Origin: a bacterium
GTDB lineage: Bacteria; Vulcanimicrobiota; Vulcanimicrobiia; Vulcanimicrobiales; Vulcanimicrobiaceae
Length of the DNA: 53,808 nucleotides
Reading direction: 5' to 3'
Assembly (NCBI GenBank): GCA_021778415.1
Contig: JAJYCL010000021.1
Coordinates: 1 to 53,808, forward strand
Shown here: one piece after another, positions 1-53,808 of the stretch
Position numbering within the stretch: position 1 is the first letter of the stretch
Layout: each line of letters starts with the position of its first letter
The notes under the pieces: generated by a model
What the model was told of the DNA's origin: nothing
Databases searched by the model: none
Seen by the model: the letters and a program-made list of their open reading frames with translations, nothing else
Translations under genes and position numbers: made by a program

Positions 1-1121
1 ATGGATTGCGCGGAATCGCTGTGCTTGCGGTTATGTTTTCGCATTTCAACCGCTTTCTTCCGGCGATTCCGGCATTTGTGCCGATGAAGGTGTTGTTCAC
101 CTACGGATGGTCGGGGGTCGATCTTTTTTTCGTCCTATCGGGATTTCTCATTACGGGAATTTTAACGCAGACGAAATCCGCGGCAAACTATTTTCAGTCA
201 TTTTATATCCGCCGATTTCTACGGATATTCCCCATCTATTACGCCGCACTCATTGTTATTTTTGCCGTTATAGCTCTGATGCCATCGATTCCAAACGTCC
301 CGCCGCCTAGCGAGCGGTGGACGTATTTTCTCTATATCGATAACTGGTTGCCTTTTTGGACCGGGGTTTGGCCTCCGAATGTTGTCGGACATTTTTGGTC
401 GCTGGCCGTGGAGGAACAATTCTACGTGCTATGGCCGTTCGTGGTCTTTTTGGTTTCGGAGCGTTTCCTTTGGCGATTGATTCCGGTTTTGATCACGGCC
501 GCACTTGTGCTTCGAATCACGCTTGCAACACACGGCGTTCCCTCGGAAGCAATTATGCTGGGCACGTTCACCCGGATGGATTCATTGTTAATTGGTGCTC
601 TCGGCGCGCTTCTGTATAAAAAGCTGTCGCAATGGCAGGCGCCGCGAGCCCTTCCTTGGATTGCGGGCGGATGCCTCGCTCTCTTTGCCCTCGGGACATG
701 GCTCTTCGATTGGAAGAGTCTCGAAATTCAGAATTTCGGGTTTACCGAAACGATTGGATATTCTCTCTTGGCGATAGCCTTTGGCGCAATTGTTCTCGCC
801 TGCGCGATAAACGATGATCGCAAGAGCGCGGTGCAACGGTTTCTACACCTGAAGCCTCTCGGACTTGTAGGGCGCTATAGTTACGGAATGTACGTCTACC
901 ACGTTCCATTCTTGGGTATTTGCGAATTACTGATTTTGCGACATATTCCAATAGCCGTTGCCGGGACGTGGTGGTTCTCCGCGTGCTACGTCATCTTTTT
1001 AGCGCTGGGAACCTATGGAATTTCTCTTGTTAGTTATGAATTTTTTGAACGGCGGATTTTGATGCTCAAGAAATTTGTTGCGCCTACGTTTACTTCCGCG
1101 ATCGCGTACTCGAAAGAATAG
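1..1121 (+). CDS. Acyltransferase 3 family membrane protein (5' end outside window)
   Basis: Polytopic inner-membrane acyltransferase of the OafA/YrhL (acyltransferase 3) family, which typically O-acetylates or O-acylates surface polysaccharides. The first complete codons read GLRGIAVLAV, the usual N-terminal motif of this family, and the two preceding bases fit the end of an Asp codon (DGLRG). The gene is therefore cut by the window edge and its start lies upstream. The motif HFWSLAVEEQFYVLWP and the C-terminal YGMYVYHVP are family hallmarks, and about ten hydrophobic segments are visible. It ends 8 bp from the convergent SDR gene, so it is not in the same operon as the legionaminic genes, but its location suggests it decorates the same glycan. 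Confidence 0.88.
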   Translation, partial: GLRGIAVLAVMFSHFNRFLPAIPAFVPMKVLFTYGWSGVDLFFVLSGFLITGILTQTKSAANYFQSFYIRRFLRIFPIYYAALIVIFAVIALMPSIPNVPPPSERWTYFLYIDNWLPFWTGVWPPNVVGHFWSLAVEEQFYVLWPFVVFLVSERFLWRLIPVLITAALVLRITLATHGVPSEAIMLGTFTRMDSLLIGALGALLYKKLSQWQAPRALPWIAGGCLALFALGTWLFDWKSLEIQNFGFTETIGYSLLAIAFGAIVLACAINDDRKSAVQRFLHLKPLGLVGRYSYGMYVYHVPFLGICELLILRHIPIAVAGTWWFSACYVIFLALGTYGISLVSYEFFERRILMLKKFVAPTFTSAIAYSKE

Positions 1122-1129
1122 GCTGCCCA

Positions 1130-1933
1130 CTACCAGGCGGTCCAACCACCATCGACAATAATATTTTGTCCGGTAATGTAGGCCGATGCGTCACTCGCGA
1201 GAAATGCGGCCGCTCCTTTGAAATCTTCCTCGGTCGCCATTCGCCCAAGTGGCGTTCGGGCGACATAGCGATGACGAAACGAGGCCGCCTGCCCGCGCTC
1301 GACGCCGCCGGGTGTAATCGCGTTGCAGCGAATTGCCGGTGCTAGCGTCGTAGCAAGATGCCTTGTAAGTTGCATTAAGCCAGCCTTGCTGGCTCCGTAC
1401 GCAGCAGGGTTCCCAAGGGAGGTTCCTTCATACAGGCGTTCATCCGGGCCGCTGATGCCGTAAATCGAAAGGATGTTTATGATCGTTCCGTGTCCATTTT
1501 TTGCAAGAAATTGGGCGCTCTCTTGTGCGAGAATAAATGGCGCCGTCAGATTGACCTCGAGCGCACGGCGCCAACTCGCCGCACTTTGCTGATCCAGGGG
1601 GACAGCCCACCCTTCTAATCCAGACGTACCAACGAGAGCGGCGCAGTTAATGAGTATGTCGAGGGAGCCGGATTTTTGAACAACGCTCGACGGGAGCGCT
1701 CGGACGGATTTTTCGTCCTCAAGGTCGGTCAGAAAAACATTCGCCTCTACGGAATATCGGTCGGTTAGTATTGTGCATAGCGACTCCGCTCGTCCCAGGT
1801 CCATGTCGGAAATGGCAATAACCGCTCCATTTTCCGCAAGAGCGTGCGCGATTGCGGAGCCGATGTGCCCAGCTCCCCCGGTAATAAGAGCCGTCCGGCC
1901 TTTGAGATTGAATAACTGCTCGAGTGATCTCAT
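1130..1933 (-). CDS. SDR family oxidoreductase, PtmA-like
   Basis: Short-chain dehydrogenase/reductase of 267 residues. It has the N-terminal Rossmann motif TGGAGHIG, an NAAL-type motif near residue 96, and the catalytic YGASK (Tyr and Lys) with an upstream Ser in NILSIYG. The C-terminus ends in ITGQNIIVDGGWTAW, the classic SDR ending. It is last in a run of minus-strand glycan genes and overlaps the upstream Gfo/Idh/MocA gene by 4 bp (ATGA), so translation is probably coupled. SDRs of this kind (PtmA in Campylobacter) accompany legionaminic-acid genes. The exact substrate cannot be told from sequence. Confidence 0.85.
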   Translation of the reverse strand: MRSLEQLFNLKGRTALITGGAGHIGSAIAHALAENGAVIAISDMDLGRAESLCTILTDRYSVEANVFLTDLEDEKSVRALPSSVVQKSGSLDILINCAALVGTSGLEGWAVPLDQQSAASWRRALEVNLTAPFILAQESAQFLAKNGHGTIINILSIYGISGPDERLYEGTSLGNPAAYGASKAGLMQLTRHLATTLAPAIRCNAITPGGVERGQAASFRHRYVARTPLGRMATEEDFKGAAAFLASDASAYITGQNIIVDGGWTAW

Positions 1934-2910
1934 AGTGGTATACGAGTCCCTTTCTCAGAGGCAATTCGAGCAGCTAAGGCTATTCGAACGGTCTGCAGAC
2001 CTGCATTTGCGTCAATGAGCGGTGGCTTCGCTTCTGTTATGCATTCGAGAAAGTGTCGCATTTCGGCAACGTACATTTCATTTCGTTCGCCGTCCCCATC
2101 ATGTAGTGACACCCAGCCGTTCTCCGTGTCAAATTTAGAAACCGATCCTGCAATACCGTCCCAGAGCAGCGTCCCTTCTGTACCGACAATGCGGCATGTG
2201 CGATTCGTTGCTCTATCGGTCATATCGAGATGAACGCTCGCTAGGGGGCCATTTGTGAATTCAATGAGCATTTCGGCGGTATCGTTTCCGTCGATTTCAA
2301 GATCGCTGTTTCGGCAAAGTGTCGCGCTGACGGCCTTCGGCCTTCCAAAAAGCCACGTAATATAATCGATTTCGTGGCTCAATTCTAGTTCGATTCCGCC
2401 CCCGAGAGCCATTCGTGCAGAATTGCTCGCACGGTAATCCGTTCCCGGGCGCCAATCGGGGAGGTATTGCCCGATTTCCGCCCGCGCCGAAAGCGCCCGA
2501 CCTATCGATCCTGCATGAAGCTCTCTCCGTAGCGCTTGCAGCGAGGGGAGAAACCGGAGGTTATAACCCACGAAGACTGCTTTGCGCGTTGCTTGTGCGG
2601 TAGCTGCAATGTTCTCCGCGTCAGTGATCGAACACGCGATGGGCTTCTCAAGGAAAACATGCGCCCCAGCCTCTAGAGCGGCAATGCACTGCTCATGATG
2701 CAGTGTCGTTGGGCCGCAAATGATCACAGCATCTGGATGCGAGAGTAACGCTTCGGCAAGGCTGTGCAACAGCAAATTCGCGCCATCGGGAATTTTGGAG
2801 TCAGCAAGGCGATGGCGGACGACCGTTATCGTGCAGTTAGGATCGAGACTGCGAAGATTTGCGAGGTGTCGCCTCCCAATGCTCCCTAAACCCAGAACAA
2901 CGACGTGCAT
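1930..2910 (-). CDS. Gfo/Idh/MocA family sugar oxidoreductase
   Basis: NAD(P)-dependent oxidoreductase of 326 residues. The N-terminus VVVLGLGSIGRRH is the dinucleotide-binding motif, and FLEKPIA carries the conserved Glu-Lys-Pro of the Gfo/Idh/MocA family. The second half (ALGGGIELELSHEIDY) matches the substrate-binding beta-sheet domain with its conserved His. It follows the TPP-enzyme gene with no gap and overlaps the SDR gene by 4 bp. Members in nonulosonate and O-antigen clusters oxidise or reduce nucleotide sugars or amino sugars; the substrate here is unknown. Confidence 0.85.
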   Translation of the reverse strand: MHVVVLGLGSIGRRHLANLRSLDPNCTITVVRHRLADSKIPDGANLLLHSLAEALLSHPDAVIICGPTTLHHEQCIAALEAGAHVFLEKPIACSITDAENIAATAQATRKAVFVGYNLRFLPSLQALRRELHAGSIGRALSARAEIGQYLPDWRPGTDYRASNSARMALGGGIELELSHEIDYITWLFGRPKAVSATLCRNSDLEIDGNDTAEMLIEFTNGPLASVHLDMTDRATNRTCRIVGTEGTLLWDGIAGSVSKFDTENGWVSLHDGDGERNEMYVAEMRHFLECITEAKPPLIDANAGLQTVRIALAARIASEKGTRIPL

Positions 2911-4713
2911 CTAGCGTTCCAAAAGTGGCTCATCGAAGAGGTGCATATTTGCGTAGATTTCTTCGCGAGGGAGGAACGGGGACATGTCTTCAAACGGTCG
3001 GGATTCAAAGGTTCCGTCGGGGCGGCGAAATGCGGATGCTTTCGGCGATACGCTTTGTTCCGGTGCGAGAAATACTTCGCAAATCGCCGGGCCTTTGGAT
3101 TCGAGAACTGATGTGATGCCAGCCTCGAGAGCCGCATTATCGCGAATCTGCGAGTAGCTTATGCTGTACGCCTTTGCGAGTAGCTCGAAATCCGGGTTAT
3201 CGACGCCTGATTCTGGGCTCGATGCGATATGCCGCCCGTCAAAGAAATTATTTTGTGTTGCCCTAATGCTCGAAAAACCACGATTATTGAAAATAAATAT
3301 TTTAAGTGGTAATTGCGCAAGGCGAATGGTTTGGAGTTCCTGGATGTTCCATTGAATACTTCCATCGCCCGTTACCGTGATGACTCGGCCCTTATTCTTC
3401 GCCCAAGAAGCACCGATCGAAAGCGGCAGTTCCCATCCCATTGATCCCCATCCGCTTATCAGTGCGCGTTGGCCACCCTTCACGCGAAATACCTGATAGG
3501 CACTGACGGTATCGAGCCCGGCACCAGGAACGAGAGTATCATCGGATCGCATGCAATCGGAAAGAACATCCATAAAAAGATAACTGTTGACATACTCTTT
3601 ATTTTCTCGGTAGTCGTCCGTAATCAGTGGATAGTTGCGTTTCCAATCCCGGCAGGCCAATATCCATCGTTGTGAAGGCTTGGCTGGAAATTCGTCGAGT
3701 GCGGAGATGAGTTCTTCGAGAAATTGCCTAACATCGGCAAGTATCGGTACATCCGGCTTTAACGCTTGATGGCTGAGCTGGGCTTCATCGATATCGACCA
3801 CAATTTTTTTCGCATTTGGTGCGAATCCGGCCACATTAAAGCCGCACTTTTGAATATTGAGACCTGCTCCAAGCGTAAGTAAGGTGTCGGCGTTTTGAAC
3901 GGCAAAATTTGCCCTACGTTGCCCTGCGGTGCCAAAAACTCCAACGTAATTCGGATGGTCCTCGGCGATTAGATCTTTCGCAGTAATTGGAAGAATTGCG
4001 GGTATGTTGCTTTTTTTCATGAGTTCATCGAGGAGCTGCTCCGATCCCGATAATCGAATTCCATTTCCGGGGACCAAAAGCGGGCGTTCGGACCCTTGCA
4101 GCAGCGATGCCACTTTACGTGCTTGCTCACGCACTCGTTCGCGCGCGCCTTTATCGATTTCCGGCTCCCAACCTACGAGAGTCGCTTCTTCGATCTCGGC
4201 GCCTTGAACGTCGAGCGGAAATTCCAACCATACCGGTCCTGGTCGCCCAGACAACGCAGCATGAACTGCGCGATCAATATGCTCGCGTACCGTTCGCGCA
4301 TCGCGAACGCTGACGGCATATTTAGTGACCGGTCTTGCCATATCAAGCGTATTCGCTTCTTGCGGTCCATACGTCCGTTGGACGGAATAGTTTGCAATGA
4401 TGTCCTGTCGAACCTGACCGACGATGACAAGGACTGGTATGGAGTCGATCCAAGCTCCCGGTAAGCCAGCAACTGCGTTTCCAGCGCCCGGCCCAACCGT
4501 CGCAAGTGCGACTCCTAGCCGGCCGCTCCGCCGAGCATAACCTTCGGCAGCCACGACTGCAGCTTGCTCGTGGAAGGTCGCATGATACGACATTGCCGGA
4601 TGTTTGCCGAACGAATCGAGTAAGTGCATAATGCCCCCGCCCGAAACCAAGAACACATCGGTAACGCCGTAGTGGCGGGCAAGCGTATCGGCGACGTAAT
4701 CCGAGAGCTTCAT
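2911..4713 (-). CDS. Thiamine-pyrophosphate enzyme, acetolactate-synthase-like, in glycan cluster
   Basis: A 600-residue TPP-dependent enzyme with the three-domain layout of acetolactate synthase. The N-terminal PYR domain has the catalytic Glu in FHEQAAVVAAEGYAR. A central nucleotide-binding-like domain (about 190-350) follows. The C-terminal PP domain has the TPP/Mg motif GDGSIQWNIQELQTI...NN. It overlaps the epimerase gene upstream by 4 bp and abuts the Gfo/Idh gene, so it belongs to the sugar operon rather than to branched-chain amino-acid synthesis; no small regulatory subunit or other ilv gene is nearby. Known glycan-pathway relatives such as YerE add a two-carbon unit from pyruvate to a keto-sugar. 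A similar role here is inference. Confidence 0.85.
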   Translation of the reverse strand: MKLSDYVADTLARHYGVTDVFLVSGGGIMHLLDSFGKHPAMSYHATFHEQAAVVAAEGYARRSGRLGVALATVGPGAGNAVAGLPGAWIDSIPVLVIVGQVRQDIIANYSVQRTYGPQEANTLDMARPVTKYAVSVRDARTVREHIDRAVHAALSGRPGPVWLEFPLDVQGAEIEEATLVGWEPEIDKGARERVREQARKVASLLQGSERPLLVPGNGIRLSGSEQLLDELMKKSNIPAILPITAKDLIAEDHPNYVGVFGTAGQRRANFAVQNADTLLTLGAGLNIQKCGFNVAGFAPNAKKIVVDIDEAQLSHQALKPDVPILADVRQFLEELISALDEFPAKPSQRWILACRDWKRNYPLITDDYRENKEYVNSYLFMDVLSDCMRSDDTLVPGAGLDTVSAYQVFRVKGGQRALISGWGSMGWELPLSIGASWAKNKGRVITVTGDGSIQWNIQELQTIRLAQLPLKIFIFNNRGFSSIRATQNNFFDGRHIASSPESGVDNPDFELLAKAYSISYSQIRDNAALEAGITSVLESKGPAICEVFLAPEQSVSPKASAFRRPDGTFESRPFEDMSPFLPREEIYANMHLFDEPLLER

Positions 4714-5765
4714 GAATTGTCTTTATTCCTCCGGGCTAAGCTATTGAACTGATAGGTTCTTCGTAGCGCTTCGTCGAGATCGATCCAAGCGAGAAGTTGA
4801 AAGTCATTTTGAGCACGCGATACGTTTGGAATATAATTGTGTGGTGCCGATCCGGAGATTGGCGAAGCCGCAATGTGTACTTGCGCCTTGGGTGCAAGAG
4901 TCGCAACGACCTTTTCGGCTAAATCCTTGATGGAAATAGCATTTGGCGAGCCAACATTATAGACCGATCGCGATTCAGCACCAAGAAAAATTGTCCAGAG
5001 CCAAATTGCGAGATCGGCGGAATAAAGATAGGAGCGGCGAGGGGTACCATCGCCTTTAATAGTGATATCGCGCTCATGGAGGGCATCAGCGATAAAATTC
5101 CCAACCGCATATCCCTCGTCTAGTGGTAAATGTGGCCCAATAAATGCGAAAAGACGAGCAATTATTGCATTGAAACTATAGGTGCGGCTATACGACATCA
5201 CGGCAAATTCAGAGAGTCTTTTGCTCTCGCCATACGTTGCTGACGGTGATATCGGATTCGGGGCACCCTCGAAATCTTCCGCAATGTTCTCTAATCGGGA
5301 TGCCGAAGGGCCGTAAACGGCGCCGGAACTTGTGAAGAGGATGCGGTCCGTTCCATGTGATTTTGCGAAATCCAGGACGCGACGGGTTGCAACGAAATCC
5401 GGCTCAAGAATACCTAATGGATAAATGGGATCGGGGCTGAACCATCGTTGAGTTGCTGCATGGATGACGTGGGAGAACTCCCCGGGAGGCGCGTCAAACG
5501 TCGCGGCATCGCCTTGCTGGAGAGTAATCGATTCGTGTGTAGCGAGGTGATTTGATCGACTCGCAAAGGCCGAAGGGTCACGAGTTAAAATGCAGGCCTG
5601 AGACCGGAGGTCGTAGGCCTCATTCGCAGCGACAAATGCCTCGATAAGCCAGGTGCCGACAAAGCCCGTGCCGCCGGTGATAAAAAGACGCTTATTGCGG
5701 AGCGGCTCCCATATGCCAGACGTCTTTTCGAGAATATGCTCTCGATCTACGGAAAGTATCTGCAC
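4710..5765 (-). CDS. NAD-dependent epimerase/dehydratase (extended SDR)
   Basis: Extended SDR nucleotide-sugar enzyme of 351 residues. The Rossmann motif is FITGGTGFVGTWL (about residue 29) and the catalytic YGESK follows an SSGAVYG Ser motif. The family includes sugar 4-epimerases, 4,6-dehydratases and 4-ketoreductases. An N-terminal extension of about 25 residues precedes the fold. It lies 6 bp downstream of the broken legC gene and overlaps the TPP-enzyme gene by 4 bp. It probably supplies or reduces the keto-sugar used by the neighbouring TPP and Gfo/Idh enzymes, but the substrate is not evident. Confidence 0.84.
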   Translation of the reverse strand: MQILSVDREHILEKTSGIWEPLRNKRLFITGGTGFVGTWLIEAFVAANEAYDLRSQACILTRDPSAFASRSNHLATHESITLQQGDAATFDAPPGEFSHVIHAATQRWFSPDPIYPLGILEPDFVATRRVLDFAKSHGTDRILFTSSGAVYGPSASRLENIAEDFEGAPNPISPSATYGESKRLSEFAVMSYSRTYSFNAIIARLFAFIGPHLPLDEGYAVGNFIADALHERDITIKGDGTPRRSYLYSADLAIWLWTIFLGAESRSVYNVGSPNAISIKDLAEKVVATLAPKAQVHIAASPISGSAPHNYIPNVSRAQNDFQLLAWIDLDEALRRTYQFNSLARRNKDNS

Positions 5766-5771
5766 GTCGTG

Positions 5772-6964
5772 TTAGCGAGCAGCGCTGCGAATAGCGTCTA
5801 CAACCAAATCAAGTTCTCGCTGCGAAAGCCCAACCGAGGACGGAAGGCTAAGTGCATCACGGCAGAGCGAGTCTGCGACCGAATCCCCCACGAAGGTATT
5901 TCCTAGATGTGCCGGTGAGCGGTGCATCGGCTGCCAAAGTGGCCGCGATTGGATGCTGCGACGAGACAAATCCGCAAGTAGATCGCGACTCGACTTCCCG
6001 AATCGCTCCTTGTCGACAAGAATGGTGTAAAGCCAAAACGAATTTGTTGCGTACTCGGCCTCCGGCATCGGAGTGATTCCCGAGATACCGGCGAGTCCAT
6101 CTCTATATCGCCGGGCGTTCTCACGCTTTATTGCAACGTAGTTCGTAAGCTCTTCCATTTGGCCAACGCCTATTGCCGCCTGTACGTTTGTAAGACGATA
6201 ATTGAATCCGACGGCTCCATGAATATACTCAACCGGATCATCTTTTGCTTGCGTTGTGAGGTAGCGTGCCCTTTGTGCGATATTGGCGTCATCCGTGACG
6301 ATCATTCCGCCACCGCCCGTGGTAATCAACTTATTCCCATTAAAGGAATAACATGACACGCTGGCGCGGCAGCCCACGGGCGAGCCTTTGTAGAAGCTGC
6401 CCAGACTTTCGGTTGCATCTTGCACAACAGGTAGTGCGAATTTTTTGCAATTTCCAGTAGGGGATCGACGTCAACAGGCGATCCAAGGATATCGACCGGG
6501 AGAATCGCTCTCACTCGTCGGCCCGTGCTGCGGTTCCGAACTTCGTGCCCGTCCCAATCGCATTGGTTGACGAGAAATTCTTCAACGAGCTTAACGTCCA
6601 TTTGCCAGAAGTTCGGTTCGGCATCGATGAAAACGGGAAAGGCACCAATGTAGCGTATAGCATTTGCTGGCGCGATAAACGTCAGTGTCGAAACCAAGAC
6701 TTCGTCATTCGGCTCGACGCCGGCACAAAGTAGCGCCACGTGCAGCGCGGCCGTTCCATTGACTGTTGCTACAGCGTGGGAAACGCCAATTTCGCGGGCT
6801 AGCAGTTCTTCAAACTGAGTGACATATGAGCCAACCGAGGATACCCAACCGGTATCGAGGCAGTCTTTTACGTACTGCCACTCGTTACCGCGAAGCTCGG
6901 GCACGCACAGAGGAATGACGCCGTCGATTCTGGCGCCCGGCTCAAAGGAGTTTTGAGATTTCAT
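5772..6964 (-). pseudogene. legC: LegC-type nucleotide-sugar aminotransferase, frameshifted
   Basis: DegT/DnrJ/EryC1/StrS-family PLP aminotransferase of the LegC group, which transaminates the 4-keto sugar made by LegB. The N-terminal half (start at 6964) reads IPLCVPELRGNEWQYVK and LDTGWVSSVGSYV, diagnostic for LegC. The C-terminal half contains the PLP lysine motif SFNGNKLITTGGGG. The halves lie in different frames: the first runs on to a stop at 6326, the second becomes open near 6441. Restoring one A to the six-A run (six T at 6441-6446 on the plus strand) joins them as EIAKKFALPVVQDATESLG, giving 397 residues, the normal family length. All catalytic regions are otherwise intact, so this may be a sequencing or assembly error, a recent mutation, or slippage at A-AAA-AAT. 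Confidence 0.85.
6441..6446 (-). other. Homopolymer frameshift site within legC
   Basis: Six consecutive A on the coding (minus) strand are where the two legC reading frames must be joined. A seventh A restores the family sequence AKKFALPVVQDATESLG. In the zero frame the codons are GCA-AAA-AAT, so the local heptamer A-AAA-AAT has the shape of a minus-one slippery site. No strong downstream hairpin is obvious by eye. Confidence 0.8.
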
Positions 6965-6979
6965 AAAAGGCGCCCTTTC

Positions 6980-7963
6980 CTATACGACGTAGACGCCTGG
7001 GCGATAACGTTCCATATGTGCTTCTACCCATTTAATGGTTGTGGCCAAACCATCTTCCAAAGAAATCCGTGGTTCCCAACCAAGGAGATTTTTCGCAAGC
7101 GCGTTATCGGCGAGTAAGCGCTCTACTTCGCTTGCATTAGGCCGTAAACGTTCGGTCTGCGACTCAATTGTAATTGGACGGCCCGCAATTTTAGCGATAA
7201 GATTTGCTAGATCTCCGATGCTAATCTCTCGACCAGTTCCAAGATTGATCGTTTGACCAATGGCGGCTTCTTTAGTTGCCGCGGCTATAAATCCATCAAC
7301 TGTATTGGAGACAAAATTCAAGTCACGAGTTGGGGTTAGGTTTCCAAGTGCGACCGTCTTTCCGGAAAGCACTTGCGTGATGATCGTCGGAATCACTGCA
7401 CGGGCGGATTGGCGGGGGCCGAATGTGTTAAATGGGCGAACGGTTACGGCAGGAAGGCCAAACGATAAGGTATACGCCTCAACGATTTTGTCTGCGCCGA
7501 TTTTGGTGGCCGAATATGGCGATTGCCCTTGGAGGACGTGCTTCTCATCGATAGGGACATAACGCGCGGTACCGTACACTTCACTCGTGGATGTGTGAAC
7601 CATACGCCGAATTCTTAAATCCTTCGCAGCTTGAGCTACATTCATCGTCCCTTCAATATTTGCCCGAACGTATGACGACGGAGCCTTGTAGGAATAGGGG
7701 ATTGCAATGAGTGCCGCCAGGTGAAATATTGTGTCGACACCATCTGCAGCATGAAAGACAGAATCGCGGTCGGTTATATCCCCAGGAACGACGGTCATCT
7801 TCTCACATAATGCCGATTGATCTAACCAGCCATACGTTCCTAAAGCGTTATAATGGACCATCGCGCGAACGTCCGCGCCAAGCTCAACGAGCTTTTCGGC
7901 CAAGTGACTACCTATGAATCCTCCCGCACCGGTAACCAGAACGCTTTTATTTTTCCAATCCAT
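6980..7963 (-). CDS. legB: Nucleotide-GlcNAc 4,6-dehydratase LegB
   Basis: Extended SDR of 327 residues that converts GDP- (or UDP-) N-acetylglucosamine to the 4-keto-6-deoxy sugar at the entry of the legionaminic-acid pathway. Rossmann motif VTGAGGFIGSHL near residue 10, catalytic YSATKIGADK, and the LegB-typical stretches HYNALGTYGWLD and LAALIAIPYSYKAP are present. I place the start at the ATG at 7963 (MDWKNKS), one base after the legH stop. The open frame extends 19 codons further upstream, but those codons overlap legH and are not family-like. legC begins 15 bp downstream. Confidence 0.9.
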   Translation of the reverse strand: MDWKNKSVLVTGAGGFIGSHLAEKLVELGADVRAMVHYNALGTYGWLDQSALCEKMTVVPGDITDRDSVFHAADGVDTIFHLAALIAIPYSYKAPSSYVRANIEGTMNVAQAAKDLRIRRMVHTSTSEVYGTARYVPIDEKHVLQGQSPYSATKIGADKIVEAYTLSFGLPAVTVRPFNTFGPRQSARAVIPTIITQVLSGKTVALGNLTPTRDLNFVSNTVDGFIAAATKEAAIGQTINLGTGREISIGDLANLIAKIAGRPITIESQTERLRPNASEVERLLADNALAKNLLGWEPRISLEDGLATTIKWVEAHMERYRPGVYVV

Positions 7964-7964
7964 G

Positions 7965-8639
7965 CTAGAAAATGTTCTCCGAACTCGAGGGAAGTGATTT
8001 TGCCTTTGCCGGTACGCCAACCACCGTGGTCAAATCGGCAACGTTTGTTATGACTGAAGCACCAAGACCGACAACTGAGGCATAGCCGATGGAGATGCCC
8101 TGCAATATCGTACTTCCGGCACCTACGTGCGCCAAATCCGCAACGCGAACACCGCCGCAGAGGCAAGCCCCGGAGGCAATATGAACGTGATTGCCTACCC
8201 TGCAGTCGTGCTCGACGACACCGGCAGTATTTACAATAACGTTTTCGCCAAGCTCTGCAGAGGCATTAATAATCGCGCCAGCCATAATTTGGCAACCCAA
8301 CCCGATGTGCGAAGACGAAGAAATGATAGCGCTGGGATGACGCACAGAGAGCGGCTCGAGGCCAAGTGAACATGCGTGATCGTAGACGCGCTTACGTGGC
8401 GCGTGATTTTTGGTTCCGGCAAAGCCGATCACGAAATAGCGTGCGCCTTGGCGTGCAAGCTGTTCCAAAAGATCATCGCCGCCAATCACGGGAACATCGA
8501 AGAATGTGCTTCCGTGACGCGTGGTATCGGCATCAAGCGCGGCAATTGAACGCGTCTCCCCGCTTTGTCGGAGCGCATCGAGCACTACGCGAGCGTGGCC
8601 GCCAACGCCCAATAGAACGATGTCGAATTTATTCGCCAT
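7965..8639 (-). CDS. legH: NeuD/LegH-type sugar O/N-acetyltransferase
   Basis: A 224-residue acetyltransferase of the NeuD/PglD family. The N-terminal half is a small nucleotide-sugar-binding Rossmann-like domain (LGVGGHARVVLDAL). The C-terminal half is a left-handed beta-helix of hexapeptide repeats (about residues 100-215: IGLGCQIMAGAIINAS, VGNHVHIASGACLCGG). The repeats carry His residues typical of acetyl-CoA-dependent transfer (HDCRVGNHVHI). In legionaminic synthesis this enzyme acetylates the 4-amino group made by LegC. It overlaps the upstream NeuC/LegG gene by 11 bp and precedes legB by one base. Confidence 0.87.
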   Translation of the reverse strand: MANKFDIVLLGVGGHARVVLDALRQSGETRSIAALDADTTRHGSTFFDVPVIGGDDLLEQLARQGARYFVIGFAGTKNHAPRKRVYDHACSLGLEPLSVRHPSAIISSSSHIGLGCQIMAGAIINASAELGENVIVNTAGVVEHDCRVGNHVHIASGACLCGGVRVADLAHVGAGSTILQGISIGYASVVGLGASVITNVADLTTVVGVPAKAKSLPSSSENIF

Positions 8640-9804
8640 CGAAGAATTTCTTGGCGCGTAAGCGCGCGTCTAATGGGCAATTCGCAAGTCGATCAACGAT
8701 GATACGGGCGGCGAGTCCGGTACCGAACGGATTCGTCATCCCCTGAAGTTCGCTGCGAAATTCCGATGAACGGGCTTTAGCTATCGCAGTTGTAATGGCA
8801 TTGGAATCTTCGTCGTCGGGGACATCGATCACGTTGATCGCTCGCGTCCGGCCATTTTGCCGAGGGCCGACATTGACAACCGGAAGTTCAAACGATGCCG
8901 CTTCGATAATTCCGCTTGAGGAATTTCCGATCATCGCACCGGCAAGTTTCATAAGGCTAAAATAGCGTAGCGTTCCAAGATTTTCAACAAGATACGCATC
9001 ACGATGCGTCGCAACAAACTCCGCAATCCGCTGATGAGCTCGTCGGCCACTTGGGTCGGCATTGGGCGCAGTAAAAATCAACTGCTCTGCCGCTTTTACC
9101 AGGGCAGCAAGCAAGGCTTCAAGTTGCTGCTCGGATCGTTCGAGTGTCAGCGTAGCTGGATGCCACGTTATCAGCAATGGGTGTTCGCTTAGCGGAATAC
9201 CGATATTCTTCGCTAGTTCGTCGCGAGTGAGTAGTGTCAGCGACTCAAGATTATCAAGCGACGGGGCACCGCTGATCGTTATGCGCCAAGGCTCTTCGCC
9301 CATGCGCCTAAGTCGCTGCCCATATTCTTCCGTCGAGACGAAATGGAGATGGGCTATTTTGCTAATGCCGTGACGAAGCGACTCGTCGAAGGCGCCCTCG
9401 GTCACTTCGCCGCCATGGATATGAGCAACGGGAATTCCGAGCGGTAATGCGGCTAGTGCCGCCGCGTGCATTTCAAACCGGTCGCCGAGAAGCACGATCA
9501 AATCCGGTGCGATTCGGTTGAACGCGTTGGCAAAACCGATAACGCCAAGCCCAATTGAGGTTGCCGTGCCAATCCGCGTATCCGAGGCGAGCGACATCTC
9601 CACACGTTCGGAAATGGCGAATCCGTCCGCTTCTATGTCGGCTGCTGTGTAGCCGAATTCCGGAGCTAAATGCATTCCGCCGACGACCAGAGCAAGGCGA
9701 AGGTCGTCCCGCCGCTCGATTTCGCGAAGAACCGGCATCAATATTCCATAGTCGGAGCGCGCGACGGTCACAACGGCAATGGTTCTCAAATGAGCATCTC
9801 CCAA
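8629..9804 (-). CDS. legG: Hydrolysing nucleotide-sugar 2-epimerase (NeuC/LegG type)
   Basis: A 391-residue member of the UDP-N-acetylglucosamine 2-epimerase family of the hydrolysing type, which releases the free 2,4-diacetamido-trideoxymannose-type sugar for condensation. The family start VVTVARSDYGILMPVLREI, the central HIHGGEVTEGAFDESLRHGI with its paired His and Glu residues, and the C-terminal GNSSSGIIEA (nucleotide-binding loop) are all present. Its gene overlaps neuB/legI by 19 bp and legH by 11 bp. The company of LegB and LegC favours the legionaminic (LegG) rather than the sialic-acid (NeuC) substrate. Confidence 0.9.
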   Translation of the reverse strand: MGDAHLRTIAVVTVARSDYGILMPVLREIERRDDLRLALVVGGMHLAPEFGYTAADIEADGFAISERVEMSLASDTRIGTATSIGLGVIGFANAFNRIAPDLIVLLGDRFEMHAAALAALPLGIPVAHIHGGEVTEGAFDESLRHGISKIAHLHFVSTEEYGQRLRRMGEEPWRITISGAPSLDNLESLTLLTRDELAKNIGIPLSEHPLLITWHPATLTLERSEQQLEALLAALVKAAEQLIFTAPNADPSGRRAHQRIAEFVATHRDAYLVENLGTLRYFSLMKLAGAMIGNSSSGIIEAASFELPVVNVGPRQNGRTRAINVIDVPDDEDSNAITTAIAKARSSEFRSELQGMTNPFGTGLAARIIVDRLANCPLDARLRAKKFFDGE

Positions 9805-10835
9805 TGCAACGTTGTGTCGGCATCGACGGCATCGCGCAGCGTTCGACCGATGACCATGTGGCGATGCGGGGGGTCGATGCCATTTCCGGGCCGTTTTAGG
9901 GTGAGATCGTCGGCGGTAAGTACCGAGCCGGATTCCAATGCTCGGGTTGTCGTTACGCTTTTGCGCGCGACAACCCGTGTTGCGAGTTCCGCTGTCGTCG
10001 GTCGCTTACGCCCGTCGCCAAGCGATTGTTCGACTTCACGAATACCACGAACGAGATCCCGAAGCTCACCTGGCTCTAAGGACGCGCGGTGGTCCGGCCC
10101 TTCAAGCTGGCGGTCGGTTGTAAAGTGCTTTTCGATGACTTTTGCGCCCAGCGCAACGGCGGCGAACGTCACGGCCGTTCCGAGCGTATGATCGGAGTAG
10201 CCGACCGGAATGAGAAAATTTTCGGCGAGCGTGCTCATTGCGCGCAAATTTACATCGATTGCTTTGGCCGGATAATCGCTAACGCAATGGAGAATGGCAA
10301 GCGGAGGGTTTCCGGCCGCGCCAATAGCTGTCACGGCCTGCTCGACTTCGCCCATCGTCGCCATCCCCGTGCTCACGATCATCGGTTTTCCTAACGTTGC
10401 AATGTAGGAAAGATAATCAAGATTCGTGAGTTCACCGGAAGGCGTTTTAAACGCCAGTACATTGAGCGAGGCGAGGAGATCGGCTGACTGCTCATCGAAC
10501 GGAGTTGATAGAAAGAGAATGGAGCGGCGTTCGCAATGCCGCATCAGCGCAACATGATCTTCAAGCGATAATTCCAATCGCTTGAGCATGTTGAATTGTG
10601 ATTCTTCCCTTCCGGTATTTTTTCGCTGATAATCAGCCTGCTGGGCCGATGCAGTGGCGAGACGCTCTGTTGTAAACGTTTGGAATTTAATTGCGTCGGC
10701 ACCGGAGTCGGCCGCTATGTCGACGAGATCATGCGCGAGCGCGAGCGATCCATTATGGTTGACCCCGGCTTCGGCAATAATAAAGCACGGTGCGTTCGCG
10801 CCAATGTCTCGATCGCCGATGCGAAACGTGCTCAT
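9786..10835 (-). CDS. legI: N-acetylneuraminate/legionaminate synthase (NeuB/LegI)
   Basis: A 349-residue NeuB-family synthase that condenses phosphoenolpyruvate with a six-carbon amino sugar to give a nine-carbon nonulosonic acid. The N-terminal TIM barrel has CFIIAEAGVNHNGSLALA and ADAIKFQTF, and the catalytic motifs FKTPSGELTN and GYSDHTLG. The C-terminal SAF/antifreeze-like domain (about 285-349) has ARKSVTTTRALESGSVLT and a terminal GRTLRDAVDADT. It overlaps ptmE by 4 bp and legG by 19 bp. Identity as LegI rather than NeuB rests on the neighbours. Confidence 0.92.
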   Translation of the reverse strand: MSTFRIGDRDIGANAPCFIIAEAGVNHNGSLALAHDLVDIAADSGADAIKFQTFTTERLATASAQQADYQRKNTGREESQFNMLKRLELSLEDHVALMRHCERRSILFLSTPFDEQSADLLASLNVLAFKTPSGELTNLDYLSYIATLGKPMIVSTGMATMGEVEQAVTAIGAAGNPPLAILHCVSDYPAKAIDVNLRAMSTLAENFLIPVGYSDHTLGTAVTFAAVALGAKVIEKHFTTDRQLEGPDHRASLEPGELRDLVRGIREVEQSLGDGRKRPTTAELATRVVARKSVTTTRALESGSVLTADDLTLKRPGNGIDPPHRHMVIGRTLRDAVDADTTLHWEMLI

Positions 10836-11977
10836 GCGTTTGGAGCAGTGCGCGCGCGAAGCTGGAGAATATCGCGTTGTGCGCGTTCGTAATCGTCATG
10901 ACGGCCGATATCGAGCCAATATTCCCGAACAGGAAAGCTTACGACCGTTTTGTTATCGTCGACCAACCGCGTTATAAGGTCGGTCATGTTCATATGTTCG
11001 TGCGCGGAGATATAGTCGTAGGTCGTTGGTTCAAGCAAATAGATGCCGGCGTTGACGAAAAATCCTACTTGCGGTTTTTCGCGCAACGAGCGGAGGTACG
11101 GCCCATCGCATTCCACGACTCCGTAGGGAACGTCGATTTCGTATCGGCGAACCGCAACCGTCATCATTGCATCATGTTCGTTGTGATAGGCGTGCATAGC
11201 ACGAAAATCGATGTCGGTGAGAATATCACCGTTGATCACGAGAAATGGCGCTGCAGGGCGTTCGAGGAGACTGAGCGCGCCGCCGGTTCCAAGAGGGCGC
11301 TCTTCGTTCACATACGAGATATTTACGCCGAAATTATCGCCGTTTCCGAAATGCGAGACGATCTGCTCGGCCCGATAGTGCGTGGTGACATTGATATCGC
11401 GTATGCCCGTCTCACGCAGTTGCGCGATGATGTGTTCCATGAGCGGCTTACCGGCAACCGGTAACATCGGTTTTGGAAGATCTTCGGTGAGGGGGCGCAA
11501 CCGCGTCCCAAATCCCCCTGCCATGACCACGGCCTGGAGCGGGGTCGGCTCATCCGGGAGCAATTCGTAAAGCGCGACAACATCGACGATGATCCCGGAT
11601 TCATCAACGAGTGGAAGTTGACGAACCGAGCGAGCGAGCATTATTTCGAGAAGTGTTTCGGGCGATGTGCCGACCGGGGCTGTTGCCGGAGCCGGATGCG
11701 GCGTCCGAGCTTTGATTGCTAACAAGCGATCGATGGGGTCGGCAAGGGCGACGTTCGCAAGCAAGCCGCGTCGAACATCGCCGTCGCTGAGGGTATTTAA
11801 AAGGCGACCGCGTTCATCGACGACGAGGGCAATATTGACCCGCGCGCTTCGATCAATGCACGCGATCGCATCGGCGACCGTGGCATGAGGAGCGAGGCAG
11901 ATGGTCTTGAGCCAGTGTTCCCCTGAGGGGTTGGAGCGTCGGATGATTGCGGAGTCCTTGAGGGCGAGTGAGGGCAA
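10832..11977 (-). CDS. ptmE: CBS-domain sugar-1-phosphate nucleotidyltransferase (PtmE-like)
   Basis: A 381-residue fusion of a CBS-domain pair (about residues 25-140; LNTLSDGDVRRGLL is typical) with a nucleotidyltransferase domain beginning at VVMAGGFGTRLRPLTEDLPKPMLP. In Campylobacter, PtmE makes GDP-glucosamine for legionaminic acid, so this gene probably supplies the nucleotide sugar for LegB. The open frame starts with TTG at 11977. No ATG or GTG lies near the expected start and no clear ribosome site is seen; an ATG at 11988 is in another frame. It leads the leg genes and overlaps legI by 4 bp, with only 44 bp to the membrane-protein gene upstream. Confidence 0.85.
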   Translation of the reverse strand: MPSLALKDSAIIRRSNPSGEHWLKTICLAPHATVADAIACIDRSARVNIALVVDERGRLLNTLSDGDVRRGLLANVALADPIDRLLAIKARTPHPAPATAPVGTSPETLLEIMLARSVRQLPLVDESGIIVDVVALYELLPDEPTPLQAVVMAGGFGTRLRPLTEDLPKPMLPVAGKPLMEHIIAQLRETGIRDINVTTHYRAEQIVSHFGNGDNFGVNISYVNEERPLGTGGALSLLERPAAPFLVINGDILTDIDFRAMHAYHNEHDAMMTVAVRRYEIDVPYGVVECDGPYLRSLREKPQVGFFVNAGIYLLEPTTYDYISAHEHMNMTDLITRLVDDNKTVVSFPVREYWLDIGRHDDYERAQRDILQLRARTAPNA

Positions 11978-12021
11978 GAGAGAGCCATGCTAGCATGGCC
12001 ACTTGGAGAGTGACAACCGCC

Positions 12022-14256
12022 TTACTGGTAAGAAACGCTGCACCAGCTGATCGCGAAATTTGCGGAGTGGAATTGCCGCGAGGTGTGGAGGTGCGGCGAG
12101 AGTCGGGAGCAGTCGGCAGGCTGGCGGTAGGTCACGTACCAGCCGGTTCCGTTCCGTAAGGCAAGGGTGCGAGCAATGTAGGTGGCTTGGCGGCTTTCCG
12201 GTAGGCCCTGGAAGAGCATTTCGGGGCCGACGGGACTCGTCGGGAGCCATGAGTGGTAGAAGATCGGCCGACCGTGCGCTGAGCGGCCGATGGGGAGAAT
12301 GAGACCCTGGCGGAGTTCCGTCCAATAATCCCTATTCGGGAAAAGCACGCGATCGGTCGGCTTCACGCCGGCTCGAATGAGCAGCGCCTGCAGCTCAGGG
12401 CTCATGTGCGGCGCGCGAGCGAGAGCATTCCAACGCCATCCGGGGAGCAAGGGAAACGTCATCGTGCCGATGTGCCCGGCTTGCGCCAGGAGCGTTGACA
12501 AAGCGAGGACGAGCGTCGGCGCGAAGCTGAGCCGGGTGATCAGCGGGACGAGTCCGTTCGGCCAGCCCTCCCGGGAACAAAAAATCACAAGAGCGAGAAC
12601 CGATGCGTGGACGCCGAGTATGAGGGCAATGTATTCATCGAGCGGTTCTAAAGCAAAATAACTGCAGGCCACCCAGGCGGCCAACCAACTTGCCACAAGC
12701 AATGGAACAAGCGTCCATCGTTTCCCAACGATTGCCGCAATACCCAATGTGCCCGCAGCTCCCAGCGTGAGGATAAGCGTCCAACCGGCGCCGTAGGCCT
12801 GGACGTAAAAAATCGAGCGAATTTTCCCGGCGGCAAAGAAACCCGCATACTCGATGAACGAATACCAATCGGGCCCGTGTCCGAGAGCGTGGCGATAGTA
12901 GAGCGAGATTCCAGCTAGCGCCAGTGGAGGCAGCACGGCAAGCGGCCACACCCGACGGATGAGGCGGCCAAAAAAGGCGGGGACACTCGACGGTGGAGCG
13001 GGCGTTGTCAGCGCATCCGTCATGAGATAGCCGAGCCACACGACCGTCACCCAGGCTCCAACTTCAAATGACCAGAGAAGCGAGAGAAGCCAGATGCCAT
13101 GCCCGCACCAGCGGAGGAGATGCACGTGTTGAATCCGCGCTCGGTTGAGATAGAGAGCAAAAATTGTCGCTAGGATTGCATCGATCCAAAAAAAACGTAG
13201 GCCGCCTTGCGGATATAAACGCGAACTAAATCCGTAGCGAACGATGCCATCGTTCAGAAGAAGTGCGATCGGCATTGCGATTGCAAACAGTAGGTTCGTC
13301 CATCCCGTTCGCCCGTAGCGCAAAACAAAAAATATAAATGTTGCTTGAAGGGTGAGAAAAATTCCCGTGAGCTCATAGGTTGCTTGCCACGCATTGCTCG
13401 CCGGGAAAAATGCCAGCGTCAATATCGAGAGAAAACCATAGAGTGAGGGAACATTCCAAAGAAGCCAATTCCCATCATGGACGGATTGTGCGACGTCGGC
13501 AAAATCGCTTCGATGAAACGGTATCCAATTCGCGAAAAGGAGATCGGTGCGGAATGCGAACGCGGCGAACACGAACATGGCCGCAATAAGGATCCATCGC
13601 GGGTTCATGGTTCGCGGCCTATTTCGTGCGCCGTCGGTTAATTCGATGATTGTTAGCGCAAAGGCGATGAGAAAGGCCGGAATTGCGAATCCATAGGGCG
13701 GGGAAACATTGAGAAGAAAATCGCCGACGTGGGTATAGGTGAGACCGCTACCGAGTGCCCAGGTGACGATACTGAGTACGATAATCGGCCATGTTGCAAT
13801 TCGGCGAAGTTCCGGTCGCACAGCGACTATTGCCGACGCTTGCAGCGCTGCGATTGCGAGGATGTAGAGTCGATGATCGAGCTTAAGGAGAATGAGCGCG
13901 GTGAGGAGATAGGCTAACCATCCGAACTTCGCGAGGAACCCGAGAAGCGAACCCGCGATTGAAACCGAGGTTCGCTTCGGTTCCGGTCCATCGATGGAGA
14001 CGTCAAAAAAATCGATTCTGACGACGCGCGTTATCCACATGCGAACGGGCCGAAAAAATGTGAATAGGGCTGCGCCAATGGCGCAAAATGCGATGAGCGC
14101 AAATTCGGCAAGCAGTTGTTTGGTGAACATCCATCCGTAGGCACCAAGTTGAATGCGCACGGCGAGCGTTATCGCTAGGAGAACGGCAATCAGCCAGCCG
14201 GTGTAGGCAAAATACAGCGAACCATCGGCTTGAACGTTTTTCTTGGGTCTGTGCAT
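12022..14256 (-). CDS. Large polytopic membrane protein of glycan cluster, unknown function
   Basis: A 744-residue integral membrane protein with more than a dozen hydrophobic stretches. Short charged loops separate them, and a C-terminal soluble tail of about 130 residues follows. The segment DGNWLLWNVPSLYGFLSIL after the first third, followed by GGLRFFWIDAI, resembles uncharacterised membrane proteins of polysaccharide loci. I recognise no catalytic signature with certainty. It starts 3 bp after the stop of a second glycosyltransferase-like membrane gene (coding order on minus), so the pair are probably co-translated. A role in assembling or transferring the surface glycan is inferred from context. 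Confidence 0.7.
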   Translation of the reverse strand: MHRPKKNVQADGSLYFAYTGWLIAVLLAITLAVRIQLGAYGWMFTKQLLAEFALIAFCAIGAALFTFFRPVRMWITRVVRIDFFDVSIDGPEPKRTSVSIAGSLLGFLAKFGWLAYLLTALILLKLDHRLYILAIAALQASAIVAVRPELRRIATWPIIVLSIVTWALGSGLTYTHVGDFLLNVSPPYGFAIPAFLIAFALTIIELTDGARNRPRTMNPRWILIAAMFVFAAFAFRTDLLFANWIPFHRSDFADVAQSVHDGNWLLWNVPSLYGFLSILTLAFFPASNAWQATYELTGIFLTLQATFIFFVLRYGRTGWTNLLFAIAMPIALLLNDGIVRYGFSSRLYPQGGLRFFWIDAILATIFALYLNRARIQHVHLLRWCGHGIWLLSLLWSFEVGAWVTVVWLGYLMTDALTTPAPPSSVPAFFGRLIRRVWPLAVLPPLALAGISLYYRHALGHGPDWYSFIEYAGFFAAGKIRSIFYVQAYGAGWTLILTLGAAGTLGIAAIVGKRWTLVPLLVASWLAAWVACSYFALEPLDEYIALILGVHASVLALVIFCSREGWPNGLVPLITRLSFAPTLVLALSTLLAQAGHIGTMTFPLLPGWRWNALARAPHMSPELQALLIRAGVKPTDRVLFPNRDYWTELRQGLILPIGRSAHGRPIFYHSWLPTSPVGPEMLFQGLPESRQATYIARTLALRNGTGWYVTYRQPADCSRLSPHLHTSRQFHSANFAISWCSVSYQ

Positions 14257-14259
14257 CTG

Positions 14260-16281
14260 CTATCGCCCTTTGTGGATCATCGGCGTAATCACAAAGGTTG
14301 CCGGTTCAATCATCACCCGCCGTCCACGCGGAACATCGCGTTCGTACCGGGATGTTAGCGGGGTAAGATTCCCCGCTGGAGCATCGGTGCGAAAGAATAC
14401 GGCAATGGGCAGTCGTTGCGAGGATGGTGCGTGGAGCCTAATCGAAAATGTTGTGAGCACCGTTGAAATCGGAATGCGTTGCGTTGTTCCTTGCGACGTA
14501 ACCCAAAGGGAGCCCGGCCCCGTTGCAATTGCTTGAAGCGTCGCGTCGATTGTTTCGGGCGAACACGCACTGGGCTTGATGACGAGTGTCCCCGCCTTTG
14601 CAAAATACCATTTCGGATAGTACGTGGGAGAGTAATTCAGCCCGCTTGGCCGTGGTTCGGGGGAGTCCAGATGATAGCCAACCGGTGCTCCTTGGGAAAA
14701 TCCGCCCGTCCAATGGATCGTTGGTCGATCTTCAACAAAGGCGGCTTCCGGCACGACGGCACCGCACGTTCGTCGTGCGACGAGCCGCCAGCCATCGGAG
14801 AGCGGATCGGCCGTGATTGTGACTCCGATCTTCGGCTCCACGGCTTCGGTCATCGCATCGGCAATGGGAGTGTACCCGAGAGCGTGGTCAACACCGGGGG
14901 GTTGCGTGTTTCCTTTGGCGACGTGCGCGAGGATAAGCGGTAATTTTTCATCGTTGCGAACGCGGAATATCCAAACGTTACGATGATCCGTGCCTCCTGC
15001 GTTGCGCCGTATTTCCAAAGAGAACCGGCGTTTGGAATAGTGGTACAGGAGATAGCGCAGGTTGGCGATGTCATGCCCGTCATCAAAGGGCGCAATATTT
15101 TTTAGCGTTACGAGAAGATGTGCGTGTGGTGGAAGCGCGGCGAAAAAATGCGCACTCCCGGCGCGTTCTACGATGGAGCGAAGACGATCCGAGCGGTGAA
15201 AATGTTGCAAAGCGATGGCGTCCACGCGGAGATTCCCATAGGCCGCTACGAGAAAAAACAGTGCAGCAAGCGTTGGTAGTATGCGTGACATTGCCCCGAA
15301 ACCCTTATGGAGGCGAAGGAAGATCAATGCCAGGACGAATCCGAGTCCAAAATATTCGAAGTAGACGCCATCGAAGGCTTGACCGATTGGGACTTGTTGG
15401 TGCCATGTACTGGGGTCGTTGATAAGCAATGCCGGGACGATCCAACAACTAAGGCCAACGACATATGCAGGCGTTTGCCCAAACGTCGTGTCGTCTTTTC
15501 TTGCACGAAATGCTAACCACGTGGCGACGAGGAGTGCTCCTAGTAGGACCCATCCGAGCATCGAGATCGGAGGAATCGTGATGAATCGATCATCAACGTA
15601 TCGCCAGCCGGTTGGGCCGAAGTGGTAGAGTGCCGGGACGTGCCCGATAAGCACGTTTGAGTCGGCACGGAACGATGTCGGTAAAGCGGAAAAAATGCCG
15701 AGCGCAACGTCGCGTACATAGGCCGCTCCTCGTAACCATGGAAGAGCGTTTGGCGTTACCGCGTAACTTCCGGCGACCGTCGCGAGAGAGAGCACGGCAA
15801 GCGTCGCGCCGGCACGAAAAAATGCTCGTGATTGCAGCGCCGTGGCAGAGAAAATGACGGCGAGGATTATCGCATACGGTGTCGTTAGTCCGGCGAGCAC
15901 TGTGGCGGCGATGGCGAGCACGAAATCACGGCGATAGTGCCGTTCCGTGTAACGTTGCCAACGATCAAGAGCGTAAAATATCGTGCACGCGGCCCACGGA
16001 AGAATGAGTGACGTTCCGATAACCGGATCGTGGGGAGAGCGAAATTGCCAGCACGCGAGCGTGAAAAGCACCGCGAGCAGGGCAACCGAGCGTGAGGAGC
16101 ACGTTCGCGCAACGATACGACCGAAGAGTACGAACGACGTCAGGATTAGGGCGAATTGTAGAGCTTTTACCACGCGCAGTGATGAGTCGATAAACCAAAG
16201 AGCGAGCGGAAGACTCGCTAGCGGGAAGCCGCCGTGAACCCTCGACCAAAAGCCGTGCAGGAGCCCATAGACGTGCCACAT
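14260..16281 (-). CDS. Glycosyltransferase-like (GT-C type) membrane protein; true start upstream
   Basis: A 673-residue protein: roughly ten N-terminal hydrophobic segments and a large C-terminal soluble domain (after about residue 360), the layout of GT-C lipid-linked-sugar transferases. The ATG at 16281 is the first standard start, but the open frame continues 59 codons upstream to a stop at 16459-16461. That extension encodes a convincing first membrane segment (YYLLIILGLAALRFLPLFW) and an acidic FGDADQIF loop, as GT-C enzymes have. No ATG, GTG or TTG lies in the extension, so either a CTG (for example at 16437) is used or the start has been lost. The function is inferred from topology and neighbours. 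Confidence 0.65.
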   Translation of the reverse strand: MWHVYGLLHGFWSRVHGGFPLASLPLALWFIDSSLRVVKALQFALILTSFVLFGRIVARTCSSRSVALLAVLFTLACWQFRSPHDPVIGTSLILPWAACTIFYALDRWQRYTERHYRRDFVLAIAATVLAGLTTPYAIILAVIFSATALQSRAFFRAGATLAVLSLATVAGSYAVTPNALPWLRGAAYVRDVALGIFSALPTSFRADSNVLIGHVPALYHFGPTGWRYVDDRFITIPPISMLGWVLLGALLVATWLAFRARKDDTTFGQTPAYVVGLSCWIVPALLINDPSTWHQQVPIGQAFDGVYFEYFGLGFVLALIFLRLHKGFGAMSRILPTLAALFFLVAAYGNLRVDAIALQHFHRSDRLRSIVERAGSAHFFAALPPHAHLLVTLKNIAPFDDGHDIANLRYLLYHYSKRRFSLEIRRNAGGTDHRNVWIFRVRNDEKLPLILAHVAKGNTQPPGVDHALGYTPIADAMTEAVEPKIGVTITADPLSDGWRLVARRTCGAVVPEAAFVEDRPTIHWTGGFSQGAPVGYHLDSPEPRPSGLNYSPTYYPKWYFAKAGTLVIKPSACSPETIDATLQAIATGPGSLWVTSQGTTQRIPISTVLTTFSIRLHAPSSQRLPIAVFFRTDAPAGNLTPLTSRYERDVPRGRRVMIEPATFVITPMIHKGR

Positions 16282-16438
16282 GTCCGTCTGGGTGTACGCG
16301 GGGATGATACTGACATGTGCAAAAATTTGGTCGGCATCTCCAAATGCCGACCAAAAGAGCGGTAAAAACCGTAACGCTGCGAGCCCGAGAATGATGAGGA
16401 GATAATATCTCGTCAGGCCATCTAGGCGTTGGCGCAGA

Positions 16439-16894
16439 CTAGAAAGTTTGAACGTTCTTTACTCCTGCGGCACGCAATTTTGCATCGACGTCGTCGGCGG
16501 CCGGATAGGCCACAACGGTGCGGCCGTCGCTAAGCGCATCGAAGTAGTTTTGGATCTGGTCCGGCGGGATCGGAAGACCCGCGATCGAGCCGACGGGGCC
16601 GCCGTGGGAGAAATCGGCGAAGTCCAAGTGGCGCCCGCCGATGCCGGGGACGGCAGTACCGCCGGAATCCGTCATCATGCCTGTGCCACGAGTAAGATCG
16701 TCTGCGAAGTCGTTGGAATCTTGGGCGCGCCCAACATGGACGAAATCCAGCACGGAGAGATCATGGTCGGCGGTTTGATCGCATTTGGTGACCACCGTGA
16801 AGCTCTTGGCATCGAGGCCCGTCTGGGCGAGAGCGGTTTCAATTGCTTTGGGGTCGGATTCCGGGAGAATGCCGACAATCATATTCTGCGCCAC
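16439..16894 (-). CDS. Hypothetical protein, general-stress (YflT/17M)-like
   Basis: A 151-residue soluble protein starting at GTG 16894 with a good ribosome site (GGAGG about 6 bases upstream). The C-terminal segment GLPIPPDQIQNYFDALSDGRTVVAYPA has the pattern Gly-x-Pro...Tyr...Gly-x-x-hydrophobic seen in general-stress 17M/YflT-type domains, where one end of the protein detects or binds a small partner. The middle is rich in Gly and Asp. The gene lies between the aminotransferase and the glycan membrane proteins in the same orientation. I do not assign a function. Confidence 0.6.
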   Translation of the reverse strand: MAQNMIVGILPESDPKAIETALAQTGLDAKSFTVVTKCDQTADHDLSVLDFVHVGRAQDSNDFADDLTRGTGMMTDSGGTAVPGIGGRHLDFADFSHGGPVGSIAGLPIPPDQIQNYFDALSDGRTVVAYPAADDVDAKLRAAGVKNVQTF

Positions 16895-16917
16895 GGGGTC
16901 CTCCGAAAAAAAACAGA

Positions 16918-18135
16918 CTAACGAGTTGCGCCCGCGATGGTTCGCACGGCGTGAGCCAGGCGTTCTATTCCTACGGCAATCTTCTCCTCCCCACTATTCG
17001 AGAAGTTTAAGCGCATGCCGTCGGTGCGCTCACGGTGCGCAAAGAAACTGACCCCCGGAACGAATACGACATTGCTTTGGCTTGCCAATGCCAGTAAATC
17101 TGCGGTATCGACGCCCTCGATTTCGCACCAAAGAAACATGCCGCCATCGGGCCGATTAAACGTCACGCCCTCCGGCATCTCGCGCGCGAGCGCGCTCACC
17201 ATCGCGTCGCGGCGTTTGCGATACGTCTCGCGAATCGACTCGATGTGACGGATAAATGCCGCATCATCGTTCACATACTGGGCAAAGACATATTGCGAAA
17301 GCGAACTCGCGTGCAGATCGGCGCCTTGCTTGGCGAGCACGAGCTTATCGAGAATGTCGTGATCTTTCGTGGCAATCCAGGCGACGCGCAAGCCGGGAGC
17401 CATGAGTTTACTTGCCGTGCCCGAGTAAATAATTGGCGAGGAGGAGTTCCATGAAATGAGCGGCGGATGTTCGATGCCATCGAAGTGAAGCGCAGCATAG
17501 GCGTCATCTTCGATAAGCGGCACATCGAAGCGCTCGCAAATGCGGACGATCGCTTCACGCCGATCATGCGCAAGCAATCGGCCCGTCGGATTTTGAAAAT
17601 TGGGAACGATGTACACGAATTTCGGCAGCGGGTTGGCATGGGCCAGCGCGTGTTCGAGTGCATCCGGTAACATGCCATGCTCGTCGATGGCAACGCTGAG
17701 ATAGCGCGCCTGGTAGGCATCGAAGGCTTGAATGGCACCCAAGTACGACGGGCACTCCAGCGCTACGTGATCTCCCGGATCCAAAAAGAGTTTGCCCAGC
17801 AAATCCAGCCCCTGCTGCGAGCCGCTGACAATGATCACATCTTCGCGGCTAAACGATTGCCCCGAGCGCTTGGTGAGCCAGTTCGCAACCCATTCGCGCA
17901 GTTCGGGGATGCCTTCGGTGACGCTATATTGCAGCGCAGCGGCCCCGCGCTCGCGCATGACCTCTACGGCAATTTCACCGATCCGTTGCGTGGGGAAAAG
18001 TTCCGGTGCGGGCAGACCGCCGGCGAAGGAGATCACTTCCGGGCGGCCCGTCACCTTGAGCATTTCGCGGATTGTCGAGGCCCGCATGCGGGCAGTGCGC
18101 TCGGCAAAGCGAGCGGAACGGGCCAGGGTTGTCAT
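16918..18135 (-). CDS. PLP-dependent aminotransferase, 2-aminoadipate/LysN-like (fold type I)
   Basis: A 405-residue class I/II aminotransferase resembling 2-aminoadipate transaminase LysN and the catalytic half of MocR proteins, but without the GntR DNA-binding domain. FAGGLPAPELFP near residue 38, YSVTEGIPELREW, NFQNPTGRL and the PLP lysine motif SGTASKLMAPGLR mark the family. It acts on aromatic, branched or dicarboxylic amino acids in known members. TAATCT, a possible -10 element, lies 7 bases before the ATG, so the transcript could be leaderless. It heads the minus-strand run but is separated by 24 bp from the next gene and may not belong to the glycan pathway. Confidence 0.82.
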   Translation of the reverse strand: MTTLARSARFAERTARMRASTIREMLKVTGRPEVISFAGGLPAPELFPTQRIGEIAVEVMRERGAAALQYSVTEGIPELREWVANWLTKRSGQSFSREDVIIVSGSQQGLDLLGKLFLDPGDHVALECPSYLGAIQAFDAYQARYLSVAIDEHGMLPDALEHALAHANPLPKFVYIVPNFQNPTGRLLAHDRREAIVRICERFDVPLIEDDAYAALHFDGIEHPPLISWNSSSPIIYSGTASKLMAPGLRVAWIATKDHDILDKLVLAKQGADLHASSLSQYVFAQYVNDDAAFIRHIESIRETYRKRRDAMVSALAREMPEGVTFNRPDGGMFLWCEIEGVDTADLLALASQSNVVFVPGVSFFAHRERTDGMRLNFSNSGEEKIAVGIERLAHAVRTIAGATR

Positions 18136-18157
18136 GCGAGCAAGATTAGGCGCGAGG

Positions 18158-18177
18158 CATCGGAGGTCCGCTCAAGG
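18158..18177 (+). repeat. 20-bp direct repeat, left copy flanking vapBC
   Basis: Perfect 20-base copy of the sequence at 18988-19007, in the same orientation. It lies just upstream of the aminotransferase start. Read on the minus strand it encodes LSGPPM followed by PRA and a stop, a plausible alternative end of the membrane-protein gene found at the right copy. Confidence 0.85.
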
Positions 18178-18241
18178 ATGGGCTTGCCTTGCGTCATCAG
18201 AAAAGTTAAAATCATATCTGATTTGTTTAGGAGAATCTGAT

Positions 18242-18484
18242 GTGAGTAGTATTGATGAGAAAATAGTTTTGCGTGGCAGAAATCAACTTACCATTCCGAA
18301 AAATGTGGCGGAGGCCCGAGGTTTACGGGAGGGGCAGTCTCTCGTCATCCACACCGATGACGAGCGGCCAGGGGAAATCATTTTGCGCATTTTCCCACAG
18401 ACGTATGCAGGTGCGTTTAGCGACGTGTTTGCGGGAATCGATCCTGAAGAGTACGTGAAGGTCGAGCGGGCAAGCTGGGAATGA
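18242..18484 (+). CDS. vapB: AbrB/MazE/SpoVT-type antitoxin (VapB)
   Basis: An 80-residue antitoxin with an N-terminal swapped-hairpin AbrB DNA-binding domain: KIVLRGRNQLTIPKNVAEARGLREGQSLVI. The C-terminal tail (about 55-80) is the likely toxin-neutralising part. I choose the GTG at 18242 because AGGAG lies 8 bases upstream. The frame stays open far upstream, but only as the antisense of the aminotransferase gene. It overlaps the PIN toxin gene by 4 bp, the usual coupled arrangement. As in other vapBC systems it should repress its own promoter together with the toxin. Confidence 0.85.
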   Translation: MSSIDEKIVLRGRNQLTIPKNVAEARGLREGQSLVIHTDDERPGEIILRIFPQTYAGAFSDVFAGIDPEEYVKVERASWE

Positions 18485-18951
18485 GTCTCGCCGCGCTACG
18501 CAAGCGAGTGACCGGGCAATGCGTCCTGCTCGATACGTCCGTCCTCATTGCCTATCTCAACGCGACTGATCCCGTCCACGCGCCGGCAACCATGCTCATC
18601 GACGAGTTGCTTCGGGCAGGCTTTATGCGTGCGGTGGTTTCCGCCGTGAGCGTTATGGAGCTTCTCGTCGTTCCGTATCGAGTCTCCGAACGAGATGCGC
18701 AAGCAATCCACGATTTCATAACGAATTGGCCGAACCTAACCGTTGGTACGATTGATCTTTACGTGGCTAAGGAGGCCGCGCAACTCCGTGCAAGGCATAG
18801 CCTAAAAGCGCCGGATGCCCTCATCGTTGCAACCGGTCGCATTGCGCGGGTCGATCAGATCCTCACCAACGATCGGGCCTGGAAGGCAAAGCTTGCTTCG
18901 CAGAAGAGCGCCTTCGCGATTACGCTGCTAAGCGATTTTCTCGATCATTGA
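18481..18951 (+). CDS. vapC: PIN-domain ribonuclease toxin (VapC)
   Basis: A 156-residue PIN-domain protein with the four acidic residues that bind the metal ions: Asp18 (LLDTSVL), Glu60 (VMELL), Asp112 (APDALIVAT) and Asp131 (TNDRAW). VapC toxins cleave specific RNAs, often tRNA or rRNA, and stop translation when the antitoxin is lost. All catalytic positions are intact, so it should be active. It overlaps vapB by 4 bp. The pair faces the opposite way to both neighbours and is bracketed by a 20-bp direct repeat, suggesting acquisition as a cassette. Confidence 0.9.
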   Translation: MSLAALRKRVTGQCVLLDTSVLIAYLNATDPVHAPATMLIDELLRAGFMRAVVSAVSVMELLVVPYRVSERDAQAIHDFITNWPNLTVGTIDLYVAKEAAQLRARHSLKAPDALIVATGRIARVDQILTNDRAWKAKLASQKSAFAITLLSDFLDH

Positions 18952-18978
18952 TGCCACCAAAATCGTCGTCATATCAAT

Positions 18979-19833
18979 CTACCTGGCCATCGGAGGTCCG
19001 CTCAAGGGGGCGCCGGTGGCAGCTGCCATCCGAGTGCCGGCGGCATTAAAGTGCTGCTCGCCAACGAAAGCAAGGCTGGCCGCACCCAGACCGATGAGCC
19101 AGATCAGCCCGGTTACGAGGATCCCGAGAAATGGCACGAGCTCAGCGGCCGTGAGCAGCGCCAGCCCGAGGATGAAGGCCGCAATGGGCGTCGGTGTGGC
19201 GTGCGGGGACAGCATTTCAAAGAGTCGGCGTCCGACGAGCAGCGAGAGCGCAGCCTTGCCGATATACACGCCAACGATGACGGCAATGAACTCGACGAAA
19301 ATCAGCGGAATCAGCAAGACCGTTACGAGCAGAACAAATGCGAACGGCAGAATCGCAATCCAGCCGACGAGCCCGGCTCCGGCGCACAGGCCCGGATGAC
19401 GCTCCAACCGATCCAGCGCGATTTTCGTGCGAACGGGAAAGATGAGAAAGACGAGCAGCGTGATAAGGCTTGCGCTAATCCGCCAAATGAGCGAGCCGTC
19501 GAGATGATTGCTCGGCTGTCCGGAGAGCCACGGGGCCATGCTGCCGATGACGCTTCCGCCGAGCGTGTTGACGTGCCCGGTGATGATTGCGCCGGGACGT
19601 TCGACCACATCACCGCCGACGACGTTGACATCGCCGTTGACCGTTCCGGCTATGGTTGCCGTGCCGCCGATGACATTGAGATCTCCGTCAATCGTTTGCC
19701 CCGATTGGACGTACACATCGCCGAAATACGTTCCACCGTGATCGAGCCACGTCGTATGCGCCTGCGCCGACGTCGCAAAGGCAGTGATCGCAATCCCGAT
19801 TGCAACGAAAGCGAAGAAAATCCGAGCGTACAT
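18979..19833 (-). CDS. Polymer-forming (bactofilin-like) membrane protein
   Basis: A 284-residue protein with a signal peptide (cleavage near AQAHTTW, about residue 25) and an extracytoplasmic beta-repeat segment (about 35-95: DVYVQSGQTIDGDLNVIGG, GTVNGDVNVVGGDVV). That segment has the periodic Gly-Asp-Val pattern of bactofilin-like right-handed beta-helices. Four or five membrane segments and a short tail follow. It overlaps the anti-sigma gene by one base and is last in the sigma/anti-sigma operon. The 3' end contains the right copy of a 20-bp repeat also found beyond vapBC. It is probably an envelope-stress target or sensor; its function is unknown. Confidence 0.72.
   Translation of the reverse strand: MYARIFFAFVAIGIAITAFATSAQAHTTWLDHGGTYFGDVYVQSGQTIDGDLNVIGGTATIAGTVNGDVNVVGGDVVERPGAIITGHVNTLGGSVIGSMAPWLSGQPSNHLDGSLIWRISASLITLLVFLIFPVRTKIALDRLERHPGLCAGAGLVGWIAILPFAFVLLVTVLLIPLIFVEFIAVIVGVYIGKAALSLLVGRRLFEMLSPHATPTPIAAFILGLALLTAAELVPFLGILVTGLIWLIGLGAASLAFVGEQHFNAAGTRMAAATGAPLSGPPMAR
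18988..19007 (+). repeat. 20-bp direct repeat, right copy, inside gene 3' end
   Basis: Identical to 18158-18177. On the minus strand it encodes LSGPPM, the penultimate residues of the bactofilin-like membrane protein, followed by AR and the stop. The two copies enclose 810 bp carrying vapBC. Confidence 0.85.
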
Positions 19834-20378
19834 TATCCCTCCGAAAGTCGTGCGCGCAATCGTGGCCGCACGTAACGATAGACGAACAGCAACGCTATGA
19901 GGAGCGCGCTATCGAAAAGCAAGATGGCAATGCCGCCGGCGAGAGCGAATGGCGCGGCTTGCGTCAATGAGTGAATTGGCGCGAGCAGCGTATTGCCGGC
20001 CGACGCCACGGCCGCACCAAGGGCACGAACGGTGGCCAGGGCGTGCGTATCGCGACCGCCGAGTGTCGCGAACCAGATGCCGAAAATGAGCCAAAATGCT
20101 CCGACGAACGCAATTGCCCAATGCAGCGGCTTTATTTGTCTGGGCCGGACCGGAGTGACGGTGCGCACTTCGGCCATGACGGCGAACGTGAAATTGATGG
20201 GCAATGCATCTTCGATATGCAGGGTATCCAAAAGCGACTCGATCATCCGCGCTTCGCGCAAGAGTTCTCGGCACACATGGCAGCCGCGCAAATGCTTGGC
20301 CACGGTATACATGCCGCGCGGCGAGAGGCTTCGCTCGATGTAGCGTTCGAGTTGCGTTTCACACGAGGAGCAGTGCAT
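19833..20378 (-). CDS. Zinc-finger anti-sigma factor, membrane-anchored
   Basis: A 181-residue protein with an N-terminal anti-sigma zinc-binding motif: Cys3 and Cys6 (CSSC), then HLRGCHVC about residue 28 (His-x3-Cys-x2-Cys). Two membrane segments follow (about 88-108 and 140-170). It probably holds the ECF sigma factor encoded immediately upstream (20-bp overlap) at the membrane until an envelope signal releases it. It shares one base with the downstream bactofilin-like gene, so all three genes are a tight operon. Confidence 0.85.
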   Translation of the reverse strand: MHCSSCETQLERYIERSLSPRGMYTVAKHLRGCHVCRELLREARMIESLLDTLHIEDALPINFTFAVMAEVRTVTPVRPRQIKPLHWAIAFVGAFWLIFGIWFATLGGRDTHALATVRALGAAVASAGNTLLAPIHSLTQAAPFALAGGIAILLFDSALLIALLFVYRYVRPRLRARLSEG

Positions 20379-20991
20379 GCGACCCTCCTGGTGCTTTCAT
20401 CGCAGGGGCGTTGACATGATCGCGTTCTTGCAAGCGTTTTGCCAGCGCAATTTTTCCGCGATGGATGAGCGTTTTGACGTTGCCGAGCGAAAGGCCCATC
20501 GCCGATGCGATGGCTTGATACTCGAGATTGTCGAAGTAGCGCAAGGCCAACACGGTACGCGTACGTTCCGGTAGTTCGGCTAACGCAGCCCGCACTTCGG
20601 ATTCGGCTTCCGCGCGAAGGATGCCACTCTCGGGATCGACATCGCGAGAAAGATCGGGAAGTCGTTCTTCAATCGACCGATCATCGGGCAGCGCTTGCGT
20701 TTGCGGACGGCGTTGCGTCTTGGTGAGATGGGTGCGAACGACATTCCGCGCGATCTGATAGAGCCAGGTCGAGAACTTGCCGAGTTGCGGATTGAAGGTG
20801 GCAATATGCGCATAGGCGCGCAAGAACGTCTCTTGCGTCAAATCGGAGACATCGGTAGGGCTCTTCACACCTGCCGAGATGAATCGCGCTATGCCACGCT
20901 TATGCCGTTCGACCAATTCTGCGAAGGCTTCGCGGTCGCCGTTGCGGACGAGGGATACAATTGCCTCGTCGCTCTGCTCCCCGATTGCCAT
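20359..20991 (-). CDS. ECF-type RNA polymerase sigma factor
   Basis: A 210-residue sigma-70 family protein with region 2 (DVSDLTQETFLRAYAHI, GKFSTWLYQIARNV) and region 4 (ALAELPERTRTVLALRYFDNLEYQAIA, then SLGNVKTLIHRGKIAL), and no region 1 or 3, hence ECF type. A strong purine-rich ribosome site (AAGGAAGGGGG) precedes the ATG. It is first of three overlapping genes with its anti-sigma factor and a bactofilin-like membrane protein. ECF operons are usually autoregulated; no promoter of that kind could be placed by eye. Confidence 0.92.
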   Translation of the reverse strand: MAIGEQSDEAIVSLVRNGDREAFAELVERHKRGIARFISAGVKSPTDVSDLTQETFLRAYAHIATFNPQLGKFSTWLYQIARNVVRTHLTKTQRRPQTQALPDDRSIEERLPDLSRDVDPESGILRAEAESEVRAALAELPERTRTVLALRYFDNLEYQAIASAMGLSLGNVKTLIHRGKIALAKRLQERDHVNAPAMKAPGGSHALLLV

Positions 20992-21045
20992 CCCCCTTCC
21001 TTCAGCTACGGTGATGCCAATGCTTACCGCGGCAGCGGGGAAAGG

Positions 21046-21609
21046 TTACAGGCCCAGTTCCAGCAAGGTCGGATTGACGGCATCCTTGGCTGAGAGAATC
21101 GGCGGGCCATCGAGAGGCCAGGGGATGGCGAGCTCCGGGTCATCCCAGGCCACGCCAAATTCGGCACTGGGTTCATAGAGTGCCGTCTGCTTATAGTGGA
21201 AAACCACCTCATCCGTGAGCGCGAGAAAACCGTGTAGGCAGCCCGCCGGGATGTACAGTTGGCTGAATTCCTCGGCCTTCATCACATAGGATTCCCAGAC
21301 TCGATAGGTGGGGCTCCCGGGCCGCAGATCGACGACCACATCGAAAACCTCGCCGCGAATAGGCATAACAAGTTTGGCCATGTTCGGAGCGCCGTGAAGC
21401 CCGCGCAGCACGTTGCGCTTGGAATGCGAGAGGTTGTCCTGCAGGAACGTGGCATGAATTCCTGCTTCTGTAAGCGCGCGCGTGGAGTGTGACTCCGTGA
21501 ACAGCCCGCGCTCGTCGGCGAAGACGCGTGGGCGTACGATGCGCACCCCGGAAATCGGTGCCGTGCCGGCATGTGCGCGGCAAGGCGGTGTCCAATTCTC
21601 AGCGGACAT
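21046..21609 (-). CDS. rfbC: dTDP-4-dehydrorhamnose 3,5-epimerase (RfbC/RmlC)
   Basis: A 187-residue cupin-fold epimerase of the dTDP-L-rhamnose pathway. Family motifs are FADERGLFTE, FLQDNLSHSKRNVLRGLH with the catalytic His (residue 72), and a tyrosine-containing YKQTALYEPSAE region with AWDDPELAIPWP near the end. The usual LHYQ after LRG is LHGA here. It is on the minus strand, separated from the reductase gene rfbD (23037) by a secreted phosphoesterase. No rfbA or rfbB occurs in the window. Confidence 0.87.
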   Translation of the reverse strand: MSAENWTPPCRAHAGTAPISGVRIVRPRVFADERGLFTESHSTRALTEAGIHATFLQDNLSHSKRNVLRGLHGAPNMAKLVMPIRGEVFDVVVDLRPGSPTYRVWESYVMKAEEFSQLYIPAGCLHGFLALTDEVVFHYKQTALYEPSAEFGVAWDDPELAIPWPLDGPPILSAKDAVNPTLLELGL

Positions 21610-21676
21610 TAAGAATTCTTATCGCATTTCATGGTAAAAATTTGGAAGCCCATCGCATCCCGTCGGAAGAGGTATC

Positions 21677-23047
21677 GTGAAATATTCAGTGGCTCGTTCG
21701 AGTATCGCTCTTTGTTTGATGGCTTCCTTGGTCATTCTAGCCGGTTGCGGCGGAGGCGGGACGACACCGCCGTTGCCCGCGGCGAACACTTCGTTGGCGA
21801 TGACCTCCCCAATCAAGCACGTTATTATCGTGGTGCAGGAAAACCGAAGCCTCAATACGCTTTTTATGAACTATCCTGGCGCGATCACCTCCACGACCGG
21901 GCAGACAATCACGGGCGATACGGTTCCCTTGACCCAGGTAAATCTAGAAGCGGGAATAGATATTGGTCACAGTCATCTTACCTACGTTTCTGAATATCAA
22001 AACGGTCGGATGGATGGGTTCAACACGATTTCGTTTTTCAACCCGTCAGGCGGAGGTCCACCGCGGGCATCGGGTCTCTATCCATATGCGTATGTGAATC
22101 CTGCGGAGGTGCAACCCTATTGGAATATGGCCCAGCAATATACGCTGGCCGACGAGATGTTCCCAACGGAGTCGAGCGGTAGTTTTACTGCGCATCAGGA
22201 CTTAATTGCTGGTGGCGATTCGTTGGATGCAAACGATACTCTAGTTGATTTTCCTAGTGCAATCCCGTGGGGATGTGACGCCCCAAAGGGAACATTCACA
22301 AATCTCTTGCATCCGGATGGAACAATCACTTTTGATGGTCCTTTCCCGTGCTTTTCGTATCGAACCATCGCGAATTCTTTAGATGCTGCGGGGGTATCCT
22401 GGAAGTACTACGCGCCACAGGTGAATCCGAATCCCGCCCTCGCAAACATCGGTGGCGAAATCTGGTCTGCGTTTGATGCGATTTCCGCCGTACGTTATGG
22501 TCCCGACTGGGCGAAAAATATATCTTCGCCGGAAACAAATGTGCTCTCCGATATACAGAACGGTAACCTTGCGGCGGTGAATTGGGTGATTCCGAGTTTG
22601 GCCGATTCTGATCATTCCGGAAGTGCCTCGAATACCGGCCCGTCGTGGGTTACTTCCATTGTCAATACCGTGGGGCAGAGCAAGTATTGGGATTCAACCG
22701 CAATCATTGTCGTTTGGGATGATTGGGGTGGTTGGTATGATCCGGTCGCTCCGCCGCAGCTCGATTATGTCGGGTTAGGATTTCGCGTACCGATGCTCGT
22801 CATTTCACCGTATGCAAAACACGGATACGTCGACCATCATATTTACGAATTTGGAAGTATTCTCAAATACGTCGAAGACAATTTCGGTCTTGCGAGCATC
22901 GGAACGACCGATCAACGATCAACGTCGATTATCAATGCCTTCGATTATACGCAGGTACCGAAGCCGTTTAGCATCATCCATGCCCAATACTCGGCGCGGC
23001 AGATACTCTCGATTCCTCCGTCGTATCAACCCCCGGATGAAGAATAA
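21677..23047 (+). CDS. Phosphoesterase family lipoprotein (phospholipase C / acid phosphatase-like)
   Basis: A 456-residue secreted protein with a lipobox LAGC near residue 24, so it is probably lipid-anchored outside the inner membrane. The mature part begins KHVIIVVQENRSLNTLFMNYPG, the metal-binding Glu-Asn motif of the phosphoesterase family that includes phospholipase C and AcpA acid phosphatases. Later motifs are SGSFTAHQD, IIVVWDDWGGWYD and RVPMLVISPYAK. The start is GTG at 21677 with GGAAGAGG five bases upstream. It overlaps rfbD by 11 bp, which is unexpected for unrelated functions. Confidence 0.85.
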   Translation: MKYSVARSSIALCLMASLVILAGCGGGGTTPPLPAANTSLAMTSPIKHVIIVVQENRSLNTLFMNYPGAITSTTGQTITGDTVPLTQVNLEAGIDIGHSHLTYVSEYQNGRMDGFNTISFFNPSGGGPPRASGLYPYAYVNPAEVQPYWNMAQQYTLADEMFPTESSGSFTAHQDLIAGGDSLDANDTLVDFPSAIPWGCDAPKGTFTNLLHPDGTITFDGPFPCFSYRTIANSLDAAGVSWKYYAPQVNPNPALANIGGEIWSAFDAISAVRYGPDWAKNISSPETNVLSDIQNGNLAAVNWVIPSLADSDHSGSASNTGPSWVTSIVNTVGQSKYWDSTAIIVVWDDWGGWYDPVAPPQLDYVGLGFRVPMLVISPYAKHGYVDHHIYEFGSILKYVEDNFGLASIGTTDQRSTSIINAFDYTQVPKPFSIIHAQYSARQILSIPPSYQPPDEE

Positions 23048-23900
23048 GCTCCTACTCCTCGGCGGAAGCGGACAACTCGGCACACAAATTCAGGCCCGAT
23101 GGGGCGATTGGCAGATCGACGCCCCCTCGCATTCTTCTCTCGATTTGGAAAACTCGGAAGCACTAGCCGCCGCTGTTGCGGCTAGTGCTCCTACTTTCGT
23201 GTTGAATTGCGCGGCGTTTCATAATGTCGATCGTTGTGAAGATGAACCTGGTCGAGCATTCGCACTCAATGCCATTGCAGTGGATCGCATAGCATCGATC
23301 TGCGCTGCAGCGAAAACGCACTTTATAACAATAAGTACGGATTACGTTTTTGAGGGTTCTGCGAAAACCCCATACCTGGAAGACGGTATCCCTCGGCCGA
23401 TCAATACCTATGGCGTATCAAAATTTGCCGGTGAGTTGCTGGCGTTGCGCCATGGTGGGGCTGCTCTCGTGGTTCGCACCTGCGGTTTATATGGGCTCAT
23501 GCCGAGTAGCGTTAAAGGGTATACGTTTATCGACCGCATTCTCACGCAGGCTCGATCAGGTGAAAAATTGCGCGTTGTCGACGATGTCGTGGCATCTCCG
23601 AGCTACGCTGCGGATGTCGCCGATGGTTTGCTTGCTGCCGCTCACGCACGCATGACCGGCACGTTGCACCTTGCCAATCAAGGGCCCGTCAGTTGGTATG
23701 AATTCGCCACAACGGTCCTTTCATGCGCCGGTGTCTCCGGGGAAATCGCAGCTGTAAAAGCAAGTGATTGGAAGACAAAAGCTCGCCGACCGGCATTTTC
23801 TGCGTTGGGGAGTTCGCGTTCGGTTGAGATGAATTTTTCGATGCCATCGTGGCGCGAAGGCATCGAAAACTATCTCAAGGCAAAGGCTGTACTCCCCTAA
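23037..23900 (+). CDS. rfbD: dTDP-4-dehydrorhamnose reductase (RfbD/RmlD)
   Basis: A 287-residue SDR that reduces dTDP-4-keto-rhamnose to dTDP-L-rhamnose. LLLLGGSGQLGTQI is the nucleotide-binding motif. VLNCAAFHNVDRCEDEP and STDYVFEGSAKTPYLED are RmlD signatures, with YGVSKFAGE as the catalytic Tyr/Lys. The ATG at 23037 lies inside the last codons of the phosphoesterase gene; the frame is open further upstream but only as an overprint of that gene. The enzyme acts in the cytoplasm and pairs with RfbC at 21.0 kb. Confidence 0.87.
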   Translation: MKNKLLLLGGSGQLGTQIQARWGDWQIDAPSHSSLDLENSEALAAAVAASAPTFVLNCAAFHNVDRCEDEPGRAFALNAIAVDRIASICAAAKTHFITISTDYVFEGSAKTPYLEDGIPRPINTYGVSKFAGELLALRHGGAALVVRTCGLYGLMPSSVKGYTFIDRILTQARSGEKLRVVDDVVASPSYAADVADGLLAAAHARMTGTLHLANQGPVSWYEFATTVLSCAGVSGEIAAVKASDWKTKARRPAFSALGSSRSVEMNFSMPSWREGIENYLKAKAVLP

Positions 23901-23935
23901 CGTTTGTAGCTTTCCGAGAAGGGTAGACTACTAGT

Positions 23936-24286
23936 ATGGCAAAATATTTTTTCACTCGCATAGCGTTTATCGCGCTGGCATTCGCGTTTGTTATCGCTCC
24001 GAATGTCGCTTTGGCAAAAACGCCGACATTCTACGGCATCGTGGTTCACGTTTCGATGACGAGTATCAAAGTGCGTAACCCGCAATCGAAGCAAACGCTC
24101 AGTTTTGAAATCGTCCCGAAATTCGATCGCATTTTTTCGGCCGATGGCAAGACCACGTATCAAATGAAGGCCGTCAAGGCCGGACGTTACGTCGGCATCA
24201 TCTATGATCAGCGCGCCTTCGGCATGCGCCATGCCGATCGCATCTATCTCCTAAACAACGAAAACGAGCGCATCGGATCGCAGTAA
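23936..24286 (+). CDS. Small secreted hypothetical protein
   Basis: A 116-residue protein with a signal peptide (hydrophobic residues 8-25, cleavage near VALAKTP) and a compact mature domain with beta-strand character (FYGIVVHVSMTSIKVRNPQSK). It resembles small OB-fold-like periplasmic proteins in outline only. TAGACT lies 6 bases before the ATG and no ribosome site is visible, so the message may be leaderless. It stands alone between rfbD and kamD. No function is assigned. Confidence 0.65.
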   Translation: MAKYFFTRIAFIALAFAFVIAPNVALAKTPTFYGIVVHVSMTSIKVRNPQSKQTLSFEIVPKFDRIFSADGKTTYQMKAVKAGRYVGIIYDQRAFGMRHADRIYLLNNENERIGSQ

Positions 24287-24323
24287 ATCGCCCTCGAAGG
24301 GGCCATCCTGCGACGGAGCGCGC

Positions 24324-24353
24324 TTGAGGTTTGGTGCCTTGACCCCGTATGAT
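24324..24353 (+). promoter_or_regulatory. Putative sigma-70 promoter of kamDE, leaderless geometry
   Basis: TTGAGG (24324-24329) and TATGAT (24348-24353) are separated by 18 bp. The -10 element ends 8 bases before the kamD ATG, so transcription would start within one or two bases of the start codon. Confidence 0.5.
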
Positions 24354-24361
24354 GGGCGGTA

Positions 24362-25924
24362 ATGGAACTGCGGATTGATTCGGCGGCGGTTCATCGCTGT
24401 CGCGCGATGGCCCAAGCGGTCGTGGCACCGGTTGAGGAGTTTATTGCTGCACACTCGACGGTGGCCGTCGAGCGCTCGGTATTGCGTTTGCTCGGCGTCG
24501 ATGGGGTCGGGCCGGATGAGATTCCGCTCCCCAATTACATCGTGGATTCGCTTCCGATCGAGCAGCGACCACATGGGATCGCATTGCCCTTCGGCCGCGC
24601 TCTGGCCCAAACCGGGCTTGATCCGGCCGCCTTGGCCGTAGCCATCGGCGAGGGGCGCCATACGCTTGCCGAGTTTGATGATGTTCCGAGCGAGGCGGCT
24701 CGCGGAGCTCTTGCCCCATTCGTCGCTGCGGCGATGCATCGGATCGCGGAGCGTCGGGCCGAGCGGGACGAGCGATTGTCCCGAATTCCCCAGCTTGAGC
24801 CGCCATTGCTCTACGTCATCGTTGCCAGCGGCAACATTTATGAGGATCGAACCGCTGCCGTCGCCGCCGTTGAGGCGGGCGCGCAAATCATCGCCGTGAT
24901 CCGCTCGACCGGGCAATCGCTGCTCGACTTCGTACCGTACGGCCCGACGACCGAAGGATTCGGCGGCACGTATGCAACGCAGGCGAATTTTACCATCATG
25001 CGCACCGCGCTGGATGAAATCTCCGAACGCTCCGGGCGCTACGTGATGTTGACGAATTACGCCAGCGGATTGTGCATGCCGGAAATCGCCTCGATGGCCG
25101 CACTCGAGCGGCTCGATATGTTGCTTAACGATTCGATGTACGGAATCTTGTTTCGCGACATCAATATGAAGCGCACCTTTATCGATCAACATTTCAGCCG
25201 TATGCTTAACGCGTGTTCCGGTATTATCATCAACACGGGCGAAGATAATTATCTCACCACCGCCGATGCCGTTGAACAAGCACCGGCCGTGCTTGCCTCG
25301 CAATTTATCAACGAAGAGTTCGCTCATCGTGCCGGTATGCCCGATGCGCAGATCGGCCTTGGCGATGCGTATGAAATTACGCCGGATCTGCAAGATGGCT
25401 TTCTCTATCAAGTTGCCCAAGCGCAATTAACGCGACAAATTTTTCCCGATGCGCCGCTTAAATATATGCCGCCGACAAAGCACATGACGGGCGATATTTT
25501 CAAGGGCCATCTCATCGACGCACTCTTCAATCTCACCTCGGTGATGACAAAGCAAACGATTCATCTCTGCGGCATGCTGACCGAAGCCATTCATACGCCG
25601 TTTTTGGGTGATCGCGCTCTAGCCATCGATAATGCGCAGTACATAATGAATACGGCGCGTCACTTTGGCGATGAGATCGAATTTAAAGCCGGCGGACGAA
25701 TCGAAACGCGCGCTGCCGACGTGCTCTCGCAATGCGAAGCGTTGCTTGCACGAGTGACGGAGATGGGCTTGATGCGCGCTATCGAGACCGGCGTCTTTGC
25801 CGACGTGAAACGTCCCGCAGATGGCGGCCGGGGATTCGATGGGGTCTTTGCTCGTTCCGATACCTATTTTAATCCGTTCGAATCCGCCTTGCGGCAGGCG
25901 GCCGGATTGGAGGCTGTGCGATGA
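24362..25924 (+). CDS. kamD: D-lysine 5,6-aminomutase alpha subunit
   Basis: A 520-residue alpha subunit of the adenosylcobalamin- and PLP-dependent lysine 5,6-aminomutase, which moves the terminal amino group of lysine or beta-lysine by one carbon in lysine degradation. The family motifs PLPNYIVDSLPIEQRPHG, VIVASGNIYEDRTAAVAA, GGTYATQANFTIMRTAL and KYMPPTKHMTGDIF are all present, and the length is normal. The beta-subunit gene follows with a 4-bp overlap. A promoter-like pair lies so close upstream that the mRNA may be leaderless. Other lysine-fermentation genes (kamA, kdd, kce, kal) are not in the window. Confidence 0.92.
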   Translation: MELRIDSAAVHRCRAMAQAVVAPVEEFIAAHSTVAVERSVLRLLGVDGVGPDEIPLPNYIVDSLPIEQRPHGIALPFGRALAQTGLDPAALAVAIGEGRHTLAEFDDVPSEAARGALAPFVAAAMHRIAERRAERDERLSRIPQLEPPLLYVIVASGNIYEDRTAAVAAVEAGAQIIAVIRSTGQSLLDFVPYGPTTEGFGGTYATQANFTIMRTALDEISERSGRYVMLTNYASGLCMPEIASMAALERLDMLLNDSMYGILFRDINMKRTFIDQHFSRMLNACSGIIINTGEDNYLTTADAVEQAPAVLASQFINEEFAHRAGMPDAQIGLGDAYEITPDLQDGFLYQVAQAQLTRQIFPDAPLKYMPPTKHMTGDIFKGHLIDALFNLTSVMTKQTIHLCGMLTEAIHTPFLGDRALAIDNAQYIMNTARHFGDEIEFKAGGRIETRAADVLSQCEALLARVTEMGLMRAIETGVFADVKRPADGGRGFDGVFARSDTYFNPFESALRQAAGLEAVR

Positions 25925-26661
25925 GCGATCAGATCGTTAAGCCGTATGGCGACACGATGAACGACGGACGCGTGCAGATGTCGTTTACGCTACCGATTTC
26001 CTGGAGCGAAGCCGCCGATGAAGCTGCCCGTCAACTCGTTGCGAAAATGGGTTTCGAGGAAGTGCAGGTCGTTGAAGGCCGCGCCATCGCCAGTGGCTTT
26101 TCGTTTTTTGTCGTCTACGCCTCGACGCCGCATGGGATCGATGCGGCGGCTATCAAAGCGCCATCGGCCAAGGCCCATGCGATGTCGATGGACGATGTCG
26201 ATGCCTTCGTGCGCGAACGCATCGGTCGCAAAGTGCGCGTCGCCGGTGCGTGCATCGGCACCGACGCGCATACCGTCGGCATCGATGCCATCCTGAACAT
26301 GAAGGGCTATAAAGGCGATTACGGCCTGGAGCGTTATGGCATGTTCGAGACGATGAACTTGGGCAGTCAGATCGCCGTCGAGGAATTTGTCCGCATCGCG
26401 CGCGATCGGGAGTTGGATGCGCTGTTGGCCTCGCAGGTCGTAACGCAAAAAGGCAGCGACATCAAAAATTTCACCGCCCTTGCCGAGTTGCTCGAGGCCG
26501 AGGGGCTTCGAGAGAAGGTCGTCCTCATCTGCGGCGGCCCACGTGTGACCAACCTCATGGCCAGCGAGCTTGGGTATGATGCCGGTTTTGGCCGAGGCAC
26601 GCTTCCGAGCGAAGTCGCAGCATTCATCGCAACGTCGATGGAAAAACGTGGCCTTCGCTAG
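25921..26661 (+). CDS. kamE: D-lysine 5,6-aminomutase beta subunit (cobalamin-binding)
   Basis: A 246-residue small subunit. The B12-binding motif Asp-x-His-x-x-Gly appears as GTDAHTVG, with His117 as the probable lower ligand of cobalt. NMKGYKGDYGLERYGMFE follows, in the region that in the known enzyme supplies the PLP lysine. The Rossmann part continues to CGGPRVTNLMASELGYDAGFGRGTLPSEVA, and the N-terminal dimerisation domain begins KPYGDTMNDGRVQMSFTLP. Together with KamD it would form the active enzyme. The genes overlap by 4 bp. Confidence 0.92.
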   Translation: MSDQIVKPYGDTMNDGRVQMSFTLPISWSEAADEAARQLVAKMGFEEVQVVEGRAIASGFSFFVVYASTPHGIDAAAIKAPSAKAHAMSMDDVDAFVRERIGRKVRVAGACIGTDAHTVGIDAILNMKGYKGDYGLERYGMFETMNLGSQIAVEEFVRIARDRELDALLASQVVTQKGSDIKNFTALAELLEAEGLREKVVLICGGPRVTNLMASELGYDAGFGRGTLPSEVAAFIATSMEKRGLR

Positions 26662-26717
26662 GGAATTGGCATCCGGTTTAGCATGGCCGGGGCGCCCGTC
26701 CGTCGTAAGGTAGCCGC

Positions 26718-27395
26718 ATGGCAATCGGGGATCTCATTGGGTGGTTCACCGGCAAGGAAGCGAATCGCCGGAAGTATCCACGCAAACGTAAACCCTATCG
26801 CGCCTCGATTTCGTACGATGCCGGGCTCACGCAAAAGCCGGCGATCGGTCTCGATATCTCAGGTGGCGGCTTATGTTTGCTTTTGCCCGATCCCGCCGCC
26901 AAAGAAGAATTCGAAGTGCGCGCATCAATCGAGGAACGCACCATTCGTATGCGCGCAAAATATGTCTGGCAAGATTCCGTCACGCATCAAGGCAAGTCGG
27001 CATTTCGCTACGGCATGCGCTTTACCGGAATTTCGGCCGACGATTGGGATGCGATCGTTCGCTATGCCAACGATAAGCCGGTGACTGAAGCAAATAAAGC
27101 GCAGGAAGAACTCGTCACGATTCGCATGACGCCCGATGATGCCAATCGGCTCATCCCGAAGAATCTTCAAGATCGATTGCTGATCATGCTTGTCGAGCGG
27201 CGCCGTCTCGCGCCGGTCACGCCCAGCGTCACCCCGCTTGTGCAGTATTTCTATTCCGGCGTCGTGCGCCATCAAGGCAAGCCGATGCATCGCCTGACAA
27301 TCCAATCCAAAGTGGTCGGTCCGGAGGGCGCGGAGCTCTATGAAACGCGCTTTGTGTTTGATGATACGGGCGAAACCGTCCAAATGCTTAACTAG
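26718..27395 (+). CDS. PilZ-domain (c-di-GMP-binding) protein
   Basis: A 225-residue protein whose N-terminal half is a PilZ domain. The arginine motif RKYPRKRKPYRAS and the downstream DISGGGLCL (Asp-x-Ser-x-x-Gly) together bind cyclic di-GMP in the family; FRYGMRFTGI closes the domain. The C-terminal half (about 120-225) is not recognised. TAAGGT lies 6 bases before the ATG with no clear ribosome site. The gene ends in a long palindrome. It may couple c-di-GMP to surface behaviour or glycan production; this is inference. Confidence 0.82.
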   Translation: MAIGDLIGWFTGKEANRRKYPRKRKPYRASISYDAGLTQKPAIGLDISGGGLCLLLPDPAAKEEFEVRASIEERTIRMRAKYVWQDSVTHQGKSAFRYGMRFTGISADDWDAIVRYANDKPVTEANKAQEELVTIRMTPDDANRLIPKNLQDRLLIMLVERRRLAPVTPSVTPLVQYFYSGVVRHQGKPMHRLTIQSKVVGPEGAELYETRFVFDDTGETVQMLN

Positions 27396-27500
27396 CTCGC
27401 GGCCCTGCTTTCGCCCAGCTCTTCGTTGCCTCGGGCCTCGTGTACTTGAGTACACTTCGGCCGTCGGCGCCTCAATCTGGACGAAATCAGAGCCGCGAGC
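27395..27500. repeat. Long imperfect palindrome between PilZ and gmd genes
   Basis: A 106-bp inverted repeat beginning at the PilZ stop codon. The outer 9-bp arms GCTCGCGGC / GCCGCGAGC are perfect. The next 14 bases (CTGCTTTCGCCCAG against CTGGACGAAATCAG) pair at 12 positions. The centre is GTGTAC-TTGA-GTACAC. It could be a strong hairpin terminator or a mobile palindromic element. No T-run follows directly. Confidence 0.75.
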
Positions 27501-27534
27501 GACTGACTGCCTGGTGGTGGTTTTTCTTCTTTGA

Positions 27535-28512
<978 letters not shown>

Positions 28513-28513
28513 A

Positions 28514-29458
28514 ATGCGCGTTCTCGTAACGGGCGCGAGCGGTTTTGTCGGCCGACACGTGTGTGCATCGCTCGTCTCCGCGGGTGCAGACGTGGTACGT
28601 TGCGGCGGTCCGCATGACGGTCCCGAATTTGTTCCCGTCGATCTGCGCGATGGCGCGTCGCTTCGCGGAGCCCTTGAAATCGCCATTCCGGACGTTGTCG
28701 TTCATCTGGCGGGCCAAGCTTCGGGAGCGGCTGCGCTGGTGAATCCCGACGAAACGCTTGATCTCAATGTTATGGGAACGCAGCGTTTGCTCAGCGCAAT
28801 ACGCGTTGCGCTTCCCCAGAAACGCATTCGCTTCGTTTTTGCGTCGACGGCCGAAGTCTATGGAGCGCGTACTCCGGAAGAGATGCCGCTTTCCGAATCG
28901 CTTGCCCTCGCACCAAATAATCCTTATGGTGCCAGTAAGGCCGCTGCGGAAATGCTTGTGCATGCACACGCATCCGTGATCGACCCACGTATTGTGCGAT
29001 TCTTTAACCTTATTGGCCCCGGGCAGGATGATCGTTTCGTCGTCGGTCGTTTCGCAGCGAAACTCGCTGCGATTGCGCAAGGTGCTCCCGCGTATCTTGG
29101 TGTCGGGAATCTCGATGTCGCGCGCGATTTTCTCGATGTGCGTGATGCTGCGGACGCGCTCTGCGCGTTGGTATTGGCCGATGAGACGCCACGAGTGCTG
29201 AATATTTGCAGCGGCGAAGCGACGCGAATTCGCATGGTGCTCGGTGAATTAATTCGTGCGGCTCACGTTCCCGTCGAGGTGCGCGAAGATCCGTCGCTCG
29301 TGCGAGGGGTCGATACGCCGCTCGTCGTCGGCGATCCGGCGCGTCTACATGCAACACTCTCGTGGCGTCCTCGATTCACGCTTCGCGCTTCATTGCGCGA
29401 TGCGTATACCGCCGCCCGCACGGATATCGGGCCCGGTACGGCGAAGGCGGACGCATAA
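28514..29458 (+). CDS. rmd: NAD-dependent epimerase/dehydratase, probable GDP-6-deoxy-D-mannose reductase
   Basis: A 314-residue extended SDR with VLVTGASGFVGRHV at the start, FASTAEVYG and catalytic YGASK (NNPYGASKAAAE). RFFNLIGPGQDDRFVVGRF is typical of the Rmd group, which reduces the 4-keto product of Gmd to GDP-D-rhamnose. It begins one base after the gmd stop, supporting this role. A GDP-fucose synthase or other 4-reductase is possible but less likely, since the GER/fucose synthase motifs are absent. It shares one base with the downstream methyltransferase gene. Confidence 0.78.
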   Translation: MRVLVTGASGFVGRHVCASLVSAGADVVRCGGPHDGPEFVPVDLRDGASLRGALEIAIPDVVVHLAGQASGAAALVNPDETLDLNVMGTQRLLSAIRVALPQKRIRFVFASTAEVYGARTPEEMPLSESLALAPNNPYGASKAAAEMLVHAHASVIDPRIVRFFNLIGPGQDDRFVVGRFAAKLAAIAQGAPAYLGVGNLDVARDFLDVRDAADALCALVLADETPRVLNICSGEATRIRMVLGELIRAAHVPVEVREDPSLVRGVDTPLVVGDPARLHATLSWRPRFTLRASLRDAYTAARTDIGPGTAKADA

Positions 29459-30054
29459 TGGATTTTCTCGACGATGATATGCGCGCACTCATTTTTAAGA
29501 ATCGCGGAGCTCTCCTTGCTCTCCCGGCTGCCGTTTTAGCTGCAGCGGGGAAGCCTAGTGCATTTAGCATTGCCGTAGGATTGCCGCTCGCGCTCGCCGG
29601 TGAACTCGTGCGCTGCTGGGCCGTCGGCTATTCCGGAACGACGACACGTGGCGATGAAGTCGAAGCGCCGGAGCTTGTCACTGCGGGCCCCTATGCCTAT
29701 GTCCGCAATCCGCTGTATGTCGGGAATTTCCTTACCGCGCTCGGTTTTGCTATTGCTTTTACGGGAAAAAATTCGTTGGGCGCGCGCACGGCCTTAGTCG
29801 GCGGCTCGCTGGCGACCATGCTCGCCGTCTACGCCGCGATCGTTCCGCACGAGGAACAGTTTTTGCGAGCGCAATTCGGTGACGCGTTCGATCACTATTG
29901 CGACGATGTCCCGCGGATCATCCCCCAACTTGAGCCCGCGCCGATTGCCCATGGCACATGGAAGCCGGAAGTCATAAAAGACGCGGAAAGTCGCACCTTT
30001 GCGACGTTTGGCGCGATGCTCGCTCTCCTCGCGCTCAAAGCGCTCAAGGCATAG
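29458..30054 (+). CDS. Isoprenylcysteine carboxyl methyltransferase-family membrane protein
   Basis: A 198-residue integral membrane methyltransferase of the ICMT/phospholipid methyltransferase type. The C-terminal SAM-binding motif is present: TAGPYAYVRNPLYVGNFL, then HEEQFLRAQFGDAFDHYCDDVPR. Membrane segments are at about 15-35, 40-60, 90-110 and 120-140. I choose the ATG at 29458, overlapping the stop of the upstream gene by one base, over an in-frame upstream start inside it. In bacteria such proteins methylate lipids or small molecules; the substrate is unknown. Confidence 0.8.
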   Translation: MDFLDDDMRALIFKNRGALLALPAAVLAAAGKPSAFSIAVGLPLALAGELVRCWAVGYSGTTTRGDEVEAPELVTAGPYAYVRNPLYVGNFLTALGFAIAFTGKNSLGARTALVGGSLATMLAVYAAIVPHEEQFLRAQFGDAFDHYCDDVPRIIPQLEPAPIAHGTWKPEVIKDAESRTFATFGAMLALLALKALKA

Positions 30055-30089
30055 GGCCGCTGCCTCGCCCAAGCGAAGGTTTCCGGGCT

Positions 30090-31433
30090 ATGGCTAATTT
30101 CGATTCAAAAACCGTCGTTCTTTCGCTTGCTCGTACGCCGTTTGGGCGATTGGGCGGCGGCCTTTCGCCGCTCCCTGCCCCAACGCTCGGTGCGGCCGCG
30201 TTAACCGCTGCAATTGCGCGTGCCAACATCGATCCCAGTGAGATCGAACACGTTGTTTTCGGCGAAGTCTTACAAGCCGGTGTCGGGCAAAATCCGGCAC
30301 GTCAAGTGCTCTTCCAATCCGGCCTGGCGAAAACGTCAACGGCCGAGACGCTCAATAAAGTCTGTGCGTCGGGTATGCTCTCCGTTGCAACGGCGATGCG
30401 CCTGATTAACGCGGGTGCCAATCGCGTCGTTGCCGCCGGCGGCATGGAATCGATGTCGAATGCACCGTATCTGTTGGCGCAAGCGCGCAATGGTTATCGA
30501 TTCGGCGATGGTACGCTTATCGATGCGATGATTCGCGACGGCCTATGGGATCAGTACTTTCCGATGACGATGGCGTCGCAGGGAAGCAAAGTCGCCAATG
30601 AATTCGGGATGACGCGCGAAGAACAAGATGCCTTTGCCGTAGAGAGTCATCGTCGCACGCATGCCGCGCACGAGAGCGGCCATTTCGCCGATGAAATCGT
30701 CGGCATTCGCGTCGCAACCAAAGCCAAAGGCAAAATCGTCGTCAAGGAACTGCCAGCCGTTGCTCAACCACGCATTCCGGTGGCCGCCGGTGGCGGTAGC
30801 TCGATCTGGGCGCATGAACCATCTGCAGAATTCACCTTGAATTTCGCCAAGTACGGTCCGTTCATCACCGGTGATGCACCGTTTGCGCTCGTTGATCGCG
30901 ACGAATCCGTTCGCGCCGACACTTCGATGGAATCGCTTGGCAAACTCAAGAGTCTGGAAGCGGGCGGAACGATTACCGCCGGCAATGCTCCGGGCGTGAA
31001 CGACGGGGCGGCAGCCCTTGTGCTCGCCGATGAAGCGTACGCTCGTGAACACGGCCACACCGCCATTGCGCACATTCTGGATCACGCAACGGTCGGTTGG
31101 GATGCGCCGTACATTTGCTTAACGCCGGCGATGGCTGCGCAAACGTTGCTCGAACGCCACGGTCTGCGCGGAAGCGATATCGCGGTGTGGGAAATCAACG
31201 AGGCGTTCTCCGCCGTTGCAATCACCTCGGCGCGCCGCCTCGGACTTGATCCGGCGGCGATCAATCTTCACGGCGGTGCGGTGGCGATGGGGCATCCGAT
31301 CGGAGCGTCCGGTGCGCGCATTATCGGTGCCGTTATCAACGGGTTACGCAAACGCGGCGGCGGTCTCGGTATCGCGAGTATTTGCTCGGGCGGCGGCCAA
31401 GGTGACGCAGTTCTTATTCGAGTCGGAGACTAG
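30090..31433 (+). CDS. Acetyl-CoA acetyltransferase (thiolase)
   Basis: A 447-residue thiolase that condenses two acetyl-CoA or cleaves 3-ketoacyl-CoA. The nucleophile is Cys92 (LNKVCASGM). NEAFSAVA, GGAVAMGHPIGASGAR and the terminal CSGGGQGDAV carry the other catalytic residues. The protein is about 50 residues longer than the usual 390-400. The excess lies between KELPAV (about 220) and DESVRADTSMESL (about 271), an insertion not seen in standard thiolases. It is followed by a hydroxyacyl-CoA dehydrogenase and an acyl-CoA dehydrogenase gene with 3-bp gaps. The start at 30090 gives MANFDSKTVVLSLARTP; the longer frame overprints the upstream gene. Confidence 0.9.
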   Translation: MANFDSKTVVLSLARTPFGRLGGGLSPLPAPTLGAAALTAAIARANIDPSEIEHVVFGEVLQAGVGQNPARQVLFQSGLAKTSTAETLNKVCASGMLSVATAMRLINAGANRVVAAGGMESMSNAPYLLAQARNGYRFGDGTLIDAMIRDGLWDQYFPMTMASQGSKVANEFGMTREEQDAFAVESHRRTHAAHESGHFADEIVGIRVATKAKGKIVVKELPAVAQPRIPVAAGGGSSIWAHEPSAEFTLNFAKYGPFITGDAPFALVDRDESVRADTSMESLGKLKSLEAGGTITAGNAPGVNDGAAALVLADEAYAREHGHTAIAHILDHATVGWDAPYICLTPAMAAQTLLERHGLRGSDIAVWEINEAFSAVAITSARRLGLDPAAINLHGGAVAMGHPIGASGARIIGAVINGLRKRGGGLGIASICSGGGQGDAVLIRVGD

Positions 31434-31436
31434 ATA

Positions 31437-32279
31437 ATGCGTATAGCAGTCATCGGCGCCGGACAAATGGGTTCCGGCATCGCGCAAGTGGCGGCGCAAA
31501 GCGGCCACGATGTGCTACTGCACGATCGCGGCCTCGAGTACATTCAACGCGGCATCGCGGGCATTACCAAAAATCTTGATCGTGATGTTGAAAAGGGTCG
31601 TAAAACCGCCGAGCAACGCTCGGCGGTTCTCGCACGTATCCATCCGCAAATCGCCATCGAGAAACTCGATGTTGGGCTCGCGATTGAAGCCGCGAGTGAA
31701 CATCTGCAAACGAAGCTTGCTCTCTTTGCGACCCTTGATGCGCAAACGCCCAGCGAGGCGATTTTGGCTTCGAACACGTCGTCGATTTCAATTACCAAGT
31801 TGGCTGCCGCGACGACGCGCCCCGAGCGTTTCATCGGGATGCACTTTATGAATCCCGTTCCGGTCATGGCGCTCGTTGAGATTATTCGCGGTATCGCAAC
31901 GTCGCAAGCGACCTACGATTTTACGGAGTCGCTAGCTCGCGAAATGGGCAAGACGCCGGTCGAAGTTCGAGATTTTCCGGGTTTCGTTTCGAATCGCGTC
32001 TTGATGCCGATGATTAACGAAGCGATCTACGCGTTGTATGAGGGCGTTGGATCGGTTGAGTCGATCGATACCGTGATGAAACTCGGGATGAACCATCCTA
32101 TGGGGCCGCTGACGTTAGCGGATTTTATTGGTCTGGATACGTGTCTTGCCATCATGGATGTGCTGCACGAAGGCTTTGGCGATTCAAAATATCGGCCGTG
32201 TCCGCTTCTCAAGCAATATGTTGCAGCAGGTTGGCTCGGCAAAAAAACCGGCCGAGGCTTCTATACCTACGGAAAGTAA
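31437..32279 (+). CDS. hbd: 3-hydroxybutyryl-CoA dehydrogenase
   Basis: A 280-residue NAD-dependent 3-hydroxyacyl-CoA dehydrogenase, short form without an enoyl-CoA hydratase domain. [21 protein letters not shown] is the Rossmann motif. [18 protein letters not shown] contains the catalytic His. [18 protein letters not shown] and the C-terminal [18 protein letters not shown] are signatures of Hbd/PaaH. It is centred in a thiolase, dehydrogenase and acyl-CoA dehydrogenase operon and would interconvert acetoacetyl-CoA and 3-hydroxybutyryl-CoA. No crotonase gene is adjacent. Confidence 0.92.
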
Positions 32280-32282
32280 CGC

Positions 32283-33443
32283 ATGAGTGATGCCAACGCA
32301 CGCACGCAGTTCGAGCTTACCGACGAACAGCGTGCCATCGCCGCCCTCGCCGCAGATATCGCACAACGTGAGATCGCTCCGAAAATCTCGCAGTGGGATC
32401 GGGAGCACACGTTCCCGCGCGATCTGTATGCCGTCCTTAACGATGCGGGCCTTATGGGGATCATTGTTCCCGAGGAGTACGGTGGCGTTGGCGCCGACTA
32501 TGTTTCCTATGCGTTGGCGATAGAAGAGCTTGCACGTGTCGATGCGGGCACGGCGGTGACGGTTTCGGTGCATTTAATGATTTGCTCGGCGATCGCAAAA
32601 CTCGGGACGCCCGAACAAAAAGAGCGATGGTTGCCGGCGTTGGCGAGTCGGAATTCCATCGCCGCCTTTGCCTTGACGGAACCGGATGCCGGATCGGATG
32701 CCGCATCCATTCGATCGCACGCGCGTCGAACAGCGGAAGGCTATCTTCTTAATGGTCGCAAGCAATGGTGCACGAACGGCAGCGTTGCCGCGTTGACGAT
32801 GGCGATGTTTCGCACGGGAAGTTCGGGCCCCAAAGGCGTGAGCGCGTTTTTGGTTGATAACGCGAGTGCAGGGCTATCGGTGGAACGCATTACTGAAAAG
32901 CTTGGTATTCATACGTCGAATACTTGCGATCTTGCGTTTGATAATGTGACTGTGCCGACGGATGCGATGTTGGCGCACGAAGGAGATGGATTCGGCAGTG
33001 CGATGACGGCACTTGCCTCAGGTCGTATCGGAATCGCGGCGCAAGCAACCGGAATTCTTGCCGCGTGTTTAGACGCCAGTGTGAAATTTGCGAAGGAGCG
33101 ATATGCTTTCGGCCAGCCGATTGGTTCGTTCGAAGGCGTCTCGTTTAAGATCGCTCAGATGTCGACGGATTTAGACGCAGCACGATTACTTGTGTATCGA
33201 GCGGCGGCCTTGGCCGACGCCGGGCGACCGTTTGTTACGGAAGCAAGTAAGGCAAAGCTTTTCGCTTCGACGGCCGCTCGCAAACACGCAGCCGAAGCGT
33301 TGCAAATTCACGGCGGATACGGATACACCACCGAATTTCCCGTCGAACGGTATTATCGCGACGCAAAAATCACCGAGATCTACGAAGGCACATCGGAAGT
33401 GCAACAAATCATCATCTCCCGCGCCCTCCTCGGCAAAATGTAA
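32283..33443 (+). CDS. Acyl-CoA dehydrogenase (short-chain/butyryl type)
   Basis: A 386-residue FAD enzyme. Motifs: FALTEPDAGSDAAS (FAD and substrate binding), GRKQWCTNGSVA, ERYAFGQPIGSFEGVSFKIA, QIHGGYGYTTEFPVERYYRDAKI, and the catalytic Glu368 in YEGTSEVQ. The placement matches short-chain acyl-CoA dehydrogenases. No etfAB genes are present in the window. It is the last gene of the run; a 400-bp gap with REP-like repeats follows. Confidence 0.92.
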   Translation: MSDANARTQFELTDEQRAIAALAADIAQREIAPKISQWDREHTFPRDLYAVLNDAGLMGIIVPEEYGGVGADYVSYALAIEELARVDAGTAVTVSVHLMICSAIAKLGTPEQKERWLPALASRNSIAAFALTEPDAGSDAASIRSHARRTAEGYLLNGRKQWCTNGSVAALTMAMFRTGSSGPKGVSAFLVDNASAGLSVERITEKLGIHTSNTCDLAFDNVTVPTDAMLAHEGDGFGSAMTALASGRIGIAAQATGILAACLDASVKFAKERYAFGQPIGSFEGVSFKIAQMSTDLDAARLLVYRAAALADAGRPFVTEASKAKLFASTAARKHAAEALQIHGGYGYTTEFPVERYYRDAKITEIYEGTSEVQQIIISRALLGKM

Positions 33444-33475
33444 CCCAGATCGCGCCCGTCACCCGGTGACTCGCG

Positions 33476-33732
33476 CCCTTCGAGACGCACGCTTCGCGTG
33501 CTCCTCAGGGTGACAAAGTTCTGTCATGCTCCAGGAGCGATGCGTAGCTACTGTCATGCTGAGGAGCGATGCGTAGCATCGCGTCTCGAAGCATCATCAC
33601 AACGGAGCACGCGTCAGCGTGCAACATTTCCAGGCGGCCCTTCGAGACGCGCACTTCGTGCGCTCCTCAGGGTGACAAGCTCGTATCTGTTGGCCCTTCG
33701 AGACGCATGTTTTGCGTGCTCCTCAGGGTGAC
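33476..33732. repeat. Cluster of REP-like palindromic repeats (locus 1)
   Basis: Four whole elements and one fragment of a palindromic repeat occupy the 398-bp gap between the acyl-CoA dehydrogenase gene and sucC. Direct copies are at 33476-33514, 33638-33676 and 33694-33732, each starting CCCTTCGAGACGC and ending CTCCTCAGGGTGAC. A reverse copy is at 33553-33595, with a damaged one at 33521-33550. The inner stem differs among copies but stays self-complementary. A small hairpin at 33607-33622 is shared with locus 2. The remaining 110 bp before sucC shows no clear gene. Confidence 0.88.
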
Positions 33733-33841
33733 GATTAGATCGCATGTCGGCGGTCTAGGGGGCATGATGTGGGCTTTGCAGAAGGTTCGGTCATGCCGTG
33801 ATCTGCGGCAGTTCACTTCATAATAAACGGAGCGCCTAACG

Positions 33842-35008
33842 ATGAACCTGATGGAATTTCAGGGAAAAGAACTTTTTGCGCGCGTCGGCATCCCTGTGCC
33901 GCGTTCGCAACACTGCCATACGCCCGATGAAGCGGCGTCTTTTGTCGCAAAGAATCCTGGCAAATGGGTCGTTAAGGCGCAAGTGCTTATGGGTGGTCGC
34001 GGCAAAGCCGGAAAGATTAAGTTTGCAACGACGGCTGACGAAGCGCGGGCAGTAACGGCGGAGATTATGGCGACGCCGATGCCGCCGAATCGTCAGAACC
34101 CAAATGGCGAACCGATCCATTCAGTGCTCGTTGAGGAATGTCTGGAGATCGATAAGGAAGCATACTGCGCAATTACGATCGATCGCACGAGCAAAAAACC
34201 GGTCGTTATGGTTTCGCGTTTCGGCGGCATGGATATCGAAGAAGTCTCCGAGAAACATCCGGAGTCGATTGCCAAGAAGGCCATTGATACGGCAGCCGGC
34301 TTTTGGCCCTTTGCCGGTCGCGAACTCGCGTTTGCATCGGAGCTCGATGCCGGTTTTCGCAAGCAGCTACCGGCTATCGTCGGCGGCATCTATGATTTAT
34401 TTTTTCGTTACGGCGCGAAGCTCGTTGAAATCAATCCGCTCGCCCTCACTAAAGATGGGCGAGTGATCGCATCGGATGCCAAGGTCGAACTTGACGATGA
34501 CGGTCTTTACAAAAACAAAGAGTTTGCCGAATGGCAAAAAGCGCTCCCACTCGATGAAGATGAATCGCTAGCGACCGCTTCAGGTCTCGGCATTCGTAAT
34601 TTTCGTCGATTCCCGGGAACGGTTGGAACGATGGCTAACGGTGCCGGCCTTGCGATGGCGACGATGGATGCCGTTAAAAATGCCAATGGTGAAATCGCAA
34701 ACTTTCTCGACGTCGGCGGCGGTGCAAATGCCGAACGCGTTCGGAAGTGTTACGAGTTGGTGGTCAATCACACAAATGCAAAAGTATTTTTTGTGAACAT
34801 CTTTGGTGGGATCACCCGTGGCGACGAAGTTGCCAAGGGCATCGTGGAAGCGTTGAACACGACAACGTCGCGAAAGATCCCGTTAGTCATTCGCTTGACG
34901 GGAACGAACGAAGAAGAAGGTCGTCGCATTCTTACGCAAGCCGGGATGACAACGGTTGCAACGATGGATGAGGGCGCAGCGCGCGCCGTCGAATTGGCGA
35001 AAGCATAA
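33842..35008 (+). CDS. sucC: Succinyl-CoA synthetase (ADP-forming) beta subunit
   Basis: A 388-residue ATP-grasp beta subunit of the TCA-cycle enzyme. [20 protein letters not shown] is the usual start. [14 protein letters not shown], the metal and nucleotide residues in [25 protein letters not shown], and [14 protein letters not shown] with [14 protein letters not shown] in the C-terminal domain are all present. GGAG lies about 10 bases before the ATG. sucD follows after 14 bp. The enzyme makes ATP or GTP from succinyl-CoA in the cytoplasm. Confidence 0.95.
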
Positions 35009-35022
35009 GGGGCGCAGAAGCA

Positions 35023-35901
35023 ATGTCAATCTATCTCGATAAAAACAGCAAAGTCATCGTACAGGGCATCACCGGTGGTGAGGGCTCCTATCACACCGCG
35101 CGTATGTTGAGTTACGGCACCAACGTGGTCGGTGGTGTTACGCCGGGCAAAGGCGGGCAAAAAAGCGAACACGGATTGCCCGTTTTCGATACGGTCAAAC
35201 AAGCCGTCGAGGCGACCGGTGCGACGCATACCTGCATCTTCGTTCCGCCGCCATTCGCAGCGGATGCACTTTTCGAAGCGCACGATGCCGGAATCACGCT
35301 GGCCGTTTGCATTACCGAAGGTCTGCCGGTGCATGATGTCTTGCGCGTCGTCGGCGCCACGCCGGGTATGCAAATCATCGGACCGAATTGCCCTGGGCTC
35401 ATTTCGCCGGGCAAAGCGACCATCGGCATTATGCCGGGGCATATCTTCAAAGAAGGCAACATCGGCGTCATCTCGCGCTCCGGGACGCTGACGTATGAAG
35501 TGGTCGATTTGCTGACGCGATCGGGCTTCGGCCAGTCAACGTGCGTCGGTATCGGCGGCGATCCGATTATCGGCACGGTGTTCGTCGACTGCTTGCGCGC
35601 TTTTGCTAACGATGCGCAGACAGAAGCGATCGTTCTCTGCGGCGAAATCGGCGGCAGCGACGAAGAAGATGCGGCCGCCTTCATTAAAGAGCACCTGGCT
35701 GGAAAACCGGTCATTGCATTCATCGGCGGGCGCAACGCTCCACCCGGAAAATCGCTCGGTCACGCCGGAGCGATTATCTCGGGAAACTTTGGAACGGCCC
35801 AATCCAAGATCGCGGCCTTTCAGGCGGCCGGGGTCCCGGTGGCCGACCGTCCAAGCGAGGTCCCTCGCTTGCTTGCCCAGCGCCTCGGTGTGACGGTCTA
35901 G
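35023..35901 (+). CDS. sucD: Succinyl-CoA synthetase alpha subunit
   Basis: A 292-residue alpha subunit with the N-terminal CoA-binding Rossmann fold ([20 protein letters not shown]) and the central [37 protein letters not shown] follows, and the phosphohistidine loop is in [17 protein letters not shown]. It is 14 bp downstream of sucC with the same strand, and a strong terminator ends the pair. Length is normal. Confidence 0.95.
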
Positions 35902-35924
35902 CTCCCGACCGGGCCAAAAACTGT

Positions 35925-35957
35925 CAGGGTCGCCCTCTTGGGCGGCCCTGTTTTTTT
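35925..35957 (+). terminator. Rho-independent terminator of sucCD
   Basis: Ten-base-pair stem (CAGGGTCGCC with GGCGGCCCTG, one G-T pair), a six-base loop and a run of seven T immediately after, 24 bp downstream of the sucD stop. Confidence 0.9.
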
Positions 35958-36015
35958 AATCTTTCATAAAGGAACCGACGTTCGTCGGAAGAATCGCACA
36001 GGGACGTCTCAGTTA

Positions 36016-36043
36016 CTCACCCGGGCCATGCGGCCTCGGTGAG
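36016..36043 (+). other. Stem-loop in leader of TonB-dependent receptor gene
   Basis: CTCACC pairs with GGTGAG, and an inner GGCC/GGCC stem closes an ATGC loop, 40 bp upstream of the receptor ATG. A smaller hairpin CCGAC-GTTC-GTCGG lies at 35975-35988. I see no known riboswitch consensus (no cobalamin box). It might stabilise the mRNA. Confidence 0.45.
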
Positions 36044-36082
36044 CATTGTGGCGTATATCACTTCACTAAAAGAGGGTCTAGA

Positions 36083-39000
36083 ATGAAATCGATTCGTTCC
36101 CTCCGCAAAGTCTCGGTAGCACTGTTGCTACTCGTTGCCTTCCTGTTCCAGGGAACATGGGCACTGGCAGGTACAACGGGTGGACTCAGTGGTACCGTGA
36201 AAAACGCAAAGGGTGCGCCGATAGCGGGTGCCAAGGTGACAGTTACGTCGCCTTCGCAACAAGCCACGGCGACCACCGATGCGAGCGGAAATTTTAACTT
36301 TATCTCTCTGGCACCGGATACATATACGGTCGTCGTAGAGAAATCACCGTATCAGCCTGTCACGGAGAACGGCATCACCGTCTTCGCCGATCAGAGCTAT
36401 ACCGTTGGCGTCATCATGCGCGATCTTAAGACCATCGCGGTTCTTAGGACTTCTGCGGGTACTCTCGTCAAATCCGGTACCACTGCATCGGTTTACTCGA
36501 TTAACGCTGCTACGCAGCAAATCGAGCAAGGCGCTGCCGGCGGTTATAATTTGACGTCTGCCTACTCGGCGATTTATTCGCAGCCGGGAGTCAACTCGTC
36601 CATCGGCAACTACGGCTTTGGACAAGTGTTTTACGTTCGCGGCTCGGCCTATAGCCAAGTCGGCTACGAGTATGACGGCGTCCCCGTTAACCGTGCTTTC
36701 GACAACTACGCGGCCAGTTCTGCCGCCAATCTTGGTAACTCTGAAGTCCAGGTTTACACCGGCTCATCGCCGGCCGGTAACTCATCGGCAACCTTAGGTG
36801 GCTTCATTAACCAGGTTATCCAAATTGGAACGTATCCTGGTTTTGCGTCGCTAACAGGAACAATCGGCGCACCTGGATTCCGTCACGACCTTACCGCTGA
36901 AGCGGGCGGCGCGACGCCGAATCGTCTTTTCTCGTACTATGTCGGCGTCCAAGGTACGAACCAGACATTCCGTACCGGCAACAATCAGGATTTCGGGAAT
37001 CTGAACCCTGATGGATCCAACCAGTACGGCCTCTTCACCTCGGCTTTCAATCCGACGGCCAATCTGTTGACCAATTTCGCAACCCAAGGTCCTTGGGCAA
37101 CCTGCGGAGCCACTGGGCCTCCGACGGGAGCCGCTGCCTTCGGTGGTATTCCTACGTGCAACTACTACGCGCCGTTCGCTCAGACCGGCGTCCTCAGTGG
37201 TGGTTCGACAATCACCGATCGCGAGAACATCGTCAATCTACATTTCGCCATCCCGCATAAAAAAGATGGCGGACGCGATGATGTACAGTTGCTCTATAAC
37301 ACCTTTGGCTATCTGTCGTCGTATAACGATTCAGTCGCATCCGGCCTCGGTGGCCTTGCCGGCTTGAATTCGGCGTACAAAGGGTACGGCGGTACCGGAG
37401 GTTACGTTTCAGTATTCTATCCGCTATTCACCGGTCAGCCGTTTAATCCGAATTACCCGGGTTATAACTCGCAGTATCCGGACATGTGCGCCTACATGTA
37501 CCTGTTTTCGGCGTTTGGCCTCAACTCGTGCGCGACGAGCGGACCTTCGGTGGTTCCGTACGCCGATTCACAAACGTTGACGTCCGGCGCAGTTTTCGGG
37601 GGCCCGGCTTCTGGAGCATCGGTCGGAAACTATCTCTTCCCGAGCTCGCCGACGAATCGTACCGCCAATTACGGTATTTCACCGACTCTTGGCGATGGAA
37701 TTTGGAATGACGGTTCCATCATCAAGCTTCAATACCAAAAGAACATCGGTAGCAGTGCGTACCTTCGCGTGTTGGGCTACACGTTCTATTCGGACTGGTT
37801 GCACAATGCTCCAGCCGGACTTTCGGGCGGACTCTTCAACTTGCCGTATCCAATCGGCTATGATAATCCAGCCCCAGACTACGAACTGAGCACGCATACG
37901 CGTGGGTTCCAACTCCAATACGCCAATCAAATCAACGACAAGAACCTCGTTCAGTTCACGGGAAATTATACAACGGCAACGGTGTTGCGTAACAATAATG
38001 AGTTCTGGGCCCAGCCCTCAGTCGTATCGAGTTATCTCGGTACCAATGGTAATTGTTACGATTACACCACCGGTGCTTTGTCTAGTTGTACGCTTTCGGG
38101 CTCGCAAGGAAGCTACCAAAATCTCCAACCGGGAACTGCTCCAGCCGGTTCGCCGGCCGCTCTTGCGGGAGCGACGTGGCAGATCACCCGCCCAGGGCTC
38201 TATGGCCCGATTAACACGGTTCGGCCGCAGTTCTCGAATTTCTCGTTGACGGATGAGTTCCGTCCTAATTCGAAGCTCGACCTCAACCTTGGTCTTCGCT
38301 ACGAAAATTACAAGTACAACATGCAGAACATGAACACACCGGAATTCAACTTCTGGTTTAATCAGTTCGCAAATGCATATTGCTACGATCCTGACACGGG
38401 TGCTCCGTACACGACGAAGCCGTCGCCGAAGAGCCCGCCGTCAGCTGCTGGTGCGGCAGCGATTCCAAACCTGGTCGCAGGTCAGAACGCTGGCATGTGC
38501 TATCAGTCCTCGACCTCGACAGCGCCGTTGCTCAACGGTGCAGGGCATCAGTACCTGCATCCCAATGGCGTGGGCGGCAACCTTCTCTTCACAGCGAACG
38601 GACCTTCGTCCATCACCAAAGCGTTGTGGTCGCCGCGCGTTAGCGGCACCTACACGTTTAATCGTGATACCGTTATCCGTTTCGGCTTCGGTCGCTATAC
38701 GCAACCAACCGAAACGGCGTTCGAGCAGTATTCGAACGCTTCGGGATACGGCGCTGCGAAGTTCGACTTCACGCACTTCTGGTCGCTCGGGTTCACCACT
38801 CCGGTGCACGACAACCCGGTGCAAACGTCGAACAACTACGACTTCTCCTTGGAGAAGCATCTCAAGGGCACCGATATCACGCTGAAGTTGACGCCGTTCT
38901 ATCGGTACACGACGAATCAGTTGGTTTCGGTGTTACTCGGGCCGAACTTCGTCTCCGGCGTTAACGCCGGTACGCAGAAGACCACGGGCATTGAGTTCGC

Positions 39001-40045
39001 CTTCCAAAAAGGCGACCCATCGCGTAACGGTCTTTCGACCCAACTGTCCTATACCTACACGCACGCTCGCATCAAGTACAACAACTTGTCGAACGGCACG
39101 AACGGGGTCGATGCTATTAATAGCTATATCATCTCGTTCAACCAACTCACGTCGTTCTGTAAGACGAACCCGACCGACGCACGTTGCGGTAACATTACCT
39201 CAGCTGCAGCGGCCAACATCGCTCCATGCTATTTGGGCGGTTCTTCGGGTGGTCTCAATGGTACGAATACGCCGGATACCTGCGCGGTAGCCGCAGACAT
39301 CACCAACCCCTACTACAACACCCCGGTGCAAAGTCTGCTCGATCGCAACGCATATTATCCGGTCTATGCAAACAACCCACCATCGACTGCTCCTGACGGA
39401 GGTCTATCAACGGCCTTCGGCCCGAGCCAGTTCGCCGGTTTCCTTAACTACCACCGTAACAAGTTCACCGTTGCGCTGAACGTTCAGCTCAATCAGGGTT
39501 CGCGTTATGGCTCGCCGCTTTCAGTTCTCGGTGTAGATCCGCGCGTTTGCGGCGGGAACCAAGCTGCAAGTGGGGCAGTTGGAGCTGGTTCTGCGTATGC
39601 GCAAGCCGCTGATTATCAAACATGCAGCGCTTCACCGTTTACGTCGAATGGTTCTCTCGCGATTCCGGATCCGAACATCAAGGCATTTGATACAGTCGGC
39701 CAGTATCGCAACCCATGGCAGATCAACGGAACCCTTCAGTTTGGCTATTTGGTCAACCAGAAGGTAAAAGCTACGCTGGTCTTGGCAAACATCTTCAACC
39801 GTTGCTTCGGTGGATCTTCGACCCCGTGGTCAAGCGCCTATAAACCCGGATCAGTGGTTTGCGGATATAGTGGAAATGGCTCGTATATCGGCTCTACGCC
39901 GGGTGCGGGGTATTTCTATGGGGCGAACGGAGCGGATGCCGCCAATGGCACCGCCGGATATCCGAACGTCTTCAATTACCAATATGCTCCAGTGAGTGGA
40001 GCGCTCCCATTCCAGGCGTATCTCCAGGTCAACGTCAAGCTCTAG
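36083..40045 (+). CDS. TonB-dependent receptor with carboxypeptidase-regulatory-like N-terminal domain
   Basis: A 1320-residue outer-membrane protein. A signal peptide covers residues 1-29 (cleavage near WALAG). A beta-sandwich carboxypeptidase-regulatory-like domain spans about 33-115 (GTVKNAKGAPIAGAKVTV, ATTDASGNFNFISLAP). A plug domain of about 130 residues follows (VFYVRGSAYSQVGYEYDGVPVNRAF, GGFINQVIQIG). The rest is an aromatic- and Asn-rich beta-barrel (for example YRYTTNQLVSVLL) ending NVKL rather than with the usual aromatic residue. This Oar/SusC-like layout is used for uptake of large or scarce substrates through TonB/ExbBD, which are not in the window. It is monocistronic, flanked by terminators. 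Confidence 0.88.
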   Translation: MKSIRSLRKVSVALLLLVAFLFQGTWALAGTTGGLSGTVKNAKGAPIAGAKVTVTSPSQQATATTDASGNFNFISLAPDTYTVVVEKSPYQPVTENGITVFADQSYTVGVIMRDLKTIAVLRTSAGTLVKSGTTASVYSINAATQQIEQGAAGGYNLTSAYSAIYSQPGVNSSIGNYGFGQVFYVRGSAYSQVGYEYDGVPVNRAFDNYAASSAANLGNSEVQVYTGSSPAGNSSATLGGFINQVIQIGTYPGFASLTGTIGAPGFRHDLTAEAGGATPNRLFSYYVGVQGTNQTFRTGNNQDFGNLNPDGSNQYGLFTSAFNPTANLLTNFATQGPWATCGATGPPTGAAAFGGIPTCNYYAPFAQTGVLSGGSTITDRENIVNLHFAIPHKKDGGRDDVQLLYNTFGYLSSYNDSVASGLGGLAGLNSAYKGYGGTGGYVSVFYPLFTGQPFNPNYPGYNSQYPDMCAYMYLFSAFGLNSCATSGPSVVPYADSQTLTSGAVFGGPASGASVGNYLFPSSPTNRTANYGISPTLGDGIWNDGSIIKLQYQKNIGSSAYLRVLGYTFYSDWLHNAPAGLSGGLFNLPYPIGYDNPAPDYELSTHTRGFQLQYANQINDKNLVQFTGNYTTATVLRNNNEFWAQPSVVSSYLGTNGNCYDYTTGALSSCTLSGSQGSYQNLQPGTAPAGSPAALAGATWQITRPGLYGPINTVRPQFSNFSLTDEFRPNSKLDLNLGLRYENYKYNMQNMNTPEFNFWFNQFANAYCYDPDTGAPYTTKPSPKSPPSAAGAAAIPNLVAGQNAGMCYQSSTSTAPLLNGAGHQYLHPNGVGGNLLFTANGPSSITKALWSPRVSGTYTFNRDTVIRFGFGRYTQPTETAFEQYSNASGYGAAKFDFTHFWSLGFTTPVHDNPVQTSNNYDFSLEKHLKGTDITLKLTPFYRYTTNQLVSVLLGPNFVSGVNAGTQKTTGIEFAFQKGDPSRNGLSTQLSYTYTHARIKYNNLSNGTNGVDAINSYIISFNQLTSFCKTNPTDARCGNITSAAAANIAPCYLGGSSGGLNGTNTPDTCAVAADITNPYYNTPVQSLLDRNAYYPVYANNPPSTAPDGGLSTAFGPSQFAGFLNYHRNKFTVALNVQLNQGSRYGSPLSVLGVDPRVCGGNQAASGAVGAGSAYAQAADYQTCSASPFTSNGSLAIPDPNIKAFDTVGQYRNPWQINGTLQFGYLVNQKVKATLVLANIFNRCFGGSSTPWSSAYKPGSVVCGYSGNGSYIGSTPGAGYFYGANGADAANGTAGYPNVFNYQYAPVSGALPFQAYLQVNVKL

Positions 40046-40080
40046 TCTTCTGGACTAGGTCTTCGGCGCGAAGCCAAAGC

Positions 40081-40108
40081 AGAGGCCCTTGCGAAAGCAA
40101 GGGCCTCT
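40081..40108 (+). terminator. Strong hairpin downstream of the TonB receptor gene
   Basis: Perfect 12-bp stem (AGAGGCCCTTGC with its complement) closed by a GAAA tetraloop, 35 bp after the receptor stop. The following sequence is GTCATTG, so the T-run is poor; the hairpin may terminate weakly or protect the mRNA 3' end. Confidence 0.7.
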
Positions 40109-40135
40109 GTCATTGTAGTGCGAACGAGCGGGCCG

Positions 40136-40342
40136 ATGCGAATTGGCTATCGGTGCGAAGACTGCGGCGCGGTACGCATACTTGGAACCACGCGCACAGA
40201 ACTCGTGTGGTTGCGGAATCGCAAGCACGTGGTGCAAGAAGTGGCTCGCCATTCTTCGGGCGGCCTCGATTTATGGATGAGCGATGGGCTCGAGTTTCTC
40301 GACGAGCACTCCGACCATTCCGTTCTCGTTGAAGCGATGTAA
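40136..40342 (+). CDS. Small protein with a CxxC motif, hypothetical
   Basis: A 68-residue protein from the ATG at 40136 (MRIGYRCEDCGAVRIL), with one CEDC pair that may bind metal, and a rather acidic C-terminal half. A longer version could start at GTG 40118. It has its own terminator just downstream and a hairpin just upstream, supporting it as an independent small gene. No second cysteine pair is present, so a full zinc ribbon is unlikely unless it dimerises. No function is assigned. Confidence 0.5.
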   Translation: MRIGYRCEDCGAVRILGTTRTELVWLRNRKHVVQEVARHSSGGLDLWMSDGLEFLDEHSDHSVLVEAM

Positions 40343-40379
40343 ACAAAACGGCCCGCGGAAACCGCGGGCCGTTTTGTTT
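40341..40379. terminator. Bidirectional rho-independent terminator
   Basis: Perfect 18-bp inverted repeat (arms AAACAAAACGGCCCGCGG and complement) around an AAA loop, with T-rich ends on both strands. It can end the small CxxC gene on the plus strand and the LysM gene on the minus strand. Confidence 0.92.
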
Positions 40380-40406
40380 ACTCGTCGCCAGTAGAGGCTG
40401 GGAACG

Positions 40407-40685
40407 TTACTCCGGGATTCGAAGGTGCTCACCCGGCTGGAGCGTGGAGCCCGCGAGATGATTGACTGTACTGATCACATCGATGGTTTCTTGAATGTTG
40501 CCGCCATTGGCATGAGCTGAGGCGATGGACCACAACGTATCTCCCGGCCGAACAGTGACCGACGCATAATGCGTGGCCGTAGCAGCGTGGAGGTGACCAT
40601 TTGAGAGCATCGGTAGGGTAACCGTGAGGCTCAGGCTGACCAGCGCGATCAGCGGCATGAGGGTCACTCGTTTGCGCGTCCGCAT
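40407..40685 (-). CDS. Small LysM membrane/secreted protein, YneA-like SOS division-inhibitor candidate
   Basis: A 92-residue protein with an N-terminal positive end and one hydrophobic segment (about 7-27), then a single LysM peptidoglycan-binding domain (about 42-90: VTVRPGDTLWSIASAHANGG, LQPGEHLRIPE). I place the start at the ATG at 40685 because GGAG lies 8 bases upstream; the open frame extends to 40757 through the control region. The gene is divergent from lexA with three LexA-type boxes between, the same arrangement, size and domain content as yneA beside lexA in Bacillus and similar LysM proteins beside lexA in Actinobacteria. YneA blocks septation during DNA damage. That role here is inference. 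Confidence 0.8.
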   Translation of the reverse strand: MRTRKRVTLMPLIALVSLSLTVTLPMLSNGHLHAATATHYASVTVRPGDTLWSIASAHANGGNIQETIDVISTVNHLAGSTLQPGEHLRIPE

Positions 40686-40714
40686 CGTTCTTTCTCCTTC
40701 CCCGTATGTGGGGG

Positions 40715-40728
40715 CGAACGGGTGTTTG
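40715..40728 (+). promoter_or_regulatory. LexA/SOS box 1
   Basis: CGAACGGGTGTTTG, of form CGAAC-N4-GTTTG, one mismatch from the Bacillus-type SOS consensus CGAAC-N4-GTTCG. It lies in the untranslated leader of the LysM gene, 30 bp before its ATG. Confidence 0.65.
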
Positions 40729-40754
40729 CACACAACCTTGCCCATATTTTGGGC

Positions 40755-40768
40755 CAAACAGCCGTTCG
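40755..40768 (-). promoter_or_regulatory. LexA/SOS box 2, at the LysM transcription start
   Basis: On the minus strand CGAACGGCTGTTTG, again CGAAC-N4-GTTTG. It starts 8 bases downstream of the predicted -10 element of the LysM promoter, where LexA would block transcription. Confidence 0.7.
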
Positions 40769-40776
40769 ACCCCTAG

Positions 40777-40807
40777 ATTCTACCACAGACCGCGGTGCGG
40801 CTGTCAA
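40777..40807 (-). promoter_or_regulatory. Putative promoter of the LysM gene
   Basis: Minus-strand TTGACA (40807-40802) and TAGAAT (40782-40777) with a long 19-bp spacer. The consensus -35 and near-consensus -10 suggest a sigma-70 promoter kept silent by LexA at the adjoining boxes. No equally clear lexA promoter was found on the plus strand. Confidence 0.5.
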
Positions 40808-40814
40808 GATCTTG

Positions 40815-40828
40815 CGAACATATGTTTG
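40815..40828 (+). promoter_or_regulatory. LexA/SOS box 3, lexA-proximal
   Basis: CGAACATATGTTTG, centred on ATAT as in many Bacillus SOS boxes and nearly palindromic over 16 bp. It lies between the LysM and lexA genes and is placed for lexA autoregulation. Confidence 0.8.
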
Positions 40829-40909
40829 CCTTTTTGTTGCGTCTATGTTAGCGTACGGGTAGTGAGTGCCACCTGGGTGGCCTTAAGATGCACGTCGAGA
40901 AGGATGACT

Positions 40910-41542
40910 ATGAGCGAAAAGGCACCGACGGACCGGCAGTTTGCAATCCTCGAAGTCATTCGCAGCTTCACGCTGGAGCATGGCTACCCGCCATCCGTTC
41001 GCGAGATCGGAGAGCTCGTCGGCCTCTCCTCGTCTTCAACGATTCACGCCCATTTAAAGACGCTGGAACGTCGTGGCTATCTCTCGCGGGATCCGTCCAA
41101 GCCGAGAGCCATGCGCAGCGATTTGCCCGGCTCACGGCCACGAGACGCCGCTCCGCGGCACCCTGAGAGTCTCGCATTGCCCATCATCGGACGAGTCGCC
41201 GCGGGCACGCCGATCACCGCCCAAGAAAATATCGACGGCGAATTTGTTCTCGGGGCATCCTTTATTCCACGCTCGAACGGCGCCTTTGTGCTCAAAGTAC
41301 AGGGCGATTCAATGATCGATGCGGCGATACTCGACGGCGATCTGATCATTGTTCAGCCGCAAAAAGTCGCGAACAACGGAGAAATCGTTGTGGCCATGCT
41401 CGATGGCGAAGCCACCGTCAAGCGCTACTATAAAGAAGCGAATCGCGTTCGCTTGCAGCCGGAGAATCCGGCAATGGAGCCAATCTACGCCACCGATGTC
41501 GAACTCGTCGGGCGCGTGGAAGCCGTCGTCCGTAAGCTCTAA
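40910..41542 (+). CDS. lexA: LexA repressor of the SOS response
   Basis: A 210-residue LexA. The N-terminal winged helix recognises SOS boxes (YPPSVREIGELVGLSSSSTIHAHLKTLERRGYL). The autocleavage bond is Ala98-Gly99 in RVAAGTPI. The catalytic pair is Ser134 (QGDSMID) and Lys171 (ATVKRYY). DNA damage activates RecA, which stimulates self-cleavage. AGAAGG precedes the start; an ATG six bases earlier (40904) is also possible. The 38-residue linker is longer than in E. coli. Upstream boxes match the Bacillus type, so the DNA-binding helix should be of that specificity. Confidence 0.93.
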   Translation: MSEKAPTDRQFAILEVIRSFTLEHGYPPSVREIGELVGLSSSSTIHAHLKTLERRGYLSRDPSKPRAMRSDLPGSRPRDAAPRHPESLALPIIGRVAAGTPITAQENIDGEFVLGASFIPRSNGAFVLKVQGDSMIDAAILDGDLIIVQPQKVANNGEIVVAMLDGEATVKRYYKEANRVRLQPENPAMEPIYATDVELVGRVEAVVRKL

Positions 41543-42692
41543 CGCCCTCGAAGCCATTACGCGCTTCTCTGAAACGCCGGTTTTAACCGCGATTCGTTCG
41601 TCCTTACCTATTGCGTTTGGATGTCTGCTCGTCGCGCTCGTTATTGGGATCGTTGCTTTGCCGGCTCCGAGCAATGCACTCACCTTTGCAGATCTTTCCG
41701 TTCGGGTGGCTGGCGCGTTACTACCTGCGCTCGCGGTTGCGGGCGTCGGGCTCGTCGTGGCCTTAGCGATCGCCCTAGCGCGCAATTTGGATGTCGCGAT
41801 GCCCGCATTATTGAGCGTCTCGATGCTTGCGTTCGGACTCTCGATTCCGCGCGAGGACGGGATTTCAATCATCACGCGCGTTCATCATCTGGGCAGCGTA
41901 TCGCTCTTTCTGGCAATGCTTGTTGATTTGTGCTGCGTCGGATGTTTTGTTGCGCTGCGTCGTCTCATCGCCAATCGCAGCGTCGCAACCGGATTGGCGA
42001 GCGTCCTCTGCATAGCACTTTTTGCGCTCCTGTATATCGCGCATCTGTCTCCTGCATCTGCGCTAACATCGCTTCTTGCGCCGCTGTCTTCCGTCGGTGA
42101 TTCGTATATCGGATTGATCATCGTCGTGGGGGCTCAAACGCTGTTGTGGGCCTTAGGCTTACATGGTCCGGCCTTGCTCTCGGCGATCGTCACGCCGATC
42201 TATTTGCAGATGCAGCAACAAAATAGTGCCGCATTTATTGCGCATCAGCCACTGCCGCATATCGTGACGACATCGCTTTTTCTTTTTATCTTTCCGGGCG
42301 GGGCCGGCGCGACGCTACCGCTGGCGGTAGCACTGCTCCTATCGACGCAGAAACGCTTGCGAACTCTCGGGCGAACGGCCATTCTTCCATCCTTAGTCAA
42401 CGTCAACGAACCGTTGATTTTGGGACTTCCGATCGTATTGGATCCGGTTCTTTGTATTCCGTTTGTGCTGTCTCCGGTTGTGCTTGCGACGGTCACGTAT
42501 TGGGCTGTCTCACAGGGGTTCGTTGCTCGCCCGGAGTTGTACATTCCGTCATCGCTTCCGACGCCAATCGGTGCGTGGCTTGCGACAAACGATCCCCGGT
42601 CGCTCATTTTAGTGGCGATCAACGTGGGGATTTCGGCTCTCCTGTATCTTCCTTTTTTGCGCATCTATGAACGACGAGAGGCTCACCGATGA
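41496..42692 (+). CDS. PTS EIIC-like sugar permease, orphan
   Basis: A polytopic protein of about 398 residues from the ATG at 41496, with some ten hydrophobic segments. The motif LVNVNEPLILGLPIVLDPVL is diagnostic of EIIC permeases of the lactose/cellobiose PTS family. FPGGAGATLPLAVALLLS is a second family region. No EIIA, EIIB, HPr or EI gene is in the window. The start is uncertain: the ATG lies 47 bp inside lexA, no good ribosome site is visible, and family-like sequence begins only after the lexA stop. The gene overlaps the next one by 4 bp (ATGA). Confidence 0.8.
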   Translation: MSNSSGAWKPSSVSSNALEAITRFSETPVLTAIRSSLPIAFGCLLVALVIGIVALPAPSNALTFADLSVRVAGALLPALAVAGVGLVVALAIALARNLDVAMPALLSVSMLAFGLSIPREDGISIITRVHHLGSVSLFLAMLVDLCCVGCFVALRRLIANRSVATGLASVLCIALFALLYIAHLSPASALTSLLAPLSSVGDSYIGLIIVVGAQTLLWALGLHGPALLSAIVTPIYLQMQQQNSAAFIAHQPLPHIVTTSLFLFIFPGGAGATLPLAVALLLSTQKRLRTLGRTAILPSLVNVNEPLILGLPIVLDPVLCIPFVLSPVVLATVTYWAVSQGFVARPELYIPSSLPTPIGAWLATNDPRSLILVAINVGISALLYLPFLRIYERREAHR

Positions 42693-43942
42693 TCGCGTCC
42701 TTGGTTCATCACTTGGATCTGCCGCAAGAGATCATCACCGCCGGCGAGCGCGCGCTAGCGGTCGTATCGCCGATACGCTATCCCGCACAACAGCAGGTGC
42801 GAGCGAATATTTTCGCCGCGTTTTCGCAGGCCAATATCGCTGAAAGCGATCTCCATGGCGCGATCGGCTACGGATATGACGATGCTGCTCGCGACGCCTA
42901 CGAGCGTGTACTAGCGTCCGTATTCGGAGCGGAGAGCGCCCTTGCACGGTTCTCGCTTGTTAGCGGGACACACGCGATCGTGACTGCGTTAGCCGCTTGC
43001 ACACCGCGAGGAACGACGCTCTTAAGCGTGACCGGCCGCCCCTATGACACTCTAAGAAATGCGATCGCCGATCACCCGCAATCCCTTGTCGCGCGGGGCA
43101 TTTCGTATCGCGAATGTGCGTTACGACCAACCGGAGAAATCGATCTCGACGCCGTTACCGCTGCCCTCGGCAGCGGTGAAATCGGTGCGATTTTTTTGCA
43201 ACGCTCACGCGGTTATGCACCGCGCCCGTCAATGAACATTGCAGCAATCGACGCGCTCGTGCAATGCGTGCGTCGGTGCGGATCTAACGTCCCCATTCTC
43301 GTTGATAATTGTTATGGTGAACTCGTTGAAGAGCGCGAACCAACGCACGTTGGCGCAAATCTCGTCATGGGATCGCTGATCAAAAACCTCGGTGGATCGA
43401 TCGCACCGGGTGGTGCCTATATTGCCGGCGATGCCGCTCTCATCGAACGCGTTGCGCATTTCCACTATGCGCCCGGTCTTGCCGGCGCGCTCGGTCCAAC
43501 ATTCGGCTTGGGGCGTCTCCTCGTCCAAGGGCTCTTTCTTGCGCCGTTGATTGTCGAGCAGACGTTGCGCGGGCTCGATTTTGCCGCCGCGCTGTTCGCC
43601 GATCGTGGCTATGGGGTCGATCCCTGTGCCGGGGCGTCGCGAACCGATATCGTACAAGCAATTCGCCTTGGCTCCCCGGAGCGGCTCCTCGCCTTTGCGC
43701 GTGGTTTGCAACGCATCATGCCCATAAATGCTCGCTTTGCGCCCGAGGCCGGGCCGGTGCCGGGATACATCGATCCCGTTGTCATGTCGGGAGGCGCATT
43801 TGTCGGCGGCGCAACGATCGAGCTCTCCTGCGATGCACCGCTACGCGACCCGTTTGAAGTCTATCTCCAAGGGGGCGTTATCGCCGAGCATAGCTACATC
43901 GGAGCACTCGCCGCCGCCGCTGCGCTTCATACGGCAGGCTGA
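42689..43942 (+). CDS. Methionine gamma-lyase-family / aluminium-resistance-type PLP enzyme
   Basis: A 417-residue fold-type-I PLP enzyme of the family annotated as aluminium resistance protein or methionine gamma-lyase-like. GYGYDDAARDAYERVLASVFGAE, FSLVSGTHAIVTAL and GSLIKNLGGSIAPGGAYIAG are hallmarks; Lys232 in the last motif should hold PLP. IPILVDNCYGELVEEREP provides the Asp that contacts the pyridine ring. It overlaps the EIIC gene by 4 bp, an odd pairing of sugar permease and carbon-sulphur or amino-acid lyase. The reaction is not known for most members. Confidence 0.85.
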   Translation: MIASLVHHLDLPQEIITAGERALAVVSPIRYPAQQQVRANIFAAFSQANIAESDLHGAIGYGYDDAARDAYERVLASVFGAESALARFSLVSGTHAIVTALAACTPRGTTLLSVTGRPYDTLRNAIADHPQSLVARGISYRECALRPTGEIDLDAVTAALGSGEIGAIFLQRSRGYAPRPSMNIAAIDALVQCVRRCGSNVPILVDNCYGELVEEREPTHVGANLVMGSLIKNLGGSIAPGGAYIAGDAALIERVAHFHYAPGLAGALGPTFGLGRLLVQGLFLAPLIVEQTLRGLDFAAALFADRGYGVDPCAGASRTDIVQAIRLGSPERLLAFARGLQRIMPINARFAPEAGPVPGYIDPVVMSGGAFVGGATIELSCDAPLRDPFEVYLQGGVIAEHSYIGALAAAAALHTAG

Positions 43943-43970
43943 CCCGTAACCAACGAGAAACGAAGACCCT

Positions 43971-44309
43971 GTGGACCGAGATGATGCGGCACTCTTTCGT
44001 CGGGAGCAGCGCGCGGATGCCAGCTTTCCCGTAACGATCATTCTTCCAGGAGACGAATTGGTTGTCGATGGGAGCGCTATCGATGTGAGTGCTAGCGGAA
44101 TTCGCATCGGACTCGGCATCGATCTGCCCTCCGGTCGCGACGTCATTCTGCGTTTTTCGCTGCCCGATGATTTGACTGAACGTATGGTTCGCGGCCGCGT
44201 TGTCCTGGCATTTTACGACGCGTCGCTGTTGCTCTTCGTCCACGGCATCGTGTTCACGCAATTCGCCGACACGGATAAAGACGCCATCGCCGCATTCGTC
44301 GACAGGTAA
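43971..44309 (+). CDS. PilZ-domain protein (short)
   Basis: A 112-residue protein made up almost wholly of a PilZ domain: the arginine motif FRREQRADASFPV, then IDVSASGIRIGL (Asp-x-Ser-x-x-Gly) and strands ending in VHGIVFTQF. These motifs bind cyclic di-GMP in the family. Start GTG at 43971 with weak ribosome-site sequence. It is single-domain, unlike the larger PilZ protein at 26.7 kb, and follows the methionine gamma-lyase-like gene by 28 bp. The REP array begins 10 bp after its stop. Confidence 0.8.
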   Translation: MDRDDAALFRREQRADASFPVTIILPGDELVVDGSAIDVSASGIRIGLGIDLPSGRDVILRFSLPDDLTERMVRGRVVLAFYDASLLLFVHGIVFTQFADTDKDAIAAFVDR

Positions 44310-44318
44310 TCGATCCCA

Positions 44319-44803
44319 CCCTTCGAGACGCGATGCTTCGCATCGCTCCTCAGGGTGACATAGCTCCTGTCATGCTGAGGAGCGCACGGAGTGCGCGTCT
44401 CGAAGCATCCTTACGAGAAAGCACGCGTAGCGTGCGACGGTGACATCCGCCAGTCGAGGGCCCTTCGAGATGCGAGGCTTTGCATCGCTCCTCAGGGTGA
44501 CAAGGAAGTGGAGCGCACGGAGCATCCTGTCATGCTGAGGAGCGCACGGAGTGCGCGTCTCGAAGCATCCTTACGACGAAGCACGCGTAGCGTGCGACGA
44601 TGACATCCGCCAGTCGAGGGCCCTTCGAGATGCGATGCTTTGCATCGCTCCTCAGGGCGACATAGCTCCTGTCATGCTGAGGAGCGCACGGAGTGCGCGT
44701 CTCGAAGCATCCTTACGACGAAGCACGCGTAGCGTGCGACGGTGACATCCGCCAGTCGAGGGCCCTTCGGGATGCGATGCTTTGCATCGCTCCTCAGGGT
44801 GAC
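44319..44803. repeat. Tandem array of REP-like palindromes (locus 2)
   Basis: The 516-bp gap between the PilZ gene and the next minus-strand gene is filled by repeats. A direct palindrome (44319-44359) precedes three tandem units starting at 44366, 44526 and 44668 (periods 160 and 142; the last unit is about 136 bp). Each unit has a reverse palindrome (CTGAGGAGCGCACGGAGTG...), a short hairpin (GCACGCGTAGCGTGC), a shared spacer, and a direct palindrome ending CTCCTCAGGGTGAC. The units differ by a few bases. Open frames across them are by-products of the repeat. Confidence 0.9.
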
Positions 44804-44825
44804 GGGGGGTGGTGGAGAGCTCTGT

Positions 44826-45032
44826 TTATGAACCGCCGAGAAAGCCGTAGAAAAAGTATTTATTCCCGTCCGACATCGTGATGACGATGCGGGTTTCGTC
44901 GACTTCGGCGGCAGTCACCGTTTTGCCGAGCATCGTGCCTAAAATCGCTTGGGCTTGCCGAAATTCGGCCTCGCGAAGGGCATCGGGTTCGACCTCGATG
45001 AGTTGCAGCAATTCGTTGATTCGGTCGTTCAT
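44826..45032 (-). CDS. Small hypothetical protein
   Basis: A 68-residue acidic protein from the ATG at 45032 (MNDRINELLQLIEVE), mostly helical in outline, ending in a short beta-hairpin-like segment (RIVITMSDGNKYFFYGFLGG). An upstream TTG at 45077 would add 15 unlikely residues. Codon use is normal, and the encoded protein is compact and not repetitive, so I regard it as real. It is divergent from the FHA gene with 108 bp between the starts. No function is recognised. Confidence 0.55.
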   Translation of the reverse strand: MNDRINELLQLIEVEPDALREAEFRQAQAILGTMLGKTVTAAEVDETRIVITMSDGNKYFFYGFLGGS

Positions 45033-45140
45033 GAGCTCTTTGTAGGTATCGACGGGGGGGCTGGGCTTCCTTAGCAACCTTAATCTCGGCGCCCGGTATG
45101 CCAGGAAGCCGAGTAGGCCCCGGGCGAACGCCTGGCTACA

Positions 45141-45434
45141 ATGTATCTGCTCGAGGTTCTCAGTGGCCCGCTCGATGGGAAAACCTGGTCATTTGACCAG
45201 GAGATCGTTATCGGACGCGACGATGCCGTGGCGACGGCTTGTCTAGCGCTTGATCGCTATGTATCGCGTCGGCATGCCGTAGTTCGATCAGCCGGCGATG
45301 GATTGATGTTGTGTGATCTCGAGAGCCGAAACGGAACGCGCCTAGATGGCATCGCCGTCCACGGAGACGTGCAGTTGGCTGCCGGGACGCCATTCGTTGT
45401 CGGCCGCACCGTTCTTCGCGTGACCCGCACCTAA
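45141..45434 (+). CDS. FHA-domain protein
   Basis: A 97-residue protein that is essentially one forkhead-associated domain: IVIGRDD (Gly-Arg), YVSRRHAVVR (Ser-x-x-His) and LESRNGTRLDG (Asn-Gly-x) are the phosphothreonine-binding residues. It would bind a phosphothreonine peptide of a partner such as a Ser/Thr-kinase target. Its stop is six bases before panC, so it is likely transcribed with the coenzyme A genes. TACAAT touches the ATG, so a promoter and start overlap is possible, or the match is chance. Confidence 0.85.
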   Translation: MYLLEVLSGPLDGKTWSFDQEIVIGRDDAVATACLALDRYVSRRHAVVRSAGDGLMLCDLESRNGTRLDGIAVHGDVQLAAGTPFVVGRTVLRVTRT

Positions 45435-45440
45435 CGATCG

Positions 45441-46262
45441 ATGGAACGCGTGACCACATGGGCACAGCTGCACAAGCGCGTGTTCGAACGGCCGCTCGGA
45501 TTTGTTCCGACAATGGGAGCTCTTCATGACGGGCATCTTGCGCTGGTTCGGGCTTCGCGAGAGCGGGGAAAGACGACCATTGCTTCGATTTTCGTTAATC
45601 CGCTGCAATTTGCGCCGCATGAAGATCTCGCACGCTATCCGCGAGATATCGAAGGCGATTGCGCCAAGCTCGCGGCAGCAGGAGCCGATATCGTCTATCT
45701 TCCGAGCGTTGATGAAATCTATCCGCCCGGATTTTCAACCACGATCGACGTTGGTGCGATCGCGACGGTGTATGAAGGGGCGATTCGGCCGACGCATTTT
45801 CGTGGCGTAGCAACGGTCGTTGCAAAGCTTCTCAACACGGTGCAGCCCGACGAGTTGTTTCTCGGTCAAAAAGACGCGCAGCAGACGGCCGTAGTGCGCA
45901 CGATGATTCGTGATTTGCGGTTTCCGGTTACGGTTCGCATAGTTCCGACCGTGCGCGAATCCGATGGCTTGGCGATGTCGAGCCGTAACGTATATTTGAA
46001 TTCGACGCAGCGTATGCAGGCTGTTGGACTTCACGCGATGCTCGTGCACGTACGTGATGCGATGCAACGCGGAATGTCTAAAGACGACGCTTGTGCCGCA
46101 GCACGCGGGTCGTTTGTGGCCGATGCTGTGATCGATTATGTTGACGTCGTCGATGCGAACTCATTCGAGCCGATTCAAACCTTGACCCCGCCGTATTTTG
46201 TCATCGGCGCCGCGCGATTCGGGACGACGCGATTGCTTGATAACGTGATGGAATTGGAATGA
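45441..46262 (+). CDS. panC: Pantoate-beta-alanine ligase
   Basis: A 273-residue pantothenate synthetase that joins pantoate and beta-alanine using ATP. PTMGALHDGHLALVR holds the HxGH-type ATP motif (His29, His32). ASIFVNPLQFAPHEDLARYP, FLGQKDAQQTAVVR and GLAMSSRNVYL are family signatures. It is first of three genes leading from pantoate to phosphopantetheine, with 4-bp overlap to coaBC. Confidence 0.95.
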   Translation: MERVTTWAQLHKRVFERPLGFVPTMGALHDGHLALVRASRERGKTTIASIFVNPLQFAPHEDLARYPRDIEGDCAKLAAAGADIVYLPSVDEIYPPGFSTTIDVGAIATVYEGAIRPTHFRGVATVVAKLLNTVQPDELFLGQKDAQQTAVVRTMIRDLRFPVTVRIVPTVRESDGLAMSSRNVYLNSTQRMQAVGLHAMLVHVRDAMQRGMSKDDACAAARGSFVADAVIDYVDVVDANSFEPIQTLTPPYFVIGAARFGTTRLLDNVMELE

Positions 46263-47449
46263 TTTCCGGCAAGAGCATACTCCTTGGCGTCACCGGAGGG
46301 ATAGCAGCGTATAAAGCTGCCGCATTCTGTAGTACGTTGGTCCAGCGCGGAGCGATCGTCGATGTGATGATGACGGCAAATGCCGAACGCTTTGTTGGCT
46401 CGCTCACATTTGCCTCGCTCACGGCGCGACCGGTCTATACTGCTTTGTGGGATGCTCCCGAGCGCATTCCGCATATTCGTCTGGTGCGCGAGGCCGACGC
46501 TATTCTCGTTGCTCCGGCGACGGCAAATTTTATCGGAAAACTCGGCAATGGTGTTGCCGATGATCTTCTTTCAAGCGCGCTTCTTGCTGCCCGTGTGCCG
46601 ATCGTCGTCGCGCCGGCGATGAATTCAGCGATGCTTGCTCATGATGAAACGCAGGCAAATCTCGCTCGCCTCCGCGAACGCGGGTATAGCATCGTCGAAC
46701 CTGAAGCCGGATTTTTAGCGGAGCGAGAACGCGGCGTCGGACGACTTGCAAGCGAAGAGCGAATGCTTGCTGCACTTGAACGAGCTATGTTCCCGGAAAA
46801 TCCCTACCGCGGAAAGCGCGTTCTCATCACTGCGGGCCCGACGCGCGAGGCCTTCGATCCGATCCGCTTTATCAGCAACGCCTCAACGGGAACGATGGGC
46901 ATCGCGCTGGCTCGCGAGGCCTGGATACGTGGTGCGGAGGTAACGCTACTCCTCGGACCGACGATTCTTCACCCTTTGCCGGAAGTGCAAACGCGACAGT
47001 TTACGACCGCCCATGAATTATCGCAACTCGCGGCAGAAGAAGCGCAACACCACGATATAATTTTCGCTACTGCCGCCGTCGCCGACTGGCGTCCGGAGCA
47101 CTATAGCCCGTCGAAAAAGAAAAAAAATGGCGACGAGCAGGTGACGTTTCTGCGCACTCCCGATGTCCTGGCAATGCTCGGGCGTGAAAAACATCGTCAA
47201 ATACTCGTTGGCTTTGCCGCTGAGACGGATGATCATGAGGCGAACGCCCGCGAAAAACTGCAGCGAAAAAATCTCGATGCAATCGTTCTCAATGATGTTC
47301 GAGATGAACGCGGTTTTGGACCCGGCGAAAATACGCTGACGTTGATAACTGCAGGTGGTGAGCAGGCAACCCTCGGCACGGCCGATAAGGCGACCCTCTC
47401 ATCACTGCTCCTCGATGCGCTTTTACCGCTGGTGGAAAGTCGGCCCTGA
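46259..47449 (+). CDS. coaBC: Phosphopantothenoylcysteine synthetase/decarboxylase (CoaBC)
   Basis: A 396-residue bifunctional enzyme. The N-terminal flavin decarboxylase domain (about 1-175) has LGVTGGIAAYKA, PATANFIGKLGNGVADDL and VAPAMN. The C-terminal synthetase domain has VLITAGPTREAFDPIRFISN, GFAAET and ENTLTLITAGG. It adds cysteine to 4'-phosphopantothenate, then decarboxylates it. Start ATG at 46259 overlaps the panC end by 4 bp, and its last base is the first base of coaX. Confidence 0.95.
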   Translation: MISGKSILLGVTGGIAAYKAAAFCSTLVQRGAIVDVMMTANAERFVGSLTFASLTARPVYTALWDAPERIPHIRLVREADAILVAPATANFIGKLGNGVADDLLSSALLAARVPIVVAPAMNSAMLAHDETQANLARLRERGYSIVEPEAGFLAERERGVGRLASEERMLAALERAMFPENPYRGKRVLITAGPTREAFDPIRFISNASTGTMGIALAREAWIRGAEVTLLLGPTILHPLPEVQTRQFTTAHELSQLAAEEAQHHDIIFATAAVADWRPEHYSPSKKKKNGDEQVTFLRTPDVLAMLGREKHRQILVGFAAETDDHEANAREKLQRKNLDAIVLNDVRDERGFGPGENTLTLITAGGEQATLGTADKATLSSLLLDALLPLVESRP

Positions 47450-48216
47450 TGTTACTGACTGTCGACGTCGGCAATACCGAGATCAAACTTGGAGTCTACG
47501 CTGATGGCGATACGGAGCCGCGTCATCATTGGCGTCTGATGACCGACGCTCGTCGGACGGGAGACGAGTTCGTCTCGCTCCTTGCGCAACTTTTTGCCTT
47601 TGATGCTTTCGATCCAAAATCCATTCGCGACGTCGTGATCGCCTCTGTTGTTCCGCGCGTTGAAACAGCGCTGGTAGATTGCATCGAGCATCTCGTTAAG
47701 CGGAGTCCGCGTTTTTTGCGATCGAACGAGCAAACGATCATGTCGGTGGTAACCGACCGTCCGGCAGAAGTGGGGTCGGATCTGGTCGCTCTGGCTATTG
47801 GAGCGCGGGCACGCTATGGCGCGCCACTCATCGTCGTGAGCTATGGAACGGCGACGGTTTTTACCGCCATTGATGAGCACGGAGCGTTTGCGGGAGCCGC
47901 GATTGCGCCCGGAATTGCCACCTCCGTCGACGCGCTCATTGGACGTACGGCCAAATTACCACAAGTGGCCCTTGTGGCACCCAAAACGGCAATCGGTCGA
48001 GATACGATGCACGCGTTACAATCCGGCATAATGTTCGGCGTCGTCGGTCAAACGCAAGCGTTGGTGCAACGTTTCCGCGATGAGCTCGGAAGCGACGCTC
48101 GCGTTATTGCAACGGGCGGACTCGCCGATATTGTTGCATCGCACTGCGATATCATCGATGCGGTGATGCCGCACGCGAGTTTTGAGGGATTGCGCATATT
48201 TGCCGATAGATGTTAA
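47449..48216 (+). CDS. coaX: Type III pantothenate kinase (CoaX)
   Basis: A 255-residue type III kinase that phosphorylates pantothenate. TVDVGNTEIKLGV carries Asp6 and the phosphate loop, and GSDLVALA carries Asp111, probably the catalytic base. The third motif, usually Asp-x-Gly-Thr-Ala-Thr-Thr, is SYGTATVF here: the Asp is Ser131 and the second Thr is Val. The other conserved regions (AIAPGIATSVDAL, GIMFGVVGQ, VIATGGLA) are good. The operon order panC, coaBC, coaX makes the assignment firm, but the altered motif may affect monovalent-cation binding or activity. Confidence 0.9.
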   Translation: MLLTVDVGNTEIKLGVYADGDTEPRHHWRLMTDARRTGDEFVSLLAQLFAFDAFDPKSIRDVVIASVVPRVETALVDCIEHLVKRSPRFLRSNEQTIMSVVTDRPAEVGSDLVALAIGARARYGAPLIVVSYGTATVFTAIDEHGAFAGAAIAPGIATSVDALIGRTAKLPQVALVAPKTAIGRDTMHALQSGIMFGVVGQTQALVQRFRDELGSDARVIATGGLADIVASHCDIIDAVMPHASFEGLRIFADRC

Positions 48217-48235
48217 TCGCATCTATTGGTCTTTA

Positions 48236-48264
48236 TTGAATTTAATCTGCGAAAACCGTACACT
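48236..48264 (+). promoter_or_regulatory. Promoter of first paralogous lipoprotein gene
   Basis: TTGAAT (48236-48241), 17-bp spacer, TACACT (48259-48264), 82 bp before the ATG. Its -35 surroundings TTTATTGAATTTAAT recur almost identically before the second paralogue at 49.5 kb, supporting a common promoter. Confidence 0.65.
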
Positions 48265-48345
48265 CGGGACAGTGCTGGATTGCTCGCTCAATGAGTGCGT
48301 ATATCCGGGCGCGTACTTTTGTTGCCTTGAGAGGGTTCTAATTTC

Positions 48346-49398
48346 ATGAATTATCGCTTAGGAGCGGTGGGATTTGCATTTGTCCTCGCGCTCGGAGCTT
48401 GCAGCGGAGGCCATTCTGCATCGACGCTTCCGGTTATGACGAAGGCGAAGAGTGTCAAGCATATCAACTTGCCAAAACACCCCGTTGTCTCGCGTCGCGG
48501 GCGTCTCGATGCCACGGGCCAACTGGTCGACGGCGGCTTCGAATCCGGTGCATTCGGTTCGTGGCAGACCTGTGGAAACGGCGCGTCGACCATCGAAAGC
48601 ACGGTCGTTCATAGCGGATCATACGCTGCATTCACCGGCAACATCGATACCACGACAGCCGAGGAATATGGCCTTGACGGCGTATGTCAAGAATTGACGG
48701 TTCCGACCAACGGACAAGTGACGGTATGGGTGAACGAAGGGACGAGCGAAACGTCAACCGCCACCGCCGATCAAGAAGGCGATATCATGGATGCCAACGG
48801 TAACGTCCTTGGAACGATTTTTAGCGAAAATGCGAATACCAACGGCTGGCAATTGCGCACCTATGACTTGAGTTCGTATGCCGGGCAAGATGTCTGGCTC
48901 TTCTTTGGGATCAACGGAAGTGGCTCATCCACGGATTTCAATTACATCTACGTCGATGATGTTGCAGTCAGCGGATCAACCGCATCACCAACCCCGGCAC
49001 CAACGCCGACACCTGCGAGCGCATTCCCATGTAACGATCAGCAATTCCTGAGCGATCAGCAAGCACTGATGAATGGTACGCAAAGCGGATACATCGAAGA
49101 AGACGTTTGCGGCTCGGTCACGCAGGTGCTTCCGTCACAAACAACGCGTAGCGGCTTGCATGGGTATTTCTACGTCCAAGTCGATACGGCTGGCGACACG
49201 ATTGAAATCGTCTCGGATCTCGATCAAATGAATGCGCCAACCTGGCCATGGGTTAGCGTTGGTGATTATGCCTACGTCCAGGGACGCCAATATTACGATT
49301 CCAATGGAACGGCCGGCATCGATTGGACTCACAACGGTACGGGTTCGTCGTGGTCGACGCCCGGATATGTCGTCATCAACGGCACGCAATACCAATAG
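48346..49398 (+). CDS. Two-domain lipoprotein with C-terminal DUF3465-like domain, paralogue 1
   Basis: A 350-residue lipoprotein (lipobox LGAC, about residue 19). The first domain (about 60-215: DGGFESGAFGSWQTCG, ELTVPTNGQVTVWV, SYAGQDVWLFFGI) resembles beta-sandwich carbohydrate-binding-type modules. A short proline-threonine linker (SPTPAPTPTPAS) follows. The C-terminal domain (about 230-350: SGYIEEDVCGSVTQVLPS, GIDWTHNGTGSSW, VINGTQYQ) has the DUF3465-like pattern ending in a His-Asn-Gly strand. The gene has a conserved promoter and terminator and a neighbour with the same architecture. A role in binding envelope or extracellular polymers is inference. Confidence 0.75.
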   Translation: MNYRLGAVGFAFVLALGACSGGHSASTLPVMTKAKSVKHINLPKHPVVSRRGRLDATGQLVDGGFESGAFGSWQTCGNGASTIESTVVHSGSYAAFTGNIDTTTAEEYGLDGVCQELTVPTNGQVTVWVNEGTSETSTATADQEGDIMDANGNVLGTIFSENANTNGWQLRTYDLSSYAGQDVWLFFGINGSGSSTDFNYIYVDDVAVSGSTASPTPAPTPTPASAFPCNDQQFLSDQQALMNGTQSGYIEEDVCGSVTQVLPSQTTRSGLHGYFYVQVDTAGDTIEIVSDLDQMNAPTWPWVSVGDYAYVQGRQYYDSNGTAGIDWTHNGTGSSWSTPGYVVINGTQYQ

Positions 49399-49415
49399 TC
49401 GAACGATCCTCATCT

Positions 49416-49461
49416 AAAAAAGCTTCACCGCGACTCATAAACGTCGCGGTGAAGCTTTTTT
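49416..49461. terminator. Bidirectional terminator between the paralogues
   Basis: Perfect 19-bp stem (AAAAAAGCTTCACCGCGAC and complement) with an eight-base loop, 17 bp after the first lipoprotein gene. The flanking T/A runs suit termination on either strand. Confidence 0.93.
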
Positions 49462-49509
49462 GCTCTAGTCGATCTCCGCATAGATGCGAAACACACGTAT
49501 CCGGCTTTA

Positions 49510-49538
49510 TTGTATTTAATGTTTTCGACGGCTACAGT
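49510..49538 (+). promoter_or_regulatory. Promoter of second paralogous lipoprotein gene
   Basis: TTGTAT (49510-49515), 17-bp spacer and TACAGT (49533-49538). The block TTTATTG-x-ATTTAAT matches that of the first paralogue at 48.23 kb. The leader is longer here, about 90 nt; a ribosome site GGAGG ends 5 bases before the ATG at 49631. Confidence 0.65.
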
Positions 49539-49630
49539 AGAAGAGGAAAGAAAACAACTTACGTCACTTCGCTCGGCGTTGCTGGCCGCAAAGGTGTTCG
49601 GCAACGCGCGGGTTCTCATTTGGAGGGTCT

Positions 49631-50818
49631 ATGAATCTTCGTCTTTTTGCCGTTGCATTAGCGACGTCAATTTCGCTTGCTGCTTGCGGAGGGGCGTCGT
49701 CGACGACGCTACCCGCAACCTCGACCCGCGCAGTCTCGCACAAGCCGAGCACCATTCATGTCACCAAACTGAAAACAGCGCGCATTCATTCACTCACGAC
49801 GCAAGCTCCGATCGCCGATGGTGGTTTTGAGAGCGGAAATTTCGGCGCATGGCAATCGTGCGGTGATGTGTCGGCACAAATCGTCGCTGGGCACGCACAT
49901 TCCGGTACGTACAGCGCGCTATCCGGCAGTACGTCGTCGCCCGAAGTTAACGGATATTCCGGTGTCTGCCAAACGGTCACTGTTCCGACGAATGGGACGC
50001 TTTCGTTCTACGTCGACGAGGCAACGAACGACAGCATTAATTATGCGGATCAAGAGGCCGATTTGCTCGATGCAAACGGCTATGTGATCGATACGTTGTT
50101 CTCCGAGGCGATTACAACCCACGGATGGCAATTGCGGAGCTACGATCTTTCCGCCTATGCCGGCCAGTCCGTCACGCTCTTTTTCGGCGTGTATGGCAAC
50201 GGCTGGAACAGCGGCTATATCGACCAATATGTAGACGACGTTTCTTTCGGAGGCGTCGTCCCGACGCCGGGTCCGACGTCGACACCGAGCCCGACCCCGC
50301 GCCCAACGGCGACACCGAACCCGACGCCAGGCCCAACGGCCACGCCGAATCCGACACCGGGCCCAACGGCCACGCCGAATCCGACGCCGAGCCCAACGGC
50401 CACGCCGAATCCGACGCCGCAGCCGACGAATACGCCCGGCGCGTATCCCTGCGACGATTCGAAATTCCTCAGTGACCAGCAGCTCCTCAAGAGCGGCGCG
50501 CAGAGCGGCTACATCGAGGAAGACGTCTGCGGAACGGTTACGCAGGTCCTTCCGGAAAAGACCACCGCGAGCGGACCCCACGGTTATTTCTACGTTCAGG
50601 TGGACGCTGCGGGCGATACGATTGAGATCGTCAGCAACCTCAACGAGATGAACGCCCCGGCCTGGCCGTGGGTCAGCGTGGGCGATTATGCCTACGTTCA
50701 AGGCCGTCAATACTACGATTCCAACGGCACAGCCGGAATCGACTGGACCCACCACGGCACGAGCTCTTCGTGGCCGACCGCCGGGTATGTCGTGATCAAC
50801 GGCGTTCAATACCAGTAA
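49631..50818 (+). CDS. Two-domain lipoprotein with Pro/Thr-rich linker and DUF3465-like domain, paralogue 2
   Basis: A 395-residue lipoprotein (lipobox LAAC, about residue 19) closely similar to the preceding protein. DGGFESGNFGAWQSCG begins the first domain, GTLSFYVDEATNDSIN and SYDLSAYAGQSVTLFFGV continue it, and the C-terminal domain (about 275-395) is almost the same (SGYIEEDVCGTVTQVLP, GIDWTHHGTSSSW). The linker is expanded to six 10-residue repeats (PTPGPTATPN and variants). Tandem duplication followed by linker growth is the simplest history. GGAGG before the ATG is a strong ribosome site. Confidence 0.78.
   Translation: MNLRLFAVALATSISLAACGGASSTTLPATSTRAVSHKPSTIHVTKLKTARIHSLTTQAPIADGGFESGNFGAWQSCGDVSAQIVAGHAHSGTYSALSGSTSSPEVNGYSGVCQTVTVPTNGTLSFYVDEATNDSINYADQEADLLDANGYVIDTLFSEAITTHGWQLRSYDLSAYAGQSVTLFFGVYGNGWNSGYIDQYVDDVSFGGVVPTPGPTSTPSPTPRPTATPNPTPGPTATPNPTPGPTATPNPTPSPTATPNPTPQPTNTPGAYPCDDSKFLSDQQLLKSGAQSGYIEEDVCGTVTQVLPEKTTASGPHGYFYVQVDAAGDTIEIVSNLNEMNAPAWPWVSVGDYAYVQGRQYYDSNGTAGIDWTHHGTSSSWPTAGYVVINGVQYQ
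50261..50440 (+). repeat. In-frame 30-bp tandem repeats encoding Pro/Thr linker
   Basis: Six units of 30 bp encoding PTPxPTxTPx decapeptides (PTPGPTSTPS, PTPRPTATPN, PTPGPTATPN twice, PTPSPTATPN, PTPQPTNTPG). The length is exactly 180 bp. Such repeats can change number by slippage or recombination without changing frame. Confidence 0.9.
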
Positions 50819-50824
50819 GAGTCC

Positions 50825-50854
50825 TCGACAAGGAGGCATCGCGGCGCGTACACT
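50825..50854 (+). promoter_or_regulatory. Putative promoter of dus inside a palindrome
   Basis: TCGACA (50825-50830), 18-bp spacer and TACACT (50849-50854). The -10 element lies in the loop of the hairpin at 50832-50871 and ends 9 bases before the dus ATG, predicting a leaderless or nearly leaderless mRNA. Confidence 0.5.
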
Positions 50855-50871
50855 TTTGCCGCGATGCCTCC
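50832..50871 (+). other. 14-bp perfect hairpin covering the dus start codon
   Basis: GGAGGCATCGCGGC (50832-50845) pairs with GCCGCGATGCCTCC (50858-50871) around a 12-base loop. The dus ATG (50864) is within the right arm and GGAGG within the left. A transcript reading through from the lipoprotein gene would fold the start codon away. Confidence 0.8.
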
Positions 50872-51871
50872 AACCGTTCCGGCGCTGACCATCGGCGCCC
50901 ATGAGATTTGGCCACCCGTGGTGTTGGCGCCGATGTCCGGCGTAACCAACCGCACGATGCGTGCGCTCTATAAGCCGTTTGGCTTCGGACTGACGGTCAC
51001 GGAGTTCGTTTCATCGAACGCGCTCAAATATGGCAGCAAGCGGACGATGGAAATGATCGACCAACATGGCATCGAGAGCCCTGTTTCCACCCAACTTTGG
51101 GGCGATGATCCCGCGACCATGGCTGCCGCCGCGCGCGTCGTGCGCGAATGTGGTGCCGATATCGTCGATATCAATTTCGGTTGCCCCGCTCCTAAAGTCG
51201 TGAAGACCAACGGCGGTTCTGCCTGCTTGCGCGATGTACAGCGCTGCGAAGAGATCATGCGCGCCGTCGTCGATGCCGTCGACTGCCCAGTCACGATGAA
51301 GATGCGTTTGGGTTGGACCGAGAGCGATCTGGTCTATATCGATGTTGCAAAGCGCGCGCAGGCCGTTGGTGTGCAAGCCGTCACGTTGCATGCGCGAACC
51401 GCTCGTCAATTTTATCGGGGCGAAGCGAATTGGGATCATATCGCGCGATTGAAAGATGCTCTCGATATCCCTGTGATCGGGAATGGGGATCTCGATGATG
51501 CGCGCGTTGCCGTCGATCGAATGCGTGCCACCGGTGTGGATGCGATCATGTTAGGACGCGCTACGCTCGGCAATCCTTGGTTGGTTTCGCAGATTCGTGA
51601 TTTGCTCGAAGGGCGCGAAATGCAAGCGACTCCCACGCCGGCAGATCGGCTTCGCTTTTGCATGGTTCATTATCGCACGATGGTGGATGAACTGGGCGAA
51701 GCCCGGGCCGTGCCGCAAATGCGTAAACATGTTGCGCTGTATCTTAAAGGCATTCCGGGAGCCGCAGTATTGCGTGAACGGATCATGCGCACGCCGACGG
51801 CGGATGAATCGTTGGCGCTCATCCAAGGGTGTATTGATCGCCTTGAATCGGATGCGTCGCTTGCCGCTTAA
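50864..51871 (+). CDS. dus: tRNA-dihydrouridine synthase (DusB-like)
   Basis: A 335-residue FMN enzyme that reduces specific uridines in tRNA. VVLAPMSGVTNRTMRAL is the N-terminal FMN-binding motif. VDINFGCPAPKVVKTNGGSA contains the catalytic Cys, with VTLHARTARQFYRGEANWD, VIGNGDL and DAIMLGRATLGNPW later in the barrel. The C-terminal helical domain is complete. The start lies in the arm of a perfect hairpin with a promoter-like pair in its loop. It is followed by a class III aminotransferase gene after 4 bp. Confidence 0.93.
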   Translation: MPPTVPALTIGAHEIWPPVVLAPMSGVTNRTMRALYKPFGFGLTVTEFVSSNALKYGSKRTMEMIDQHGIESPVSTQLWGDDPATMAAAARVVRECGADIVDINFGCPAPKVVKTNGGSACLRDVQRCEEIMRAVVDAVDCPVTMKMRLGWTESDLVYIDVAKRAQAVGVQAVTLHARTARQFYRGEANWDHIARLKDALDIPVIGNGDLDDARVAVDRMRATGVDAIMLGRATLGNPWLVSQIRDLLEGREMQATPTPADRLRFCMVHYRTMVDELGEARAVPQMRKHVALYLKGIPGAAVLRERIMRTPTADESLALIQGCIDRLESDASLAA

Positions 51872-51875
51872 CACT

Positions 51876-53129
51876 ATGTCTCCAAGTGAACTTGCCGATG
51901 AGGTTCATGAAAATTATCGGCGTTATGTGAACCCGCCATTGGCGCGAGTGATGAAGCTTTCGGGTTCTCCCATTGAAGTGCGAGCTCAAGGGTGCACGAT
52001 TTGGGATCACAATGGCAAAGCGTATCTCGATTTTGCCGGAGGCTACGGCGTTTTTACCTTGGGACATTCACACCCGCGCGTCATCGCGGCTGTTCGCGAA
52101 CAACTCGAATGTATGTCGCTATCGGGTAAGACGATGTTCAATGTGCTTTTAGGCCGAGCGAGCCGTCGATTAGCGGAATTAACTCCCGGCGATTTGCAAA
52201 TTTCGTTTTGGTGTAATAGCGGAACGGAAGCACTCGAAGGCGCTATTAAGCTCGCACGCAAGGCAACGGGGCGCAGCAAAATCGTTGCAACGCATAATGC
52301 ATATCACGGAAAAACCTTGGGGGCGCTTTCAATTAGCGGGCGAGAGGCGTTTCAAGAGCCATTTCGACCATTGTTAACCGATGTTGCCCATGTGCCGTTC
52401 GGAGATTCGGAAGCGCTCGATGCTGCGCTCGTCGACGCCGCCGCATTTGTTGTCGAGCCGGTGCAAGGAGAAGGCGGTGTCAACGTTCCTCCACTGGGGT
52501 ATTTGCGCGATGTGCGCGAAGCCTGCGATCGACACGGCGTGGTGTTTATCGCCGATGAAGTGCAAACTGGGCTCGGACGTTGCGGATATCTCTTTGCGTG
52601 CGAGCGTGATAACGTCGTTCCCGATGTGATGACGCTGGCAAAAGGTCTCTCCGGTGGTATTATTCCCGTCGGGGCGTACATCGCGCGAGCGGAGATTTGG
52701 AATCGGGCATACGCTAAAGCGCCGCTTTTGCATACGTCGACGTTTGGCGGGAACGAATTAGCCTGCGCGGCGGCACTTGCGGCAATGGACGTTCTCGTCG
52801 ATGACGCGCTTGTTGCAAACGCGAGCATTCGCGGCGAGCAGTTGCTAGCCGGTGCTCGGGATTTGGCTGCGCGCTATCCCGAAGTGATTTCCGCGGCAAG
52901 AGGTTTAGGGCTGCTCGTCGGAATTGAACTGCGCAACGAAGGGTACGGAGGTTGGATTATTCCTGAAATGCTCAAAGCCGGTGTTACTGCTGCATGGACG
53001 CTCAATCAGCAGCGGGTCATTCGCCTCGAACCCCCGCTCATCGTCACTGAAGACCAGGTTAAACGCGCGCTTGCCGCAATGGAGGCAGGGGTGGTCGCCG
53101 CCCACGAGAACCTCGGCGCGCTAGCATAA
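51876..53129 (+). CDS. Class III (ornithine/putrescine-type) PLP aminotransferase
   Basis: A 417-residue class III aminotransferase (acetylornithine, putrescine or 4-aminobutyrate type). The start is the ATG at 51876 (MSPSELADEVHENY); the longer frame overprints dus. DFAGGYGVFTLGHSHPRVI, NSGTEALEGAIKLAR (phosphate loop), EPVQGEGGVNVPPLGYL, FIADEVQTGLGR with the catalytic Asp, and the PLP lysine motif TLAKGLSGG are present. The C-terminal WTLNQQRVIRLEPPL resembles putrescine aminotransferase more than ArgD. It shares one base with the SRPBCC gene. Polyamine catabolism is a plausible role. Confidence 0.85.
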   Translation: MSPSELADEVHENYRRYVNPPLARVMKLSGSPIEVRAQGCTIWDHNGKAYLDFAGGYGVFTLGHSHPRVIAAVREQLECMSLSGKTMFNVLLGRASRRLAELTPGDLQISFWCNSGTEALEGAIKLARKATGRSKIVATHNAYHGKTLGALSISGREAFQEPFRPLLTDVAHVPFGDSEALDAALVDAAAFVVEPVQGEGGVNVPPLGYLRDVREACDRHGVVFIADEVQTGLGRCGYLFACERDNVVPDVMTLAKGLSGGIIPVGAYIARAEIWNRAYAKAPLLHTSTFGGNELACAAALAAMDVLVDDALVANASIRGEQLLAGARDLAARYPEVISAARGLGLLVGIELRNEGYGGWIIPEMLKAGVTAAWTLNQQRVIRLEPPLIVTEDQVKRALAAMEAGVVAAHENLGALA

Positions 53130-53566
53130 TGCCAAATGTCGAATGTTCTGTGAGCGTTGCCGCGCCAGCTCGCCACGTCTATACTCTCGCAAAAGATCAA
53201 GAACGCTTCCCGCAGTTTATGCCGGACGTGGAATCTGTGAGTGTCGTCGAACGTTACCCGACGCATATTGTGACACGTTGGAAAACATTGGTTGAAGAGG
53301 CGCCGATCGAGTGGCTTGAGGAAGATCGCTTCAATGACGACGGATTGCGAATCGATTATAATTTGATCGAAGGCGATCTCGACCGCTTTGAAGGCGCGTG
53401 GACGTTTGAGGAGCACGATGGAATGACCATTGTCACCTTGACAGTCGATTACGATTTCGGTGTTCCAACGTTGGCCGAGCTCATCGGCCCGACGCTGCAC
53501 AAAAAAGTGCGTGAGAACAGTGAAATGATGCTTGCGGCGCTCAAGCGTGAAGCAGAAGCCGGATGA
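53129..53566 (+). CDS. SRPBCC/COQ10-type lipid-binding domain protein
   Basis: A 145-residue protein with the START-like helix-grip fold of the SRPBCC family (polyketide cyclase, aromatase, coenzyme-Q-binding). The start PNVECSVSVAAPARHVYTLAKD and the motif FPQFMPDVESVSVVER fit, as do the GAWTFEEHDG strand and the long C-terminal helix. It begins at the stop of the aminotransferase and overlaps the next gene by 4 bp, so all three are likely one operon. A hydrophobic ligand pocket is predicted, possibly for a lipid or fatty intermediate. Confidence 0.78.
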   Translation: MPNVECSVSVAAPARHVYTLAKDQERFPQFMPDVESVSVVERYPTHIVTRWKTLVEEAPIEWLEEDRFNDDGLRIDYNLIEGDLDRFEGAWTFEEHDGMTIVTLTVDYDFGVPTLAELIGPTLHKKVRENSEMMLAALKREAEAG

Positions 53567-53808
53567 GCGTCAACACGCCGAAATTTTGTTTCGTTGTTCA
53601 TCCGCTTTCCCTTGAGGACGTAGCGCGATACGAACCCGGCGCAAAAGGAAAAGGCGCACCGATTATTCGAAAAATTATGGAATGGATGCCGCCGTGGGCT
53701 GCCGTGCATGTTACCGGAGTGCAAGCACCTGACGGGCGCGAGACGGAAGGCTGGTTTGTCAGCGCTCCGCTTCTCCCGGAACAAATGATGTCGTTTCCTC
53801 GCGAAGAG
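53563..53808 (+). CDS. Acyl-ACP reductase-like protein (N-terminus only; cut by window end)
   Basis: The first 82 residues of a gene continuing past the window. FCFVVHPLSLEDVARYEPGA, MPPWAAVHVTGVQAPDG and TEGWFVSAPLLPEQMM follow the layout of long-chain acyl-ACP reductase N-termini (in cyanobacterial AAR: an HLTSLEHA-like start, then VTSVTGQTIEGK and FLPEML). The match is from memory of family sequences and covers only the N-terminal domain; the NAD(P)-binding part is not in the window. It overlaps the SRPBCC gene by 4 bp (ATGA). An alternative is an uncharacterised dehydrogenase of the shikimate dehydrogenase-like group. Confidence 0.5.
   Translation, partial: MSVNTPKFCFVVHPLSLEDVARYEPGAKGKGAPIIRKIMEWMPPWAAVHVTGVQAPDGRETEGWFVSAPLLPEQMMSFPREE

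Follow-up and report, generated by a model that had tools for sequence, protein, structure and literature searches.

A promoter unit with LexA boxes between lexA and a divergent YneA-like LysM gene: a candidate SOS division checkpoint in a class of diderm bacteria

Does a diderm bacterium halt its division after DNA damage with a YneA-type protein, a kind of SOS division inhibitor described in Gram-positive bacteria (PMC6851548)? The question is raised by a short LysM gene that diverges from lexA in a member of the Vulcanimicrobiaceae, within the 53,808-nucleotide stretch of DNA analyzed here and referred to as the window (contig JAJYCL010000021.1, assembly GCA_021778415.1). Our findings suggest that the intergenic region is an SOS operator-promoter unit driving a YneA-like division brake, a reading that, taken as a whole, we hold with good confidence.

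The divergent gene pair and its operators

The LysM gene occupies positions 40407 to 40685 on the reverse strand (ATG at 40685, stop at 40407) and encodes 92 amino acids with a Pfam LysM domain (9.4e-11). On the forward strand, lexA extends from 40910 to 41542 and encodes 210 amino acids comprising a winged helix-turn-helix and an S24 peptidase domain (PF01726, PF00717). With 216 bits against an NCBIfam cut-off of 111 for TIGR00498, this LexA is a full family member, and it carries the sequence VAAG where Ala-Gly cleavage is expected. Pfam and NCBIfam thus confirm both genes named in the first-pass annotation, and the LysM protein has one hydrophobic helix. Just past the lexA operon neighborhood, the window contains a tandem array (44365-44803) of about three near-identical units of 142-160 bp with a 96-97% match, in which the open reading frames look spurious.

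Three exact CGAAC-N4-GTTTG boxes separate the two genes, as first annotated: box 1 (CGAACGGGTGTTTG, 40715 to 40728, forward strand) in the LysM gene leader, 29 nt 5' of the ATG; box 2 (CGAACGGCTGTTTG, 40755 to 40768, reverse strand); and box 3 (CGAACATATGTTTG, 40815 to 40828, forward strand). The LysM gene promoter lies between boxes 2 and 3 on the reverse strand (40777 to 40807) and consists of TTGACA (40802-40807), a 19-nt spacer, and TAGAAT (40777-40782). A standard promoter scan, allowing at most 18 nt between hexamers, gave no match because of this 19-nt spacer. Box 2 starts 8 nt past the -10 element and covers the expected transcription start, in agreement with the earlier placement of one box over the LysM start, while box 3 lies 7 nt upstream of the LysM -35 element and overlaps the -35 region of lexA, which accords with the proposal of a box ahead of that gene. 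The probable -10 element of lexA, assigned by alignment, is TATGTT (40844 to 40849, forward strand), and many relatives have TATGGTA.

Across the whole window, exact boxes of this form number four, compared with 0.19 expected from shuffles, and three of them fall within a 114-bp part of the LysM/lexA intergenic region. The fourth, at 34321, is inside an open reading frame (33842-35008) that we take to be sucC, and its presence there is therefore probably due to chance.

The first-pass annotation had proposed looking for the LysM-lexA pair in related genomes, and both the pair and its boxes proved to be conserved across the class. At least two boxes are present in every one of the 66 class loci with a divergent LysM gene that were examined, some of which represent the same genome twice. 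By alignment, a LysM promoter of the form TTGACN-17/18/19-TANNNT was found in 52/52 class genomes, and in all of these the LysM-side box starts 6-11 nt past the -10 element (exactly 8 nt in 42). The second box, which overlaps the -35 region of lexA with the lexA -10 element about 15 nt further on, ends 6-9 nt 5' of the LysM -35 element in 50 of the 52 genomes; the exceptions are L022, where the distance is 16 nt, and L103, which has none at that distance. It is boxes 2 and 3 that are conserved class-wide. Box 1, the third box, lies 40-41 bp nearer the LysM gene and is restricted to some members of the own family; judged by eye, it looks like a subclade-specific tandem duplication of about 40 bp comprising a box and the leader motif GCACAAnATATAG. 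This motif (or its variant GCCCAAAATATGGG) follows the LysM-side box at window positions 40729-40755, is found in the same place in own-family relatives, and is doubled along with the box in three-box genomes.

The spacing of the boxes had also been interpreted as helical phasing, which we reject. With 10.5 bp to a turn, the distances of 40 and 60 bp amount to 3.8 and 5.7 turns. In relatives, the 60-bp distance between boxes 2 and 3 ranges from 57 to 63 bp, apart from two loci that have 69 and 132 bp. What sets this distance is the LysM promoter enclosed by the two operators, together with fixed gaps; it varies with the 17-19 nt promoter spacer and does not represent helical phasing.

The LysM protein and its hydrophobic segment

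The protein has a YneA-like layout, with a basic N-terminus, a hydrophobic helix at approximately residues 9-28, and a LysM domain at residues 44-91. Hydropathy, AlphaFold2, and Pfam agree on an N-terminal helix followed by one LysM domain, which is the architecture of YneA, and the gene also has the position of yneA, divergent from lexA with LexA boxes. In the AlphaFold2 model (mean pLDDT 73), residues 10-27 form a helix, and the LysM fold finds its best PDB matches among LysM domains. Among NCBIfam models, YneA (NF010723) is the best for this protein, at 55.5 bits (E 4e-15) against a curated cut-off of 60 bits that it does not reach, and all 49 orthologues scanned match the same model at E < 0.001 (best 2.1e-16). 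In Bacillus subtilis, the YneA helix sits on TM7 of FtsW, peptidoglycan binding by the LysM domain is needed, and D46 and T47 of the G-D-T motif are required (PMC13396833); the window protein keeps this motif as G48-D49-T50. In two relatives, the LysM protein is additionally encoded outside the lexA locus (G003:C42:169524-169793 and G125:C32:3274-3537).

Among 50 class orthologues, mean pairwise identity is 0.52 in the hydrophobic segment, 0.48 in the LysM domain, and 0.36 in the linker, and residues L9, P11, and P25 of the segment are invariant. BamA served as a control, drawn from a partly different genome set, in which the signal peptide reached 0.21 versus 0.53 for the following domain. 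The hydrophobic segment thus matches the LysM domain in conservation, whereas the BamA signal peptide falls well short of the domain that follows it, which implies that the segment is constrained like a working helix. This pattern of conservation supports its assignment as a membrane helix and disfavors a plain signal peptide.

The alternative that survives best is that the protein is controlled by LexA and has an envelope role, in wall remodeling or protection or as a hydrolase partner, without stopping division itself. LysM domains are general peptidoglycan binders, and mycobacterial ChiZ, for which wall hydrolase activity is reported, has a seemingly dispensable LysM domain (PMC3989709). 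Moreover, homology to YneA covers only the LysM domain: a profile comparison with lexA-adjacent LysM proteins of Bacillota and one of Collinsella (E 5.5e-25) aligned this domain and not the helix, so that helix homology lends no support to a contact with FtsW. Nevertheless, the protein consists of 92 residues without a catalytic domain, YneA is the top family model for it and matches every orthologue scanned, the helix is under constraint, and the lexA-divergent position is that of known division inhibitors (PMC6851548). We consider a pure envelope role unlikely and division inhibition by this protein, which we propose by analogy with YneA, probable.

A weaker alternative is secretion of the protein to the periplasm by an ordinary signal peptide, with LexA control as a by-product of the shared intergenic region. 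In the own family, A-A is common after the hydrophobic segment, and a signal-peptidase site (LHA/LYA-A) is plausible; judging from these residues, cleavage could plausibly free the LysM protein into the periplasm there. The LysM gene's own good promoter could, in addition, serve without damage. These points are outweighed by the box over the LysM start site, which is present in every genome and separate from the lexA box, by the extra box gained beside it in a subclade, and by the conservation of the hydrophobic segment where the BamA signal peptide is not conserved, which together make this explanation highly improbable.

The same box at other genes of the genome

A genome search with the 14-bp box, which had been suggested as a check, located boxes in the promoters of imuA-imuB-dnaE2 and of an uncharacterized gene. 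Boxes of the Bacillus type (CGAAC-N4-GTTCG) are therefore found in the promoters of lexA/LysM, of imuA-imuB-dnaE2, and of the gene before rho, and the same box also precedes lexA in Bacillota loci; the description of the operator as a Gram-positive-type SOS box holds, and the box is shared with other SOS genes of the same genome. In recA loci, boxes with at most one mismatch reach a density of 0.58 per kb; single boxes elsewhere in the genome are therefore weak evidence, and we counted them as targets only given promoter context.

The imuA-imuB-dnaE2 genes form a known SOS mutagenesis cassette. In this genome, the palindrome CGAACATATGTTCG stands between the -35 element TTGACA and the -10 element TACGAT of the imuA-like gene, which is followed by imuB-like and dnaE2-like genes, and 13 of the 30 loci examined have an exact box ahead of imuA. 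Within the imuA promoter (L013:2466-2512), the LexA box sits in the 17-nt spacer. Only about 8 nt separate the -10 element from the ATG, a short distance that recurs in many relatives, so the imuA message looks leaderless. Similarly, CGAACATATGTTCG stands between TTGACA and TATGAT of a gene upstream of rho (L002:2483-2934; own genome contig C6, ~39282-39733), whose 135-aa product has no Pfam or NCBIfam match. This box is kept in 10 of 20 orthologous loci of the family, the own genome included, and the gene is probably a new LexA target.

Ahead of ftsY-recA, the own genome and 13 further loci of the 30 examined have CGAACAGGAGTTCG, and one more has CGAACATACGTTCG at the same position; this is probably an SOS box. 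The element has the form AT-CGAACAGGAGTTCG-AT before ftsY-recA-recX (L012:2545-2562), and its inner four bases are AGGA in all 14 loci, unlike other LexA boxes, perhaps owing to an added role such as ribosome binding. A glyoxalase/bleomycin-resistance-type gene (L014:2205-2564), with CGAACATGTGTTCG directly 5' of it, is a possible LexA target. The idea that the boxes arose by chance or serve another regulator, to which the density of near-boxes in recA loci lends some color, is virtually dismissed by the excess of exact boxes over the shuffled expectation, their class-wide conservation, and their recurrence in the imuA promoter and before lexA in Bacillota. We regard LexA control of the LysM gene as almost certain.

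The proposed checkpoint, its distribution, and known counterparts

From these features, we infer a checkpoint that would operate as follows. In the undamaged cell, LexA on the boxes would repress both lexA and the divergent LysM gene, covering the LysM transcription start and the lexA -35 element. DNA damage would activate RecA, LexA would cleave itself, and the LysM protein would be made. Its conserved helix would then insert it in the inner membrane, leaving the LysM domain on the periplasmic side; as in Bacillus YneA, the helix may dock on FtsW, the septal peptidoglycan polymerase, while the LysM domain holds nascent glycan, and septation would stall until repair is complete. The genome encodes a candidate target and recovery parts, namely FtsW and CtpA-type proteases; in Bacillus, YneA is cleared by CtpA and YlbL after repair (PMC6051672). 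No homologue of SulA (PF03846) was found in the own genome, and the Escherichia coli control was positive.

When 149 genomes of the phylum were searched, 101 had a match to the LysM protein; every one of them belongs to one of three families within a single class, and the other families searched yielded none. Likewise, no LysM gene lies ahead of the lexA-like genes in other families (L122-L124, with only ~530 bp of upstream sequence in L122). The earlier proposal that this diderm phylum carries the checkpoint therefore stands for the gene pair, the boxes, and the YneA-like protein, narrows from the phylum to a single class, and for the division block draws on homology. The diderm nature of the host agrees with the Gram-negative envelope documented in a cultured relative, Vulcanimicrobium alpinum WC8-2, whose cells possess an outer membrane and take the form of rods or filaments reaching 92 µm in length (PMC9758169), and with a BamA-like gene in the own genome, which scores under the strict model cut-off and is in keeping with a diderm cell. 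This cultured strain appears to carry the LysM-lexA trait, which makes the proposal testable; its apparent locus places lexA at about 2,840,356-2,840,967 on the reverse strand and the LysM gene at about 2,841,205-2,841,468 on the forward strand.

The closest named LexA relatives belong to Candidatus Eremiobacterota genomes (NCBI phylum Vulcanimicrobiota). In the LexA tree, the class is recovered as a clade of its own (100/99), linked only weakly to Collinsella (81/83); it is not nested in Bacillota, which leaves a recent lexA transfer from that phylum unsupported, and as a separate clade it is compatible with either old inheritance or old transfer. The arrangement of lexA with a LysM protein gene also occurs in Bacillus, Paenibacillus, and Collinsella loci, which upholds the likening of the divergent position to that in Bacillus. 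One speculative reading, which we rate as rather doubtful, is that Terrabacteria share the divergent lexA-yneA unit by ancient inheritance and that it works in both monoderms and diderms; as its SOS checkpoint, this diderm class would then use a LysM brake that targets FtsW from the periplasm, instead of a SulA-type FtsZ inhibitor.

YneA, ChiZ, SosA, and DivS of Gram-positive bacteria are already known (PMC6851548, PMC3989709), and the class protein is a new, diderm member. Our literature search found no paper linking Eremiobacter- with lexA. A case from a Gram-negative phylum that spans a whole class and is resolved at the promoter level would widen the reach of the YneA-type checkpoint to include diderms.

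The nearest counterpart is YneA of Bacillus subtilis, with which the window protein shares a gene divergent from lexA, Bacillus-type LexA boxes, a short length, an N-terminal hydrophobic helix, one LysM domain including the G-D-T motif, and a genome that encodes FtsW and CtpA-type proteases. It differs from YneA in its diderm host, in a score slightly under the YneA model cut-off, in a helix that is unrelated at the profile level and has its own invariant residues, in a LysM domain that ends the protein, and in two or three operators at fixed promoter positions. ChiZ (Rv2719c) of Mycobacterium tuberculosis, likened here by description, is also a membrane LysM protein whose gene adjoins lexA and is induced by DNA damage; unlike the window protein, it is actinobacterial and has reported hydrolase activity. 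SosA of Staphylococcus aureus and DivS of Corynebacterium glutamicum are, similarly, small single-span SOS division inhibitors beside lexA (PMC6851548), but they have no LysM domain. Finally, SulA of Escherichia coli provides an SOS-induced division block in a Gram-negative cell, as proposed here, although it acts on FtsZ in the cytoplasm, in contrast to the proposed periplasmic brake.
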